A stretch of DNA of 64,000 nucleotides from Bradyrhizobium sp. NP1 (GTDB lineage Bacteria; Pseudomonadota; Alphaproteobacteria; Rhizobiales; Xanthobacteraceae), in contig NZ_CP127385.1 in assembly GCF_030378205.1 (NCBI RefSeq), forward strand, positions 6,240,001 to 6,304,000, given 5' to 3'. Positions 1-64,000 of this stretch are shown in pieces; positions within the stretch are counted from its first letter, which is position 1, and each line of letters opens with the position of its first letter. A program made the translations under genes and the position numbers. The notes under the pieces were generated by a model, which saw only the letters and a list, made by a program, of their open reading frames with translations, made no database searches and was not told the DNA's origin.

Positions 1-1192
1 CGCCGGTCGACGGCCGGCACAGCGCCGCCAGCGCCACCAGGATCGGATATTCCGCGACCCACGAAAAAGCATTGGGAGCAATGAGCCCGGCGAACAGGCC
101 GCCGACCATGCCGCCGAACGACAGCGCGACATAAAAGCCGGTGAGGTATTTTGCCGCCGGCCGCGTCCGCGCCAGTTCGCCGTGGCAGGCCATCGCGATC
201 AGGAAGAAGCAGAGCTGATGGCCGCCGAGGGTGAGCAGCAGGTTCTGCTCGCCACCGACCGCGAGCAGCACCACCACGCCCGCGATCGCGAGCGGCTGGA
301 TCATCAGCATCCAGCGATGCGGCAATAGCGGCCGCGACTGGAACACCAGCACCCAGGTCAGCAGATACAGCGACAGCGGCAGCACCCAGAGCAGCGGCGC
401 CGCCGCGACGTCGGTCGAGATATGCGCGGTCACTGCGATCAGGAGACCTGACGGCACCGCGGCAAGGAAGATCCAGCGCGCGCGCTGGCTCCACGAAGGC
501 GGCGGCGCGTCGGTCGCTTCGGTCTGTGCGTCGGCATGCGCCAGCGCGGGCGAGCGCAGCAGGAGCGCGCCGCAGGCTGCGATCAGCGCGATCAGCAGCG
601 CATAACCGGAGGTCCAGATCAGGTTCTGCGTGCGCAGCGTGAATACCGGCTCCAGCAGCACCGGATAGGACAACAGCGCCAGGAAGCTGCCGATGTTGGA
701 GGACGCGTAGAGAAAGTAAGGATCGGGTCCCGCGGGATGACCTGTTCGAACGAACCAGGCCTGCAACAGCGGGTTGTTGGCGGCAAGCGCAAAGAACGGC
801 AGGCCGATCGAGACCACGAACAGGCCGAGCAGCCAGAACGCATAGGCGTGCGTCGGCGGCTCGCCGAAGGAATTGGCGATCGACAGCGGCAAAGTGAGGA
901 AAGCCAGCACCAGCAGCACCAGATGCACCGCGACCGGGATGGTCCGGTTCCTGATCTGCATCAGCAGATGCGCGTAGGCGTAGCCGGCCAGCAAGAGCGA
1001 CTGGAAGAACACCATCGCCACCGACCACACCGCGGGCGAGCCGCCGAGCCGCGGCAGCACCATCTTGGTGAACAGCGGCTGCACCGAGAACAAGAGCAGC
1101 GCGCTGACGAAGATCGCCGCCGTGTAGACCGTGAGCACCAGCCGGTTGCGCGAAGCGGATGGCTGGTCCTTGGAGACGTCGGAAGGCGGCAT
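1..1192 (-). CDS. Fused transporter/spermidine-synthase-like membrane protein, 3' end outside window
   Basis: The frame opens with ATG at 1192 (reading MPPSDVSKD) and runs without a stop for 397 codons off the left edge, so the C-terminal part is missing. The visible part is a string of hydrophobic membrane segments. Near the start it has VQPLFTKMVLPRLGGSPAVW and FFQSLLLAGYAYAHLL, and near the edge GLIAPNAFSWVAEYPILVAL. These are hallmarks, as I recall them, of the long 'fused MFS/spermidine synthase' proteins, in which an N-terminal multi-pass membrane domain precedes a soluble SAM-dependent aminopropyltransferase-like domain. The soluble domain would lie left of position 1 and cannot be checked. 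Substrate and reaction are unknown; true polyamine synthesis is not proven for this family. It is divergent from the oxidoreductase at 1505, with a composite hairpin repeat between them. Confidence 0.75.
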   Translation of the reverse strand, partial: MPPSDVSKDQPSASRNRLVLTVYTAAIFVSALLLFSVQPLFTKMVLPRLGGSPAVWSVAMVFFQSLLLAGYAYAHLLMQIRNRTIPVAVHLVLLVLAFLTLPLSIANSFGEPPTHAYAFWLLGLFVVSIGLPFFALAANNPLLQAWFVRTGHPAGPDPYFLYASSNIGSFLALLSYPVLLEPVFTLRTQNLIWTSGYALLIALIAACGALLLRSPALAHADAQTEATDAPPPSWSQRARWIFLAAVPSGLLIAVTAHISTDVAAAPLLWVLPLSLYLLTWVLVFQSRPLLPHRWMLMIQPLAIAGVVVLLAVGGEQNLLLTLGGHQLCFFLIAMACHGELARTRPAAKYLTGFYVALSFGGMVGGLFAGLIAPNAFSWVAEYPILVALAALCRPSTG

Positions 1193-1258
1193 GAAAACTC
1201 CGGCTCAAGCCTGGTGGGGAGGAAGCGCAATGGACCATATGGCACCAAGGCGGGCAAT

Positions 1259-1424
1259 CCAGTGCCGCCGATTTGAAGTTCCTGCTCCCCTGCGGCAAGT
1301 TCAATCCAGGAACTTCAAATCGAAAGCGGCACTGGTATCATCGATTTCGCTAGTGCCCTTTGCTTTCCGAAGTTCGCACAGAGGCTGCTGCGACGGATCG
1401 CGAACTTCGGAAAGCGGGCACTAG
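1259..1424 (+). repeat. Composite double-hairpin repeat, copy 1
   Basis: Two long hairpins stand 14 bp apart. Hairpin 1 (1259-1335) pairs CCAGTGCCGC-CGATTTGAAG... with its complement ending GCGGCACTGG, leaving an unpaired AAA in the inner arm. Hairpin 2 (1350-1424) pairs CTAGTGCCC-TTT-GCTTTCC... with GGAAAGCGGGCACTAG, leaving an unpaired TTT in its inner arm. The two hairpins are inverted relatives of each other. The same arrangement occurs at 44506-44671 and 63079-63241. The element fills most of the 312-base gap between the divergent genes; I see no gene in that gap. Confidence 0.85.
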
Positions 1425-1504
1425 CCGTTCGATCAAACCGCTGTGCTGAAGCCTGCGAGTTCGCTATGACAGGCCCGGATTAATCAAGGCTTCTTGAAAG
1501 CAAG

Positions 1505-3115
1505 ATGAACGAAACCGATGTCGTCATCATCGGCGCCGGCCATAATGGCCTCACCTGCGCCGCCTATCTCGGCATGGCCGGCCTCAGGGTGACCGTGGTC
1601 GAGCGCCGCAAGGTCGTCGGTGGCGCCGCGGTGACGGAGGAATTCCATCCCGGTTTCCGCAACTCGGTCGCGGCCTATACCGTCAGCCTGCTCAACCCCA
1701 GGGTCATCGCCGACCTGCGCCTGCACGAGCATGGGCTGAAAATCGTCGAGCGCCGCGCGCAGAACTTCCTCCCTGCCTCCGACGGCAGCTATCTCCTTAC
1801 CGGCGAGGGCCGCACTGCGGCTTCGGTGGCGCTGCTCAGCGAGCACGACGCCGACCACATCGCGGCGTTCTCGCGCGAGCTTGAGGCGATCGCCGACGTG
1901 CTGCGGCAATTCGTGCTGCGCGCGCCGCCCAATTTGGTCGAAGGTTTTGGCCCAAACGCGATCCGCGAGACGCTGAATGCGCTTGGCACGGCCAATATCC
2001 TGCGCGAGCTGACGCTTGCGCAGCAGCGCAACCTGCTCGATTTGTTCACGCGCTCGGCCGGCGAGATGCTCGACGAGCGCTTTGAGCATGATCTCGTCAA
2101 GGCCGTGTTCGGCTTCGACGCGATCGTCGGCAACTATGCGAGCCCCTACGCCGCGGGCTCGGCCTATGTGATGCTGCACCACGCTTTCGGCGAGGTGAAC
2201 GGCAAGAAAGGCGTCTGGGGCCATGCGGTCGGCGGCATGGGCGCGATCACGCAAGCGATGGCGCGCGCCGCGCGTTCGCATGGTGTGGCGATCGAGACCG
2301 GCGCCGGCGTGCGCGAGGTGATCGTCGAGCGCGGCCGCGCCGCCGGCGTCGTGCTCGACAACGGCACCTCCATCCGCGCGAGATATGTCGCGTCCAGCGT
2401 CAACCCGAAACTGCTCTACACCCGCCTGATCCCGGGCGACGCGCTGCCGGCGGATTTCCTGGCCCGCATCAGGCACTGGCGGAACGGCTCAGGCACCTTC
2501 CGCATGAATGTCGCGCTGAGCCGCCTGCCCTCGTTCACGGCGCTGCCCGGCGCGGGCGACCACCTCACCGCCGGCATCATCATCGCGCCGAGCCTTGCCT
2601 ACATGGACCGCGCCTTCCACGACGCGCGGCAAGCCGGCTGGAGCCGCGAGCCCATTGTCGAGCTGCTGATCCCCTCGACGCTGGACGACACGCTCGCGCC
2701 CGAAGGCAGCCATGTCGCAAGCCTGTTCTGCCAGCATGTCGCCCCGGAACTGCCGGATGGAAAGTCCTGGGACGATCACCGCGAGGAAGTCGCCGACCTG
2801 ATGATCGCGACCGTCGACCGCCATGCGCCGGGTTTTGCTGAAAGCGTGATCGGACGGCAGGTGCTCTCGCCGCTGGACCTGGAGCGGGAGTTCGGCCTCC
2901 TCGGCGGCGACATCTTCCACGGCGCGCTGACGCTGAACCAGCTGTTCTCGGCGCGGCCGATGCTGGGTCATGCCGACTATCGCGGACCCGTAAGGGGCCT
3001 CTATCACTGCGGGTCCGGCGCCCATCCCGGCGGCGGGGTGACCGGCGCGCCCGGCCACAATGCGGCGCGGACCATCCTGCGCGACCACCGGGCCTTGTTC
3101 AGGACCGGTGGATAA
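1505..3115 (+). CDS. FAD-dependent oxidoreductase, phytoene desaturase/PYROXD2-like
   Basis: A 536-residue flavoprotein. The N-terminus VVIIGAGHNG has the dinucleotide-binding GxGxxG (G10, G12, G15), followed by the acidic end of the second beta strand (VVERRKVVGG) that binds the FAD ribose. The C-terminal block around residues 500-520 (CGSGAHPGGGVTGAPG) is the second FAD contact typical of carotenoid desaturase and PYROXD2-like proteins. Length fits the family. No carotenoid genes (crtB, crtE) are nearby, so the substrate is unknown and the 'phytoene' label is only a fold assignment. The start ATG at 1505 is close behind the composite hairpin repeat. The gene appears monocistronic and its stop codon lies inside a run of DnaA-box-like repeats. 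Confidence 0.9.
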   Translation: MNETDVVIIGAGHNGLTCAAYLGMAGLRVTVVERRKVVGGAAVTEEFHPGFRNSVAAYTVSLLNPRVIADLRLHEHGLKIVERRAQNFLPASDGSYLLTGEGRTAASVALLSEHDADHIAAFSRELEAIADVLRQFVLRAPPNLVEGFGPNAIRETLNALGTANILRELTLAQQRNLLDLFTRSAGEMLDERFEHDLVKAVFGFDAIVGNYASPYAAGSAYVMLHHAFGEVNGKKGVWGHAVGGMGAITQAMARAARSHGVAIETGAGVREVIVERGRAAGVVLDNGTSIRARYVASSVNPKLLYTRLIPGDALPADFLARIRHWRNGSGTFRMNVALSRLPSFTALPGAGDHLTAGIIIAPSLAYMDRAFHDARQAGWSREPIVELLIPSTLDDTLAPEGSHVASLFCQHVAPELPDGKSWDDHREEVADLMIATVDRHAPGFAESVIGRQVLSPLDLEREFGLLGGDIFHGALTLNQLFSARPMLGHADYRGPVRGLYHCGSGAHPGGGVTGAPGHNAARTILRDHRALFRTGG

Positions 3116-3149
3116 GTCGGTGGACAAGCTGTGGACAATCTGTGGACTG
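3107..3149 (+). repeat. Four phased GTGGAYAA-type direct repeats (DnaA-box-like)
   Basis: GTGGATAAG, GTGGACAAG, GTGGACAAT and GTGGACTGG follow one another at steps of 11-12 bp, about one helical turn. Two units differ from the DnaA box TGTGGATAA at one position each. Two further TGTGGAT words stand at about 3281-3300. The first unit overlaps the stop codon of the oxidoreductase gene. The whole gap 3116-3459 (344 bases) has no convincing gene. Nothing else of an origin (AT-rich unwinding region, dnaA, dnaN) is present, so a regulatory array or chance are both possible. Confidence 0.35.
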
Positions 3150-3459
3150 GGCGGAGGATGACGAGAGCGGAGGCGGTTGAGACGTTCCGAAATGGGGCGC
3201 GGTGCCCCCCGCCCTTGTGGTCGACTTATTGCGGCCTGGAACAGCGCGGCGCTGTTCGGGAGCAATCCGACAATGCTGTGGATCTCGGCTGTGGATCTCA
3301 CTTGATAAAGCCGGTGGGCACGTTGTGGGTAACGCCTCCCTTCCGCGACGCGTATCCCTGTTGAACAGGTGACGTCTCGATTCGAAATCATGAGCGCCAG
3401 TAAGCCAAGGCGGTCAAAAATCCCGCGCTCTGGCGGGTGCGACCGGAGTCCAGTGCAAG

Positions 3460-4014
3460 ATGTTTCGAGATGATCGTTCCGCCGACAGGTTCGTCGTCAT
3501 CTCGGGATGCTCGGGCGGCGGCAAATCCACGCTGCTCGATGAGCTGCGGGCGCGTGGCCATGCGGTGGTCGAGGAACCCGGCCGCCGCATCGTGGCGCGA
3601 GAACTGGCGGGCGCCGGTCTTGCCCTGCCATGGGTCGATGGCGTGGCGTTCGCCCGGCAGGCCATCGAGCTTTCACTCGCCGATCGGGCGGCAGCCGAAC
3701 GAAGCCAGGGCCTGGTGTTTTTCGACCGTGGACTGGTCGATGCCGCTGCCGCACTGGAGCATTTGACCGGGGAGCCGGTCATCGACCGGCTCTGCCATGC
3801 CCACCGCTACAACAGGCATGTGTTCCTGACGCCGCCGTGGCCGGAAATCTACCGGGCGGACGCAGAGAGGCGGCACGGCTTGGCCGATGCGGTGGCCGAG
3901 TACGACCGGCTGGTCAACGTCTACGCCCGCCTCGGGTACGAGATCAGCATCCTGCCCAGGATCGGCATCGAAGGACGCGCCGACCTCATCCTGGCCGCGC
4001 TGCATGCCCAATGA
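3460..4014 (+). CDS. Small AAA-type P-loop ATPase/kinase (AAA_28-like)
   Basis: A 184-residue single-domain P-loop protein. The Walker A loop GCSGGGKST spans residues 16-24 and a Walker-B-like strand LVFFDRGLVD spans 85-94. The region HRYNRHVFLTPPWPEIYRAD and the closing EIEGRADLIL-type helix fit small predicted ATPases of the AAA_28 family, which look like nucleotide or metabolite kinases. It is soluble, with no signal peptide or membrane segment. The actual substrate is not known for this group. It stands alone: the oxidoreductase gene ends 344 bases upstream and the Flp pilin is convergent, with a terminator between them. Confidence 0.8.
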   Translation: MFRDDRSADRFVVISGCSGGGKSTLLDELRARGHAVVEEPGRRIVARELAGAGLALPWVDGVAFARQAIELSLADRAAAERSQGLVFFDRGLVDAAAALEHLTGEPVIDRLCHAHRYNRHVFLTPPWPEIYRADAERRHGLADAVAEYDRLVNVYARLGYEISILPRIGIEGRADLILAALHAQ

Positions 4015-4054
4015 AGCGGCCGGATGGCGCCGCTCCGCCCGTCAGATCGCTTCA

Positions 4055-4088
4055 CAAAAGAAAAGGCCGGGCGCATCTGGCCCGGCCC
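4055..4088 (-). terminator. Rho-independent terminator of the Flp pilin gene
   Basis: Read on the minus strand, a GGGCCGGGCC/GCCCGGCC stem with a short AGATGC loop is followed at once by TTTTCTTTT. It lies about 25 bases past the pilin stop codon and also separates that gene from the convergent ATPase gene. Confidence 0.85.
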
Positions 4089-4111
4089 CTGAGAACGCGA
4101 CGTTAACTCGA

Positions 4112-4276
4112 TTATTTCAGCGAGGTGCTGATGGTGCTGAAATTTCCGCTGAGCGAGGTGCCGACGCCCTGTACCGCGGTGATGATCGCGATGGCGATCC
4201 CCGCCGCAATCAGCCCATACTCGATCGCCGTGGCACCCGACTGATCCTTGAAAAAGCGCGCAAGCAAAGCCTTCAT
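4112..4276 (-). CDS. Flp family type IVb pilin (orphan)
   Basis: A 54-residue prepilin. A short basic leader (MKALLARFFKDQSG) ends in Gly14, the prepilin peptidase site. The mature protein begins ATAIEYGLIAAG, with the Glu at +5 and Tyr at +6 that define Flp pilins, and continues as one hydrophobic helix. The ATG at 4276 is chosen over a longer reading from 4354 because an AGGA ribosome site stands 8 bases upstream and because the leader then has the usual length. No tad/cpa assembly genes (cpaB, tadA, tadB, tadC) are in the window, so export and assembly must come from another locus. It could be a surface adhesin subunit or a spare pilin. Confidence 0.92.
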   Translation of the reverse strand: MKALLARFFKDQSGATAIEYGLIAAGIAIAIITAVQGVGTSLSGNFSTISTSLK

Positions 4277-4466
4277 TGTTGATCCTGCCCTTTTTGATCC
4301 TGGAACGATGGAACTCCGTTCAGTTCCGTACCCGGAACGCCAGGTTCCAGTCACCGTAATAATACGGCGGAACCTAAGGTTGCTTTAAGGGCCGTCCGAT
4401 AAATCTTCGCGATAGTCCGATGCAATCATGGTTGAAATTCAAATAAAATTAGCCGGATCCCAGCCC

Positions 4467-5354
4467 ATGCCAGCACAGTCCACCCACCGCGTCTGGTTCG
4501 CCATCGGGGATGAAGCGGCCGCCAGGCGCGCGGTCGACGTCCTGACCGAGATCCTCTTCGAGGGGGATGCCGCGGTCGGCGGCTTCGAGCAGCCGGACGG
4601 GCGCTGGGCCGTCGCCGTGCATTTCGCCGAAGCACCCGACCAGACGCTGGTCCGCGAGCTGGTGGAGGGCGCAGCCGGCGCGGAGGTCGCGCGCGAAATC
4701 CGTTTCGACACCGTGGAAGCCAGGGACTGGGTCAAGGCCAGCCTCGACGATCTGGTCCCGGTGCCGGCCGGGCACTTCGTCGTGCATGGGGCGCATGACC
4801 GCGCCCGGGTGCCCGCCAACAAGCTCGGCATCGAGATCGAGGCCGCGCTCGCCTTCGGCACCGGCCACCACGGCACCACCCGCGGCTGCCTGCTGCTGCT
4901 CGACCACGTGCTCAAGGCACACCGGCCGGCCCGCGTGCTCGATCTCGGCACCGGAACCGGCGTGCTGGCGATCGCCGCCGCCAAGGCGCTACGCAAGCCG
5001 CTGCTCGCCAGCGACATCGACGCGCCGTCTGTTGCGGTGGCGCGCGAGAATGCGCGGCTCAACGGGGCGGCAAACCTGGTTCAGGTGATCGAAGCGACCG
5101 GCTTCTCGGCGCCGGCGTTTTCAGGTCATGGTCCGTTCGACCTGGTGCTGGCGAATATCCTCGCCAATCCGTTGCGGCAGCTCGCCGGGCCGATGCTGCG
5201 GCATCTGGCGCCGTCCGCCTTCGTGATCCTGTCGGGGCTGCTGACGCCGCAGGCGACAGCGGTGGTCGCCGCCTATCGTGCGCGCGGACTGGTCCCGGTA
5301 CGGCATCTGAAAATCGAGGGGTGGAGCAGCCTGCTGCTGCGACGGACGGATTGA
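4467..5354 (+). CDS. prmA: Ribosomal protein L11 methyltransferase
   Basis: PrmA uses S-adenosylmethionine to methylate lysines and the N-terminus of ribosomal protein L11. This 295-residue protein has an N-terminal substrate-recognition domain, then the PrmA block AFGTGHHGTT (residues 129-138), the SAM-binding VLDLGTGTGVLAIAA (147-161), the acidic ASDIDAPSV strand, and the methyltransferase motif LVLANILANPL (about 217-227). The start at 4467 gives MPAQSTHRVWFAI, the usual family start. An in-frame ATG at 4428 would add 13 residues from an AT-rich stretch that looks like leader. Activity on L11 is inferred from family membership. Confidence 0.93.
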   Translation: MPAQSTHRVWFAIGDEAAARRAVDVLTEILFEGDAAVGGFEQPDGRWAVAVHFAEAPDQTLVRELVEGAAGAEVAREIRFDTVEARDWVKASLDDLVPVPAGHFVVHGAHDRARVPANKLGIEIEAALAFGTGHHGTTRGCLLLLDHVLKAHRPARVLDLGTGTGVLAIAAAKALRKPLLASDIDAPSVAVARENARLNGAANLVQVIEATGFSAPAFSGHGPFDLVLANILANPLRQLAGPMLRHLAPSAFVILSGLLTPQATAVVAAYRARGLVPVRHLKIEGWSSLLLRRTD

Positions 5355-5359
5355 TCCGG

Positions 5360-5545
5360 CTATTTGCCCGGTTTGTCGCCGCGACGGGCCATCGCGCTTT
5401 GCTCGTCGCGCGAGGCGCGCTTGGCGCGCGCCCCGGCGAACCGGTCGAGGATCTGCACGATCATTCCGCGCGGCTTCTTCTCGGCCGGTGCGGTCGGGTT
5501 GCGGCGAGCCGGCGGGGCAATCTTCTCGAACGAAAACGCAGGCAT
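5360..5545 (-). CDS. Small basic conserved-looking protein, unknown function
   Basis: A 61-residue, strongly basic protein (MPAFSFEKIAPPARRNPTAP at the start, many Arg and Lys). A strong ribosome site, GAGGGG, stands 8 bases before the ATG at 5545. It has no signal peptide or membrane segment and no motif I recognise. It is convergent with prmA, the stops being only 6 bases apart. The ribosome site and compact fit between neighbours argue that it is real; the function is unknown, though the charge would suit nucleic acid or ribosome contact. Confidence 0.6.
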   Translation of the reverse strand: MPAFSFEKIAPPARRNPTAPAEKKPRGMIVQILDRFAGARAKRASRDEQSAMARRGDKPGK

Positions 5546-5717
5546 GGTGCATTCCCCTCGTGGTCGAGTTGAAATACTCCCGACGTTTCCTCATTTCTTT
5601 GATGAAGCCTATGTGACACGAACCTGCAACGCCTGTCGAATCTTTTCACAGGCGCGACCGAATTCAGCAAAATTCGGTCACGTTGCGGACTTTCCCACGG
5701 AATCCTACACTGACGCC

Positions 5718-7541
5718 ATGTTCGAAGCCCACTTCCAGACTTTCGAGGAGCCCGAGACCGGCATCGCGCTGGCGTCGCGGCTCTCCGCCTTCCGCGAGGA
5801 ATTGACCCGGCGCAAGCTGTCGGGCTTCGTCGTCCCGCGCGCCGACCAGCAGCAGAACGAATATGTCGCACCTTCCGAGGAGCGGCTGGCCTGGCTGACC
5901 GGCTTCACCGGCTCGGCGGGCCTGGCGATCGTGCTGGCGCACGAGGCGGCCCTCTTTGTCGACGGCCGCTACACGCTGCAGGCGGCAAAGCAGGTCGATA
6001 CCAAGGCCTGGACGGTCGAGTCCCTGATCGATCCGCCGCCGGAGACCTGGTTGACGAAACATCTGAAGGCCGGTGACCGCCTCGGATTCGATCCCTGGCT
6101 GCACACATCGACGGCGGCCGAGCGGCTGGCGGCCGCCTGCGCCAAGGCCGGCGCCGAACTGGTTGCGGTGGACAGCAATCCGCTCGATTCGGTGTGGACC
6201 GAGCGCCCGCCGCCCCCGCTTGCCCCCGTCACCATCCATGGCGCGCAGTTTTCCGGTGAGACGGAGAAGGAAAAGCTGGCGCGCATCCACGCCGAGATCG
6301 CGCGGCTCGGCGTCGACGCGCTGGTGCTCTCGGACAGCCATGCCGTTGCCTGGGCCTTCAACATCCGCGGCGCCGATGTCGCCCATACCCCGCTGCCGCT
6401 CTCCTATGCGCTGGTGCCGAAGGACGGCCGCCCGACCATCTTCATCGACCATCGCAAGCTGTCGAACGCCGCGCGCGACCATCTCGAACAATCCGGCGAC
6501 GTCCGCGAGCCGGAAGCGCTGACGGCCGAACTGACCGCGCTGGCGCAACGCGGCGGCAAGGTCGCGCTCGATGCCGCCACCGCCGCCGATGCGCTGAGCC
6601 GGCTGATCATTTCGGCCGGCGGCAAGGTGGAGCGCGGCAGCGATCCCGTCGCGCTGCTCAAGGCCGCCAAGAACCCCACCGAGATCGCGGGCACGCGCAG
6701 CGCGCACCGGCGCGACGCGGTGGCGCTGGCGCGCTTCCTCGCCTGGATCGACCGCGAGGCGCCCTCGGGCGCGCTGACCGAGATCGACACGGTGGAAGCG
6801 CTGGAGACGTTCCGCCGCGAGACCGGCGCGCTGAAGGACGTCTCGTTCCCCACCATCGCCGGCACCGGGCCGAACGGCGCCATCGTGCACTACCGCGTCA
6901 CCCGCAAGAGCAACCGCCGCATCGTGCGCGGCGACCTGCTGCTGATCGATTCCGGCGCGCAATACGAGGACGGCACCACCGACGTCACCCGCACCATCGC
7001 GATCGGCGAGCCGACCGCGGAGATGCGCGACCGCTTCACCCGGGTGCTGCGTGGCCATATCGCGATCGCGCGCGCGATCTTCCCCGACGGCACCACCGGC
7101 GCGCAGCTCGACACGCTGGCGCGGCAGTTCCTCTGGCAGGCCGGTATCGACTTCGAGCACGGCACCGGCCACGGCGTCGGCAGCTATCTCTCGGTGCATG
7201 AAGGCCCGGCGCGGATCTCGAAGCTCGGCACCACGCCGCTGAAGCGCGGCATGATCCTGTCCAACGAGCCCGGCTACTACAAGGCCGACGCCTACGGCAT
7301 CCGGATCGAGAACCTGGAGCTCGTCGTCGCAGTCGATATTTCGGGCGGCGAAAAACCGATGAATGCCTTCGAGACGCTGACGCTGGCGCCGATCGATCGC
7401 CGGCTGATCGATGTGGCGATGCTGAGCAAGAACGAACGCGACTGGCTCAACGCCTATCACGCCCGCGTGGCGGCCGAGGTCGGCCCGCAGCTCGACGACG
7501 CGACAAAGGCCTGGCTCGACCAGGCGACCGCGCCGCTCTGA
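5718..7541 (+). CDS. Xaa-Pro aminopeptidase, M24B family (aminopeptidase P)
   Basis: A metallopeptidase that removes an N-terminal residue ahead of proline. The 607-residue protein has two creatinase-like N-terminal domains (for example RLAWLTGFTGSAGLAIV) and a C-terminal pita-bread domain. The dinuclear metal ligands are visible: Asp in LLLIDSGAQY, Asp in TTDVTRT, His in GTGHGVGSYLSVHEGP, Glu in ILSNEPGYY and Glu in GIRIENLELV. The frame is open far upstream, but the ATG at 5718 gives the usual MFEAHFQTFE start and family length (about 600 residues). It is probably cytoplasmic and monocistronic. Confidence 0.93.
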   Translation: MFEAHFQTFEEPETGIALASRLSAFREELTRRKLSGFVVPRADQQQNEYVAPSEERLAWLTGFTGSAGLAIVLAHEAALFVDGRYTLQAAKQVDTKAWTVESLIDPPPETWLTKHLKAGDRLGFDPWLHTSTAAERLAAACAKAGAELVAVDSNPLDSVWTERPPPPLAPVTIHGAQFSGETEKEKLARIHAEIARLGVDALVLSDSHAVAWAFNIRGADVAHTPLPLSYALVPKDGRPTIFIDHRKLSNAARDHLEQSGDVREPEALTAELTALAQRGGKVALDAATAADALSRLIISAGGKVERGSDPVALLKAAKNPTEIAGTRSAHRRDAVALARFLAWIDREAPSGALTEIDTVEALETFRRETGALKDVSFPTIAGTGPNGAIVHYRVTRKSNRRIVRGDLLLIDSGAQYEDGTTDVTRTIAIGEPTAEMRDRFTRVLRGHIAIARAIFPDGTTGAQLDTLARQFLWQAGIDFEHGTGHGVGSYLSVHEGPARISKLGTTPLKRGMILSNEPGYYKADAYGIRIENLELVVAVDISGGEKPMNAFETLTLAPIDRRLIDVAMLSKNERDWLNAYHARVAAEVGPQLDDATKAWLDQATAPL

Positions 7542-7548
7542 CCGCCCG

Positions 7549-7576
7549 GTCATCGCCCGCGAAAGCGGGCGACGAC
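7549..7576. repeat. GAAA-tetraloop hairpin, genomic palindrome family
   Basis: GTCATCGCCCGC and GCGGGCGACGAC pair as a 12-bp stem around GAAA. The CCCGCGAAAGCGGG core recurs at 26306-26320 inside the cell wall cluster, so this is a partial copy of an interspersed palindrome. No T-run follows it, so it is not a standard terminator. It sits just past the aminopeptidase stop. Confidence 0.6.
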
Positions 7577-7723
7577 GGAGCGCGCGGATGATGACGGCGG
7601 AATGGGCAGCCCAGCCTGTTATTATAACAGTCCCGGTTTCGGAATAGCCGCATTCCGAAACGTCCGTATTCGTCCCGGCCAATCCCGCTACATTTCGATT
7701 CGAACCAACCGGATCGGACCTTC

Positions 7724-9007
7724 ATGCACGGCAGGGTAGGCAAGCCGCCCTCGGCGGCGACCGCCGAGAGCAGCGTCGCGAAATCGCGCGTCATGCTCTT
7801 GATGCTGGTCGCCATGACCGGCGTCGCGCCGATCTCGCTCTACATGCTGGTTCCCGCGCTGCCGATGCTGGCGACGACGTTCGGGCAAGGCATCTCGGTC
7901 GCGCAGATGACGGTGTCGCTCTACATGGTCGGCATCGCCTGCTCGCAGCTCCTGATGGGCCCGCTGTCGGACCGCTTCGGCCGCCGCCCGGTGCTGCTCT
8001 TCGGGCTCGGCCTGATGGTCGCGGCCAGCATCGGCTGCGTCTTTGCCGAAACCCTGCCGCAGCTGATCGCGGCGCGCTTCTTCCAGGCGCTGGGCGGGGC
8101 GACCGGCATGGTGGTGAGCCGCGCCATTATCCGCGATCTCTACGACCGCGACCGCATCGGCTCGATGATCAGCCTCGTCGTCGCTGTCATGATGATCGCG
8201 CAGATGCTGAGCCCCTTGACCGGCGGCCTGATCGAGACCGCGTTCGGCTGGCGCGCGATCTTCTATCTGATCACGGCGGCATCGCTGTCGGTTTCCGTGC
8301 TGATCGCGCTGGCGCTGCCGGAGACGCGTCGTGTTCGCCTGGAGGGCGGCGGCTTCCGCGGCGATGTCGGCAAGCTTTTCAGGAGCCGTGCCTTCCTCGG
8401 CTACATGCTGTGCCAGGTGCTGGCCTCGCAGATCATCTTCGCCTTCGCCGGCGGCGGCCCTTATATCGTGGTCAACCAGATGGGCCGCACCAGCGCCGAA
8501 TACGGCGCCTGGTTCGCCACCACGGGCTTCGCCTATCTGGTGGGCAACCTGTTTTGCGTGCGCTTCGCGCCACGGCATTCGCTGGAGAAGCTGATCTGGT
8601 TCGGGCTTGCGCTGCAACTGACCGGCAGCCTGTTGAACCTGATCTGGAGCATGACAGGGGCGAACCAGGCGCCGCTCTGGCTGTTCGGCACCCAGATGAT
8701 CGTGATGGTCGCCAACGCGTTCGTGATGGCCAATTCGGTGGCCGGTGCGATCAGCATCCGTCCCGAAGCCGCCGGCACCGCCTCGGGCGCGATGGGGTTC
8801 CTGCAGCAGGGCGTCGGCGCGCTGGTGTCGCAGTTCGGCGCTTATCTCGGCGGCCACTTCGCGACCACCTTGCCGCTCACGGCAGCGATTTTCGTGCTCT
8901 CGCTCGCCTGCGCCTCCAGCATGGCCTTGCTGGTGCCGCGACGCACCGTCGTGGTCAGCGCGGAGCTGATGGAGCAGGCGGAAGAGGAAGAGACGAGGAT
9001 GCTGTGA
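7724..9007 (+). CDS. Bcr/CflA family MFS multidrug exporter
   Basis: A 427-residue major facilitator with about 12 membrane segments. The first pair carries the Bcr/CflA-type ISLYMLVPALPMLA and, after it, the MFS motif A loop GPLSDRFGRRPVLL (about residues 79-92). The motif-C-like helix IAQMLSPLTGGLIETAFGWR follows. Such proteins use the proton gradient to expel drugs such as bicyclomycin, chloramphenicol or florfenicol; the substrate here is unknown. No ribosome site stands out before 7724, and the cytoplasmic N-terminus (about 20 residues before the first helix) is of normal length. It is convergent with ligA, with a repeat between the two stops. Confidence 0.9.
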   Translation: MHGRVGKPPSAATAESSVAKSRVMLLMLVAMTGVAPISLYMLVPALPMLATTFGQGISVAQMTVSLYMVGIACSQLLMGPLSDRFGRRPVLLFGLGLMVAASIGCVFAETLPQLIAARFFQALGGATGMVVSRAIIRDLYDRDRIGSMISLVVAVMMIAQMLSPLTGGLIETAFGWRAIFYLITAASLSVSVLIALALPETRRVRLEGGGFRGDVGKLFRSRAFLGYMLCQVLASQIIFAFAGGGPYIVVNQMGRTSAEYGAWFATTGFAYLVGNLFCVRFAPRHSLEKLIWFGLALQLTGSLLNLIWSMTGANQAPLWLFGTQMIVMVANAFVMANSVAGAISIRPEAAGTASGAMGFLQQGVGALVSQFGAYLGGHFATTLPLTAAIFVLSLACASSMALLVPRRTVVVSAELMEQAEEEETRML

Positions 9008-9017
9008 GGGTTCTTCA

Positions 9018-9188
9018 CCTCTCCCCGCATTGCGGGGAGAGGTCGGAGTCGGAGCGCCAGCGACGACTCCGGGTGAGGGGCGAGGCACACCGGCAGACGC
9101 AAAGGGCAGCCTTCTCTGACTCGAAGTTCTGGCAAGCACTGTGCCACGCCCCTCACCCCAACCCTCTCCCCGCATTGCGGGGAGAGGG
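9018..9188. repeat. Paired CTCTCCCCGC hairpins with outer inverted arms
   Basis: Two copies of the hairpin CCTCTCCCCGCA/TTGCGGGGAGAGG (9018-9042 and 9162-9188) stand 144 bp apart. Between them TGAGGGGCG (9074-9082) pairs with CGCCCCTCA (9147-9155). The unit fills the gap between the convergent exporter and ligA genes and could end transcription from both sides, but no T-runs are present. It is a common type of interspersed repeat in this group of bacteria, as I recall. Confidence 0.7.
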
Positions 9189-9200
9189 AGTGCATCACCC

Positions 9201-13119
<3,919 letters not shown>

Positions 13120-13294
13120 GAGAGACAAGCCCCACCAGTGTGGCGGATCAGAAGCGCGCTTCGTCTCCGCCGCCATTCTTCCAAGAGAACTTCGGGATCA
13201 AAATCGCACCGGACCGTGAAGACCGCCAGTGCCGTCGGATCGAAGCTCGCTTGCGCGGATGCAGCGAGACCGCACGAAGCCGGGATCCGGAAGA

Positions 13295-14176
13295 CTAGCC
13301 CAGGCCGATCTTCTTGAAGGCCTTGCTCATCCAGGAGCCCTGATTCTCGCTCGGCTCGACGCCGCCGGATTTTACAAGATTATAGGCGTCCTTGTACCAG
13401 CGGCTGTCGGGAAAATTGTGCCCGAGCACGGCGGCCGCGGTCTGCGCCTCGCCGACGATGCCGATCGCCAGATAGGCCTCGGTGAGGCGGAACAGCGCCT
13501 CCTCGACATGGCGCGTGGTCTGGTACTGCGTCACCACCGTCTTGAAACGGTTGATGGCGGCGGTGTAGTCGCGCTTGCCCATGTAGTAGCGGCCGACCGT
13601 CATCTCGCGGCCGGCGAGCTGGTCGCGCGCGCCTTCGAGCTTGGCCTTGGCGCTGATGGCATATTCCGAGGTCGGATATTTGCGGACCACTTCCTCGAGC
13701 GCCGCGATCGCCTTCTCGGTGCGGCCCTGGTCGCGGGTGACGTCGGGAATCTGGTCGTAATGCGAGGCCGCGATCAAATACTGCGCATAGGCCGCGTCGG
13801 GACTGCCGGGATGCAGCGTCACGTAACGGCTGGCGGCGCCGATGCAGCTGTCATAGTCGCCGGACTGATAGAAGGAATAGGCCGACATCAAAAGCGATTT
13901 GCGCGCCCAGTCCGAGTAGGGATGCTGGCGGTCGACTTCCTCGAATTTCTTCGACGCCGCCTTCGCATCCTTGCGCTCGTTCATCAGGTACAAGCCCTCA
14001 TTGTAGAGCTTGTCCGCGGGCTCATCGACGAAGGTGTCGTCCTTCGCCATGAACTTGTCCCACAGCGCGCCGGTGCCGCAGCCGCCAAGTGGCAGCGCCA
14101 GCAGAACGAGAGCCCCGGCGAGCCGCAGCCCTGCCGATGCCCTGCGCGATTCACGCATCCTACGCTGTGCCGACAT
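13295..14176 (-). CDS. bamD: Outer membrane protein assembly factor BamD
   Basis: BamD is the lipoprotein of the BAM complex that folds beta-barrel proteins into the outer membrane. The 293-residue protein has a signal peptide with lipobox LPLGGC (acylated Cys33) and then five TPR-like helical repeats, including KKFEEVDRQHPYSDWARKS and the repeats around YKDAYNLVKSG. Length and sequence fit alphaproteobacterial BamD (also called ComL or YfiO). It is read after lpxC on the same strand, with 272 bases between them that contain no gene, and ahead of recN. Confidence 0.96.
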   Translation of the reverse strand: MSAQRRMRESRRASAGLRLAGALVLLALPLGGCGTGALWDKFMAKDDTFVDEPADKLYNEGLYLMNERKDAKAASKKFEEVDRQHPYSDWARKSLLMSAYSFYQSGDYDSCIGAASRYVTLHPGSPDAAYAQYLIAASHYDQIPDVTRDQGRTEKAIAALEEVVRKYPTSEYAISAKAKLEGARDQLAGREMTVGRYYMGKRDYTAAINRFKTVVTQYQTTRHVEEALFRLTEAYLAIGIVGEAQTAAAVLGHNFPDSRWYKDAYNLVKSGGVEPSENQGSWMSKAFKKIGLG

Positions 14177-14448
14177 GCTTTAAGACCTGAGCCCCGCGAT
14201 GCGGTACCTGCCGCGCGCCACGAACGAGTTCATGGACGCAAATGTTGCCCTGCCTGTGGCGCCCGCTTTGCAACCACGGCCTCTGTAACCGAAAAACGAC
14301 CGTTAACCAACCGCATAGGCAGGCATTCCGCCCGGATTAAGGCGTTCCTGTGGAAGCCGGCGTCAATCATGGTTACTACGGAAAGGCTCAGGCGACGCCG
14401 CTGCGCCGCCCGCGCAAGACAAGCGCCCTGCAGGGCGCCCGGACGGTA

Positions 14449-15411
14449 TCAGGAGACGTCGGGACCGTAGGCCGGAGCGACCATACCGCCCACAATGCCA
14501 TGGCCGGCTTCGGCGGGCGCGCGCGAACGGCGTGCCGCTTCGCTGGATTCCACGACGCGCCAGGCGGTGCGGTCGGCGAGCAGCGCGATCAGCACGGCAT
14601 GGTTGAGCTTGTGGCCGCCGCGGTAGGAGCGGTAGGCACCGAGCAGCGGCAGTCCGGCGAGCGCAAGGTCGCCGATGGCGTCGAGCACCTTGTGGCGGGC
14701 GCACTCGTCGGCAAAGCGCAGGCCTTCGCTGTTGAGCAGGCGGGTTTCGTCGAACACCACCGAATTCTCGAACGAGGCGCCGCGCGCAAAGCCGGCGCTC
14801 CAGAGCTTCGCCACGTCGCTCATGCAGCCGAAGGTGCGGGCGCGGGAAACCTCGCGACGGAAGCCCTCCGGGCTGAGCTCGAGGGCGTATTTCTGGCGGC
14901 CGATGACGGGGTTGGCGAAATCGATCTCGACCTCGGCGCGGAACCCGGCCGCATGCGGGCGCAGCTCGCCGAAGCAGTCGCCCATCGCGACCTGCACCGG
15001 CTTCAGCACCTGGATGAAGCGGCGCATCGCCTGCTGGGTCACGATCCCGGCCTGATCGATGGCGGCGACAAAGGCCGCGGCGCTGCCGTCCATGATCGGC
15101 ACTTCGGGGCCGTCGATTTCGATGGTGGCGTTGTCGACGCCCATGCCGCGCAGCGCGGCCAGCACGTGTTCCGCGGTGGAAACCAGCGCGCCCTCGCCGT
15201 CTCCCAATACCGTCGCCAATTCGGTTGCGATCACCGATTCGGCGGTGGCGGGAACCTCGCGGTCGGCGCCCTCAAGTCCGGTGCGGATAAAAATAAAACC
15301 TGCATCGATAGGAGCAGGTCCGATGGTCAGATTGACCGGTAACCCGGAATGAACGCCGACACCATAGACGGTGGCTTGCGACCGAAGCGTTGTCTGCCGG
15401 CTAAATTTCAT
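14449..15411 (-). CDS. lpxC: UDP-3-O-acyl-N-acetylglucosamine deacetylase
   Basis: LpxC is the zinc hydrolase that commits UDP-sugar to lipid A synthesis. The 320-residue protein starts MKFSRQTTLRSQATVYGVGV. The zinc ligands are His82 in STAEHVLAAL and the His and Asp of ARHKVLDAIGDLAL near residue 240. The block DGPEVPIMDGSAAAFV is typical. It follows ftsZ as in many proteobacteria, but the ftsZ terminator and a 352-base AT-rich gap mean that it very likely has its own promoter. A 16-base palindrome GCGCCCTGCAGGGCGC lies 6-21 bases past the stop, without a T-run. Confidence 0.97.
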   Translation of the reverse strand: MKFSRQTTLRSQATVYGVGVHSGLPVNLTIGPAPIDAGFIFIRTGLEGADREVPATAESVIATELATVLGDGEGALVSTAEHVLAALRGMGVDNATIEIDGPEVPIMDGSAAAFVAAIDQAGIVTQQAMRRFIQVLKPVQVAMGDCFGELRPHAAGFRAEVEIDFANPVIGRQKYALELSPEGFRREVSRARTFGCMSDVAKLWSAGFARGASFENSVVFDETRLLNSEGLRFADECARHKVLDAIGDLALAGLPLLGAYRSYRGGHKLNHAVLIALLADRTAWRVVESSEAARRSRAPAEAGHGIVGGMVAPAYGPDVS

Positions 15412-15696
15412 CGAAGACCGCCCACTTACGACTTTACCCAGAGACTTACCGACTCAAACGCGAGCGCCGATTCGAACTCTAAGCTTCCCCAAGTCGGGGC
15501 CGACCATATCACCGCCCTAAAGAGCGCCAACTCACGCTTTTTTACGGATTGTTACCCCATCTCTGCCGCATTGGTGCCCAAGCTTGACCAAATTGCGGCT
15601 CGTCCACAGCTGGTCCGGGCCCAGCGACGCTGCCCTAAAACAATTAATTAATAATTTAAAATCAGTAACTTGCGGACGCAGTCGACAAGCCTGCCG
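15412..15696 (-). promoter_or_regulatory. AT-rich gap upstream of lpxC, probable promoter region
   Basis: This stretch between the ftsZ terminator and the lpxC start has no convincing reading frame. It is unusually AT-rich for the window, with AATTAATTAATAATTTAAAA at about 15640-15660. On the minus strand TTGGCG near 15537 is followed about 16 bases later by TATGGT, a possible sigma-70 site. The promoter assignment is inference from position and composition. Confidence 0.4.
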
Positions 15697-15741
15697 GTAA
15701 AAGAGAACGGGTCCCGGCTGGCATCAGCCGGGACCCGTTCC
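15697..15741 (-). terminator. Rho-independent terminator of ftsZ
   Basis: A long perfect stem, GAACGGGTCCCGGCTG on one side and CAGCCGGGACCCGTTC on the other, around a GCAT loop. On the minus strand CTCTTTTA follows. It begins 23 bases past the ftsZ stop and marks the end of the division cluster transcript. Confidence 0.9.
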
Positions 15742-15763
15742 AACGTCCGGATTGTAACAAACT

Positions 15764-17569
15764 TCAGGTTGCCTGCCGGCGCAGGAAGGCGGGGATATCA
15801 AGATGGTCGTCGCCCTGTGGCGCCGGCGCAACAGGCGCCGGACGGCCGTGGACATCCAGACCCTGCGGCGCGGGCCGTTTTGCATACTCTGATACCGGCT
15901 CGTGGTGCGCAACCTGCTCGGAAACAGTGCGGCGAATCGGCTTGCGCTCGGGCAGCGGCGGCATCGCGGGCCCGGCGGAGCGGGCCGCGATCGGCGGCTC
16001 GCTCTCCTCGTCGCGCCGGCCGAGGCCGACATTGGCGAGCCGCTGCAGCAGCGACAACCGGTTCTTTTGCGGGTGCTCCTCCTCGGCCTCGCCGCGGGCG
16101 TGGCGAATCTCGGCCTGGGCCGGCATCGGCAGTTCCTCGAACTTCGGCATCCGCGGGGTGCGGGTCGGCGGCCGCTCGGCAGCCTGCGGAATGAAGGTGT
16201 CAGGCGTCATCGGCTCCTCGGACGCGGCGGCTGCGGCCTTGGGCTCGGGGAACAGCGAGGGCTTCTGCGCGATCGGACGCACCATGACGTCGCCATAGGA
16301 GGCCGGCTGGACCGGCGCGTGCGCGGGCTGCTGGGCCGGGGTTTCCGGAGCGACCGCGGCCGCGATCGCTGCAAGCGCTGCGCGCTCGACATTGTGCCCT
16401 TGATGCGCCTGATGCTGTCCCTGGCGCGGCGCGGGCGCGGCGGCGGGGGCCGGCGCCTGCGTCTCCAGCTTCTGGGCGCGCTCGGCGAGGCGCTGGTTAT
16501 CGGCGCGGAGGCGAGCCGTGAGATCGGCGAGCCGGTTTTCCGTCGTGCCGGGCGCCGCCACGGGGGCCGCGGGCGACTGAGCCGGCGGACGCGAGGAGAA
16601 CTGCGCCTGCTCGATGCCGGTGGCAACCACGGAGACGCGAATGATGCCGTCGAGGCCCTCGTCGAAGGTCGCGCCGACGATGATGTTGGCGTCCTGGTCG
16701 ACTTCCTCGCGGATGCGGGTCGCGGCCTCGTCGACCTCGAACAGCGTGAGGTCCTTGCCGCCCGTGATCGAGATCAGGAGGCCCTTGGCGCCCTTCATCG
16801 AGGAATCGTCGATCAGCGGGTTGGCGATCGCAGCTTCCGCCGCGGTCAGCGCGCGCTTGTCGCCGGAGGCCTCGCCGGTGCCCATCATCGCCTTGCCCAT
16901 TTCCCTCATCACCGCCCTCACGTCGGCGAAGTCGAGGTTGATCAGGCCTTCCTTGACCATCAGGTCGGTGATGCAGGCGACACCGGAATAGAGCACCTGG
17001 TCGGCCATCGCGAAGGCATCGGCGAAGGTGGTCTTCTCGTTGGCGACCCGGAACAGGTTCTGGTTCGGGATGATCAGGAGCGTATCGACGACCTTGTGCA
17101 GCTCGGCGATGCCGGCTTCCGCCGTCCGCATGCGGCGCGCCCCTTCGAAATGGAACGGCTTGGTCACCACGCCGACGGTGAGGATGCCCATCTCGCGCGC
17201 GCTCTTGGCGATGACGGGGGCCGCGCCCGTGCCGGTGCCGCCGCCCATGCCGGCGGTGACGAACACCATGTTGGCGCCGGTGAGATGGTCACGGATCTCG
17301 TCGATCACCTCCTGCGCCGCCGCCGCGCCGACATCCGGCTGCGAGCCGGCGCCGAGCCCCTGCGTCACCTGCGTGCCCATCTGGATGATGCGCTGCGACT
17401 TCGACATCGTCAGCGCCTGCGCATCGGTGTTGGCGACGACGAAGTCGACGCCCTGCAGACCGGCGGTGATCATGTTGTTGACCGCGTTGCCGCCGGCGCC
17501 GCCGACGCCGAACACGGTGATCCGGGGCTTCAGCTCGTGAATGTCAGGAGGAGTAATAGTGAGTGCCAT
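15764..17569 (-). CDS. ftsZ: Cell division protein FtsZ (long-linker form)
   Basis: FtsZ is the tubulin-like GTPase that forms the division ring. The start at 17569 gives [20 protein letters not shown] and 601 residues; the frame is open further upstream but that part has no FtsZ similarity. The GTP-binding signature GGGTGTG is at 109-115, and the T7 loop region and beta-sheet domain end near residue 320. A long Ala/Pro/Gln-rich linker of about 260 residues follows, then the conserved tail LDIPAFLRR that binds FtsA and other partners. E. coli FtsZ has 383 residues, so the extra length is nearly all linker. It stands 82 bases behind ftsA; the gap contains a CCGCGGCCGCGG palindrome. Confidence 0.98.
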
Positions 17570-17651
17570 GGTTGCCTCTCGGATTACGCGCGCGTTGGTT
17601 CTCCCGCGGCCGCGGGATTTGGTGAGTGTCGATAGTTGCGGAAATGAATCA

Positions 17652-18971
17652 TCAGAAGCCCTCGCGCAGCCATCGTCCGACCTTGCCGAAATAGCCGTCA
17701 GTCCCTGTCTTGAGCTGCCGCGTATGCCGCGGTTCGACATGTTCGAGATGGGCGTATTGCGGATAGACCAGAAGCCCCGTGGGCACCGCGAAGGAGGCGC
17801 TCTTGGCCTCGTTGGGCAGGCGGCCGAAGCCGAGCGGCCGGCCGACCCGCACCGGGCGGTTGAGGATCTGGGTGGCAAGCTCGACCATGCCGGTGAGCTG
17901 CGAAGCACCGCCGCTCAGGACAACCCGCGCCTTCGGCTCCGCCGCAAAGGGAGAATCCGCAAGCCGGTCCCGGACCATCTCAAAAATCTCCTCGGCACGC
18001 TGTCGGACGATGTTTCCGATCGTGGCGCGGGATACGATCTGGGGAACATCCTGTTCGTCGCCGGCAGTCGGCACGGACATCAACTCACGCGCGTCGGACC
18101 CGCCGGTCAGCACCGTGCCATATAACGTCTTGATTCGCTCGGCATCCGCAATGCAGGCGGAGAGTCCCCGCGCCAGGTCCATGGTGATGTGGTGGCCGCC
18201 GACGGCGAAGCCGGAGCAATGGACGAACCGGCCGCCGGAATAGATCGCAATCGTCGTGGAGCCCGCGCCCATCTCGATCACGGCCGCGCCCAGGTCGGCC
18301 TCGTCGTCGGTCAGGATCGACAATCCGGCCACATAGGGGCTCGCCGCCATGGCCTCGACGTTGAGGTGGCAGCGCTCGACCACCAGCATCAGGTTGCGGG
18401 CGACGGTGGCGTCCGCGGTGACGACGTGCATGTCGACGCCGAACTGCCGCGCCACCATGCCGCGGGGGTCGCGGATGCCCTTGACCCCGTCGAGCGCATA
18501 ACCGACCGGCAGCGCATGCAGCACGGTGCGCCCCTCCCCGGTGGCGTGGCGCATCCCGGTCGAGATGACGCGTCCGACATCGGCCGCCGTCACGGCGCCG
18601 CCACGAATGTCGGCCGAGGCCTCGATCAACTGGCCCTGCAGCCTGCCGCCGGAGACCGACAGCAGGACGGATTCGACCCGGACCTTGGCCATGCGCTCGG
18701 CGAGTGAGACCGCCTGCCGCACCGCCTGCTCGCATTCGGCGAGGTCGATCACCGCGCCCGCCTTGACCCCGCGCGACTGGATCTGGCTGTAGCCGATCAG
18801 CTCGACGGCGTGGGTGCGGCCGCCCAGCGCCTCGCTCGGCGGACACGGCTTCAGCCGCGCAATCATGCAGGCGATCTTGCTGGTGCCGATGTCGAGCGAG
18901 GCGACCATCGTGACGCGCTTCTGCGGCGTGGTGCGGATCTTCGGGGTCTGGCTGCGATCGAGGCCGGTCAT
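17652..18971 (-). CDS. ftsA: Cell division protein FtsA
   Basis: FtsA is the actin-like protein that ties FtsZ filaments to the inner membrane and recruits later divisome proteins. The 439-residue protein has the ATPase phosphate loop [18 protein letters not shown], the 1C/SHS2 region around [16 protein letters not shown], the second phosphate motif [17 protein letters not shown], and the adenosine motif [13 protein letters not shown]. It ends in the amphipathic membrane-targeting helix [11 protein letters not shown]. The start overlaps the ftsQ stop by 4 bases (ATGA), a sign of coupled translation. Confidence 0.97.
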
Positions 18972-19954
18972 GCTTCACCAGCCTTCTTCTTGGGCTTCTT
19001 GTCCTTGAACAGATCTTCGCGCGCTTTCGCGGCGTCGTCGGAGAGCTGCACGGTCAGCCGGTCCGGCAGGCGCATGTCGATCGCGACGATGTCGCGCGAG
19101 AACAGCTTGTCCTCCTTGTCGAGCCGGCTCAGTTCGGCGAGCGCGTTGCCGACGTCGTTCTCCGGCAGGCGGACGTCGAGGCCGTCCTTGAGGCGCAGGT
19201 TCCAGCGCCGCTCGCCGACGAGGATCGCAGCCCTGGTGACCGACTTGACCTGCGGATAGCGCGAAAGCAGCGCCAGGAAATCCTTTGCTCGGGTTCCGGC
19301 GCCGTTGCCGACCACGAGCGGCAGCGAAACGAAGCGCTGCGACAGATAGGGCTCGAGCACCGCGCCGTCCTCGGCGATGACGGAGAGCTTGCCGTCGCAC
19401 TGCCAGAGCGCGAACGCGGTGCGCTCGACGATGTCGATCTGGAGCTGGCCGGGATAGAATTTCAGCACCGTGGCGTCGGCGATCCAGGGGTTGGACTTGA
19501 GCCGGTCGCGCACGGCAATGGCATCGAGGAACAGCAGCGAGGAGCGGCCGGTGACGCCGCCGACCGCGAGCACCTCGTCCTGGCTCAACTGCCGGCGGCC
19601 GTTGATGGCGACCGAGGTGATGCGGAAGCCCGCGGAATTCGCCAGCGCGTTGCGCGTGTCGCTGAGCGCCGCGGTGAACGCATCGAGGTGACCGCCCTTG
19701 ACCACGCCGAGGCCGGCGCTGCCGAGCAGGATCAGGACGGTCGCGGCAATGCCGCCGCGCCGTGGCACATAACGTTCGATCAGCGCAATGAGGCGGTTGG
19801 GCGGCGCGCGATCAAGCGGCGTTGCGGCGCGCCTCCTGCGCTGCCGGCCCATGCGCTCGCGCAACAGCACGACCGCGCCAATGGCGGCCGCCTTCAGGTC
19901 AGCTTTCGGCGCCTGCGATCTTTCGGATCGGGTGAGGCGTCCTGCTCCATCCAT
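18968..19954 (-). CDS. ftsQ: Cell division protein FtsQ
   Basis: FtsQ is the bitopic scaffold that links FtsA/FtsZ to FtsL, FtsB, FtsW and FtsI. The 328-residue protein has a basic cytoplasmic N-terminus, one membrane helix around residues 69-90 (GIAATVLILLGSAGLGVVKG), a POTRA domain (FRITSVAINGRRQLSQDEVL) and the FtsQ beta domain containing DLLKRYPQ-like and WNLRLKDGLDVRLPE segments. The C-terminus is Lys-rich. It overlaps ftsA by 4 bases. The 303-base gap to ddl upstream is unusual inside this cluster and may carry a separate promoter for ftsQAZ. Confidence 0.95.
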   Translation of the reverse strand: MDGAGRLTRSERSQAPKADLKAAAIGAVVLLRERMGRQRRRRAATPLDRAPPNRLIALIERYVPRRGGIAATVLILLGSAGLGVVKGGHLDAFTAALSDTRNALANSAGFRITSVAINGRRQLSQDEVLAVGGVTGRSSLLFLDAIAVRDRLKSNPWIADATVLKFYPGQLQIDIVERTAFALWQCDGKLSVIAEDGAVLEPYLSQRFVSLPLVVGNGAGTRAKDFLALLSRYPQVKSVTRAAILVGERRWNLRLKDGLDVRLPENDVGNALAELSRLDKEDKLFSRDIVAIDMRLPDRLTVQLSDDAAKAREDLFKDKKPKKKAGEA

Positions 19955-20257
19955 TGCACGAACTCGTCACAGGTTGTCCGCAACTGCGGCTCGGCCCATG
20001 GGTTGCTCGGCTCACCGGGTCTGGAGGCGAAACTTCCTCGATGCGGTCGTCGAAGCGGAAATCCGCAACAGCTCACGCCCCGGCAGCCAAGCGCCACACG
20101 CGCCGCTGCCGTTAACCTTCTGCCTTCCTGGTAAACAAAAGGTAAAACCGGGACCGCAACGGCGCTTTTTGCCCCGTCCTGTGAGGGGTTTGCCGCAGAA
20201 TATTAACAATTCTACAAATTCCGGGTCCGAGCCGGCGAACCGGGTCCCCGGTCGGGA
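19955..20257 (-). promoter_or_regulatory. Gap between ddl and ftsQ, possible ftsQAZ promoter region
   Basis: There is no convincing gene in these 303 bases. On the minus strand TTTACC occurs twice, 5 bases apart, at about 20130-20150, and a GTTAAC word stands at about 20113. A short AT-rich run (AATATTAACAATTCTACAAA) is at about 20197-20217. The two TTTACC words could be a regulator site. This is only a candidate promoter region, based on position in the cluster and on local composition. Confidence 0.3.
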
Positions 20258-21250
20258 TTATTTCCTGATGCGGTGCTGCGCCAGCTCGATCTGGCCCTTC
20301 AGGAAGTCGGCGAATTCGATCCCTTCGACCTTCAGCGCCTTGGGGTAGAGCGAGGCGCGGGTCAGGCCCGGCAAGGTATTGGTTTCCAGATAGATAGTGC
20401 CCTGAGGCGAGACGATGAAATCGCTCCGCGAATAGCCGGCGCAGGACAGCGCATGATGCGCTTTAAGCGCCTGATCCATGATCTCAGCGGTGACCTCGGG
20501 CGCGAATCGGCCGGGACAGATCTCCTGGGTCGATTTGGCGAGATATTTGGCGACGTAATCGAAGCCGCCGTCGGCCGGCACGATCTCGATCGGCGGCAGC
20601 GCGCGCACCGATCCGTCCGCCTGTTCGAGCACGCCGCAGGTGGCCTCGATGCCCGATATGAACGGCTCGATCAGGTATTCTTCCGTCTTGGCGGCGCGGC
20701 GGACGGCGACGAGATCCTGCTTCGCATTGACGAAGATCAGGCCATAGCTCGAGCCGTCGTGCACCGGCTTGGCGATCAGCTTGCCGTATTCGGCGAAGGC
20801 GGCGTCGATCTCTCCCAGCGCGACGCCATTTGGCGCCTTGACGCCCGCGATGGCGGCGAAGCGCTTGGCGGCGACCTTGTCGAAGGCAAGGTGCGATGAC
20901 GCCGAGCCCGAGCCGGTAAACGGGATTCCGCGCGTCTCGCAGGCCGCCTGCAGTTCGCCATTTTCCGCCCGGCCCCCATGCAGGCCGAACACGAACAGGC
21001 GATCGTCGCTCTTCGCCTGATCCAGCGCCAGCTCGATCGTGGTGGCGATGCGACGGCCGCCGGGCCTGAAGGCGAGTTCGAACGGCCGCGCATGCTCGCG
21101 CAGTGTGCTGGCCAGCGTTTCGTGCACGCTGTCATCGGCATCCCAGAACCACAGATCGGCTTCGGGCAAGGCGTCGCACAATGCCTGGGCGCTTGCGACC
21201 GACACCAGCCGCTCCTTGTTCGTGCCGCCGAAAAGAATGGTGATCCGCAT
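20258..21250 (-). CDS. ddl: D-alanine--D-alanine ligase family protein (divergent)
   Basis: An ATP-grasp ligase expected to join two D-alanines for the peptidoglycan stem. The 330-residue protein keeps GIPFTGSG and the downstream Asp-Lys, the EEYLIEPFISGIEATCGVL strand, KYLAKSTQEICPGRF, the SRSDF strand and the metal-binding ETNTLPGLTRASL. It departs from standard Ddl near the N-terminus: GGTNKERLVSV stands for GG-x-SSEREVSL, and HGGRAENGELQ for HGxxGEDGxxQ. Position between murB and ftsQ is where ddlB normally sits, so a cell wall role is likely. Whether it is the main D-Ala-D-Ala ligase or prefers another substrate cannot be settled here. The gene is separated from murB by an inserted palindromic repeat. 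Confidence 0.88.
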   Translation of the reverse strand: MRITILFGGTNKERLVSVASAQALCDALPEADLWFWDADDSVHETLASTLREHARPFELAFRPGGRRIATTIELALDQAKSDDRLFVFGLHGGRAENGELQAACETRGIPFTGSGSASSHLAFDKVAAKRFAAIAGVKAPNGVALGEIDAAFAEYGKLIAKPVHDGSSYGLIFVNAKQDLVAVRRAAKTEEYLIEPFISGIEATCGVLEQADGSVRALPPIEIVPADGGFDYVAKYLAKSTQEICPGRFAPEVTAEIMDQALKAHHALSCAGYSRSDFIVSPQGTIYLETNTLPGLTRASLYPKALKVEGIEFADFLKGQIELAQHRIRK

Positions 21251-21270
21251 CGTTCAAAGCTGCCTTCTTC

Positions 21271-21370
21271 GTCATTCCGGGATGATCCGAAGGATCAGAC
21301 CTCAGGTGCGCTATTGCGCACCGGGGAATCTCGAGATTCCGGATTCGCGCTGCGCGCGCTCCGGAATGAC
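21271..21370. repeat. Multi-hairpin palindromic repeat between murB and ddl
   Basis: Outer arms GTCATTCCGG (21271-21280) and CCGGAATGAC (21361-21370) are perfectly complementary. Inside are GGTGCGC-TATT-GCGCACC (21305-21322) and the 16-base palindrome GGAATCTCGAGATTCC (21325-21340). As RNA it could form a cloverleaf-like fold. It ends 4 bases before the murB stop codon. A degenerate relative is at 23817-23903. Confidence 0.8.
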
Positions 21371-21373
21371 TCT

Positions 21374-22294
21374 TTAGGATGGAATCCCGATCCGCTTGAT
21401 TTCCCAGTGTAACTCGATTCCGGAATTTTCCTTCACCCGCGCGCGCACGGTTTCGCCCAGCATTTCAATGTCATGCCCGGTGGCGTTACCGGTGTTGATC
21501 AGGAAATTGCAGTGCATTTCGGAAACCTGCGCGCCGCCCAGCCGCAGGCCACGGCAGCCCGCGGCATCGATCAGCTTCCAGGCGCTGTGACCGGGCGGGT
21601 TCTTGAAGGTGGAACCGCCGGTCTTCTCGCGAATCGGCTGCGCGTTCTCGCGATGCGCCTGCACCTCGTCCATGCGCTTGCGGATCGCTTCCGGCGCGGT
21701 GGGAAGCCCACGAAAGCGGGCGGCGGTGAAGATCAGGGAAGGATCGACGCCGCTGTTGCGGTAGCTGAACTTCATCCCGGCATTGTCGAAGACATGGCGG
21801 CTGCCGTCGCGGCCGATGCCCCTCGCCTCGATCAGCACGTCCTTGGTCTCGCCGCCATTGGCGCCCGCGTTCATGCGCAGCGCGCCGCCGATCGTGCCGG
21901 GGATGCCGAAGAAGAACTCCAGCCCGCCGAGGTTGGCCGCAGCCGCAGCCTCCGCGACGCGCTTGTCGAGCGCGGCCGCGCCAGCCGTGACGACATCGCC
22001 CGAAGCGCTGGCGTCGCCGAAAGCGCGCGGCGAAAGCCGGATCACCACGCCCGGCATGCCGCCGTCGCGCACGATCAGGTTGGAGCCGACACCGATGACA
22101 TGGACCGGCAGCTCCTTTTGCAAATGATTCAGGAAATAGGCGAGATCGTCCTCGTCCGCCGGCGTGAACAGCGCCTGTGCCGCGCCGCCGACGCGAAACC
22201 AGCTGAGCTCGGCGAGCGACTGGTTGGCGAGCAGCCGGCCGCGCAGTTGCGGCATCGCGGCGTGGAGGTCGGGCGTGATGTCGGGGAAGGTCAT
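21374..22294 (-). CDS. murB: UDP-N-acetylenolpyruvoylglucosamine reductase
   Basis: MurB is the FAD enzyme that reduces the enolpyruvyl group to give UDP-MurNAc. The 306-residue protein has the FAD-binding region with [20 protein letters not shown], the substrate loop [21 protein letters not shown], the catalytic-serine segment [15 protein letters not shown], and [19 protein letters not shown] and [15 protein letters not shown] near the C-terminus, where the proton-donating Glu lies. It belongs to the shorter alphaproteobacterial type. Only 22 bases separate it from murC upstream. Confidence 0.97.
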
Positions 22295-22316
22295 GACGAG
22301 ATCGCTGGTCCACCCC

Positions 22317-23720
22317 TCATCCCAGTGCCTTCAGCTCGCCCGGCAGCGCATAGGCCCATTGCGTGATGCTGCCGGCGCCGAGGCAGACCACGAGATCGCC
22401 TGACTTCGCGATGTCCTTGACGATGCGCGCGAGATTGGCCGGCTTTTCCAGCGCGATCACCTCGCGGTGGCCATGCGTGCGCAGGCCCAGCACGAAATGA
22501 TCGCGGTCGACGCCCTCGATCGGCGCCTCGCCCGCCGGGTAGACGTCGGCGACGACGACGGCGTCGGCATCGTTGAAGCAGGTGCAGAACTCCTCGAACA
22601 GCGACTGCAGGCGGGTGTAGCGATGTGGCTGCACCACCGCGATGATCTTGCCGTTGGTGGAGCCGCGCGCCGCCTTCAGCACCGCCGCGATCTCGACCGG
22701 ATGATGGCCATAGTCGTCGATCACGGTGACGCCATTCCACTCGCCGGTCTTGGTGAAGCGCCGCTTCACCCCGCCGAAGCCGGCGATCGCCTTGCGGATG
22801 GCGTCGTCGGACATGCCGAGTTCATAGGCGACCGCGATCGCGGCGGTGGCGTTCGACGCGTTGTGCTGTCCGGGCATCGGCAGCGTGATGTCTGATATCT
22901 CGTGCGCTGCGCCCGACTTGCGGTCGCGGATCACGACCTTGAACCGCGAGCCGCTGCCCATCGGCACAAGATCGACGAGCCGCGCATCGGCCTGCGGGTT
23001 CTCGCCATAGGTGATGATGCGGCGGTCCTCGATCTTGCCGACGAGCGTCTGCACCACGGGATGATCGATGCACATCACCGCGAAGCCGTAGAACGGCACG
23101 TTCTCGACGAAATTGCGGAAGGCGTCCTGGATCGCCTCGAAGGTCTTGAAGTGATCGAGATGCTCGGGATCGATGTTGGTGACGATGACGACGTCAGAGG
23201 GCAGCTTCAGGAAGGTGCCGTCGCTCTCGTCGGCCTCCACCACCATCCAGTCGCCGGCGCCGAGACGCGCGTTGGAGCCATAGGCGTTGATGATGCCGCC
23301 GTTGATGACGGTCGGATCGAGGCCGCCCGCATCAAGCAGGGTCGCAACCATCGTGGTCGTCGTGGTCTTGCCATGGGTGCCGGCAATCGCGACGCAGCTC
23401 TTGAGCCGCATCAGTTCGGCGAGCATCTCGGCGCGGCGCACCACCGGAATGCGCTGCGCGCGCGCCGCCATCAGTTCCGGATTGTCGCGCTTGATCGCGG
23501 TCGAGACCACCACGACGTCGGCGCCGTCGACATTCTCCGCCTTGTGGCCGATCGAGACCTTGATGCCCTTCTCGCGCAGCCGCGTGACGTTGCCGCTCTC
23601 GGAAGCGTCCGAGCCCTGCACGGTGTAGCCGAGATTGCACAGGACCTCGGCGATGCCGCTCATGCCGATGCCGCCGATCCCGACGAAGTGGATGGGTCCG
23701 ATCTCGCGCGGCAGTCTCAT
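22317..23720 (-). CDS. murC: UDP-N-acetylmuramate--L-alanine ligase
   Basis: MurC adds L-alanine to UDP-MurNAc, the first step of the stem peptide. The 467-residue protein begins with the Rossmann-like [22 protein letters not shown], has the ATP-binding loop [19 protein letters not shown] (about residues 113-131), the Mur-ligase central motif [10 protein letters not shown] and the C-terminal [14 protein letters not shown]. It is followed tightly by murB. Between it and murG upstream are 186 bases holding repeat sequence. Confidence 0.98.
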
Positions 23721-23816
23721 GGTCGTGCTTTCCTGGCGTCGCTCAGCGAGGCCGCAAATCAGCCGCGCCCAATACTGGATGCCCCGCTTTCAAAGCCGCT
23801 GACAAGGGCTTTTTAG

Positions 23817-23903
23817 CGTCATTCCCGCCCGCAGGTACTGCGAGCGACCCTGAAATCTCGGGATTCCGGATCGGCCTCCGATCCGGTCCTTCCGGAACGA
23901 CTG
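23817..23903. repeat. Degenerate CGTCATTCC palindromic repeat between murC and murG
   Basis: CGTCATTCCCG at the left and CCGGAACGACTGG at the right form the outer arms. Inside are AAATCTCGGGATTCCGGATC and the small hairpin GATCGG-CCT-CCGATC. It matches the unit at 21271-21370 in order of parts but has drifted. A fragment resembling another family (ACTGGATGCCCCGCTTT) stands just left, at about 23773-23790. Confidence 0.65.
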
Positions 23904-23906
23904 GAG

Positions 23907-25007
23907 TCAAATTCCGGCAACTTTCGCCACCAGATCGGCCAGCCGCTCGGCGGCGTCGAGCCGGCCCGCGCCGCGGGCGGAAGCCGCCATCGTCGCAAGC
24001 CGCGCGGGCTCCCCCGCAAGCGCCGATATTTCCGATGCCAGGCGGTCGGGCGTGAACTCGGCTTGCGCGATGCGCAAGGCGCCGCCGGCCGCTGCCAGCA
24101 CGCCGGCATTGGCGAACTGGTCCTGGTCGATCGAGCCGGGCAGCGGCACCAGGATCGAGGGCCGGCCGATCGCGGCGAGTTCGGCCACAGTGCCGGCACC
24201 GGAGCGCGAGACCACGAGATGGTTCGATGCAAGGCGCGCCGGCAGGTCGGTGAAGAACGGCGCGAGCTCGCACCTGATCTTCAAGCGATCATAGATGCCG
24301 CGGACGCGCGCCATGTCCTCCTCGCGCACCTGCTGCGTCAGGACCAGGCGCTGCCACAGCGAGGGCTCCAGCCGCTCGATCGCGCCGGGCACGACGTCGC
24401 TCATCACGCGCGCGCCCTGGCTGCCGCCGACGACCAGCAGGCGGAACGGCTCGCTGGTTTGCGGCGGCACATAACTCACCGCCGCCGCGGCGAGGATCGC
24501 GGGGCGCATCGGCGTGCCCACCGTGGTTGTCTTGGCCGACAGCGCCGGGTCGCGATCGAGCACGCCGGGCAGCGAGGTCGCGATCGCGCTGGCATAGCGC
24601 GCGAGCAGGCGGTTGGCGCGGCCGAGCACCGCATTGGCCTCGTGAATGACCGACGGAACGCCGCAAAGCTTCGCAGCGAGCAGCGGCGGCAGCGTCGGAT
24701 AGCCGCCAAAGCCGACCAGGGCCGCGGGCTTCAATCGCCGGATCAGGCTGAACGCGACCGCGGTGCCGTAGCCGAGCATGAGCATGGTGCGGGCGAGCGA
24801 CAGCGGGTTGCGGCTGCGCACCGTCTCGCTCGGCACCACGTCGATCATCTCCCTGGTGAACAGGCCGCTGTAGCGCAGCGCGCGGGCGTCGGTCGCCAGC
24901 CGCACCCGATAACCGCGCCTGATCAGCTCGACGCCGAGCGCTTCGGCCGGAAACAGGTGACCGCCGGTGCCGCCGGCGGCCAGCAGGATTAAGGGCTTGG
25001 TGTCCAT
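23907..25007 (-). CDS. murG: UDP-N-acetylglucosamine--N-acetylmuramyl-(pentapeptide) pyrophosphoryl-undecaprenol N-acetylglucosamine transferase
   Basis: MurG converts lipid I to lipid II at the cytoplasmic face of the inner membrane. The 366-residue GT-B enzyme has the N-terminal glycine loop LLAAGGTGGHLFPAEALG (about residues 9-26), a second G loop at VVGGSQGARVMSDVVPGAI, and the donor-binding SRSGAGTVAELAAIGRPSIL in the C-terminal domain. It comes 31 bases after ftsW on the same strand, matching the usual ftsW-murG order. Confidence 0.97.
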   Translation of the reverse strand: MDTKPLILLAAGGTGGHLFPAEALGVELIRRGYRVRLATDARALRYSGLFTREMIDVVPSETVRSRNPLSLARTMLMLGYGTAVAFSLIRRLKPAALVGFGGYPTLPPLLAAKLCGVPSVIHEANAVLGRANRLLARYASAIATSLPGVLDRDPALSAKTTTVGTPMRPAILAAAAVSYVPPQTSEPFRLLVVGGSQGARVMSDVVPGAIERLEPSLWQRLVLTQQVREEDMARVRGIYDRLKIRCELAPFFTDLPARLASNHLVVSRSGAGTVAELAAIGRPSILVPLPGSIDQDQFANAGVLAAAGGALRIAQAEFTPDRLASEISALAGEPARLATMAASARGAGRLDAAERLADLVAKVAGI

Positions 25008-25038
25008 CGCGCCTCAATAGCCGATGGCGCGACGCCAG

Positions 25039-26190
25039 TCACGCCAGCGTGGGCCGCGCCTGGGCCGCGCTGATCGACTCGACCTCGGTGCGCGGCCGCA
25101 GCCGCGTCAGCGCCAGCATCATGCCGACGCCATACGCGAGCGACACGATCGAGGAGCCGCCATAGGAAATGAAGGGCAGCGTCATGCCCTTGGCCGGGAT
25201 CAATTGCAGGTTGACCGACATGTTGATCGCGGCCTGCACCCCGAACAGGATGGCAAGCCCTGAGGCGGCAAAGCGCGAGAACATGTCCTCGTTGGCGTAG
25301 GCGCGCGTCAGCGTGCGCAGCACGATGAAGGCGAACAACAGAAGCAGCGCGAGGCAAAGGATGATGCCGAACTCTTCGGCGGCGACCGCGAACACGAAGT
25401 CGGTGTGGCTGTCGGGCAGATTGCGCTTGGCGATGCCCTCGCCCGGCCCGAGCCCGAACCAGCCGCCATTGCCGAACGCCTCCATTGCGGTGTCGACCTG
25501 GAAGGTGTCGCCGGAGGCCGGATTCATGAAGCGCTTGATGCGGCCGGCGACGTGAGGAACCAGCAGGTAGGCGCCGAACAGGCCGGCGCTCGCGACGCCT
25601 GCAAGCCCCATCACCCAGATCATCCGCATGCCGGCGATGAAGAACAGCGCGCCCCACACCATCAGGATCAGCATGGTCTGGCCGAAGTCGGGCTCCATCA
25701 CCAGCAGCGACACCAGCGTGAGCAACAGCACCAGCGCCATCGAGGTTGCCGGCATCTCGGGACGCTTGGTGGATTCGGCAAACAGCCAGGCCGCGAGGAC
25801 GACGAAAGCGGGCTTTGCCGATTCGGAGGCCTGGATGTTGACGCCGATCAGCGTGATCCAGCGCCGCGAGCCCTTCACCTCAGGGCCGATCAGGAGCGTC
25901 GCCACGATCAGCGCGATCGAGACCGCGAACACGAGCAGCGCGCTGCGGCGGATCTGGCGCGGGGAGAGGAAGGAGACCGCGATCATCACCATGAACGACG
26001 GCAGCAGGAACATGGCGTGATGATTGAAGAAATGGAACGGGTCGAGCCCGATCCGGGTCGCGACCGGCGGGCTTGCCGCCAGCGACAGGATGATGCCGGC
26101 GAGCATCAGCGCGATGATGGCGCCGAGCAGCGGCCGGTCGATGGTCCACCACCATTCCGAAAGCGGGGTGCGTTGTTCACGGGAGATCAT
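25039..26190 (-). CDS. ftsW: Peptidoglycan glycosyltransferase FtsW
   Basis: FtsW is the SEDS-family polymerase that extends glycan strands at the septum with its partner FtsI. The protein has about ten membrane helices. SEDS landmarks include the extracellular loop EVKGSRRWITLIG, the conserved GLGPGEGIAKRNLPDSHTDF loop and the C-terminal GMTLPFISYGGSS. The ATG at 26190 (MISREQRTPLSEWWW) is preferred, giving 383 residues; an ATG 12 bases earlier falls inside a TGGTCAG/CTGACCA inverted repeat. The murD-ftsW gap contains a palindromic repeat. Confidence 0.96.
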   Translation of the reverse strand: MISREQRTPLSEWWWTIDRPLLGAIIALMLAGIILSLAASPPVATRIGLDPFHFFNHHAMFLLPSFMVMIAVSFLSPRQIRRSALLVFAVSIALIVATLLIGPEVKGSRRWITLIGVNIQASESAKPAFVVLAAWLFAESTKRPEMPATSMALVLLLTLVSLLVMEPDFGQTMLILMVWGALFFIAGMRMIWVMGLAGVASAGLFGAYLLVPHVAGRIKRFMNPASGDTFQVDTAMEAFGNGGWFGLGPGEGIAKRNLPDSHTDFVFAVAAEEFGIILCLALLLLFAFIVLRTLTRAYANEDMFSRFAASGLAILFGVQAAINMSVNLQLIPAKGMTLPFISYGGSSIVSLAYGVGMMLALTRLRPRTEVESISAAQARPTLA

Positions 26191-26202
26191 CGAGGGCCCC
26201 AC

Positions 26203-26219
26203 TGGTCAGCAACTGACCA
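26203..26219. promoter_or_regulatory. Inverted repeat just ahead of ftsW
   Basis: TGGTCAG-CAA-CTGACCA, arms of 7 bases with a 3-base centre, lies 13 bases upstream of the preferred ftsW start. It could be a protein-binding site or a small leader hairpin that affects ribosome access. Function is inferred only from position and symmetry. Confidence 0.35.
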
Positions 26220-26286
26220 TTGGTCGCCGATGATGGTTGCCGAAGGGTTAACGGAAGAGATGAACTTTTGCCGATATGCGCAGTCC

Positions 26287-26399
26287 CTCCGCCACCCCGG
26301 CCATGCCCCGCGAAAGCGGGGCATCCAGTACGCCGCGGCTTTGGAAATTCGCACAGATCTCTCTGGAATACTCGATCACCCGCTTTCGCGGGTGATGAC
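26287..26399. repeat. CCCGCGAAAGCGGG-type palindromic repeat between ftsW and murD
   Basis: The left part has GCCCCGC-GAAA-GCGGGGC and the right part CACCCGC-TTTC-GCGGGTG, each a tight hairpin, and the two halves are related as a larger inverted repeat (CCGGCCATGCC... against ...GATGACAGC). The unit is about 113 bp. A partial relative is the hairpin at 7549-7576. Confidence 0.75.
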
Positions 26400-26425
26400 A
26401 GCCTTCGCGCGGCTCGCGGCGCGCC

Positions 26426-27826
26426 TCACACCACCGGCTTGACGCCGGGCAGCGCCTGGACCAGATCGCGGAAGGCGGCGCCGCGGATCTCGAAATTGCG
26501 GTACTGGTCGAACGAGGCGCAGGCCGGCGACAGCAGCACCACCGCTTCGGCGAGCCCCGCGGCCTCCGCATCGCGCGCGGCGCTTGCAACCGCAACATCG
26601 AGCGCTCCACTCATCTCGTGCGGCACGCGGTCCCCCAGGGTCGCGGCAAATTCCGCTGCCGCCTCGCCGATCAGGTAGGCTTTTCGGATGCGCGGGAAAT
26701 AGTCGGTCAGGCTGGTGATGCCGCCGGCCTTCGGTTTTCCCCCGGCGATCCAGAAGATGTCGGCAAAGGACGACAGCGCGTGCGCGGCGGCGTCCGCGTT
26801 GGTGCCCTTGGAATCATTGACGAACAGCACGCTGCCGCGGCGGCCGACCTGCTCCATGCGATGCGCCAGTCCCGGAAAGCTGCGCAGGCCATTCTGCAGG
26901 ACCTCGGCGCCGATCCCCATCGCGAGCGCGCAGGCCGAGGCACACGCGGCATTCTGGGCGTTGTGCAGGCCGCGCAGCGAGCCGATGCCGCCGAGCCTGG
27001 CCACCTCCGACCGCGCGCCGCCGGACGCCCGCACGATGGTCTCGTGCTCGACATAGATGCCGTCGGCAACCGGGTTCCTCACGGAGATGCGAACCACGCG
27101 CTTGCCGGCCCGCTCGATGCGGTCGGCGATGTCGCGGCAAAAGCCGTCATCGACGCCGACGATCGCGGTGCCTCTCGGCTGCACACCCGCAACCAGCCGC
27201 TCCTTCACCGCCGCGTAATTTGCAAGCGTGCCGTGGCGATCGATATGGTCCTCGCTGATGTTGAGCAGGATGCCGACGGAGGGATCGAGCGAGGGACAAA
27301 GGTCGATCTGGTAGGACGACATCTCGATGACATGGACACGGCCCATCCGCGCCGGCTCCAGCGACAGGATCGCGGTGCCGATATTGCCGCCCATCTGGGT
27401 GTCGTAGCCGGCAAAGCGGGTCAGATGCGCGATCAGCGCTGTCGTGGTCGACTTGCCGTTGGTGCCGGTGATCGCCACGAACGGCGCATCGGGTGCGTGG
27501 CGGCGCCGCTCGCGACAGAACAGCTCGACGTCGCCGATCACCTCGACGCCGGCCTCGCGCGCCATCAGCACGCTCCAGTGCGGCGCCGGATGCGTCAGCG
27601 GCGCGCCGGGAGTGAGGACGAGCGCGGCGAAGTTCGCCCAGGAAACCTGTCGCAGGTCCGCGGTGATGAAGCCGGCCTGCGCGGCCTTTGCGACATTGTC
27701 GGCATTGTCGTCGCCGGCGATCACCTCGGCGCCGCCAGCCTTGAGCGCATGGCAGCTCGCCAGTCCCGAGCCGCCGAGACCGAACACGGCGACCGCCCTG
27801 CCCGCAAAGGAGGTGACGGGGATCAT
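26426..27826 (-). CDS. murD: UDP-N-acetylmuramoyl-L-alanine--D-glutamate ligase
   Basis: MurD adds D-glutamate to the stem peptide. The 466-residue protein has the N-terminal uracil-binding [20 protein letters not shown], the ATP loop [20 protein letters not shown] (about residues 116-135), the central EMSSYQIDL and [11 protein letters not shown], and the C-terminal [16 protein letters not shown]. The start lies 7 bases after the mraY stop, so the two are likely co-translated. Confidence 0.97.
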
Positions 27827-27833
27827 GCGTCGC

Positions 27834-28940
27834 TCATCGCAGCTTCAGCGTGGCGAGGCCGGCGAGCGCCAGCATCACCGAGATGATCCAGAACCGGATC
27901 ACGATCTGCGGCTCGGTCCAGCCGAGCTGCTCGAAATGATGATGCAGCGGCGCCATGCGGAAGATGCGCTTGCCCGTGAGCTTGAAGGAGGCGACCTGCA
28001 CGATGACGGAAACCGCTTCCAGCACGAACAGCCCGCCGATGACGGCCAGCACGATCTCGTGCTTGACCGCGACCGCGATGGCGCCAAGCATGCCGCCGAG
28101 CGCGAGCGAGCCGGTGTCGCCCATGAAGATCGAGGCCGGCGGCGCGTTGAACCACAGGAAGCCGAGGCCTGCGCCGAGCACGGCGCCGGCAAGCACCGCG
28201 AGCTCGCCGGTGCCGGCGACGTAGTTGATCTGCAGATAGTCGGAGAACACGGCATTGCCGGCGAGATAGGCGATCATGCCAAAACTCGCGGCCGCGATCA
28301 TGACCGGCACGATGGCAAGCCCGTCGAGGCCGTCGGTGAGGTTCACGGCGTTGCCGGCGCCGACGATCACGAAGGCGCCGAAGATCACGAAGAACCAGCC
28401 GAAATTGATGACGATGTCCTTGAAGAAGGGGATCGCAAGCGAGGTCGAGGACGCGTCGCGCCCGAGCTTCACCAGCGCGTAGCAGGCGGCGAGCGCGATC
28501 ACCGCCTCGATCAGAAGGCGCGCGCGGCCGCCGAAGCCGCTGTGGCTCTGCTTGGTCACCTTCAGATAGTCGTCATAGAATCCGACGAAGCCGAAGCCGA
28601 GCGTCACCGCGAGCACGATCCAGACATAGGGATTGAGCGGATTGGCCCACAGCACGGTCGAAACCACGAGGCCGGACAGGATCATCAGGCCGCCCATGGT
28701 GGGCGTGCCCTTCTTGGTGATGATGTGCGATTGCGGCCCGTCGGTGCGAATCGGCTGGCCCTTGCCCTGGCGCAGCCGCAGATGATCGATGATCCAGGGC
28801 CCGAACAGGAACACGAACAGCGCGCCGGTCGCGATCGCGCCGCCGGTGCGGAAGGTGATGTAGCGAAAGACGTTGAGCAGCGTGCGGAATACGCCAAGCG
28901 ATGGAAACGTGTTGGAAAGCTCGATCAGCCAGTAAAACAT
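27834..28940 (-). CDS. mraY: Phospho-N-acetylmuramoyl-pentapeptide-transferase
   Basis: MraY makes lipid I by moving phospho-MurNAc-pentapeptide to undecaprenyl phosphate in the inner membrane. The 368-residue protein has about ten membrane helices. The signature [13 protein letters not shown], the catalytic aspartates in [14 protein letters not shown], the [11 protein letters not shown] loop and the histidine-rich [13 protein letters not shown] are all present. It sits between murF and murD; 195 gene-free bases separate it from murF. Confidence 0.98.
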
Positions 28941-29135
28941 TCAACCTGCCCTATGCCGCCGCGTGCCGCGCGGCGATGTCCTTGTTGCCGGCTCACAGCC
29001 GGAAAGCACGCTTTGCGCGAACGCCTTCGCGGTCACCTTCATCCTTGTTCATCCTTGCGCCTTTAACCATGACCGGCGCGCCGGCGCGAGTGGGGACGAG
29101 CGGAAAGAAAGGCTGCCGGCGACGCATGGCCGAAC

Positions 29136-30518
29136 TTACGCCCTTGCCTCAAGCGCGGCCACCAGGGCGGGCACGAATTTATTCACCCAGAACATCTTCT
29201 TGCTGCCCTTGACGACCACGACGTCGCCGCCCTTCAGCAGCTCCGCGACCGCGCCAGGCCGCAGCGTGGCCGGGTCCTCGTGCCAGCCCAGCCGCATCGG
29301 CTGCGGCACGCGTTCATACAGATGACGCATCAAGGGCCCGACGCAGTAGATCGCGTCGATTCCAGGCAGATCCTTCGCCAGCTTCTCATGATAGGCCGGC
29401 GCGTCGGAACCGAGTTCCAGCATGTCGCCGAGAATGGCGATGCGCCGCCCGCGTTCGACCGGGCGCGCTTTCAGGCTGTCGAGCGCGGCCACCATGCTCG
29501 CGGGATTGCCGTTGAAGCTGTCATCGATGACGGTGACGCCGCCGGCATGCTGCTCGACGCCGCGCCCGGTCATGATGCCGACCGCGTCGAGCCTCGGCGC
29601 GAGCGCCGCCGGATCGAGACCCGCGGCATGGACGGAGGCGAGCGCAGCCAGCGCATTCTGCACGCGATGCGGCGCGCCGGGCGTGAGCGCGAATTCAATG
29701 CGCCTGCCGCCGATCTCGGCCACGACCTGCCAGCGCTCGCCTTGCGCGAGATGGCTCACCTCCCTCACCTCGGCGCCGTCGCCGAAGCGCACGATCCGGC
29801 CTCGCCATTCGGCCGCTTCGATATCATGAGGCAGCACAAGCACGCCGTCGCTCGGCAGGCCGCGCACGATGCTGACCTTCTCGCGCCGGATCGCCTCCAG
29901 GCTGCCGAGCTTTTCCAGATGCACCGGCTGCACGTTCACCACCAGCGCGACGCTCGGCCGCGCCAGCTCGCTGAGCCGCGCGATCTCGCCGGGCTGGTTC
30001 ATGCCCATCTCAACCACCCACACGCTGGCATCGGGGTGCGCATTGCACAGCGTCAGCGGCACGCCCCAGAAATTGTTGAAGCTGCTCGGGCTCGCAAAGG
30101 CGTCCGGATAGGCGGCGATGAATTCCTTGGTCGAGGTCTTGCCGGCGCTGCCGGTAAGACCGATCACCGGGCCTTCGAAGCGCGCCCGCGCCGCGCGCGC
30201 AAGCCGCCACAACCCGTCGAGCAGCGTGTCCTTGACGACGAGCTGCGGAATGCGGATGCCCTCGATCCGGTGCGGCACGATCATCGCCGCCGCGCCGGCG
30301 GCCTGCGCATTGGCGGCAAACTCCCAGCCGTCGCGGGCGCTGGCAAAGCTCGAGACGAAGCCGCCGCTCGGCGTGCCGCTCAACGCCACGAACAGGCTGC
30401 CGGGCTTCACCACGCGGCTGTCCTGCGTGACGAAATCGATTTCGGTTTCCGGAAAGCTGCCGACGACGCCGAGCGCGCGCGCCGCTTCCGCGATCGTCCA
30501 TAGCGGTTTGGCGCTCAT
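29136..30518 (-). CDS. murF: UDP-N-acetylmuramoyl-tripeptide--D-alanyl-D-alanine ligase
   Basis: MurF adds the D-Ala-D-Ala dipeptide, completing the pentapeptide precursor. The start at 30518 gives [20 protein letters not shown] and 460 residues. The frame is open upstream through murE in another reading, which is chance. The ATP loop is VIGLTGSAGKTSTKEFIAAY (about residues 111-130). VVEMGMNQPGEI and VIDDSFNGNPASMVAAL are Mur-ligase motifs. The ATG overlaps the murE stop by 4 bases (ATGA). Confidence 0.97.
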   Translation of the reverse strand: MSAKPLWTIAEAARALGVVGSFPETEIDFVTQDSRVVKPGSLFVALSGTPSGGFVSSFASARDGWEFAANAQAAGAAAMIVPHRIEGIRIPQLVVKDTLLDGLWRLARAARARFEGPVIGLTGSAGKTSTKEFIAAYPDAFASPSSFNNFWGVPLTLCNAHPDASVWVVEMGMNQPGEIARLSELARPSVALVVNVQPVHLEKLGSLEAIRREKVSIVRGLPSDGVLVLPHDIEAAEWRGRIVRFGDGAEVREVSHLAQGERWQVVAEIGGRRIEFALTPGAPHRVQNALAALASVHAAGLDPAALAPRLDAVGIMTGRGVEQHAGGVTVIDDSFNGNPASMVAALDSLKARPVERGRRIAILGDMLELGSDAPAYHEKLAKDLPGIDAIYCVGPLMRHLYERVPQPMRLGWHEDPATLRPGAVAELLKGGDVVVVKGSKKMFWVNKFVPALVAALEARA

Positions 30519-31969
30519 GCCGCCTCCAGCGCTGCGGCCACGGCATCGTGGTCGCTGAACGGCAGCGTCTTGTTGCCGACGATCTGCCCGGTCTCGTGAC
30601 CCTTGCCGGCGATCAACAGCGCATCGCCTTGCTGCAATTCCTCGATCGCTGTCCTTATCGCAAGCGCGCGGTCGCCGATCTCGCGCGCGCCGCTGGCGGC
30701 CGCCAGGATCGCGGCACGGATCGCCGCCGGATCCTCGCTGCGCGGATTGTCGTCGGTGACGATGACGCTGTCGGCATGCTCGGACGCGATCGCGCCCATC
30801 AGCGGACGCTTGCCGGCGTCGCGGTCGCCGCCGGCGCCGAACACGACGACGAGCCTGCGCTTGGCATAGGGACGCAGCGCCTGCAGCGCTTTCGCCAGCG
30901 CATCCGGCTTGTGGGCGTAGTCGACGAAGATCGGCGCGCCCTGATGCTCGCCGACACGCTCCAGCCGGCCCTTGGCGCCTTCGAGATGCTCGAGGCTTGC
31001 GAACACGGCATCCGCGTCGCTGCCGGTGCCGATGGCAAGACCGGCGGAGACCAGCGCATTCTCGACCTGGAAGCCGCCGACCAGGGGCAGGCACAGCTTG
31101 ATGCTGCGCCCGCGATGTTCGAGCATGAGCCGTTGCGCCACGCCGTCGATCGCGGCGTCCACAAGGCGAATCCCCTCGCCCGCCCCGTCGCCATGGCGGC
31201 CGACCGTGATGAGCCGCAAGCCGCGGGCGGCCGCCGCGTCGATCACCTCGCGCGAGCAATCATGGTCCGCCGAGATCACCGCCGCGCCGCCGGGCGCGAC
31301 CAGATCGCGGAACAGCCGCAGCTTGGCGGCGAGATAGTGCGCCACGTCAGGATGATAATCCATGTGGTCGCGCGACAGGTTGGTGAAGCCGCCGGCCGCA
31401 ATCCGCACGCCGTCGAGCCTGAACTGGTCGAGCCCATGCGAGGACGCCTCAAACGCCAGATGCGTAACGCCGTCGCGCGCGATCTCGTCGAGCTGGTGGT
31501 GCAGCGCGATCGGATCGGGCGTCGTCAGCGAGCCGTAGACGGTGCGCTTCGGCGAGACGAGGCCAATGGTGCCGATGCTGGCCGAGACATGACCGAGCCG
31601 TTGCCAGATCTGCCGCGTGAAGGCGGCGACCGAGGTCTTGCCGCTGGTCCCGGTCACCGCGGCGATGGTCGCGGGCTGCCGCGGAAAAAACCTTGCCGCC
31701 GCCAGCGCCAGCGCGCGGCGCGCATCGGGGATGACGATGAAGGGCACGGCGAGGCCGGCTTGCGGCTTTTGCTCGCCGGCGACCGCCACCGCGCCGGCCG
31801 CGATCGCGGCGTCGACGAAGCGCGCGCCGTCGGTCTTGGAGCCCGCGAGCGCGAAGAACAGGTCGCCCGGCTTCACGACGCGGCTGTCGAACGCGAGCCC
31901 GCCGACCTCGATCGCCGCGGCGGCGTGGTCGATCGCGGCATCATCGCCGAGGAGGTCGCGAAGTCTCAT
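30515..31969 (-). CDS. murE: UDP-N-acetylmuramoyl-tripeptide synthetase, meso-diaminopimelate-adding
   Basis: MurE adds the third residue of the stem peptide. The start at 31969 ([12 protein letters not shown]) gives 484 residues; an upstream in-frame ATG at 31996 is less likely. The ATP loop is [19 protein letters not shown]. The motif DNPR in [11 protein letters not shown] marks enzymes that add meso-diaminopimelate rather than lysine, so the wall is of the usual Gram-negative type. It overlaps murF by 4 bases and follows ftsI after 69 bases. Confidence 0.97.
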
Positions 31970-32038
31970 GCTCGTCCAGTGCCCTCTTTCCCACACGCGC
32001 GGGGCCGCGGGAACCTCGAATCCCAGCGCTCTTACGGC

Positions 32039-33784
32039 TTACTGGGTTAGTCTCGATGCCGCAAGAATAAGGCGGTCGGACGGCGGCATGTTAAAGCGTG
32101 GCTCGATGCCGAGCAGCGGCGCGATGCGGGCAATGACCGCGCCGCCGGTCGGCACCGCGTTCCAGCCCGACGTGATGAAGCCGTAGGTCTCCTTCAGCGC
32201 CTGCGGCTCGTCGATCATGATCAGAAGCTGGTATTGCGGATTGTCCGCCGGCAGGATCGCGGTGAAGGAGTTGAGCACGCGCTTTTTGGCGTAATGGCCG
32301 TTGACGATCTTCTCGGAGGTTCCGGTCTTGCCGCCGACATAGTAGCCGTCGACGTCGGCCTTCTTGGCGGTGCCGATCTCGGCGTTGAGCCGCATCAGGA
32401 AGCGCATCTTGTCCGAGGTTTCCGGCTTGACCACGCGCTTGGCGAGCGCCATCGCCTCCGGCTCGGAGCGCTTCAGGAAGGTCGGCGGGATCAGATAGCC
32501 GCCATTGACCAGCGCGTTGATGCCCATGACCGCCTGTAGAGGCGCCACCGACAAACCTTGTCCGAAGGCGATGGTGACGGTGTTGAGCTCGCCCCAGCGC
32601 CGCGGCACCAGCGGCGAAGCGCTTTCCGGCAATTCGGTGCGCAACCGCTGCAGCTGGCCCATCTTGGCGAGGAACGCCTTGTGCGCCTCGACGCCCTGCC
32701 CGAGCGCAATGCGCGCCGCGCCGATGTTCGACGAATAGGTGAACACCTCCTTGGTGTTGATGTAGCGGCCGAGCGGATGGCTGTCGTGGATGGTGAACTT
32801 GCCATAGTGCAGGTTGCCGCGCGCATCCCACATCGAGTTGAGCGTGATCTTGCCGGAATCCAGCGCCATCGCCAGCGTGAACGCCTTGAAGGTCGAGCCC
32901 ATCTCGTAGACGCCGGTGGTCAGGCGGTTGATGCGATCAGGGTCGTGCGCTTCCTTCGGGTTGTTCGGATCGAAATCCGGCACCGAGACCATCGCCACGA
33001 TCTCGCCGGTCTTGACGTTGGAGACGAGGCCGGAAGCCGCCTTGGCGTGGAACTTCTCCTTCGCCTTCAACAGCTCGTCGCGCAGCGCGTGCTCGACGCG
33101 CAGGTCGACCGACAATTCGACCGGCCGCTGCAGCCGATCGGTGGCAAAGCCCGCGCGATGCAGGTCGGCGAGCCCGTTGTTGTCGAGCCACTTCTCCATC
33201 CCGGCAATGCCCTGGTTGTCGATGTTGACGAGGCCGATCAGGTGCGCGACCTCGTTGCCGGTGGGATAGACGCGCTTGTTCTCGCGCAGGAAGCCGATGC
33301 CGGGAATGCCGAGCCGATGGATCTCCTGCTGCTGCTGCGGCGTGATCTCGCGCTTGAGCCAGGCAAAGCCCTTTCGCGACGACAGGCGTTCGCGCACCTC
33401 CGCGGTGTCGAGGTCGGGCAGCGTCGCGCTCAGAAGCTCGATCGCCTCGTCCTTGTCGATGATGCGCCGCGGCTCGCTGAACAGGCTCGGCGCCTTGACG
33501 TCGGTCGCCAGGATCGCGCCGTTGCGGTCGACGATGTCGGGCCGCGCGGTCGCGATCGCGTCCTGCGAGGCGGTGCGGCGGCCGCCATGGCCGTCGGCGC
33601 CGAGCGCGAACATCACGAGCCGCCCGCCAATCACCGCATAGATCGCGGCAAAGGCGAGCATGGCAAAGCCGACGCGGGCGCGCGCCTTTGCGGTGCGGTC
33701 GACATTGCGCCCGTACAGCAGGCTGCGGATCAGCCGCTGCCGCCACGGCTCTGCCGGCCTCGCTTTGTCGGGAGCCGCGCTCAT
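32039..33784 (-). CDS. ftsI: Septal peptidoglycan transpeptidase FtsI (PBP3)
   Basis: FtsI cross-links septal peptidoglycan and is a beta-lactam target. The 581-residue class B penicillin-binding protein has one N-terminal membrane helix (about residues 38-60), a pedestal domain with the [13 protein letters not shown] motif (81-93), and a transpeptidase domain with the active-site STFK at 297-300, SSN in TYSSNIGAA, and KTGT in GGKTGTSEK. The start overlaps the ftsL stop by 4 bases, showing tight coupling with its partner gene. Confidence 0.97.
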
Positions 33785-34185
33785 TGCCTGTCCTCCGGCG
33801 CGTTGACCGAGCCGGTGACGGCGGGATCGGCGGCCTTGTCGGTCGCCTTGGCCTCGATGACGCCGATCATGGCGCCGATCGGATCGGACGTGCCCGGCGG
33901 CACCAGGCTCGGCGGCCGCTCCGGCAGGTTCTTCAGGGAGTCATATTGATTGGCGTTGATCGGCTTCATCGGCAGATGCCGCTCGGCAAGGCCCTGCAGC
34001 CGGAGCGGCGCATCGAGCCTGGCCCATTCCGAACGCAACACCGCGATCGCCTCGCGCTGCTCGCGGATTTCCGCGCGCAGCCGCAGCACGCGCTCGACGC
34101 GCGCGGTGGAGTCCATCTTGATGCGATAGACGTAGCTCGCCGCGAACACCAGCATGCCGATCACGAGGAGGTGGAGGATGCGCAA
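33781..34185 (-). CDS. ftsL: Cell division protein FtsL
   Basis: A 134-residue bitopic protein with a membrane helix at residues 4-20 (LHLLVIGMLVFAASYVY) followed by a coiled coil (RVERVLRLRAEIREQREAIAVLRSEWARL) and a poorly conserved tail. FtsL works with FtsB and FtsQ in the divisome and activates FtsW/FtsI. Sequence similarity in this family is low, so the call rests largely on topology and on the invariable position between rsmH and ftsI. It follows rsmH after 3 bases and overlaps ftsI by 4. Confidence 0.92.
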   Translation of the reverse strand: MRILHLLVIGMLVFAASYVYRIKMDSTARVERVLRLRAEIREQREAIAVLRSEWARLDAPLRLQGLAERHLPMKPINANQYDSLKNLPERPPSLVPPGTSDPIGAMIGVIEAKATDKAADPAVTGSVNAPEDRQ

Positions 34186-34188
34186 CGC

Positions 34189-35181
34189 TCAGCCTCCCCT
34201 CAGCACATCGGAAAGCCGCGGCCAGGACGGCAGCTCGGCTGCCGCATGGGCAGGCGCATCAGTGCGTTCCGCAGCGCGCAGCTTGGCCGAGCGCGCGCGC
34301 GGATTTTTTGCCTCCTCGGCCTCGCCCGGCGTCACCGGCCGCTTGGTCAGGATCGCAAAGCTCGGCGCTACTTGCGCGATTTCGGGCCGGTGCCGGGAGC
34401 CGCCGGCGCTCTTGCCGCGCTCGGCGAAGAAGTTCTTCACGATGCGGTCTTCCAGCGAATGGAACGACACGACCACGAGCCGCCCGCCCGGCCTGAGCAC
34501 GCGCTCGGCCGCCGACAGCGCGCCATGGAGCTCGTCGAGCTCCTCGTTGACGAAGATGCGCAAGCCCTGGAACGTCCGGGTGGCCGGGTGAATGTCACCG
34601 GGCTTGGCGCGGACCACGGAGGCGACGATGTCGGCGAGCGCCCGCGTCGTCGTGATCGGCGCCTGCCGGCGCGCGGCGACAATCGCGCGGGCAACGGTGC
34701 GTGAATGCCGTTCCTCGCCGAAGATGTAGATGATGTCGGCAAGCTCGCGTTCGCTGGCCCTGGCGACCACGTCCGCCGCGGTCGGACCGGCATGGCCCAT
34801 CCGCATGTCGAGCGGACCGTCGAGGCGGAAGGAAAAGCCGCGGCCGGCCTCGTCGAGCTGCATCGAGGAGACGCCGACGTCCATCACGACGCCATCAACG
34901 GCGGCGCAGCCCTGCGCGGCGCACACCTCGGCAAGATTGGAGAAACGGTCCTCGACCAGCGTGAGCCGGCCGTCCGCCCGGTCGACCAGGTCGAAGCCGC
35001 CGGCGATCGCATTGCGGTCGCGGTCGATACCGATCAGGCGGGTTCCCGCGATCTTCAGGATCGCCCGGCTGTAGCCGCCGGCGCCGAAGGTCGCGTCGAC
35101 ATAGACGCCGCCCTCCTTCGGGGCGAGCCAGGCGATGGCTTCGTCCGCCAATACCGGGATATGGCGAGGAACCAGCATCAT
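34189..35181 (-). CDS. rsmH: 16S rRNA (cytosine(1402)-N(4))-methyltransferase
   Basis: RsmH (MraW) methylates C1402 of 16S rRNA at the decoding site. The start at 35181 ([19 protein letters not shown]) gives 330 residues; the frame is open further upstream without family support. SAM-binding [31 protein letters not shown] and DMRMG, and the C-terminal [16 protein letters not shown] and [17 protein letters not shown] are diagnostic. It is the first gene of the division cluster here; the mraZ regulator that often precedes it is absent. Confidence 0.97.
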
Positions 35182-35702
35182 GCGCCGACCCCCGGCTGAT
35201 TCCGGCGGCAAAATTGGAAACTGGACGCGACCGGGCCCATTGCGCCTTATACTCCCGCGCCCGGCCCGGCCGCTCCGGATGGAGCGCCGCAGACGCGCGC
35301 GATCGCCTTCACCGCGGATCCCGGGCCGCAGCCCCTGTTTTCCGCAAGGAATTTGCTGGCCTGCCATTGGGGTCGAACAAACCGCTGCGGCCGTCCCCGG
35401 ACCGGTTTCGGCTCTTCACGACTTAGTAACGGCAGTTAGCGTTAAGAAAGCGTTGAAGCGAATGTTAGAATCGGGACCACTGGTGATGCGTTGTCCACAC
35501 ACTTCCGTCAAAATGCGGCGGACCTGCGCAGTTCCCGGATTGCGCTGCAGCAAGGGTGAATGAATAGTAAACCCCGATCGGTGGTCGTACCGCCGTCCTG
35601 CCCGGCTTGAGTTCAACGATGTCGCTTGGTTCGTTCGTGTCCGATGGTGTTGATTCGAAGCGTCAACGCGCCCTTCCGATTCCCAGGGCCAGCACGAGCA
35701 TG
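35182..35702 (-). promoter_or_regulatory. Divergent promoter region for the division cluster and the amidase
   Basis: About 520 bases hold no convincing gene between the rsmH and amidase starts. At 35442-35456 TTAA-N7-TTGA occurs (on the minus strand TCAA-N7-TTAAC), one base from the CtrA consensus TTAA-N7-TTAAC. It is the best candidate control site for the cluster. A GTTAGCGTTAAG stretch stands just beside it. CtrA control of division genes is known in Caulobacter and rhizobia; use of this site is inference. Frames can be extended 5' of the amidase ATG to 35619, so its true start is uncertain. Confidence 0.4.
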
Positions 35703-36479
35703 CGGACCTTTACCCCGGATTCCTCGATCGCCTCCGACGTGATCCCGTCGGCGAACTATGGCGAGCGCAACAAGGGCCGGCTGCCCGACATGATCCTGCT
35801 GCACTACACCGGCATGCCGGACGTGGAAGCGGCGATCGCCCAGCTTTGCACGCCGGGCACCGACGTCTCGGCCCACTACATCGTGCTCGAGGATGGCCGC
35901 ATCGTGCAGCTCGTTCCCGAAGCCAAGCGCGCCTGGCATGCCGGCGTATCGTCCTGGGCGGGCGAGGACGACATCAACTCCTGCTCGATCGGGATCGAGA
36001 TCGTCAACCGCGGACATGACTGGGGCTATCCGGAGTTCCCGCTGCGCCAGATCGCCGCCGTGATCGCGCTCTGCCGCGGCATCATGCTCCGCCGCAACGT
36101 GCCCTCGCACCGGGTGCTCGCGCATTCCGACGTAGCGCCGGCGCGCAAGAAGGACCCGGGCGAGAAGTTCCCGTGGCATTCGCTGGCCAATTCCGGGGTC
36201 GGTCATTGGGTGCAGCCGGCGCCGATCGTGCGTGGCGAGACGCTCAAGCTTGGCACCATCAGTGACGACGTCGCGCACATGCAACGCGCGCTCGCCAAAT
36301 ACGGCTACGGCGTGCCGGTCACCGGCAAATATGACGGCGCCACCATGGAAGTGGTCTCGGCTTTCCAGCGCCACTTCCGTCCCGCCCGCATCGACGGCGT
36401 CGCCGACCACTCGACGCTCGTCACGCTGCAGGCGCTGCTGGCGAGCCTGCCGCCGGACGCGATCGCCGCAGCGACGTAG
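35703..36479 (+). CDS. N-acetylmuramoyl-L-alanine amidase with peptidoglycan-binding domain
   Basis: An amidase_2-type zinc enzyme that cuts the bond between MurNAc and L-alanine. From the ATG at 35703 (MRTFTPDSSIASDVIPS) it has 258 residues. Zinc and catalytic positions are seen in MILLHYTGM (His), SIGIEIVNRGHDWGYPEF and RVLAHSDVAPARKKDPGEKF (His and Lys). A C-terminal PG_binding_1 domain follows (VAHMQRALAKYGYGVPVTG and FQRHFRPARIDG). The order resembles AmiD/AmpD-like enzymes of wall recycling. No signal peptide is obvious, so a cytoplasmic recycling role is possible. A start at 35619 would add 28 residues. It is divergent from the division cluster. Confidence 0.9.
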   Translation, partial: RTFTPDSSIASDVIPSANYGERNKGRLPDMILLHYTGMPDVEAAIAQLCTPGTDVSAHYIVLEDGRIVQLVPEAKRAWHAGVSSWAGEDDINSCSIGIEIVNRGHDWGYPEFPLRQIAAVIALCRGIMLRRNVPSHRVLAHSDVAPARKKDPGEKFPWHSLANSGVGHWVQPAPIVRGETLKLGTISDDVAHMQRALAKYGYGVPVTGKYDGATMEVVSAFQRHFRPARIDGVADHSTLVTLQALLASLPPDAIAAAT

Positions 36480-36481
36480 CC

Positions 36482-37726
36482 TTAGCCGCGATCGAGCTCG
36501 GCGATCCGCAGCGCATAGAACCGCCGCAGTGGTTCGAGCTGAGTGGCTTCGGCTGCCGCCTGATAGGCCTCGCGGGCCGCTTCCTTGCGGCCGAGCCGGC
36601 GCAACAGATCGGCGCGCACCGCGGGCAGCAGGTCATAGCCGTCGAGATGCCCGCGGGCCTCGATCGAGGAGATCAGATCGAGCGCACGCGCCGGGCCGTC
36701 CACCATCGACACCGCTGCGGCATGATTGAGCTCGACGACCGGCGAGGGGCTGATCCGCAGCAGCACCTCGTAGAGCCCGGCGATCTGCTGCCAGTCGGTT
36801 TCCCGATAGCTCGGCGCGCGCGCATGCAGCGCGGCGATCGCGGCCTGCACCACATAGGATTGCGGCCGGCCCGGTATCCGCAGCGCTTCATCGACGAGCC
36901 GCAAGCCTTCGGCGATCTGATGATAGTTCCACAGCGAGCGGTCCTGCTCCTCGAGCAGCACGATGTCGCCGGCTTCGGTCTCGCGCCCGGCGCGACGGGC
37001 GTCGTGCAGCAGCATCAAGGCGAGCAGTCCCTTGATCTCGCCGCGCGCCGGCACCAGACCGTTGAGCAGACGCGCCAGCCGGATCGCCTCGCGCACCAGG
37101 TCCGGCCGCATCAGCCCTTCGCCTGACGTCGCCACATAGCCCTCGGTGAAGACGAGATAGATGACCGCGAGCACGCCGCGCAGCCGCGGCTCCAGCGCGT
37201 CGCGATCCGGCACCTCGTAAGGGATGCCGGCGAGCCTGATCTTCTGCTTGGCGCGCAACAGGCGCTGCGCCATCGCATCCTCGCCGATCAGGAATGCGCG
37301 CGCGACCTCGGCGGTCGTCAGCCCGCAGACGGTGCGCAGCGTCAGCGCCACCTGCACCTCGGGCGCGAACGCCGGATGGCAGCAGGTGAAGATCAGCCGC
37401 AGCATGTCGTCGTCGAAAACCTGGTCGGCCGCCGCCTCGTCCGCCGGCAGCGCATAAAGCTCGATGTCGTGCGCGAGCGCGCGCTGCCGGTCGCGAAACG
37501 CCGCCTGCCGGCGCAGCCGGTCGATCGCCTTGTTGCGTCCGACATTGACGAGCCAGGCACGCGGATTGGAGGGCGGCGGCTCTGCCGGCCAGCGCTCGAG
37601 CGCCGCGGCAAACGCATCCTGCAGCGCGTCCTGGGCGAGATCGAAATCGCCGACCAGGCGGATCAGCGTCGCAAGCGACCTGCCCGCTTCGTCGCGAAAT
37701 ATCTTTTCGATCTCGCCTGGCGTCAT
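36482..37726 (-). CDS. ECF RNA polymerase sigma factor with C-terminal helical extension (ECF42-like)
   Basis: A 414-residue sigma factor. Residues 1-170 hold sigma region 2 ([35 protein letters not shown]) and region 4 ([20 protein letters not shown]). A long TPR-like extension (the DUF6596 part, for example [16 protein letters not shown] and [19 protein letters not shown]) follows. This architecture and the adjacent YCII/DGPF protein define the ECF42 group, which lacks a classical anti-sigma factor; the extension is thought to control activity. The start at 37726 gives [15 protein letters not shown]. It lies 125 bases after the YCII gene on the same strand, so they probably form one unit. 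Confidence 0.9.
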
Positions 37727-37851
37727 GCGGTCGCGCCCATGAATGAGTCTCAGTTCGGGTCTGCGGGCATTGCCCGCAGACCCGTTTGCATATCGGCGCG
37801 CGCGCCCGAACCCGGCCGCTCGGCCCGCGCCCCGGAACAGCAGCGGGGCCA

Positions 37852-38202
37852 TCAATCATAGACCCAGATCGGACGCACCTCGATCGAGCCGATCCGGGCG
37901 CTGGGGATCCGCGCGGCCATGGCAATTGCGGCGTCGAGATCCTTGGCGTCGACCAGATAGTAGCCGGCGAGCTGCTCGCGGGTTTCCGCGAACGGACCGT
38001 CGGTGGTCAGCGTCTTGCCGTCGCGCACGCGCACCGTGGTCGCGGTCGTGGTCGGCCGCAGCCGGTCGCCGGCCTTGAAGTTGCCGCTCTGGATGATGGA
38101 CTGCGTGAAGGCAGCATAGGCTTCCATGTTGTTCTTGGCGGTCGCCGGATCGATCTTCGCGTATTCCGCCTCGTTCTGGTAGATCATCAAGAGGTACTGC
38201 AT
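37852..38202 (-). CDS. YCII/DGPF-domain protein paired with the ECF sigma factor
   Basis: A 116-residue protein starting [16 protein letters not shown] at 38202, with the AGGAG ribosome site before it. The DGPF signature is in [20 protein letters not shown], and the C-terminus has [16 protein letters not shown]-like proteins are small ferredoxin-fold proteins of unclear function that are almost always found next to ECF42 sigma factors. An ECF42-type promoter candidate lies upstream, so this gene is probably the sigma factor's main target. The frame is open upstream, but the longer N-terminus has no family support. Confidence 0.9.
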
Positions 38203-38243
38203 GTCACTTGCTCCTGTTGTTGTCGGCTTGTTGCCGACATCCA

Positions 38244-38270
38244 GTCGAACGGGCGCGGGCCAAAACGACA
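38244..38270 (-). promoter_or_regulatory. Candidate ECF42-type promoter of the YCII-sigma unit
   Basis: On the minus strand TGTCGT (38270-38265), 17 bases, then CGAC (38247-38244). The ECF42 motif as I remember it is TGTCGA at -35 and CGA(C/T) at -10, so one base differs. The start codon is about 40 bases downstream. A TGTCGGC-TTGTT-GCCGACA hairpin (38221-38239) would lie in the 5' leader. Together these point to autoregulation. Confidence 0.45.
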
Positions 38271-38343
38271 TCTCCGCGAAAATTATTTTGGCCGACGGAA
38301 AAGCGCGAGTTTCAGGCTCCCGCGCTCGGCACGAGGGGGGACA

Positions 38344-38796
38344 TCATGATCGCGCCTTGGTTTGGGCGGTTTCGGCGAGCCGGCGCTTCAGGTCCCTGAC
38401 TTCCTCGAAGCGGGCCGTGACATCACGCATCACAGCCACGGTTCCGGATGTCTCGCCTCGCTCGTTTCGCAACAACGCAATGGTGAACTCGACCGAGATG
38501 CGCCGTCCGCCCTTGGCCAGCGCCGGCACGGACAACAGATCGCCGTGACCGTATCGGCTCGTTCCCGTCTCCATCGTATGGCGAAAGCCTGTCCAGTGCC
38601 GCGCGCGCAGATTCTCGGGAATGATCAGGTCGAGCGATTGTCCCTCCGCTTCCGCGGGCGAGAAGCCGAAGATGCGCTCTGCGCCGGGATTCCAGAAGGT
38701 GATCAGCCCGTCGCGATCGGTCGCAACGATCGCGTCGGACGCGCTTGCAAGCAACGCGTCGGCAATTCCGGCTGGACTGTTCGTCAAGCTGGCCAT
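38344..38796 (-). CDS. PAS-domain sensor-type protein without output domain
   Basis: A 150-residue protein consisting almost only of one PAS domain: ALLASASDAIVATDRDGLI and FWNPGAERIFGFSPAEAEGQ at the front, then LIIPENLRARHWTGF and the PAC part RISVEFTIALLRNERGETSG, ending in a short charged helix (EEVRDLKRRLAE). The start at 38796 (MASLTNSPAG) is chosen from the domain edge; the open frame extends to 38925. No kinase or cyclase domain follows, so it must signal through a partner, or it is a remnant. It is upstream of and on the same strand as the YCII gene, but the gap contains that gene's own promoter. Confidence 0.82.
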   Translation of the reverse strand: MASLTNSPAGIADALLASASDAIVATDRDGLITFWNPGAERIFGFSPAEAEGQSLDLIIPENLRARHWTGFRHTMETGTSRYGHGDLLSVPALAKGGRRISVEFTIALLRNERGETSGTVAVMRDVTARFEEVRDLKRRLAETAQTKARS

Positions 38797-38928
38797 GTCC
38801 GCTCCATTCGCTGATCTGTCCCCTGCCCATGCACTATATCGGGCATCGACCAGGCCGGTATCAAATGAAGATGCGCGTCGCTTGCGCGCACCCAACCACT
38901 TGACGCGGCGGGATAAAATCATCATGCA

Positions 38929-39370
38929 GGGGCGTCAGTCGGCCGGACGGCCGCTCCGGCAAGCGCCGAAAGGCCGCCGGGGAGGAAAGTCCGGGCTCCA
39001 TCGACATGCGGTGCCGGATAACATCCGGCGGGGGCGACCCCAGGGAAAGTGCCACAGAGAACGAACCGCCCGCCTTTGCCTTCGGGCTTTGGCGGGTAAG
39101 GGTGAAAAGGTGCGGTAAGAGCGCACCGCGGCTCCGGCAACGGGGCCGGCATGGTAAACCCCACCGGGAGCAAGACCGAATAGGGACGGCAACGCGGGCA
39201 GTTCGCGAAAGCGACAACGTCCGCGGGAGCGATGTCAGGCTCGCTGTCCGGGTAGGTTGCCCGAGGCCATGTGCGAACATGGCCCCAGAGGAATGGCCGT
39301 CACGTATCGGCTCGCGCAAGCGGGGCGGTGCCCTACAGAACCCGGCTTACAGGCCGGCTGATGCTCTAAA
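38929..39370 (+). ncRNA. rnpB: RNase P RNA, bacterial class A
   Basis: The catalytic RNA that matures tRNA 5' ends. The universally conserved GAGGAAAGTCCGGGCTCC is at about 38981-38998 and the matching 3' block ACAGAACCCGGCTTACAGG at about 39335-39353. P1 is formed by GGGCGTCAGTCGGCC (38930-38944) and GGCCGGCTGATGCTC (39352-39366), pairing throughout with G-U wobbles. AGGGAAAGTGCCACAGAGA and GGTAAACCCCACCGGGAGCAA are further class A blocks. A TTGACG word at 38900-38905 may be the -35 element. End points are good to within about 10 bases. Confidence 0.96.
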
Positions 39371-39432
39371 AGCGTTTTCAAGCGAAGTGGACTTCCGGTT
39401 CGCGTGAAGAAAACGCGACTAAGAAAGAGAAT

Positions 39433-39473
39433 GAGGGGTTCGGCGCCAGCGCGCCGGACCCCTCGCCATTTTT
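39433..39473 (+). terminator. Terminator between rnpB and the VOC gene
   Basis: GAGGGGTTCGGCGC and GCGCCGGACCCCTC form a 14-base-pair stem with a CAGC loop, followed by a run ending in TTTTT. It ends rnpB and overlaps the stop of the convergent VOC gene. Read on the other strand a weaker T-rich tail (ATTCTCTTTCTT) follows, so it may act in both directions. Confidence 0.88.
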
Positions 39474-39862
39474 CAGGCTGGGTTGAGCGCGCTGATGGTG
39501 ACGTAATATCCGTCAGGGTCCCGGAGCGAAAACTCCGTCGTTCCGGTGTTGGGATTCAGATGTGGCTCCTCTTCCAGGCGGCTGACGAGTGCGCGCGCCC
39601 TTGGCAAAGCCACGTCGAAATTGTCGACCCGGAAGAACAGCAGCAGGCCGTTGCCAGGCTTGGCGTGGTGCGGACTTGTCAACGTGGGATGTTCGTGAGC
39701 ACCCCACGCGTGCAGACAGAGCAGAACCGTTCCGTCGGAGTCGACGATTTGCCCGAAATAGTCGTGCGCCGGCATCGTCTCCGGCAGGCCAAGCAGCGAC
39801 TGGTACCATTTGAAGCTCCTCGGCACGTCAGCGACGCCAATGATCGTCCATATGCGCTTCAT
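39473..39862 (-). CDS. VOC family (glyoxalase/bleomycin-resistance fold) protein
   Basis: A 129-residue single-domain protein with the paired beta-alpha-beta-beta-beta fold. The start is MKRIWTIIGVADVPRSFKWY, the middle HYFGQIVDSDGTVLLCL-like and the end FSLRDPDGYYVTISALN, where RDPDGYY is the usual metal-site edge. Members include glyoxalases, dioxygenases and drug-binding proteins; the substrate cannot be told. It lies between the rnpB terminator and the molybdenum hydroxylase operon, 38 bases after the latter's 3' end, and could be its last gene. Confidence 0.88.
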   Translation of the reverse strand: MKRIWTIIGVADVPRSFKWYQSLLGLPETMPAHDYFGQIVDSDGTVLLCLHAWGAHEHPTLTSPHHAKPGNGLLLFFRVDNFDVALPRARALVSRLEEEPHLNPNTGTTEFSLRDPDGYYVTISALNPA

Positions 39863-39900
39863 GACTTCCTCTGCGGCCGAACGATCATCGGAATTGTTCC

Positions 39901-42159
39901 TTAGCCGCCCATAACGAGATCTTCAATGCGGATCGGGAAGCGCCGGACACGCACGCCGGTCGCATGCCAGACTGCGTTGGCAATCGCGCCGACGGTGCCG
40001 GTGATGCCGATCTCGCCAACGCCCTTCACGCCGAGCGGATTGACGTAAGGATCATCCTCCGCAACGAGGATCGCGTCCAGCGAGGGCACGTCCGCGTTGA
40101 CCGGCACATGATACTCCGCAAGGTCGGCATTCATGATCCGGCCAGTCCTGCGGTCGACGATTGCCTCTTCCTGCAACGCGAAGGACAGGCCCCAGATCAT
40201 GCCGCCAAAATACTGGCTGCGCACAAGTCGGGGGTTGATGATGCGCCCCGCAGCGAAGGCACCGACCAGGCGTGTCGCTCGCACCTGGCCGAGGTCGGGA
40301 TCGACCTTCACCTCGGCAAAGACGGCGCCGTGCGAAAACATCGCATGAGCCTCGGCAGCCTCCGGCGCACGCGCGGCCTTGGCCGTGCCGACCACCTCGG
40401 CGCGGCCGGCGCGGGCAAGGATCTCCGCATAGCTTTCGCTGCGCTCTTCGTCGCCGCGGCGATGCAGCCGACCGGAGCGGGCCACCACGCCGATATTGCC
40501 GGCGCCGAACAGCGGCGATGCAGGATCGGTGGTGGCGAGTTCCGCGAGCCGGGCGATCGCATCCTCACCGGCATTGTGGAGTGCGAGGCCGGCACTCGCC
40601 GTATGGCCGGAGCCGCCGGCTATGCCGCCGTCGGGTAGATTTGATATCCCGGAATGGAATTCGACCTCGTCGGGGTCGAGACCGAGCGCCTCCGCCGCGA
40701 TCTGGGCCAGCGCCGTCCAGGCGCCCTGTCCCATGTCGGCGCCGGCCGTTTCCACCAATGCGGTTCCGTCGGCACGCAAGGTGGCGCGCGCCTCGGCCGG
40801 GAAATGCGGGCAATGGAACAGCGCCGTGCCCATGCCCCAGCCGACGAGGAATCCGTTCTCATCCCGCATCCGGCGCGGCGCGAGCGGCCGGCCCGCCCAG
40901 CCGAAACGTTTCGCCCCTTCGGCGTAGCATTCGCGCAGCGCCTTCGACGAAAACGGCCTGCCGGTGCCCGGCTCCGTCTCGGCGTAGTTGGCCAGCCTGA
41001 AGTCGAGCGGATCCATGCCGCAGGCTTCGGCGGCCTCGTCCATCGCGACTTCGAGCGCCGCCGATCCGGACGCCTCGCCGGGTGCGCGCATCGGTCCCGG
41101 CGTGCCGATGTCGAGCCGCAGGCCCTCGTGCTCGGCGAGAATAGCCGGGCTGGCATAGAGCGGCAGCGACGCGTTTGCCGCCGGCTCGATGAATTCGTCG
41201 AAGCTGGAGGTCGCGCAAAGCGCATGGTGATGGAGCGCGGTAAGGCGCCCGTCCTGATCAGTGCCGATGCGCAGCTTCTGCCAGGTGTGGGCGCGATGGC
41301 CGACCGGGCCGTACATCTGCGCCCGGGTGAGCGCGAGCTTGACCGGCCGCTTGAGCATGCGGGCGGCCAGGATCGCGAGGATCTGCGGTCCGTTGAGGAT
41401 CGCCTTCGAGCCGAAGCCGCCGCCGAGGAATGGCGAGCGGATCAGCACGTTCTCGGCCGGGATGCCGAAATAGGCCGCATAGGAAGCACAGCTCAGCGCC
41501 ATGGCCTGGTTGGGCATGTCGAGGGTCACGCGGTCGCCGTCCCACTGCGCGACCACCGCGTGCGGCTCCATCGCGTTGTGGTATTGCGACGGCGTGAGAT
41601 AGTCGGCTTCCGTCACTTGGGCAGCAGCCGCAAGGCCGGCCTCGATGTCGCCATGGGCCGTCCGCGGCGGGGAGCCGATGCCGACGGCGGCAAGATCGCA
41701 GCGCTCGCCGCTGTCAGGTCCCGTGCGGGCGCTCTCGACTTCGTATCGCGGATTGAGCAGTGCTGCTCCCTCCGTTGCCGCCTCGAGCGTCTGCGCGATC
41801 ACCAGCGCGATCGGCTGGTTGACGTAGCGAACGCGGTCGTTCTGAAGCACCTCCACGCGAAACCCGAACGGCGGCATCTTCTCGTCCGGATCATGCGCCA
41901 GTGGCGGGCGGTTGGCCGGCGTGAGCACCTCGACGACGCCGGGATGCGCCTTGGCGGCCTCGACATCGAGCGCCGTGACACGCCCGCGCGCGATGCTGCT
42001 GACGGCGGTGACGGCGTAGAGCATGCCTTCGGGGTGGTTGTCGGCGGCATAGGTCGCGCGGCCGGTGACCTTGAGCACGCCGTCACGGCGCGTCAGCGGC
42101 TGGCCGGCATTCGACCCGTGCCGGCGGTGCTGGGTGGCTTGGGCAGTCTCAAGCGACAT
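39901..42159 (-). CDS. Xanthine dehydrogenase family molybdopterin-binding subunit (PaoC-like)
   Basis: The catalytic subunit of a molybdenum hydroxylase, 752 residues. It begins GQPLTRRDGVLKVTGRATYAAD and has the molybdopterin contacts SPFLGGGFGSKAIL and GAGADMGQGAWTALAQIAAE-like strand. The catalytic glutamate (about residue 716) is in GVKGVGEIGITGTVGAIANA. Sequence style and gene order match the E. coli periplasmic aldehyde oxidoreductase PaoABC, which oxidises aromatic aldehydes. It is the last of three genes and overlaps the FAD gene by 11 bases. No PaoD-like molybdopterin chaperone follows in the window, so maturation needs a distant gene. Confidence 0.92.
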   Translation of the reverse strand: MSLETAQATQHRRHGSNAGQPLTRRDGVLKVTGRATYAADNHPEGMLYAVTAVSSIARGRVTALDVEAAKAHPGVVEVLTPANRPPLAHDPDEKMPPFGFRVEVLQNDRVRYVNQPIALVIAQTLEAATEGAALLNPRYEVESARTGPDSGERCDLAAVGIGSPPRTAHGDIEAGLAAAAQVTEADYLTPSQYHNAMEPHAVVAQWDGDRVTLDMPNQAMALSCASYAAYFGIPAENVLIRSPFLGGGFGSKAILNGPQILAILAARMLKRPVKLALTRAQMYGPVGHRAHTWQKLRIGTDQDGRLTALHHHALCATSSFDEFIEPAANASLPLYASPAILAEHEGLRLDIGTPGPMRAPGEASGSAALEVAMDEAAEACGMDPLDFRLANYAETEPGTGRPFSSKALRECYAEGAKRFGWAGRPLAPRRMRDENGFLVGWGMGTALFHCPHFPAEARATLRADGTALVETAGADMGQGAWTALAQIAAEALGLDPDEVEFHSGISNLPDGGIAGGSGHTASAGLALHNAGEDAIARLAELATTDPASPLFGAGNIGVVARSGRLHRRGDEERSESYAEILARAGRAEVVGTAKAARAPEAAEAHAMFSHGAVFAEVKVDPDLGQVRATRLVGAFAAGRIINPRLVRSQYFGGMIWGLSFALQEEAIVDRRTGRIMNADLAEYHVPVNADVPSLDAILVAEDDPYVNPLGVKGVGEIGITGTVGAIANAVWHATGVRVRRFPIRIEDLVMGG

Positions 42160-43207
42160 GGTTCGCTCCGGGAATGGTGGAGAAGGGCGAGGCCGGCAGC
42201 GCGGGCATGACCTCTGGCGTGCCTTGCAGAGCGAGGCTCAAGGCGCGCACGACGATGCGGCGCGCCAGTTCGATCTTGAAGGCGTTGTCGCCGGACGGCC
42301 GTGCCTGCGCGAGCGCCAGCTCGGCCGCTCTCGCGAAGGCCTTCGCGGTGGGGCGCTCGCCCTCCAGCGCGACTTCCGCCTCTCGCGCGCGCCAGGGCTT
42401 TGCGGCGACACCGCCGAGCGCGATGCGCGCGCTACGGATCGCGCCGCTTTCGATCTGAAGTCCCGCCGCCGCCGCAACGACGGCAAAGGCATAGGAGGTG
42501 CGCTCGCGCAGTTTCAGATAGCGCGCATGGCGCGAGAAGGTGGCGGCTTCCGCCGGGAGTCTCACTGCGACGATGAGTTCGCCCGGCGCCAATGCGGTTT
42601 CCCGTTCAGGCGTCGCGCCGGGCAGGACATGCAAAGTGTCGATCGGGATTTCGCGGGTGCCATGCGGACCCTCGATTTCGACAACCGCATCGAGCGCAAC
42701 CAGCGGCACGCAGAAGTCGGAAGGGTGCGTGGCGATGCACTGCTCGCTCCAGCCGAGCACGGCGTGGAGGCGGTTCTCGCCCGCGCGCGCATCGCAGCCG
42801 GATCCGGGCGCGCGCCGGTTGCAGGCGCTTGCGAGGTCGTGGAAATAGGCGCAGCGCGTCCGCTGCATCAGATTGCCGCCCACGGTCGCCGCGTTGCGAA
42901 GCTGCGCTGACGCTCCCGAAAGCAACGCTTCGGCGACCGCCGGAAAGACCTGCGCGAAGCGCTGGTCATAGGCGAGGTCGGAATTGCGAACCAGCGCGCC
43001 GATGCGCACGCCGCCGTCCGGCAGCCATTCGATGCGGTCGAGGCCGGGCAGCCGTGTGATGTCGATGACCCGCTCGGGCCGTGCGGCGCCCCCCTTCATC
43101 ACGTCAAGCAGATTGGTGCCGGCTGCCAGATAGACCGATCCCCGACGGGCCGCGGCCGCGACGGCCTCCGGCACGCTGGCCGGCCTTACGTAGTCGAAGC
43201 GATTCAT
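42149..43207 (-). CDS. FAD-binding subunit with extra [4Fe-4S] loop (PaoB-like)
   Basis: A 352-residue flavin subunit of the same hydroxylase. FAD motifs are VYLAAGTNLLDVMKGG near residue 25-40 and ATVGGNLMQRTRC near 107-119. The loop between Cys119 and Cys157 holds four cysteines (119, 129, 138 and 157), in RCAYFHDLASAC, GSGCDARAGENRLH and SEQCIATHPSDF. PaoB and 4-hydroxybenzoyl-CoA reductase beta subunits carry an extra [4Fe-4S] cluster in the same loop, so one is expected here. It overlaps the 2Fe-2S gene by 4 bases and the molybdenum gene by 11, pointing to coupled translation. Confidence 0.92.
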   Translation of the reverse strand: MNRFDYVRPASVPEAVAAAARRGSVYLAAGTNLLDVMKGGAARPERVIDITRLPGLDRIEWLPDGGVRIGALVRNSDLAYDQRFAQVFPAVAEALLSGASAQLRNAATVGGNLMQRTRCAYFHDLASACNRRAPGSGCDARAGENRLHAVLGWSEQCIATHPSDFCVPLVALDAVVEIEGPHGTREIPIDTLHVLPGATPERETALAPGELIVAVRLPAEAATFSRHARYLKLRERTSYAFAVVAAAAGLQIESGAIRSARIALGGVAAKPWRAREAEVALEGERPTAKAFARAAELALAQARPSGDNAFKIELARRIVVRALSLALQGTPEVMPALPASPFSTIPGANHVA

Positions 43208-43701
43208 GCCGCGTCCTTCCGGTTACGTTCTGCGAGCGTCTTCTGCGCTTCCAGCACCGCTTCGGTGATGCCCTGATAGGCGCCGCAGCGGCAGATGTTG
43301 CCGCTCATCAATTCGCGGATGCGCTCCGGATCGTCTCCGGCATGGCCTTCCGCGATGAGACCGACGGCGCTCATGACCTGACCCGGCGTGCAGTAGCCGC
43401 ACTGGAAGCCGTCATACGCGATGAAGGCGGCCTGGACCGGGTGCAGCGTCTCGCCGCCGGCGAGCCCCTCGATCGTGGTGACCTTGGCGCCGTCGAGGCT
43501 GGCAGCCAGCACGAGGCAGGAATTGATGCGCCGTCCGTCGACGAGCACGGTGCAGGCGCCGCACTGTCCCCGGTCGCACCCCTTCTTGGTGCCCGTCAGG
43601 TCGAGCCGCTCGCGCAACAGGTCGAGCAGCGTCACCCGCGGGTCGTCGAGCGCAATCGCTCGCGGCAGACCATTGACGGTGAGGCTGATGGAGAGTGACA
43701 T
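43204..43701 (-). CDS. 2Fe-2S subunit of molybdenum hydroxylase (PaoA-like)
   Basis: A 165-residue subunit with two [2Fe-2S] clusters. The plant-type cluster is bound by Cys42, 47, 50 and 62 (GCDRGQCGACTVLV), the second by Cys101, 104, 137 and 139 (CGYCTPGQVM, NICRCGAYQG). The start at 43701 gives MSLSISLTVNGLPR; an open frame to 43791 adds 30 residues without a twin-arginine motif. E. coli PaoA has a Tat signal; none is visible here, so this enzyme may be cytoplasmic. It is the first gene of the operon and divergent from the TetR gene. Confidence 0.92.
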   Translation of the reverse strand: MSLSISLTVNGLPRAIALDDPRVTLLDLLRERLDLTGTKKGCDRGQCGACTVLVDGRRINSCLVLAASLDGAKVTTIEGLAGGETLHPVQAAFIAYDGFQCGYCTPGQVMSAVGLIAEGHAGDDPERIRELMSGNICRCGAYQGITEAVLEAQKTLAERNRKDAA

Positions 43702-43847
43702 CAAGGTACTCCATTCAGTGATCGTGATGTATGGATCGAAGCCGCCGACCGGCGGCAGGAAAGCGGGCGCGGAGGGATCTGAACGGTCCATCGGCCCTGA
43801 CCGGGAATGGGTGCGTTGCGCGTTGTCCCGGCCTACTGGCTATTTAT

Positions 43848-43864
43848 ACGGAGGAACCCTCCGT
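43848..43864. promoter_or_regulatory. TetR operator between molybdenum hydroxylase operon and its regulator
   Basis: ACGGAGG-AAC-CCTCCGT, a perfect 7-base inverted repeat with a 3-base centre, in the 199-base divergent gap. AT-rich bases flank it (TTTAT, TTTATC), as in a promoter. A site in this place could control both genes. Binding by the adjacent TetR protein is inferred from position. Confidence 0.65.
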
Positions 43865-43900
43865 TTATCAAGAGGGAACAAGCCCTGGCTGGACACAAAA

Positions 43901-44479
43901 ATGGGAAGTGAAACCGCAAAGGCAAACCGCAAGCCGCGCGCGGATTCGATTCGCAATCGCGAGCTTCTTCTTGAAGCGGCGACGCAGGTGTTCAGCGCCG
44001 GCGGCCAGCAGGCGAGCCTGGAGGCGGTTGCGCGCCGGGCGGGGGTCGGGATTGGCACGCTCTATCGCCATTTCCCCACGCGGGAAGCCCTGTTCGAAGC
44101 GGTCTACCGGCACGAGGTCGATCAGCTGGGGGCGCTCGCCGAACGGCTTGCGCGCGACGCCGCGCCCGTGGAGGCGCTGCGCCAATGGCTGCATGCCAAC
44201 GTCCGCCTCGTGGCTACCAAGAAAGGCATGGTCGAAGCTCTGCAACTCGTCGCCCACGGCTCGACCGAGCTGAAGGCCTATTCGTTCGAGCGGCTGACCG
44301 ATGCGATCGGCCTCTTGCTCGAGCGCGGGGTCAAGGCCGGCGAGCTGCGCTCCGACATCGCGCCGGAAGACCTGCTGCGAACCCTCATCGGAATCTTCTA
44401 TTCCCAGGGCACAGCCGACTGGCAGCCGACCGCGCAGCGCCTTGTTGACGTCTTCGTCGACGGGCTCCGCAAGCGCTGA
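43901..44479 (+). CDS. TetR/AcrR family regulator of the PaoABC-like operon
   Basis: A 192-residue regulator. The helix-turn-helix is in QQASLEAVARRAGVGIGTLYRHFPTREAL (split here as AVARRAGVGIGTLYRHF, about residues 42-58). The C-terminal ligand domain (TDAIGLLLERGVKAGELR, TLIGIFYSQG) fits TetR proteins of the SbtR-like or general type. The ATG at 43901 (MGSETAKANRKPRAD) is chosen because the frame further upstream reads through the operator and the divergent gene. The likely signal is an aldehyde or other substrate of the hydroxylase; that is inference. Confidence 0.9.
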   Translation: MGSETAKANRKPRADSIRNRELLLEAATQVFSAGGQQASLEAVARRAGVGIGTLYRHFPTREALFEAVYRHEVDQLGALAERLARDAAPVEALRQWLHANVRLVATKKGMVEALQLVAHGSTELKAYSFERLTDAIGLLLERGVKAGELRSDIAPEDLLRTLIGIFYSQGTADWQPTAQRLVDVFVDGLRKR

Positions 44480-44505
44480 CACAATCGTACGAGGTTGGAT
44501 CGCAG

Positions 44506-44671
44506 CTGGTGCGGCGGTTCAGAAGTCCGCATCATTCTGACCCACGAGTTCGCAATGCGGACTTCTGAACCAAAGCCGCACCAGGTCTATAATTTGCTGG
44601 TGTCCTTCAATTTCGAAGTTCGCAAGGGAGGATGCCGCGGAATGATGCGAACTTCGGAATTGGGACACTAG
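44506..44671 (+). repeat. Composite double-hairpin repeat, copy 2
   Basis: Hairpin 1 (44506-44584) pairs CTGGTGCGGC-GGTTCAGAAG... with ...CTGAACC-AAA-GCCGCACCAG, the AAA being extra in the inner arm. The spacer is GTCTATAATTTG. Hairpin 2 (44597-44671) pairs CTGGTGTCC-TTC-AATTTCG... with ...CGGAATTGGGACACTAG, the extra TTC again in the inner arm. Total 166 bp, as in copy 1. It fills the gap between the TetR and TauE genes, and its last base is the first base of the likely TauE start codon. Confidence 0.88.
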
Positions 44672-45411
44672 TGGAAACGTCCGCCTATGCGGTTCTGCTG
44701 TTCGGCGCGCTGGCCGGCGGCTTCATTTCCGGCCTCGCCGGGTTCGGCACCGCGCTGATGGCGCTCGGCATCTGGCTCTTTGTGCTGCCGCCGTCGCTTG
44801 CGGTGCCGCTGGTGCTGAGCTGCTCGGTGATCGCCCAGAGCCTGACCCTGCCCTCGATGTGGAAGGATTTCGATCTCTCGCTGGTCTGGCCGTTCCTGAT
44901 CGGCGGGCTCGCCGGGGTGCCGCTCGGCACGCTCCTGATCGCGCATGCCGACCCTGCCGTCTTCAAGCTGACGATCGGCGTGTTCCTGGTGGTGTTTCCG
45001 GTCGTGCTGCTGCTGCAGCGGCGGCCGATGGCGTTCCGCTTCGGCGGCAGGCTCGCCGACGGCGCGATCGGATTCGCCGGCGGCATCATGGGCGGGCTCG
45101 CGGGCCTTTCCGGGCCGCTGCCGATCCTGTGGGCGAGCGTGCGCGGCTGGGGCAAGCATGAGCGGCGCGGCGTGTTCCAGATCTACAACTGGACGGTGCT
45201 GCTGACGGCGCTCTGCCTGCAGATCGGCTCCGGCCTCGTCGAGCGGCGGGTGATCTGGCTGATCCTGCTCGCCTTTCCCGGCACGCTGATCGGCACCCGG
45301 CTCGGCGCGCGGGTCTATCGCGCGCTCAGAGACCGCCATTTCGCCGACGTGGCGTTCGTGCTGTTGTTTTTTTCCGGTGTTGGCCTGGTCTGGAACAGCC
45401 TCGCGCGTTGA
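44671..45411 (+). CDS. Sulfite exporter TauE/SafE family membrane protein
   Basis: A 246-residue membrane protein with about eight helices and the two TauE repeats: GALAGGFISGLAGFGTALMA near residues 10-30 and GGIMGGLAGLSGPLPILWA in the second half. The family exports sulfite or organosulfonates, or takes up small acids; the substrate here is unknown. The GTG at 44671 (reading METSAYAVLLFG) is preferred because an in-frame ATG at 44632 lies wholly within the hairpin repeat. With that start the repeat provides the ribosome site region, an odd arrangement. It is probably monocistronic. Confidence 0.85.
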   Translation: METSAYAVLLFGALAGGFISGLAGFGTALMALGIWLFVLPPSLAVPLVLSCSVIAQSLTLPSMWKDFDLSLVWPFLIGGLAGVPLGTLLIAHADPAVFKLTIGVFLVVFPVVLLLQRRPMAFRFGGRLADGAIGFAGGIMGGLAGLSGPLPILWASVRGWGKHERRGVFQIYNWTVLLTALCLQIGSGLVERRVIWLILLAFPGTLIGTRLGARVYRALRDRHFADVAFVLLFFSGVGLVWNSLAR

Positions 45412-45474
45412 GTTGGCGCCGCCTCACCCGCACGGCCAACGCCGCAGCACGGCTCTGAATGTCTGTCTCGACAC

Positions 45475-46317
45475 TCACCGCCCCCTGTGCTCCTGCCATT
45501 TTTTTTCGCCGATCAGACAGGGCACCCGGGGCTCTTTCTCGGCGGCCGGGACGATCCGATGCTCCGGCGTGAAGCCTGCAACTTCGAGAACAAGCTTGGT
45601 CCGGATCGCTTCCTGGAATTTTTCGCGATCCTTGATCGTCATGATGAAGGCGCCCGGCCCTCCGATCACGCAGTCCTCGTAATAGAGATCGAGATTCTCG
45701 ATATCGATCGTCGAATAGGATGGCTCCTTCACCATGATAGGCAGGCCGTTGATGATGACGCCCTTCGCCACGGCAGCGTCGCGCGCGACGGTCACGGGGG
45801 CTCCGTCGTTGTTCGGCCCGTCGCCGGAAATATCGATGACGCGCCGCAACCCGTGATAGGGATTCTCTTCGAACAGCTGCACTGCGAAATCGATCGCGCC
45901 GGAAATCGAGGTGCTCGAACCGCGGCGAACCGGCGTTTTCATGATCTCGGCGGCCACGGCATCCGCCGATTCCGGGCCGTCGATCACCCGCCAGGGAATG
46001 ATGATCTTCTCGTCGCCCGACATCGACCACTCGAAATAGGTCACGGCCACCTTGCTGCCCGGACCGGCCCTCAGCGCCTGAAGGAAGTCTTTCGAGACGA
46101 TGGCCTGTGCGTAGCCCTCGCGCTGAATGGCAAGTTCGTCCATATCCATCGAATAGGAGACGTCGACGGCGATAACGAGCTCGACATTGACGGATGGCAC
46201 ATTGTGCCTGGTGTCGGCGAATCGAGATTTCGGGCTCGGCGCGGCAATGCCAGCAACGTCACCTCCGACTATCGCCCCCGCAATAAGCACCGCCCCGACC
46301 GAGACACACCAGCGCAC
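45475..46317 (-). CDS. DUF1194 secreted protein with von Willebrand A-type fold
   Basis: A 280-residue protein with an N-terminal signal peptide (MRWCVSVGAVLIAGAIVGGD, then a likely cut after AGIA). A metal-ion site follows at residues 52-56 (DVSYS, the MIDAS DxSxS), with the rest of the VWA-like domain in GSSTSISGAIDFAVQLF and RVIDISGDGPNNDG. DUF1194 proteins are predicted periplasmic or exported VWA proteins of unknown role, perhaps binding protein partners through the metal. It has no obvious operon partner; the MocR gene is 103 bases upstream on the same strand. Confidence 0.88.
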   Translation of the reverse strand: MRWCVSVGAVLIAGAIVGGDVAGIAAPSPKSRFADTRHNVPSVNVELVIAVDVSYSMDMDELAIQREGYAQAIVSKDFLQALRAGPGSKVAVTYFEWSMSGDEKIIIPWRVIDGPESADAVAAEIMKTPVRRGSSTSISGAIDFAVQLFEENPYHGLRRVIDISGDGPNNDGAPVTVARDAAVAKGVIINGLPIMVKEPSYSTIDIENLDLYYEDCVIGGPGAFIMTIKDREKFQEAIRTKLVLEVAGFTPEHRIVPAAEKEPRVPCLIGEKKWQEHRGR

Positions 46318-46420
46318 GGCGGCCCTCCCGTCCGTTCAGGGGATGGTGACACCCAAACCGCGCCGCGAAAAGCGGAAACTCGCAATTGTCGTTCACGTTC
46401 GCAGCAATCGAGGCGTGATC

Positions 46421-47875
46421 TCAGCGCGCGATCCGCCGCAGCACCTCGCCGATCATGTCGACGCCGGCATCGATCTCGCGCTCGTTCCAGGCGGCGAAGC
46501 CGAGAAACAGGCCGCGCTCGCTGGTCCTGCCGACAAAGAGCGGTGACAGCGCGCGCGCCGTGACGCCTGCGTCGCGAAGCTGCCTGACGACGGCGACATC
46601 GTCGGTCGGCCGGCGCAAGTGCGCGACAAGCTGCATCCCGCCGCTCGGCGGAACCACGCGCAGCCGCTCGCCGGCGGCCCGCTCCAGCGCGCGCACGAAA
46701 TGATCGCGCCGGTCGCGGTAGAGGCGCGACATCTTGCGGATATGGGCCGCGAAATGGCCGTCCTCGATGAACGCGGCCAGCGCGTCCTGCAGCGGCGCGG
46801 CACCGAGCTGGCCGGCATGGCGCTGTGCCCGCCCGAACAGATCGACATAGCCCGGCGGCACCACGACATAGCCCAGCCGAATGTCCGGGCAGGTCGATTT
46901 GGAAAACGTGCCGACATAGAAGATGCGGCCGGCCGCATCGAGCCCTTGCAACGCAGCCACCGGCCGGCCGTCGAAGTGGAACTCGCTGTCATAGTCGTCC
47001 TCGATGATCAGCGCGCCCGCGGCCGCGGCGAAGCCGAGCAATTGCTGGCGCCGCGCAACGTCCATCAGGCGGCCGGTCGGATACTGGTGCGATGGCGTGA
47101 CGAAGATCAGCCGCGGCTGATCGTTGCGGCCGTCGATCGCGAGCCCGCTGCCGTCGAGCGCGACGCCGCAGACGCGCGCGCCGGCGGCCTCGAGCGCGAC
47201 GCGCGCGCCGATATAGCCGGGGCTCTCCAGCCAGGCGAGATCGCCGGCATCGAGCACGACCCGCGCGACGAGCTCGATCGCAGCTTGCGCCGACGGCAGG
47301 ATCATCACCTGGCGTGCATCCGCCCTGACGCCGCGGTGTTCGACCAGATAGCGCAGCAGCGCGGCCTGCAGCGCCGGCCGGTTCACCTCGGATGCGCCGC
47401 TTGCCGGCCGGCCGCGCGCCGCGCGGCGCAGGTAGCGCGCCCAAAGATCGTGCGGAAATTCGCGCGCGTCGGCGAGCCCGGGCTGGAACGGCCGCGGCAC
47501 CCCGTCGTCGAGGATCGGCCAGTCCGCCCGCGAAAGCCGCCTCGCCCATTGCGACATCCGTGGCTGCGCCGCCATGCCCCGCGATGCGGGCCGCGCACGC
47601 ATGAGGCCGGCCTTCGTTCCGGCGACGGCCGGACGGCGCCCGCGCGACAGCAGCAGATATCCCTCCATCGCCAGCTGATCGACGACCGCCGACACCGTGT
47701 TGCGCGACAGGCCGAGCTGCGTCGCGAGACTTCGGCTCGACGGCAGGCGGTAGCCCGGCGCAAGCGCGCCCGAGAGGATCGCCTGGCGCAGCGCGTTGCA
47801 GAGCTGCCGCGTCAGCGTCTCACCCGGTTTCGGCTGCAGCGCGACGTCGATCAGGCCGGACAGTATCTCGGTCAT
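46421..47875 (-). CDS. MocR-type regulator: GntR DNA-binding domain fused to aminotransferase-like domain
   Basis: A 484-residue regulator of the PdxR/MocR group. Residues about 15-80 form the winged helix (LPSSRSLATQLGLSRNTVSAV). From about 120 a fold-type I aminotransferase domain follows, with Asp293-Tyr in IEDDYDSEF and the PLP lysine Lys326 in VGTFSKSTCPD. The domain binds PLP or a PLP-amino acid adduct as a signal, and usually does no catalysis. It is divergent from a DMT exporter and the gap holds inverted AACTGG/CCAGTT sites, so it probably controls that exporter in response to an amine or amino acid. Confidence 0.92.
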   Translation of the reverse strand: MTEILSGLIDVALQPKPGETLTRQLCNALRQAILSGALAPGYRLPSSRSLATQLGLSRNTVSAVVDQLAMEGYLLLSRGRRPAVAGTKAGLMRARPASRGMAAQPRMSQWARRLSRADWPILDDGVPRPFQPGLADAREFPHDLWARYLRRAARGRPASGASEVNRPALQAALLRYLVEHRGVRADARQVMILPSAQAAIELVARVVLDAGDLAWLESPGYIGARVALEAAGARVCGVALDGSGLAIDGRNDQPRLIFVTPSHQYPTGRLMDVARRQQLLGFAAAAGALIIEDDYDSEFHFDGRPVAALQGLDAAGRIFYVGTFSKSTCPDIRLGYVVVPPGYVDLFGRAQRHAGQLGAAPLQDALAAFIEDGHFAAHIRKMSRLYRDRRDHFVRALERAAGERLRVVPPSGGMQLVAHLRRPTDDVAVVRQLRDAGVTARALSPLFVGRTSERGLFLGFAAWNEREIDAGVDMIGEVLRRIAR

Positions 47876-47877
47876 CG

Positions 47878-47926
47878 AACTGGCACCATGATTTTATCAC
47901 AAATGGAGCTTTTCAAGATACCAGTT
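47878..47926. promoter_or_regulatory. Candidate MocR operator in the divergent gap
   Basis: AACTGGCAC at 47878 and ATACCAGTT ending at 47926 are inverted copies of AACTGG(C/T)A, with centres about 43 bases apart. Two widely spaced half-sites on one gap fit what is known of MocR dimers, which contact distant sites. The left copy overlaps the MocR start region, as for autorepression. Other sequence in the 125-base gap is AT-rich for this window. Confidence 0.5.
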
Positions 47927-48000
47927 AGACCTATGATGCCTTGTCCGTCCAGCCGCCGCGGCTTCGCGCGGCGCATCTTTTTGAAAGTGCCGACCGTTCC

Positions 48001-48954
48001 ATGGACCATGCCCTTTCCCGCCGCGCGGCGCTGATGCTGTTTGCGGTCGTCGTGTTCGCCTGGGGCCTCAACTGGTCCGTCACCAAGGTCATCGTGCAGA
48101 GCGTGACGCCGCTCTGGACCACCACGATCCGCTCGGCGGTGGCGACGGTGGCGCTCGCCGTGCTGCTCGCCGCGCGCCGGCAGCTCATCCTGCCGCCCCG
48201 CCGCGACATGCCGGTCGTCGTCGCGATCGCGATGCTGCACATGGTGGCGTTCTCGGCGCTGGTCGCGTTCGGCCTGCAGTTCGTCCCGGCGGGGCGATCG
48301 GCGGTGCTCGGCTACACGACACCGCTGTGGGTGGTACCTGGCGCCTGGCTGTTCCTGCGCGAGCCGATGAGCCGGATGCGCCTTGCCGGCGTCGGGCTCG
48401 GCCTCGCCGGCATCGCCGTGATGTTCAATCCGCTGGCCTTCGACTGGAGCGACCACAAGGCGTTCATCGGCAGCGGATTGATCCTGCTCGCGGCGCTGTT
48501 CTGGGCCGCCAACATTCTCTACGTCCGCTCGCACAAATGGATCGCGACGCCGTTCCAGCTCACCTTCTGGCAGACGCTGCTGGCAACCTTCGTGCTTGGG
48601 GCGATGGCGCTCGCGGTCGACGGCCCGCCGCATATCGAGTGGACGCCGCGTCTTGTCGCCGGCTTTCTCTACGGCGGCATCATCGGCACGGTGCTGGCCT
48701 ACTGGGCGATGGCCACCGTCAACCGCAGCCTGCCGGCGGTGACGACATCGCTCGGCATCCTGGCGACGCCGGTGGTCGGCCTGGCCAATTCGGCGATCGC
48801 GTTCGGCGAGCCGATCACCGCATCGCTGGTCTGCGCGATGGCGATGATCCTCGGCGGCATCGCCATCGGCACGCTTCCCGCCGGCAGCGGACGCGCCGAT
48901 CGCAAGAGCGACGCGCCCGCCCTTGGCAAGGCCGGCGAGGTAATGGCGGAGTGA
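48001..48954 (+). CDS. EamA/DMT family transporter
   Basis: A 317-residue membrane protein with ten helices in two EamA repeats; the first repeat starts AALMLFAVVVFAWGLNWSVTK and the second near LILLAALFWAANILYVRSHKW. The conserved GYTTPLWVVPGAWLFLREP is typical. DMT proteins of this type export amino acids or other small metabolites. The start at 48001 (MDHALSRRAALMLF) is preferred over a TTG at 47941. It ends with a strong terminator. Control by the divergent MocR gene is likely. Confidence 0.9.
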   Translation: MDHALSRRAALMLFAVVVFAWGLNWSVTKVIVQSVTPLWTTTIRSAVATVALAVLLAARRQLILPPRRDMPVVVAIAMLHMVAFSALVAFGLQFVPAGRSAVLGYTTPLWVVPGAWLFLREPMSRMRLAGVGLGLAGIAVMFNPLAFDWSDHKAFIGSGLILLAALFWAANILYVRSHKWIATPFQLTFWQTLLATFVLGAMALAVDGPPHIEWTPRLVAGFLYGGIIGTVLAYWAMATVNRSLPAVTTSLGILATPVVGLANSAIAFGEPITASLVCAMAMILGGIAIGTLPAGSGRADRKSDAPALGKAGEVMAE

Positions 48955-48998
48955 GCGCGATAGCCGAGATCTATCGGGCTATCGCGCTTTAGCTTTTT
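48955..48998 (+). terminator. Rho-independent terminator of the DMT transporter gene
   Basis: GCGCGATAGCC (48955-48965) and GGCTATCGCGC (48977-48987) form the stem. TTTAGCTTTTTG follows. The hairpin begins immediately after the stop codon. Confidence 0.88.
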
Positions 48999-49002
48999 GT
49001 TC

Positions 49003-49055
49003 GAGCATGATCTCCGCGCAAACGCGTTCCGCGCTTGTCGCGAGGGATCATGCTC
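49003..49055. repeat. GAGCATGATC interspersed palindrome
   Basis: GAGCATGATC (49003-49012) and GATCATGCTC (49046-49055) are perfect inverted arms around a GC-rich centre with CGCG words. This is a common small repeat type in Bradyrhizobium genomes as I recall. It touches the stop codon of the convergent ABC exporter gene and may help end its transcript. Confidence 0.7.
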
Positions 49056-49056
49056 C

Positions 49057-50859
49057 TTACTCCGCCGCCGACATGCGGGCGAACTCCGCGACCTGACGCT
49101 CGAACAGGCTGCGATAGAGGCCGCCGGGCCGCGCCGCAAGCGCGGCGTGGTTGCCCTGCTCGATGATCCGGCCGCGGTCGAACACCAGGATGCGGTCGAG
49201 GCTGCGCACCGTCGACAGCCGGTGCGCGATCACGATCGCGGTGCGCCCCTTCATCAGCCGTTCCATCGCCTCCTGGATCAGCGCCTCCGATTCCGAATCG
49301 AGGCTCGAAGTCGCCTCGTCCAGGATCAGGATCGGCGCGTCCGCCAGGAACGCGCGCGCCAGCGCCACGCGCTGCCGCTCGCCACCCGACAGTTTCACGC
49401 CGCGCTCGCCGACCAGGGTGCCGTAGCCCTTGGGCAGGCGCAGGATGAAGTCATGCGCGTTGGCGAGCCGCGCCGCCTGCTCGATCGCGGCCATGCTGGA
49501 GCCGGGCCGGCCATAGGCGATGTTCTCGGCCAGTGACCGGTGAAACAGGATCGGGTCCTGCTGCACGATCGCGATCTGGCTGCGCAGCGAGTGCTGCGTC
49601 ACTCGCGCGATGTCCTGGCCGTCGATCAGGATGCGGCCGCCGGAGACGTCATGGAGCCGCTGCACCAGCTTGACGAAGGTGGTCTTGCCGGAGCCGGAGC
49701 GGCCGACCAGGCCGACCCGCTCGCCGGCGCGGATCTCGATCGACAGCCCGTCATAGAGCGGCTCGCGATGGCCGCCATAGTGGAACACGACGTTGTCGAA
49801 CACGATGCGTCCGTTCGTGATGTCGATCGGCCGCGCGTCGGGCGCATCGACAATCCCGATCGGCTCGTCGTGGATCGCGACCAGCTCCTCCATGTCATTG
49901 ACCGAGCGCTGCAGGTTGTTGAAGTGCATGCCGACGTCGCGCAGATAGGCGTGGATGATGTAGTAGCTCGTCAACACATAGGTGACGTCGCCCGGCGAGG
50001 CGCGCCCCGCGAGCCACAACAAGAGCGAGCCGCCGATCACGGAGGCGCGCAGGCAGAGCAGCACCGCAAGCTGCGCCGTGCTTGTGTAGTTGTAGCGCAG
50101 CCAGGTCCGTCGCACCCGCGTGCGCCAGCGGTTGATCACCCGCGCAAGCCGCGCATCCTCGCGCGCCTCCGCGCCGAACGACTTCACCACGGCGTTGCAG
50201 GTCAAGGCGTCGGCGAGCGTGCCGCCGACCTTGGTATCCCAGGCGTTGGAGACGCGCGCGGCGGGCGCGATGTAATGCGTCGAGAACGCGACCGTCATCG
50301 CCACATAGACGACCGCGCCAAGCGCGATCACGGCGCCGAGCGAAGACCAGTGCAGGCCGAGCAGGATCATCGAGCCCACCAGCACCGCGGCCGACGGCAG
50401 CAGCGCCATCAGCAGCGTGTCGTTGAGCAGGTCGATCGCCCACATGCCGCGGGTGACCTTGCGCACCGTGGAACCGGCGAAGCTGTTGGCGTGCCAGTCG
50501 GTCGAGAAGCGCTGCACGCGCATGAAGGTATCCTGCGCGATGTCGGACATGATGCGCAGCGTGAACGGCACGATCGCCTGCAGGCCGACCAGGCGCAGGA
50601 CCATCGAGACCAGGCCGAGCGCCACGATCGCGCCGAACGCCGCCCAGGCCGCAGCCCGCGCGGCAGGGTCGGCGGCGCCCGCGGTCAGCGCATCGACCAG
50701 ATGGCCGGAGAATACCGGCATGAACAGGTCGGCGACGGTCGCCCCGAGCAGGCCGCCGGCAACGGTGAGCGTCATCGCCGGCTGCTTCAGCCAGTGCCGG
50801 AACACGAACGGGATCACCAGGCGAATCGCCGCGGGTTTCTTGTTGTTTTGAGCGGTCAT
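49057..50859 (-). CDS. ABC exporter, fused membrane and ATPase domains
   Basis: A 600-residue half-transporter. The first 320 residues carry about six membrane helices and the coupling-helix region GAEAREDARLARVINRWRT. The ATPase domain follows with Walker A VGRSGSGKTTFVK, the signature LSGGERQRVALARAFL, Walker B ILILDEATSSLDS and the switch IVIAHRLSTVRS. Such proteins work as dimers to export lipids, peptides or drugs. No partner half-transporter is adjacent, so a homodimer is likely. Substrate unknown. The 302 bases upstream (50860-51161) to the next gene show no gene or clear signal. Confidence 0.92.
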   Translation of the reverse strand: MTAQNNKKPAAIRLVIPFVFRHWLKQPAMTLTVAGGLLGATVADLFMPVFSGHLVDALTAGAADPAARAAAWAAFGAIVALGLVSMVLRLVGLQAIVPFTLRIMSDIAQDTFMRVQRFSTDWHANSFAGSTVRKVTRGMWAIDLLNDTLLMALLPSAAVLVGSMILLGLHWSSLGAVIALGAVVYVAMTVAFSTHYIAPAARVSNAWDTKVGGTLADALTCNAVVKSFGAEAREDARLARVINRWRTRVRRTWLRYNYTSTAQLAVLLCLRASVIGGSLLLWLAGRASPGDVTYVLTSYYIIHAYLRDVGMHFNNLQRSVNDMEELVAIHDEPIGIVDAPDARPIDITNGRIVFDNVVFHYGGHREPLYDGLSIEIRAGERVGLVGRSGSGKTTFVKLVQRLHDVSGGRILIDGQDIARVTQHSLRSQIAIVQQDPILFHRSLAENIAYGRPGSSMAAIEQAARLANAHDFILRLPKGYGTLVGERGVKLSGGERQRVALARAFLADAPILILDEATSSLDSESEALIQEAMERLMKGRTAIVIAHRLSTVRSLDRILVFDRGRIIEQGNHAALAARPGGLYRSLFERQVAEFARMSAAE

Positions 50860-51161
50860 GGCGTCATCCGGCTGCGCGCAGTGCGCAAGCCGGCTCCAGA
50901 TGCTGGACGCGCGACGGCAGAGCGGCCGAACGCAAGCGTCGAAAAGGACTTACGGGAAGTTGGGAAACCGGGGCGTCGAGCCCCGATCGGTGCTGTCGGA
51001 AGCGGTCCCTAACGGGCGGCTACGGCGTCCAGCGCGAGCTTCGGACGCGAGGATACGATCTGCGAATTTGTCGAAATCATGCAAATCTCCCCGGTTCGAG
51101 CCAATGAGGCGCTGCTTATAAATTGATCATGGCAATTTTGCAACCGACTGCGCGGCGGGTG

Positions 51162-52736
51162 CTAATGTGCCGCACCTCCGGCGGCGGTGGCCGAGGGCTT
51201 GTTCAGCAACAGCACCATCGCGCTCAGCCCGATATAGAACAGCGTCAGCATGAAGAAGGCGTCGCCATAGCCCATCACCACCGCCTGGCGGTGCACGATC
51301 TGCGACAACTGCTTTAGCGCCATCAGCGTCGCGTCGCCCATGCCCTGCATGCGCTGGGTCAGCATGTTCAGCGTCTCGGTTGCCGTCGTATTGCCCCAGG
51401 TGACGCGATCATGCAGGCGCGAGATGTGCAGGTCGGTGCGGTCGTTCAGCACCTGGTTGATGATCGCAAGCCCCACCGCGCCGCCGAGATTGCGCGTCAG
51501 GTTGAACAGCCCGGAGGCGTTCTTCACCCGGTCCGGCGGCAGCGTGCCGAGCGCGATGTTGTTGGTCGGCACCATCGCCATCATCATGCCGATGCCGCGC
51601 AGGATCTGCGGCAGCAGCAATTCGTAGAAGTCATAGTCGCGGGTGATCCAGGTCATCTGGAAGGCGCCGAGCGCGAAGATGATGAGGCCGGCCGCGATGA
51701 TGTAGCGCATGTCGAACTTCAGCATCAGCCGCCCGACCACCGGCGCCATCAGGAACATGGTGACGCCGGAGACGAACATGGTCTCGCCGATCATCAGCGC
51801 GCTGTAGCCGCGCACTTCCGCAAGATAGCGCGGATAGATGTAGGTCAGCCCGTAGAGGCCGATGCCGATGCAGAAGGAGATCAGGCAGCCGATGCCGAAA
51901 TTGCGGTTGGTGAACGCGCGGATGTCGACGATCGGCTCCTCGGCGGCGAGCACGCGCCAGAAGAAGGCGATCGCCGAGAGCGCGCAGACCCAGGCGAAGA
52001 TCGCCACCGACGTGTCCTGCAGCCACTCATATTGCGGCCCCTCCTCCAGCACATATTCCAGCGAGCCGAGGAAGCCGCCCATGAAGAGCAGGCCCCACCA
52101 GTCGAAGCGCTCGAGCAGGGCGAAATCGGGCCGGTCGAAATCGACCAGCGCCAGCACGCCGACGGTGATGCCGATGCCGGGAACGATGTTGATGAAGAAC
52201 AGCCAGTGCCACGACATCATGTCGGTGATGTAGCCGCCCACCGTCGGACCAATCGTCGGCGCCAGCGTCGCGACCAGTCCGATGATCGGGCCGACGATGT
52301 GGAATTTCGAGCGCGGGAACACCGTGTAGGCGGAGGCGAACACGGTCGGGATCATGCCGGCGCCGAGAAATCCCTGCAGCGCGCGCCAGACGATCATCTG
52401 CTCGATCGAGGAGGCGAAGCCGCAGAGGAAGCTCGAGACCGTGAAGCCGAAGGCCGAGATCGCAAACAACAGCCGCGTGCCGAGCGCGCGCGACAGGAAG
52501 CCGGACAGCGGTATGGCGATCACTTCGGCGATCAGATAGGCGGTCTGCACCCATGACACTTCGGTCGAGCTTGCCGAGAGGCCGGCCTGGATGTCGGTGA
52601 GCGAGGCGGAGACGATCTGGATGTCCAGGATCGACATGAACATCCCGAACACCATGATCAGGAAGGCGAACAGCCGCTGCGGGGCGATGCGCTCGCTGGG
52701 CGCTTGCGTTCCCGTCATGACAGGCGCCTCGGCCAT
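51162..52736 (-). CDS. DHA2 family MFS efflux permease (EmrB-like)
   Basis: A 524-residue permease with about 14 membrane helices. N-terminal FGMFMSILDIQIVSASL and the motif-A loop SGFLSRALGTRLLF are typical of the EmrB/QacA family, as is PTIGPTVGGYITD (motif C). It sits 13 bases behind the membrane fusion gene, so the two form an EmrAB-type pump reaching through the periplasm, with an outer membrane channel encoded elsewhere. Control by the divergent TetR gene at 54237 is likely. Confidence 0.94.
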   Translation of the reverse strand: MAEAPVMTGTQAPSERIAPQRLFAFLIMVFGMFMSILDIQIVSASLTDIQAGLSASSTEVSWVQTAYLIAEVIAIPLSGFLSRALGTRLLFAISAFGFTVSSFLCGFASSIEQMIVWRALQGFLGAGMIPTVFASAYTVFPRSKFHIVGPIIGLVATLAPTIGPTVGGYITDMMSWHWLFFINIVPGIGITVGVLALVDFDRPDFALLERFDWWGLLFMGGFLGSLEYVLEEGPQYEWLQDTSVAIFAWVCALSAIAFFWRVLAAEEPIVDIRAFTNRNFGIGCLISFCIGIGLYGLTYIYPRYLAEVRGYSALMIGETMFVSGVTMFLMAPVVGRLMLKFDMRYIIAAGLIIFALGAFQMTWITRDYDFYELLLPQILRGIGMMMAMVPTNNIALGTLPPDRVKNASGLFNLTRNLGGAVGLAIINQVLNDRTDLHISRLHDRVTWGNTTATETLNMLTQRMQGMGDATLMALKQLSQIVHRQAVVMGYGDAFFMLTLFYIGLSAMVLLLNKPSATAAGGAAH

Positions 52737-52749
52737 CTGATGCGCAACC

Positions 52750-54060
52750 CTATTGCGGGTGGATCATGGTGGGGTCGTCGAGATCGGTCTCGCTGTCGGC
52801 ATCGGCCGCGCCCTTGTTGGTATCGACGGTGGCGTAGACCGACATGCCCGCGCGCAACAGGTTCTGCCGCGCCACCGCCTTCGGGACGCGGATGCGGACC
52901 GGCAGGCGCTGCACGATCTTGGTGAAATTGCCGGTGGCGTTGTCGGGCGGCAAGAGCGTGAACACCGAGCCCGCCGCCGGCGAGATGCTGTCGACGATGC
53001 CGGCAAACTTGCGATGGCCATAGGCGTCGACCGAAATCGTGACCGGCTGGCCGGGACGGATGCGCTTGAGCTGCGTCTCCTTGAAATTGGCGTCGATATA
53101 GACGTCGTCGAGCGGCACGATGTTGCCGAGCCGCTGCCCGACCGCGACGAAGTCGCCCGTATTGACGAGGCGGTTGGAGAAGATGCCGTCGATCGGCGCG
53201 CGCACGGAGGCGAAGGCGAGGTCGCGCTCGGCCTTCGCGAGCTGCGTCTGCAATTCAGCAAGCTGCGCCTTGGCCTCGGCCTGCTGCGCCTTCGTCACGT
53301 CGACATTGCTGAGGGCGGCGTCATAGGCGGCCTGTGCCGCGTTCACGGCGGCAACGCCCTGGTCGCGTCCGGCTTCCGACTGCTCGAAGGTGGCGCGGGA
53401 AGCGAATCCCTTGCTGCTCAGCGACTGCTGGCGGTCATAGTCGAGCCCGGCGCGCTTCAGGCCGGCTTCCGCCGAGACGAGATTGGCCTTGGCCTGCTCC
53501 ACCGCGCTTTCCTGCGCGGTGACCTGCCGTCCGATCCGCTCGATCGTCGCCGCCTGCGTCGCGATGCGGGTACGTGCGGCATCGACCGCGATGCGGTAGT
53601 CGCCGTCGTCGATCCGCATGACCACGTCGCCGGCACGGACCAGCGTATTGTCGGCGGGAATGATCGTGGCGATATGGCCCGAGACCCGCGCGCCCAGCAT
53701 GGTGTTGTTGGCGCGCACATAGGCGTCGTCGGTCGAGACGTAGAAGCGTCCGACCAGGAGATAATGCACGCCGTAGCTCGCCAGCGCGAGCGCGACGAGC
53801 GCGCCCATGCCGATCAGGATCAGCTTCTTGCGGCGGGCGGGCTTCGGCGCGGCGCCACCCGCGGCTGGTGCCTCGGTCGCGGGGGTTTCGATGGCGGGCT
53901 TTTCGGGCGCCGGCCTGCCCGGCGTTTCCACCGTGCGGCGCCTCGCCTCGTCAGCGAACTGGCTGCGCAACGCTTCGACGGCTTCCATGTCGCGTGCGTC
54001 GGCGCTCTCGTCCGGCTCAGGCAGAACGATCCGCGCGGCTTGATCTCTCGCTGCGGCCAT
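52750..54060 (-). CDS. HlyD/EmrA-type membrane fusion protein
   Basis: A 436-residue periplasmic adaptor. The first 80 residues are a cytoplasmic Pro/Ala-rich arm, then one membrane helix (LILIGMGALVALALASYGVHY), a lipoyl-like half-domain (VSTDDAYVRANNTMLGARVSGHI), a coiled-coil hairpin (about residues 170-260) and the beta domain (VRAPIDGIFSNRLVNTGDFV). The start at 54060 (MAAARDQAARIVLPEPDE) is chosen because the frame upstream runs through promoter sequence toward the operator at 54132. It is the first gene of the pump operon. Confidence 0.93.
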   Translation of the reverse strand: MAAARDQAARIVLPEPDESADARDMEAVEALRSQFADEARRRTVETPGRPAPEKPAIETPATEAPAAGGAAPKPARRKKLILIGMGALVALALASYGVHYLLVGRFYVSTDDAYVRANNTMLGARVSGHIATIIPADNTLVRAGDVVMRIDDGDYRIAVDAARTRIATQAATIERIGRQVTAQESAVEQAKANLVSAEAGLKRAGLDYDRQQSLSSKGFASRATFEQSEAGRDQGVAAVNAAQAAYDAALSNVDVTKAQQAEAKAQLAELQTQLAKAERDLAFASVRAPIDGIFSNRLVNTGDFVAVGQRLGNIVPLDDVYIDANFKETQLKRIRPGQPVTISVDAYGHRKFAGIVDSISPAAGSVFTLLPPDNATGNFTKIVQRLPVRIRVPKAVARQNLLRAGMSVYATVDTNKGAADADSETDLDDPTMIHPQ

Positions 54061-54131
54061 GACGGCCTCCCACTCCAATACACGGGCGGAGCCGACCCCG
54101 GCCCGGCCATCACGCCCTCTAAAACAATACA

Positions 54132-54152
54132 TTGACCGAACGGTTCGGTCAA
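54132..54152. promoter_or_regulatory. Perfect palindromic TetR operator of the EmrAB pump
   Basis: TTGACCGAAC and GTTCGGTCAA are exact inverse complements around a single central G, a 21-bp palindrome. It lies in the 176-base gap between the divergent pump operon and its TetR gene, 72 bases from the fusion gene and 85 from the regulator. Such symmetry is strong for a TetR-type dimer site. Confidence 0.85.
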
Positions 54153-54236
54153 GTTAACGTCAATGAGAGGAGTTCTAAACCAGCGACTCCTTGCGAACAC
54201 CTTCTAAAATTGGGTTCTTTGCCGAAAGCTAAACCA

Positions 54237-54875
54237 ATGGTTGCAGAAATCCGCACACCCCTGCACGTCGTAACCGAGGAAGACAGCTCGAAGCGGCGGC
54301 AGATCCTCGACGGGGCCCGCAAGGTCTTCATGGATCTGGGATTTGACGGCGCCAGCATGGGCGAGATCGCCCGGGCGGCCGGCGTCTCCAAGGGCACGCT
54401 TTACGTCTATTTCGCCGACAAGAGCCGCCTGTTCGAGGCGATCGTCGAGGAAGAGAAGATCGAGCAGGGCAAGGTCGCCTTCAATTTCGATCCCGCACGC
54501 GACGTCGATACCACCCTCCCCGAGTTCGGCCGCGCCTATATCGGCCTGCTGTGCCGTCCCGGCGGCGGCTCGGCGATCCGCACCGTGATGGCGATCGCCG
54601 AGCGGATGCCGGAGGTCGGCAGCCGGTTCTACCAGCATGTGATCGCCCACACCGTCGATCGCTTCGCCGCCTATCTCGAAGCGCGCGCGCAGCGCGGCGA
54701 AATCGTCATCGATGACTATCAGCTCGCGGCCTGGCAATTCATGCAGATGTGCCAGGCGACGCTGTTCCAGGCGTTCATCTTCCAGGCCAAGCCGTCGCCC
54801 TCGCCCGAGCAGATCGCAAGGGTCGTCGACAGCGCCACGCGCGTGTTCTTCGCGGCGTACCGGCCGAAGAAGTAG
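54237..54875 (+). CDS. TetR/AcrR family regulator of the EmrAB-type pump
   Basis: A 212-residue regulator. The helix-turn-helix is GASMGEIARAAGVSKGTLYV, followed by YFADKSRLFEAIV. The C-terminal domain (QLAAWQFMQMCQATLFQAF) matches the TetR_C_AefR-like group that senses lipophilic drugs. The start at 54237 (MVAEIRTPLHVV) gives a normal 20-residue arm before the first helix; a frame starting at 54132 reads through the operator palindrome and is rejected. It probably represses the pump and itself. Confidence 0.92.
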   Translation: MVAEIRTPLHVVTEEDSSKRRQILDGARKVFMDLGFDGASMGEIARAAGVSKGTLYVYFADKSRLFEAIVEEEKIEQGKVAFNFDPARDVDTTLPEFGRAYIGLLCRPGGGSAIRTVMAIAERMPEVGSRFYQHVIAHTVDRFAAYLEARAQRGEIVIDDYQLAAWQFMQMCQATLFQAFIFQAKPSPSPEQIARVVDSATRVFFAAYRPKK

Positions 54876-55019
54876 CGGCGCAAGCCGGCGACCGGCGGGC
54901 GATAGCGAACAGGATTTCCGCTCGCGACGGGCGCCTCGACCTCCGCTTCATCGACCCGCTATTCGCGAATCGCGTCTCGGAGGCGCCTGATATTCCCGCG
55001 GTGCACTCACGTTCTCGCG

Positions 55020-55048
55020 ATTTGACAGTTTTGCGTAGGCTGTCAAAT
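55020..55048. promoter_or_regulatory. Operator of the second TetR/molybdenum hydroxylase unit
   Basis: ATTTGACAG and CTGTCAAAT are 9-base inverted arms 11 bases apart. TTGACA at 55022-55027 also reads as a -35 element. The start codon is only 8 bases past the right arm. If TTGACA is the -35, transcription would begin at about the ATG, so the mRNA may be nearly leaderless. Self-repression by the TetR gene that follows is likely. Confidence 0.65.
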
Positions 55049-55055
55049 TCGTCGA

Positions 55056-55712
55056 ATGACGACCCGCGACCGTATCCTCGAGGCGGCGATGCAGGTGTTC
55101 CGCCGGCACGGTTTTCGCCGTTCCTCGATCGAGCAGGCAGCGGAGGCGGCGGGCCTGACCCGGCAGGCGCTCTACCATCACTTCTCCTCGAAGGAAGCGC
55201 TGTTCCGCGCCGCGATCGAGCGCGTTCATGAGGCGGCGCTCGCGACCGGCGCGGAAGCCGCGGCGCGTGCGGAAGCCGCCGGCCACGACCTTGCCGACGT
55301 CCTGATCGGCCAGATCACGGCGCGCCTCAAGGCGCTGGTCGCCGCCCTCGACGGCTCGCCGCATGTCGAGGAGTTGTTGTCGGAACACCTGGCGCAGGCG
55401 CGTGATCTCTACCAGGATTTTGCCGCGCGCCACCAGGCCGCGCTCGCCGCCACCATCGCGCGCGTGCGCACGAAACAGAAGCTGGAGCTCAATCCCGGCA
55501 TGACGCCTTCAGGGCTGGCGCGCTACGTCGAGATGGCGGTGAACGGCGCCAAATCAGCGCATCCCAACATGCAGCCGCTCGACGCTTTCCTGCGCGATCT
55601 TTCCCTGATGGTGCGCACGCTGGTCGCGGGCGCCATCACCAAGACACCGAAGTCCGCAACATTGCCGCGCAAAAGACCCGCCGCCCGCCGCAAAACTGGA
55701 GATCGGAAATGA
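55056..55712 (+). CDS. TetR/AcrR family regulator, first gene of the fused hydroxylase operon
   Basis: A 218-residue regulator beginning MTTRDRILEAAMQVFRRHGF. The helix-turn-helix is SSIEQAAEAAGLTRQALYHH and FSSKEALFRAAIERVH follows. The C-terminal half is helical with no family I can name, and the tail is Lys/Arg-rich (LPRKRPAARRKTG). The stop overlaps the start of the fused molybdenum hydroxylase by 4 bases, so regulator and enzyme are made from one transcript, unlike the divergent arrangement of the PaoABC-like set. Confidence 0.92.
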   Translation: MTTRDRILEAAMQVFRRHGFRRSSIEQAAEAAGLTRQALYHHFSSKEALFRAAIERVHEAALATGAEAAARAEAAGHDLADVLIGQITARLKALVAALDGSPHVEELLSEHLAQARDLYQDFAARHQAALAATIARVRTKQKLELNPGMTPSGLARYVEMAVNGAKSAHPNMQPLDAFLRDLSLMVRTLVAGAITKTPKSATLPRKRPAARRKTGDRK

Positions 55713-58396
55713 GCAGCATGACGATCAACGGCCAATCCGCCACGCTGCCCGACAGCGCGGACGCGCTCCTCGTCGAGGTGATCCGCGACGGTCTCAACCT
55801 GACCGGCACCAAGCTCGTCTGCGGCTCGGGCGTCTGCGGCGCCTGCACGGTGCTGCTCGATGGCGCGCCCGTCGTGAGCTGCCTGTTGCCGGCGCAGGCG
55901 GCAGCCGGCAGGACGGTGACGACGGTCGAAGGCATCTCCGCTGGCCATCTGCATGCGGTCCAGAAGGCGTTCATGGCGCACGACGCCCTGCAATGCGGCT
56001 TCTGCACGCCCGGCTTCATCGTCGAGGCAACGGCGTTCCACGATCGCTGGCGCGCGGCCAACGGCACGGCCGCGCCCTCGCGCGAGGAAATCGCCGCCGC
56101 GCTCGCCGGGCATCTCTGCCGCTGCGGCGCCTATGAAGGCATTTTCCGCGCGGTGACGGAAGCCTGCAGCGGGCGCTTCGACGGCAAGGACGTGGTCGCG
56201 CCGCGCATCGAGGCGCGTGACAAGGTGACGGGCGCGGCGCGCTACACCGTCGACATCAGGCATGACGGCCAGCTCGAAGGCGTCATCCTGCGCTCGCCGC
56301 ATGCGCATGCGAAGATCAGCGCGCTCGATCTTGCGCCGGCGCGCGCGATTGACGGCGTCGCCGCCGCCGTCTCGCTGCTGCCCGACGACGGGATGGTGCG
56401 CTATGTCGGCAGCCCGATCGCGGCGGTCGCGGCGAAAGATCGCACGACCGCACTGAAGGCGCTGGCCGCGATCCGCTTCGCGAACGACGCGCGGCCGGCG
56501 GTGATCGGCCTCGCTGCGGCGCGCCGCGGCGACGCGCCCGTGGTGTTCGAGCGCGCCGACCGCAAGAAAGCCGGCAACGTCTCCGAAGGCAGTGCCGCGC
56601 CGGCGCCGTGGCACGGCAATGTGCGCGGACCGTCGGCAGCGTTTTCGCAAGCGGCACGCAAGGCAAAGAGCGCGATCGAGGCAGCCCGGCAGGCACGCGA
56701 TCCGCTGCTCGTGGAAGCAACCTTCCGGGTTGCGACGCAATCCCATGCGTGCCTGGAACCGCATGCCACGGTGGCCCGCTTCGACGGCGAGCAGTTGACG
56801 CTGCACGTCTCCACGCAGGCCGTGTTCCAGGTGATGGAGGACGTCGCCAAGCGCTACCGGCTGTCGCACGACAAGGTGCGGGTGATCGCCGACCATGTCG
56901 GCGGCGGCTTCGGCTCCAAGGGCGGCCTCGGGATGGAAACCATCGCCGCGATCGAATTGTCGCGCGCCGCCAACGCCCCGGTGCGCGTCGCCTATGATCG
57001 CGAGGAAGAGCTTTCGGTGAGCGGCTATCGGCCCGCGGCCGAGATCGAGGTCGCGCTGCTTCCTTCGGCGCAAGGCAAGCTCGCCGCGCTTTCGCTCACC
57101 GCCTATGGCGACACGGGAGCGGCGACCAATTCGACGATCGCCGCACTGGCGCGGCTGATCTATCCCGCGGAAGCCAAGGCGCTGGCCGATTACGACGTCA
57201 TCAGCAACCTGCCGCCCGGCGCGCCGTTCCGCGGCCCCGGCGGGCCGCCGATGGCATTCGCGCTGGAGCAGGCGGTCGATGAGGCAGCCGATCGGCTCAA
57301 GATCGATCCGATCGCCCTGCGCCAGCGCTGGGACGTCGATCCAAACCGGCAGCGGCTCTATCGATGGGCCGCCGGGCTCGAGCTCTGGCGCAACCGCAAG
57401 CCGCAATCGGCCGGCGGCGGCCGCTACCGTCGCGGCATCGGCGTTGCCGCCGGCTACTGGCTCTATCTTTGGCAGCCGGGATCGACCGTCGAGATCGCGG
57501 TGAAAAGTGGCCGCATCGTTGCAAGCTCCGCCGTGCAGGACATCGGCACCGGCACGCGCAGCGTCATCGCCAACACGATCGCGCGCGAATTTTCGCTCGA
57601 GCCGCAGGACATCGAGGTGCGCCTCGGCGATTCCCGCCTGCCGGAAGGCCCGGGCTCCGGCGGCAGTCGCGTCACCGCCTCGATCGTGCCGCCGACGCTC
57701 GCCGCGGCCGAAAAGCTCAAGCAGGCGATTGCGCGATCCGCCGCGCGGCCTCCCGCTCCCGGCTCCAATGCGCCGTGGCGCGACCTGATCGCAGCCTGTC
57801 CCGACCTTTCGGTGTCGGCGGCGCGGCCAAGGGATGCGCAGCCGGCTGCCGGGATCGCCTCGCCGCTCAGCCAGGCCGGCTTCATGGGCATGGTGTTCGG
57901 CTGGATGCTGCGCTTCTTCAACAACATGATGGTCGGCGCCGGCGTGCCGAGCTCGGTGCAGGTGGTCGAGGTCGAGGTCGACACCTGGCTCGGCCATGTG
58001 CGCGTGCTCAATGTCGCGACCGGCCTTGCGGTCGGCAGGCTCGCAGCTCCCGTTCTGGCGCGCAGCCAGGCGGCTGGCTCCGTCATCCAGGGCATCGGCT
58101 ATGCGCTCTATGAGGCGCGCGAGACCGATCCGCGCGATGGCCGCGTGCTCTCCGCCAGCATGGAGGACTACCGCATTCCCGGAATTGCCGACATGCCGGG
58201 GCTGGACGTGCATTTCGACGAGGCCGGCTTCGATCATGTGCCGGGCGGCAGTGTCGGCATCGGCGAGGTCGCAACCGTTCCGACCTCGCCGGCGGTCGCG
58301 AATGCGATCCACAACGCGATCGGCGTGCGGCTCACGGAAATACCATTCCGGCCCGACCGCCTGCTCGCCGCGCTTGCCCGGAGGGACGCCGCATGA
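55709..58396 (+). CDS. Molybdenum hydroxylase with 2Fe-2S and molybdopterin domains fused
   Basis: An 895-residue protein combining two subunits that are separate in most bacterial xanthine dehydrogenase family enzymes. Residues 1-150 bind two [2Fe-2S] clusters: Cys38, 43, 46 and 58 (VCGSGVCGACTVLL), then Cys96, 99, 137 and 139 (CGFCTPGFIV, HLCRCGAYEG). The molybdopterin part has EARDKVTGAARYTVDI, HVGGGFGSKGGLGMETI and, near the end, SVGIGEVATVPTSPA with the catalytic Glu853. The order without an FAD domain recalls Desulfovibrio aldehyde oxidoreductase Mop. The FAD chain is the next gene (4-base overlap). The substrate is unknown; sequence does not say xanthine. Confidence 0.93.
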   Translation: MSSMTINGQSATLPDSADALLVEVIRDGLNLTGTKLVCGSGVCGACTVLLDGAPVVSCLLPAQAAAGRTVTTVEGISAGHLHAVQKAFMAHDALQCGFCTPGFIVEATAFHDRWRAANGTAAPSREEIAAALAGHLCRCGAYEGIFRAVTEACSGRFDGKDVVAPRIEARDKVTGAARYTVDIRHDGQLEGVILRSPHAHAKISALDLAPARAIDGVAAAVSLLPDDGMVRYVGSPIAAVAAKDRTTALKALAAIRFANDARPAVIGLAAARRGDAPVVFERADRKKAGNVSEGSAAPAPWHGNVRGPSAAFSQAARKAKSAIEAARQARDPLLVEATFRVATQSHACLEPHATVARFDGEQLTLHVSTQAVFQVMEDVAKRYRLSHDKVRVIADHVGGGFGSKGGLGMETIAAIELSRAANAPVRVAYDREEELSVSGYRPAAEIEVALLPSAQGKLAALSLTAYGDTGAATNSTIAALARLIYPAEAKALADYDVISNLPPGAPFRGPGGPPMAFALEQAVDEAADRLKIDPIALRQRWDVDPNRQRLYRWAAGLELWRNRKPQSAGGGRYRRGIGVAAGYWLYLWQPGSTVEIAVKSGRIVASSAVQDIGTGTRSVIANTIAREFSLEPQDIEVRLGDSRLPEGPGSGGSRVTASIVPPTLAAAEKLKQAIARSAARPPAPGSNAPWRDLIAACPDLSVSAARPRDAQPAAGIASPLSQAGFMGMVFGWMLRFFNNMMVGAGVPSSVQVVEVEVDTWLGHVRVLNVATGLAVGRLAAPVLARSQAAGSVIQGIGYALYEARETDPRDGRVLSASMEDYRIPGIADMPGLDVHFDEAGFDHVPGGSVGIGEVATVPTSPAVANAIHNAIGVRLTEIPFRPDRLLAALARRDAA

Positions 58397-59307
58397 ATCC
58401 CGCTGTCATGAATGCTGCGCCCGAATTCCGTGCCGCCGGCACCGATCTTTCCGAGCGGCGGCGCAGCGGCGTCTCCCGGGGGCCGCTGCGCGACATCAGC
58501 GCGCAACTCGATGCCTCCTTCAGCTGGAACGCCGACGGCGCGGCAACGATCGGCGCAGGCGCGACCATCGCGGCGATCGCAGCCGATGCGCGCATTGCGC
58601 AGGCCTATCCGGGACTTGCGACAAGCGCGCACGGGCTTGCGACACCGCAGGTGCGCCACCTCGCCACCATCGGCGGCAACCTCGCCCAGCGCTCGCGCTG
58701 CTGGTACTACCGCAACCCGCATGTCGACTGCCTGAAGAAGGGCGGCGACGCCTGCCCGGCGCGATCCGGCAACCATCTCTACGCTGTCGCCTTCGATCTC
58801 GGCCCCTGCGTCGCGCCGCATCCCTCAACCATGGCGGCGGCGCTGCTCGCCTATGACGCGACGGTTGCAACCGACCGTCGCGACAGCGTTTCAATCACGC
58901 AGCTGCTCGGCGACGGCAGCGACGGCGGCCGCGATCTTCGGCTTGAAGCCGGCGAGCTCATCAGCCATGTCCGTCTCCCGCCGCCGCTGCCCGGCGAGCG
59001 CGCGCTCTACAAGCGCGCGATCAGCCGCAGCGATGCCGAATGGCCGCTGGTCGAGCTCTGCGCACGCGCCGTGGTGGAGAACGGCAGCTTCCGCTTCGTG
59101 CGCCTCGCCGCCGGCGGGATTGCCCCGGTGCCGCTGCGCCTTGCCGCATCGGAAGCGGCACTCGCGGGTGCGAAGCCCGATGCAGCCGCCATCGAAGCGG
59201 CCGCGCGCCAGGCGCGTGCCGGCGCAAAGCCGCTGCCGATGACCGGATACAAGCTCGATCTGCTCGAAGGGCTGGTGCGCGATCTCCTGACGCAGCTTGC
59301 GGCGTGA
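58393..59307 (+). CDS. FAD-binding subunit with [4Fe-4S]-type cysteine loop, partner of the fused hydroxylase
   Basis: A 304-residue subunit. The FAD-contact ATIGGNLAQRSRC leads into a loop with four cysteines at 103, 113, 121 and 139 (SRCWYYRNPHVDC, GGDACPARSG, LGPCVAPHPS). The spacing matches the PaoB and 4-hydroxybenzoyl-CoA reductase loop that binds an extra [4Fe-4S] cluster. The C-terminal CO_deh_flav_C part follows (KRAISRSDAEWPLVELCAR). The N-terminal region is short for the family and the usual glycine-rich GGTDL loop is replaced by AAGTDLSERRRSG. The gene overlaps the fused gene by 4 bases. Confidence 0.9.
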   Translation: MNPAVMNAAPEFRAAGTDLSERRRSGVSRGPLRDISAQLDASFSWNADGAATIGAGATIAAIAADARIAQAYPGLATSAHGLATPQVRHLATIGGNLAQRSRCWYYRNPHVDCLKKGGDACPARSGNHLYAVAFDLGPCVAPHPSTMAAALLAYDATVATDRRDSVSITQLLGDGSDGGRDLRLEAGELISHVRLPPPLPGERALYKRAISRSDAEWPLVELCARAVVENGSFRFVRLAAGGIAPVPLRLAASEAALAGAKPDAAAIEAAARQARAGAKPLPMTGYKLDLLEGLVRDLLTQLAA

Positions 59308-59701
59308 GCGGCGTGGCTTGCACGCGCAATGACGGTTCTATTGGCCTGGGTTGACCTCTTGGTTCGAGACGCGTCGCAAGCGCGACGCGCCTCACCATGA
59401 GGGGTTCTGGCGGCAGGCATGCCACAGACCAAGGTCGAATTTACCGGGCGGACCGAAGGACTAGATTTCGGATTGCAAGACCGTGTCATGAGGGATGTCG
59501 CAGTCCCGCGATGGCGTTCGGTTAGTGCCGCTCGCCATCCAGGACCGGCTTCCTGAGGCCTGCATGGGCACGACGCGCGCAATGACGGCGTAGCCCCAAC
59601 CAGACAAGACAACAGACCTTGGTACCACCATCCGCCTCCGTGGATGGTGGACGAAACCCGTTCCCGGAGGTCCCAGCTGATTTGCGCCAAGGAGATGCAC
59701 A
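59308..59701 (+). other. Gene-free stretch upstream of the MHS transporter
   Basis: These 394 bases hold no convincing gene. At about 59360-59405 there is a fragment of a known-looking interspersed repeat (GGTTCGAGACGCG... CTCACCATGAGGGG). A CACCATCC-N8-GGATGGTG hairpin lies at about 59627-59650 in what would be the mRNA leader, and AAGGAG precedes the ATG at 59702 by about 8 bases. No clear promoter or terminator is seen. Confidence 0.5.
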
Positions 59702-61033
59702 ATGACGACATTGGACATTGCGGCCGCCCCGCTGCCGGAAGCCGAGCACCGGGCGCAATTGCGTCGCGCATTGATCGCCAGCACGGTAGGCACCACCATC
59801 GAATGGTACGACTTCCTGCTTTACAGCACGGTGACTGGCCTCGTCTTCGGCAAACTCTTCTTTCCCAAGTCCGATCCCCTGGTTGGCGTGTTGGAGGCAT
59901 TCGCCATCTACACGGTGGGCTTCATCGCGCGGCCGATCGGTGCTGCGATCTTCGGCCACTATGGCGACCGCATCGGCCGCAAGGCGGCGCTGATCGCCAC
60001 GTTGCTGCTGACCGGGCTTGCCACTGCGGCGGTCGGCCTCGTCCCCACCTATGAGACGATCGGCATCTGGGGTGCCGTCATCCTGACGGTCATCCGCTTC
60101 ATCCAGGGCGTGGGCGTCGGCGGCGAGTGGGGAGGCTCGGTGCTGCTGTCGATGGAGTGGGCGCGGACCAACCAGCACCGCGGCTTCATCACCTCGTGGC
60201 CGCAGCTCGGCGGTCCCGCCGGCTTGCTGCTGGCAAATATAGCGGTGCTGGTGTTCAGCCGCATTTCCGGCGACCAGTTCCTGGTTTGGGGCTGGCGCAT
60301 CCCGTTCCTGCTCAGCCTCGTGATGATCGCCATCGGGCTTTACATCCGGCTCGGCATCATGGAGACGCCGACGTTCCGGCGGATCGTGGCCGAGAACCGC
60401 GTCGCGCGAGTCCCGGTGATCGAGGTGATCAAGCGTCAGCCGCGGTCGATCATTCTCTCGGCGCTGGTGCGGATGGTCGAACAGGCGCCGGCCTATATCT
60501 ACCTGGCCTTTGTCTTCGCCTACGGCACCCAGGTCATCCATCAGGATCGCGACTTCCTGCTCATCTGTCTGATCTGCGCCGGCACCCTTGAGCTCTTCAA
60601 CATCCCGCTGGCGGGGCACCTGTCGGATCGCATCGGGCGCAAGCGCCTGTACCTGATTGGCTCGGTCCTGACCGGGCTGTTCGGCTTTGCGTATTTCGGC
60701 CTGCTGAACACTGGCGCGCCGTTGCTGATCTTCATCGCCATCGTTCTGTCATTCGTACCGCACGCTCTGACGTATGGCCCGCAGGCGGCGTTGATCGCCG
60801 AGTGCTTCACCCCGCGGCTGCGGTACAGCGGCTGCTCGATCGGCTATCAGCTCTCCTCGGTCATCTCCGGCGGGCCGGCACCGCTGATCGCTACCGCGCT
60901 GCTCGCAGCCACCGGCTCAGGCTACGCGATCGCGTTCTACATTCTGTTCTGCGCGGCCGTCAGCATTGTCGCGACCACCTTGATGCCCGACTACACCAAC
61001 AAGGACATTTCCGAGGAACACGACAGGCCTTGA
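59702..61033 (+). CDS. MHS family MFS transporter (metabolite:proton symporter)
   Basis: A 443-residue permease with 12 membrane helices. The N-terminus STVGTTIEWYDFLLYSTVTG and ARPIGAAIFGHYGDRIGRKA are the hallmarks of the MHS group (ProP, ShiA, KgtP and citrate carriers). The loop VGVGGEWGGSVLLSMEWA is also typical. These proteins import organic acids, osmolytes or aromatic acids with protons; the substrate is not given by the sequence. The ribosome site AAGGAG is good. It is convergent with the P450 gene, 41 bases apart. Confidence 0.93.
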   Translation: MTTLDIAAAPLPEAEHRAQLRRALIASTVGTTIEWYDFLLYSTVTGLVFGKLFFPKSDPLVGVLEAFAIYTVGFIARPIGAAIFGHYGDRIGRKAALIATLLLTGLATAAVGLVPTYETIGIWGAVILTVIRFIQGVGVGGEWGGSVLLSMEWARTNQHRGFITSWPQLGGPAGLLLANIAVLVFSRISGDQFLVWGWRIPFLLSLVMIAIGLYIRLGIMETPTFRRIVAENRVARVPVIEVIKRQPRSIILSALVRMVEQAPAYIYLAFVFAYGTQVIHQDRDFLLICLICAGTLELFNIPLAGHLSDRIGRKRLYLIGSVLTGLFGFAYFGLLNTGAPLLIFIAIVLSFVPHALTYGPQAALIAECFTPRLRYSGCSIGYQLSSVISGGPAPLIATALLAATGSGYAIAFYILFCAAVSIVATTLMPDYTNKDISEEHDRP

Positions 61034-61074
61034 TCAGATGCGCTGTGGCCGCCGGATCGAGACTCGCGCCGGCC

Positions 61075-62259
61075 CTATTGCAGGAGAACCGGCAGATTGA
61101 GCGGGCCGCGGAAACCGAAACCGTGCCAGCGCACGCTCGCGGGATCAGGCAGCGTCATGTTGGGGAAGCGCTCGAACAGCATGGGGAGCAGGATGGCACC
61201 GACGGTTCGTCGCGACAGGTGCGCGCCCGCACAATGATGCGGGCCGTTGCCAAAGGCCTGGTGAGCATTGGGCTCGCGCAACCCGTTGTAGTACTCGCCA
61301 TCTTCGAAGACGTCCTCGTCTCGGTTTGCCGACGCCTGGATCGTCATCACGGTGTCGCCCTTGGGGATGAAGCAGCCGCGAATCTCGGTGTCCTCCATCA
61401 CGAGCCGTGAACTCGCCTGGATCGGCGCTACCCACCGCACCCCTTCCTCGAAGGCAGAGCGCCATTTGCCGCCTGCGCGCACAGCCTCAAGCTGATCCGG
61501 ATTGGTGAGCAGGCCGTAGAGGATCGTCAGCAGGGCATCGCGCGGCTCGTTGATGCCGCCGCCGATCGCGATCTTTACATTGGCGATCATCTGGCTTTCT
61601 GGAATCGGGTTCGTCGCGTTCACCATGACGGAGAGCGCTGAGGGGTCCGGTTCGGCCCGCACCCGTTCGGCGTTGGCGCGGATACATTTGTCCATCTCCG
61701 CATTGGCGATGTCGGTCGTTTCGAAAGGCCCCGGCGTCCAGCCGAAATTGCCGGCTCCGTCGATCAACGTCTGCGACCATCGCTGCATGTCCTCATCGCT
61801 CGCGTCCGGAACGCCCATGGTGTGCGCCAGAATCCGCGCGGCAAGCGGTCCCGCGAGAGCGGGAAAGAGATCGACCACCTCGCCTCGCGGCAGCCGGTCA
61901 AGATATGCCGCGGCCAGTTTCGCATACAGCGGCGCCCAGACCGATTCGATCGTCTTCGGCATGAGGGCCGGCATCATCGCCATCCGTTCGGTCCGGTGCT
62001 CGTCGTGGTCCTTGCGCATCAGCGTGTGCGCGAGAAAGGCGCGCTTCATGGGCGTGTTCGGGTCGTCCGAGCTGAACAACGCCGCATTGTCCTTCACGTA
62101 CCTGGTGTCGGCGGCCTTGGTGAGGAAGGTTCGGCCCACTGATTTGACCCGCAAGACGGGCGCTTCGCGTCTCAGGCGCTTGTAGATCGGATAGGGATCG
62201 CGCGTGAGCTCCTCGATCGTGATGGCCTCGTCCAGGGGGGCCAAGCCGGCGGTCGGCAT
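61075..62259 (-). CDS. Cytochrome P450 with atypical oxygen-activation motif
   Basis: A 394-residue soluble P450. The heme-binding loop AFGNGPHHCAGAHLSR has the thiolate Cys343, and the K-helix ExxR is Glu272-x-x-Arg275 (FEEGVRW). The I helix reads AIGGGINEPRDALL (231-244). The usual acid-threonine pair (AGxDT) is replaced: where Asp-Thr is expected stand Asn237-Glu238, then Pro239. The start at 62259 (MPTAGLAPLDEAIT) has AGGA 12 bases upstream; a GTG at 62283 is less likely. No ferredoxin or reductase gene is beside it, so electrons must come from elsewhere. The substrate is unknown. Confidence 0.92.
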   Translation of the reverse strand: MPTAGLAPLDEAITIEELTRDPYPIYKRLRREAPVLRVKSVGRTFLTKAADTRYVKDNAALFSSDDPNTPMKRAFLAHTLMRKDHDEHRTERMAMMPALMPKTIESVWAPLYAKLAAAYLDRLPRGEVVDLFPALAGPLAARILAHTMGVPDASDEDMQRWSQTLIDGAGNFGWTPGPFETTDIANAEMDKCIRANAERVRAEPDPSALSVMVNATNPIPESQMIANVKIAIGGGINEPRDALLTILYGLLTNPDQLEAVRAGGKWRSAFEEGVRWVAPIQASSRLVMEDTEIRGCFIPKGDTVMTIQASANRDEDVFEDGEYYNGLREPNAHQAFGNGPHHCAGAHLSRRTVGAILLPMLFERFPNMTLPDPASVRWHGFGFRGPLNLPVLLQ

Positions 62260-62554
62260 GGGGTGATCCTGTTGGCTGCGCACGCATCATTGTGAACGGT
62301 GGCGGAGCATAATGGCCGGCGCGAAACGGCGCAATGACGGCGTCCGCCGCACTGGCAGGCGCGAGGCGGCACGCCGCCCCTTGGGATGTCTCAAACGTGC
62401 CAACAACCGGGGTGCGGCGATTTCGCCTCGCAATGCTTCTCACATTTTCCGAACAAGGCAGAAACGGCCGACACCGTAATCTTCCGGCATTGGCGGCGGC
62501 CCTGACTTCGCGTAAGAAACGCCCACATCACTGCCAATGCGGCAGGGGGAAGAT
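62260..62554. other. Gene-free stretch upstream of the P450 gene
   Basis: I see no credible gene, RNA or repeat here apart from a likely P450 promoter. GC-rich short palindromes (GGCGGCACGCCGCC at about 62367-62380) are present. The stretch ends at the strong hairpin at 62555. Confidence 0.4.
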
Positions 62555-62598
62555 CACGAGGCCCGGTCTCCTAGGCTCACCGGGCCTCGTGTATTTTG
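62555..62598 (+). terminator. Strong hairpin with T-rich tail on the plus strand
   Basis: CACGAGGCCCGGT (62555-62567) and ACCGGGCCTCGTG (62579-62591) make a perfect 13-bp stem around an 11-base loop containing CCTAGG; TATTTTG follows on the plus strand. The nearest annotated gene ending toward it is the minus-strand small gene at 62672, for which the T-run is on the wrong side. It may end an undetected plus-strand transcript or act on the minus strand without a T-run. Confidence 0.55.
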
Positions 62599-62671
62599 TG
62601 CCTCGCGCAAGACGACGCACAGACGCGGCAACCGCGCGCTCGACGGAAGCAACCCGCGGGTTTGACGTCGC

Positions 62672-62860
62672 TCACTCGCCGGCCGCGATCGGCAGTTTTG
62701 TCTCTCGGGAAAACACCTGCCTGGCGGGAAGCGTCTCGAGAAGCTCGGCGTCAGCCACCGCCTGACGGGCGACGCGGAGGCTGGTGCAGACCAGGACCGC
62801 TTCCTCCTCAGTGCCGACAATGACGCGCGAGCCGAATTGCGTGATGCGATAGGCGGCCAT
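62672..62860 (-). CDS. Small conserved-looking protein, unknown function
   Basis: A 62-residue soluble protein (starts MAAYRITQFGSRVIVGTEEE). The ATG at 62860 has a strong ribosome site (GGGAGGA) 7 bases upstream, which decides the start over a longer frame to 62992. It has no signal peptide, no cysteine pair, and no motif I recognise; the centre is VLVCTSLRVARQAVADAELL. Similar short proteins with a GTEEEAV-like segment occur in this group, as I recall, without known function. Confidence 0.6.
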   Translation of the reverse strand: MAAYRITQFGSRVIVGTEEEAVLVCTSLRVARQAVADAELLETLPARQVFSRETKLPIAAGE

Positions 62861-63078
62861 ATGCCAGTCCTCCCTAACGCGACAGCCAACAATGGGCGGC
62901 GAGCGTTGTTGCCGGCAACTGTGGCGGGCGTACGCCGGCAAGATGAAGATCGAAGGTTGGGTGAGCGAACCGTTAACCCGATTGGAGAGCAAGCCGAAGT
63001 TGCAGGCGAGCGGTCCGATTCTAACACACGCCTCCCATCAGGGAGGCACGTTTGCGAATGTTAGAATCAAAAGCTCCA

Positions 63079-63241
63079 CGAGTGTCCCGGATCCGAAGTT
63101 CGTATCATTTGGCGGGCCACGCTCTTTTGCGAACTTCGGGTCCGGAAGGACACTAGCAAATTTATGATTCTGGTGCGGTTTTGGTCCCGAAGTTCTCTTG
63201 ACGAACTCCGGCACAAATGAAGAGAACTTTCGAACCACTAG
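63079..63241 (-). repeat. Composite double-hairpin repeat, copy 3 (inverted orientation)
   Basis: Hairpin 2-type (63079-63156) pairs CGAGTGTCC-CGGATCCG... with ...CGGGTCCGG-AAG-GACACTAG. Hairpin 1-type (63170-63241) pairs CTGGTGCGG-TTTT-GGTCCCGAAG... with ...GAACTTTCGAACCACTAG, its right arm about 8 bases shorter. The spacer CAAATTTATGATT is the reverse complement of a sequence matching the other spacers. Total 163 bp. The 772-base region 62861-63632 that contains it has no convincing gene; an open frame 63038-63550 on the minus strand is rejected. Confidence 0.82.
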
Positions 63242-63597
63242 GGCGTGAGCCCATAAATTCGAGGGGTCGGCGGACATCGGCTCTGGTGCGCATTCCGGAC
63301 TCAAATCGGACATCGCCTCGTCCGTTTCGTGCCAACAACGGAAGTTGCTCTTTCGACCGCGATCGCGCGTGTGGTGCTCGAATCGGCGTCGCCTATAGAG
63401 CGCGCATGTTGCCACGCCCACCGCAGCCTTCCATGCGGAGGGACCATGCATAAAGCCGCAGGTGCGGTTCGCCTCACGGATGGCTTTCTTGGCGGCTTCC
63501 CGCGCCCTCTGTATGGCGTAGCTATGTCGAAGACGGGTTGTCCCCGTCATTCAATTTCTTTTCAGTCTGGACCGCAAGGCGCCGCGCTATTTCGGTC

Positions 63598-63626
63598 GAA
63601 GAAAAAGCCCCGCAGAAACGCGGCGC
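63598..63626 (-). terminator. Rho-independent terminator of the small secreted protein gene
   Basis: On the minus strand GCGCCGCG-TTTC-TGCGGGGC is followed directly by TTTTTCTTC. One G-G mismatch interrupts the stem. It begins about 7 bases past the stop codon at 63633. Confidence 0.82.
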
Positions 63627-63632
63627 TTACTC

Positions 63633-63872
63633 TTAGGGCTTGTAAGTACCGGGGTCCGCGCCGCCAACTAAGCCGCCTCTGCTGTTCGAGGAGCCGCCGT
63701 AACGCCCCATGCCGACCGTACCTTGGTTGGTCCTGTTCGTCGAACGCGCCATGCCGACCGTACCTTGGTGGGTCCTGGCGCCTGACCTGTACTTATGATG
63801 ACTTGTGTATGCAAGTGCGAACGTGCTTGAGAGTGCGAACGCAGAAGCCAATGCTATTGTTGCAAGTTTCAT
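63633..63872 (-). CDS. Small secreted protein with QGTVGM repeats, unknown function
   Basis: A 79-residue protein. A signal peptide (MKLATIALASAFALSSTFALA, split as MKLATIALASAFALSS then TFALA) is likely cut after ALA. The mature part is basic and Gly/Ser/Thr-rich, with QGTVGM twice (HQGTVGMARS and NQGTVGMGRY) encoded by near-identical DNA at about 63709-63736 and 63751-63778, so it grew by a tandem duplication. It ends SNSRGGLVGGADPGTYKP. The GGGAGG ribosome site lies 7 bases before ATG 63872. No known domain; an exported structural or stress protein is possible. Confidence 0.75.
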   Translation of the reverse strand: MKLATIALASAFALSSTFALAYTSHHKYRSGARTHQGTVGMARSTNRTNQGTVGMGRYGGSSNSRGGLVGGADPGTYKP

Positions 63873-63879
63873 GGTCGTC

Positions 63880-63950
63880 CTCCCTTGATATTTTGTTCCA
63901 AGTTCTCCCTTGATGTTTTTGTTCCAAACCGTTTCATGATTTTTTTGTTC
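63880..63950 (-). repeat. Triplicated leader with ribosome-site-like core
   Basis: Upstream of the small secreted gene CTCCCTTGATATTTTGTTCC (63880-63899) recurs as CTCCCTTGATGTTTTTGTTC (63905-63924) and, more worn, as TTTCATGATTTTTTTGTTCA (about 63931-63950), a 25-base period. Each of the first two contains an AAGGGAG Shine-Dalgarno-type core on the gene's strand; only the one nearest the ATG can serve it. The unit may be an A/T-rich leader or a regulator site duplicated in tandem. Confidence 0.6.
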
Positions 63951-64000
63951 AGCCGACAGTCGCCAATGGGGCAGGCGACGTCATTCGACAATCGCGTGCG

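What the first reader, a model, noticed from the sequence alone, without database searches (positions are those of the whole stretch)
1259..1424. A three-copy composite element built of two inverted, bulged hairpins with covarying stems
Seen directly: at 1259-1424, 44506-44671 and 63079-63241 there are units of 166, 166 and 163 bp. Each is a hairpin of 72-79 bp, a 12-14 bp spacer and a second hairpin. Outer ends are C(T/C)(A/G)GTG and CACTAG. In each hairpin a three-base insert (AAA or TTT/TTC) sits only in the arm next to the spacer, so the two hairpins are inverted relatives. Stem sequences differ among copies yet stay complementary (GCTTTCC with GGAAAGC, AATTTCG with CGGAATT, CGGACCCG with CGGATCCG). 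The core GAAGTTC is shared, loops share AGTTC, and spacers share an ATCATNNATTT-like word. Copy 3 lies in the opposite orientation. Inference: a mosaic mobile palindrome (BIME- or MITE-like), or a structured RNA/DNA site kept by selection. I do not know of a description of this exact architecture.
Basis: seen in the sequence. Interest (0 to 1): 0.72.

Follow-up and report, generated by a model that had tools for sequence, protein, structure and literature searches.

The report
Double-hairpin miniature transposon, IS630 type
The three look-alike DNA pieces are copies of a tiny "hitch-hiking" jumping element, made of two facing hairpins, that has spread to well over a hundred places in this bacterial chromosome and occurs, with the same unusual design, in several other groups of its class.

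Summary
The three units are copies of a ~165-bp two-hairpin element: 149 covariance-model matches in this 7.71-Mb chromosome (150 candidates scored), and matches in 14 of 288 other genomes sampled from the class. Best explained as a non-autonomous IS630/Tc1-mariner-type MITE. Its outer ends resemble IS630 terminal repeats (CTAGTG..., core GAAGTTC at offset 16). Copies lie between CTAGs; relatives lack the element at two sites, with one CTAG there in most. Seven near-identical copies in a relative show recent spread. The window's genome has no IS630 transposase above the family cut-off, so there the copies look orphaned. Each hairpin pairs an intact outer repeat with an inner repeat stretched by about 3 nt at one position. 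I infer that the stretch disables the inner ends so that the whole unit moves; untested. Stem covariation is strong; a test for RNA-type wobble pairs was negative in the conserved stems but depends on the pairs chosen. Not a GTAG-REP/BIME of a RAYT. Closest described: RUP (an IS630 MITE) and two-armed CIR repeats. New variant of a known kind.

The parts
1259..1424 (+). copy 1 of the double-hairpin MITE (hairpin B, spacer, hairpin A)
   Evidence: (155.6 bits)
1259..1335 (+). hairpin B of copy 1: outer arm CCAGTGCCGCCGATTTGAAGTTC, inner arm with AAA insert
1336..1349 (+). spacer of copy 1 (TATCATCGATTTCG)
1350..1424 (+). hairpin A of copy 1: inner arm with TTT insert, outer arm ending GGGCACTAG
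44506..44671 (+). copy 2 (162.5 bits); abuts the likely start codon of a TauE/SafE gene
44506..44584 (+). hairpin B of copy 2
44585..44596 (+). spacer of copy 2 (GTCTATAATTTG)
44597..44671 (+). hairpin A of copy 2
63079..63241 (-). copy 3, opposite orientation (130.1 bits); B hairpin decayed, about 5 nt missing near its outer end in the alignment
63079..63156 (-). hairpin A of copy 3
63157..63169 (-). spacer of copy 3
63170..63241 (-). hairpin B of copy 3 (decayed)
13135..13298 (+). fourth, strongly decayed match to the element; does not fold as two clean hairpins
   Evidence: (37.1 bits, E 7e-7)

Best explanation
A ~165-bp non-autonomous transposon (MITE) of the IS630/Tc1-mariner type. SHOWN: the two outer 23-nt arms resemble IS630 terminal inverted repeats facing inward; copies lie between CTAG sequences, and relatives lack the element at the two insertion sites examined, most with one CTAG there. 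INFERRED: an IS630-family transposase supplied in trans cuts at the two outer ends and pastes the unit into the TA of CTAG (the TA rule is from published IS630/ISY100 work, not shown here). SHOWN: each outer arm is backed by a complementary inner arm that carries mostly 3 (2-4) extra nt between the terminal block CTAGTGNNN and the GAAGTTC core. INFERRED: that stretch puts the two halves of the recognition site out of register, so the inner ends are not cut and the unit moves whole. SHOWN in the window's genome: no IS630 transposase above the family cut-off, and mostly diverged copies. INFERRED: the family there is an orphaned, decaying amplification.
For: Copy number: 149 matches, 150 candidates scored, a few overlapping. 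134 distinct units of 150 bp or more read; 129 fold as two hairpins; CTAG at 83 (left) and 80 (right) of 134 outer ends; no base above 58 of 134 in the 8 nt outside. Insertion: G010 has 7 copies with 162-164 of 165 identical positions pairwise at different places. At 8757909 both flanks align to element-free loci of G003 (single CTAG) and G004 (CTTAAG). At 8123370, 6 of 8 element-free relatives read CTAG at the same place, G004 TCAG and one TTAG. Tandem copies share exactly 4 bases, e.g. 261860-262025/262022-262187 and 6749-6917/6914-7082. Ends: the G015 IS (NF033545 E 1.3e-81, DDE_3) ends in CTAGTGTCCTGAATCAGAAGTTC, 21/23 to a MITE end; a B. barranii plasmid IS630 has ends CTAGTGTGGTGGACCAGAAGTTC (21/23 to type B) and CTAATGTCCCGAGTCACAAGTTC (19/23 to type A). 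Core offset from CTAG: 16 in 16 of 16 IS ends typed in; MITE outer arms at 16 in B 117 of 123 and A 85 of 123 (34 had no recognisable core); inner arms at 16 in only 5 and 4 of 123, mostly 19 (ties broken toward 16).
Against: The window's genome has no match to the G015 transposase; of its two weak matches to the IS630 model the one scanned has IS481-type domains. G006 has the element but no IS630 match. No IS630 was found whose ends equal a MITE's ends exactly, and among the few G010 IS630 loci scanned I found none with fitting end subtype for its young copies. One of the three G015 IS copies lacks CTAG at one end. The two B. barranii IS ends agree with each other only at 16 of 25. The element was nearly absent from plasmids (8 Roseibium/Labrenzia records with one query, none with another), where IS630 is common. 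Use of the outer repeats alone does not explain why the hairpins stay paired.
Confidence: 0.85

Rival explanations
1. Repeats of REP/BIME type moved by a RAYT (Y1 HUH) transposase, as single-stranded hairpins.
For: Hairpins, high copy number; two PF01797 genes in the genome.
Against: No GTAG tag; no inverted repeat of this kind reported in the 1.5-kb flanks of the two RAYT-type genes; G010 and G004 carry the same young subfamily without any PF01797 match at E<=0.001; ends match a DDE (IS630) family.
Confidence: 0.04
2. A transcribed structured RNA or terminator-like element kept by selection on the RNA.
For: Strong covariation: 52 of 61 pairs have compensated cells; 87% standard pairs against 75% in shuffles. 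With all 61 pairs GT/TG exceeds AC/CA, 368 to 267 (p 7e-5), and with 48 pairs 191 to 153 (p 0.046).
Against: In the 47 conserved stem pairs GT/TG 144 against AC/CA 151, p 0.73; 13 of the 14 pairs left out are loop-side positions of one unit's fold and the 14th sits at the bulge. No Rfam match; convergent 11, divergent 10, tandem 10 of 31 crude contexts.
Confidence: 0.08
3. The described CIR repeats (Caulobacter CcrM-associated intergenic repeats): two arms and a linker with a GANTC methylation site in one loop.
For: Same two-arm-plus-linker layout in the same class, TA at the termini (review PMC2229807, section 7 and passages); shorter 119-133-bp forms in G196 and G414.
Against: CIR is given there as about 110 bp, without TIRs and with a conserved GANTC; here mostly 164-169 bp, and GANTC is in the B loop of only 25 of 129 own units (10 expected) and 14 of 64 others (5 expected), in the A loop of 3 and 0. 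CIR sequences could not be compared: the original paper is not held.
Confidence: 0.15
4. Hairpin pairing is kept only mutationally (hairpin-templated correction), with no function of the hairpins.
For: Stem pairs are swapped wholesale between subfamilies.
Against: Such correction should also erase the 2-4-nt bulge, which stays at one place in the inner arms of other genera too.
Confidence: 0.3

Closest known systems
RUP (repeat unit of pneumococcus), a MITE of IS630-Spn1
   Same: Small, high copy number, ends like those of an IS630 element, TA-containing target (PMC2229807, passages).
   Different: 107 bp, 108 copies, 9-bp TIR in that review, which describes no two arms; here two hairpins with stretched inner repeats, found in several groups of Alphaproteobacteria.
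CIR repeats (Chen and Shapiro 2003; seen only through the review PMC2229807)
   Same: Two long inverted-repeat arms joined by a linker, in Alphaproteobacteria; TA at the termini in the review's table.
   Different: About 110 bp, no TIR listed, a conserved GANTC in one loop, no mobilising IS named; here GANTC is not conserved and the ends are IS630-type.
GTAG/CGTC REPs and TIRtron repeats (PMC3733652, passages and section 16)
   Same: Palindromic repeats, some self-complementary and paired at short distance; REPs described in Bradyrhizobium among others.
   Different: Tyrosine (HUH) transposases (RAYT, TIRYT) and GTAG/CGTC tags; here CTAG at both ends and a DDE-type partner.
IS630 and ISY100 insertion sequences
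   Same: Single transposase, TA target (ISY100: abstract and passages of PMC2170065); preference for TA in CTAG (title of Tenzen and Ohtsubo 1991 in its reference list).
   Different: Autonomous; the related IS here is about 1.2 kb with simple ends, no hairpin partner arm.

Membership tests
MITE of IS630/Tc1-mariner type | terminal inverted repeats shared with an IS630 element | tested here: met
   up to 21/23, core offset 16 in outer arms and in all 16 IS ends compared
MITE of IS630/Tc1-mariner type | TA duplicated on insertion, CTAG preferred | tested here: inconclusive
   CTAG on both sides of copies; element-free relatives read CTAG at one site in 1 of 2 and at the other in 6 of 8; TA and CTAG duplication cannot be told apart in a CTAG target
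MITE of IS630/Tc1-mariner type | moved in trans by an IS630 transposase | not testable with these tools
   needs an assay; none above cut-off in this genome; 25 IS630-model matches, fragments included, in G010, which has young copies
GTAG REP / BIME (RAYT) | GTAG at one end | tested here: not met
   commonest end 4-mers are CTAG on both sides
GTAG REP / BIME (RAYT) | RAYT gene flanked by the same repeat | tested here: not met
   and G010 has no PF01797 match
CIR | two hairpin arms and a linker | tested here: met
   129 of 134, 64 of 68
CIR | conserved GANTC in the loop of one arm | tested here: not met
   25 of 129 and 14 of 64 in the B loop
CIR | about 110 bp | tested here: not met
   113 of 134 own units are 164-169 bp; 119-133 bp in the G196 and G414 units read
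CIR | sequence identity with CIR1-4 | not tested
   original paper not held
RUP | IS630-like ends and a TA-containing target | tested here: met
   (works like it)
RUP | the 107-bp pneumococcal sequence | not tested
   RUP sequence not fetched; size and host differ

The most novel reading that the evidence does not exclude
The palindromic, 3-nt-stretched inner repeats are not dead copies but working parts: each end is a pair of head-to-head transposase sites, one cuttable and one not, an inverted counterpart of the double sites of Sleeping-Beauty-type Tc1 elements (recalled, from no call). They would recruit the transposase and enforce whole-unit transposition, which would explain why pairing and bulge persist across the groups examined while the stems are rewritten.
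Probability: 0.35. Interest if true: 0.7.

Novelty: new variant of a known kind. Interest (0 to 1): 0.58.

Why it matters
It gives a candidate mobiliser (IS630) and a mechanism for a two-armed alphaproteobacterial repeat, a layout for which a 2007 review of CIR asked for more information on the mechanism of mobility (PMC2229807, section 7). It shows a conserved design rule (intact outer, stretched inner repeat) that can be tested with one transposase and four DNA ends. It also warns that strong stem covariation in bacterial intergenic DNA can come from a transposon and need not mean an RNA.

Tried and rejected
RAYT link: rejected. Rfam: nothing for the element at gathering threshold in the window (only RNase P) or at E<=0.1 in three loci. 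GANTC/CcrM loop site: about 2.5-fold enriched in the B loop, not conserved. Empty site of window copy 2: nearest relative 82% identical at that gene; the intergenic part is too different to align by eye. In one search, and for two loci, minus-strand loci were read at the wrong end; six of the former and both of the latter were re-read. In one search L453/L454 were read on the wrong strand, corrected. Exact IS630 partner among the 80 genome-contig loci: of 19 pattern matches outside full units I recognised no IS end; they are mostly truncated, hybrid or locus-edge pieces, and L362, with no partner hairpin in the bases held, was not followed up. Plasmids and phages: almost no copies with the queries used. 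Viral contigs: 6 stretches, not followed. A first alignment held a wrongly placed row (L013), dropped. A weak likeness of a third IS630 group (CTAGTACCCACTTT) is near the level of shuffled sequence and is not claimed. The wobble test left out 14 of 61 pairs; one search gives the other choices, so the RNA rival is raised from 0.06 to 0.08. Dropped before counts: 11 of 134 and 5 of 68 units without two clear terminal hairpins, 5 of 134 and 4 of 68 without two hairpins, 37 of 134 and 7 of 68 units whose outer arms lack GTG; alignment A5 holds 150 of 159 matches. The B/A end-difference pattern may be common descent and is not used as proof. In the genome contigs set the A outer end was fixed by the search pattern, so its 63 of 63 is by construction; the B end was not. 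Counts are lower bounds (capped or strictly filtered).

Full report
WHAT IS THERE. Each is hairpin B (72-79 nt), a 12-14-nt spacer and hairpin A (75-78 nt). Copies 1 and 2 fold with z -9.66 and -8.77, the worn copy 3 with z -3.37. The window is a stretch of a 7.71-Mb single-contig chromosome. A pattern for one arm has 73 matches in the chromosome against 3 for the reversed control. A covariance model from 15 copies has 149 matches among 150 candidates scored, a few of them overlapping. I read 129 sources holding most of these (loci, searched): 141 distinct non-overlapping units, 134 of them 150 bp or longer, 129 of 134 folding as two hairpins. The window holds a fourth, decayed match at 13135-13298.

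IT IS INSERTED DNA. The outer four bases are CTAG in 83 (left) and 80 (right) of 134 units, and no base exceeds 58 of 134 in the 8 nt outside. Genome G010 of the same genus has seven copies that differ pairwise at 1-3 of 165 positions, at seven places. For two of them I looked at relatives. At 8757909 both flanks align to G003 and G004 without the element; G003 reads a single CTAG and G004 CTTAAG. At 8123370 the element-free site reads CTAG at the same place in 6 of 8 relatives, TCAG in G004 and TTAG in one; the right flank aligns well, the left one less so. Neighbouring copies overlap by exactly four bases, e.g. 261860-262025 with 262022-262187 and 6749-6917 with 6914-7082, as expected if a copy enters the CTAG at the end of another.

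WHICH TRANSPOSASE. A pattern search in seven relatives gave 7 matches outside double hairpins, and 6 of them are ends, or pieces of ends, of one kind of IS. Because the pattern fixes 14 bases, such matches alone prove little (its reversed control gave 1-8 per strand and genome), but these lie exactly at IS ends. The G015 element is 1.2 kb with a 362-aa transposase scoring 1.3e-81 to NCBIfam IS630. Its ends are CTAGTGTCCTGAATCAGAAGTTC and CTAGTGTCCTGAACCAAAAGTTC; one of its three copies lacks CTAG on one side. Among eight plasmid relatives fetched, ends were found in six. The Bradyrhizobium barranii copy has one end 21/23 identical to a type-B MITE end and the other 19/23 to type A; the two agree with each other only at 16 of 25, but relatives' alignments stop at the same borders. 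In 16 IS630 loci scanned without the pattern, the G015 and G017 copies reach 21/23 at one end (the other end 15-20), a second group 16-18/23, and the other seven loci 14-17, against 13-15 for shuffled left flanks. IS630 prefers TA in CTAG (title in the reference list of PMC2170065) and ISY100 duplicates TA (abstract and passages of that paper).

THE DESIGN RULE. In all 16 IS ends compared, the GAAGTTC core (5-7 of 7 bases) begins 16 nt from the C of CTAG. In the MITE the outer arms keep this: 117 of 123 B arms, and 85 of 123 A arms with 34 showing no recognisable core. The inner arms do not: 5 and 4 of 123 at offset 16, the mode being 19 (inner ends were placed at the best CTAG-like 4-mer, ties in core position went to 16). 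In 63 of 68 units from other loci of the class, B outer arms are at 16 in 61, and inner arms at 16 in none. By folding, 99 of 129 own units have surplus unpaired bases on the spacer side in both hairpins. I infer that the stretch stops the transposase from using the inner ends. Hybrid single hairpins made of the two outer arms occur, which fits the outer arms being the ends that matter.

COVARIATION, AND IS IT RNA? 52 of 61 pairs carry compensated cells, and 87% of cells are standard pairs against 75% after shuffling (the structure came from one of the units, which favours it). If the transcript on one strand were selected, GT wobbles should outnumber AC mismatches. In 47 conserved stem pairs they do not: 144 against 151 of 6244 cells. 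The answer depends on the pairs taken: with the pair next to the bulge it is 191 to 153 (p 0.046), with all 61 pairs 368 to 267 (p 7e-5). The pairs left out are loop-side positions taken from a single unit's fold, plus the bulge pair, so I read the result as no clear sign of RNA selection, not as proof against it. No Rfam family matches. In 31 units with 1 kb on both sides, the longest flanking frames are convergent 11, divergent 10, tandem 10 (a crude measure).

DISTRIBUTION. Among 40 other genomes near the window's own, 10 of 24 of the genus and 0 of 16 of other families of the order match. In a class-wide sample 14 of 288 others match at 1e-8 under strict filters. 68 units of 150 bp or more lie in 64 of those 80 loci, and 64 of 68 fold as two hairpins. 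G196 and G414 have 119-133-bp forms with 3-4-nt loops and the same layout. On plasmids it is nearly absent with the two queries used.

THE WINDOW'S GENOME. No match to the G015 transposase was found (the IS630 family search, which rings in the relatives, serves as control). It has two weak matches to the IS630 model, below its cut-off, and the one I scanned has IS481-type domains. Nearest-neighbour identity among the 134 copies has median 0.89; 17 are at 0.95 or more. The family there thus seems orphaned. G006 too has the element without an IS630 match. G010, with young copies, has 25 IS630-model matches, fragments included, but I could not point to one whose ends fit.

COMPARISON WITH THE KNOWN. 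It works like RUP, the IS630 MITE of pneumococcus. Its layout is that of CIR, two arms and a linker (PMC2229807, section 7 and passages), but the conserved GANTC and the length of CIR are not met, and CIR sequences could not be compared. It is not a GTAG REP (PMC3733652, passages and section 16). A 2024 review of prokaryotic MITEs (PMC10969869, passages) mentions CIR and RUP; its text does not hold the words IS630, CTAG or Bradyrhizobium. My ten paper searches listed no description of this element that I recognised; subscription journals are mostly not held, so it may be in print elsewhere.

VERDICT. A real, widespread double-hairpin MITE of IS630 type: a known kind of thing in a new and puzzlingly regular form. 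What is shown: copies, insertion, IS630-like ends, stretched inner arms. What is inferred: transposase in trans, the blocking role of the stretch, any role of the hairpins.

Noticed in passing
window 44660-44690: The end of copy 2 abuts the TauE/SafE gene; the last G of its CTAG reads as the first base of a likely GTG start codon, where some relatives have TTG or GTG.
   Followed up: partly
window 63013-63078: Next to copy 3 lies another degenerate palindromic stretch (GATTCTAACA ... GCGAATGTTAGAATCAAAAGCTCCAC) that by eye resembles the AACATTC-core subfamily.
   Followed up: partly
window 13135-13298: Fourth, strongly decayed copy.
   Followed up: partly
L010, L327, L351, L369: Single hybrid hairpins made of a B outer arm and an A outer arm, mismatched in the stem: deletion derivatives that keep both outer ends.
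   Followed up: partly
97 of 134 own units and 61 of 68 units of loci L311-L390: The two outer ends of a unit agree at position 7 (0.84 and 0.90) but seldom at positions 8 and 9 (0.12/0.02 and 0.20/0.11), as if kept different.
   Followed up: partly
L031, L032: Two RAYT-type genes with very similar proteins, each with inverted repeats of another palindrome (GGGAATGCCGGG type) about 75 nt apart in the flank.
   Followed up: no
G196, G414 (L436-L441): Compact 119-133-bp forms with 3-4-nt loops and the same inner bulges; possibly the link to CIR repeats.
   Followed up: no
plasmid collection: The element is nearly absent from 72,556 plasmid records with two queries, although IS630 transposases are common there.
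   Followed up: no
window 38935-39365: RNase P RNA, class A.
   Followed up: no
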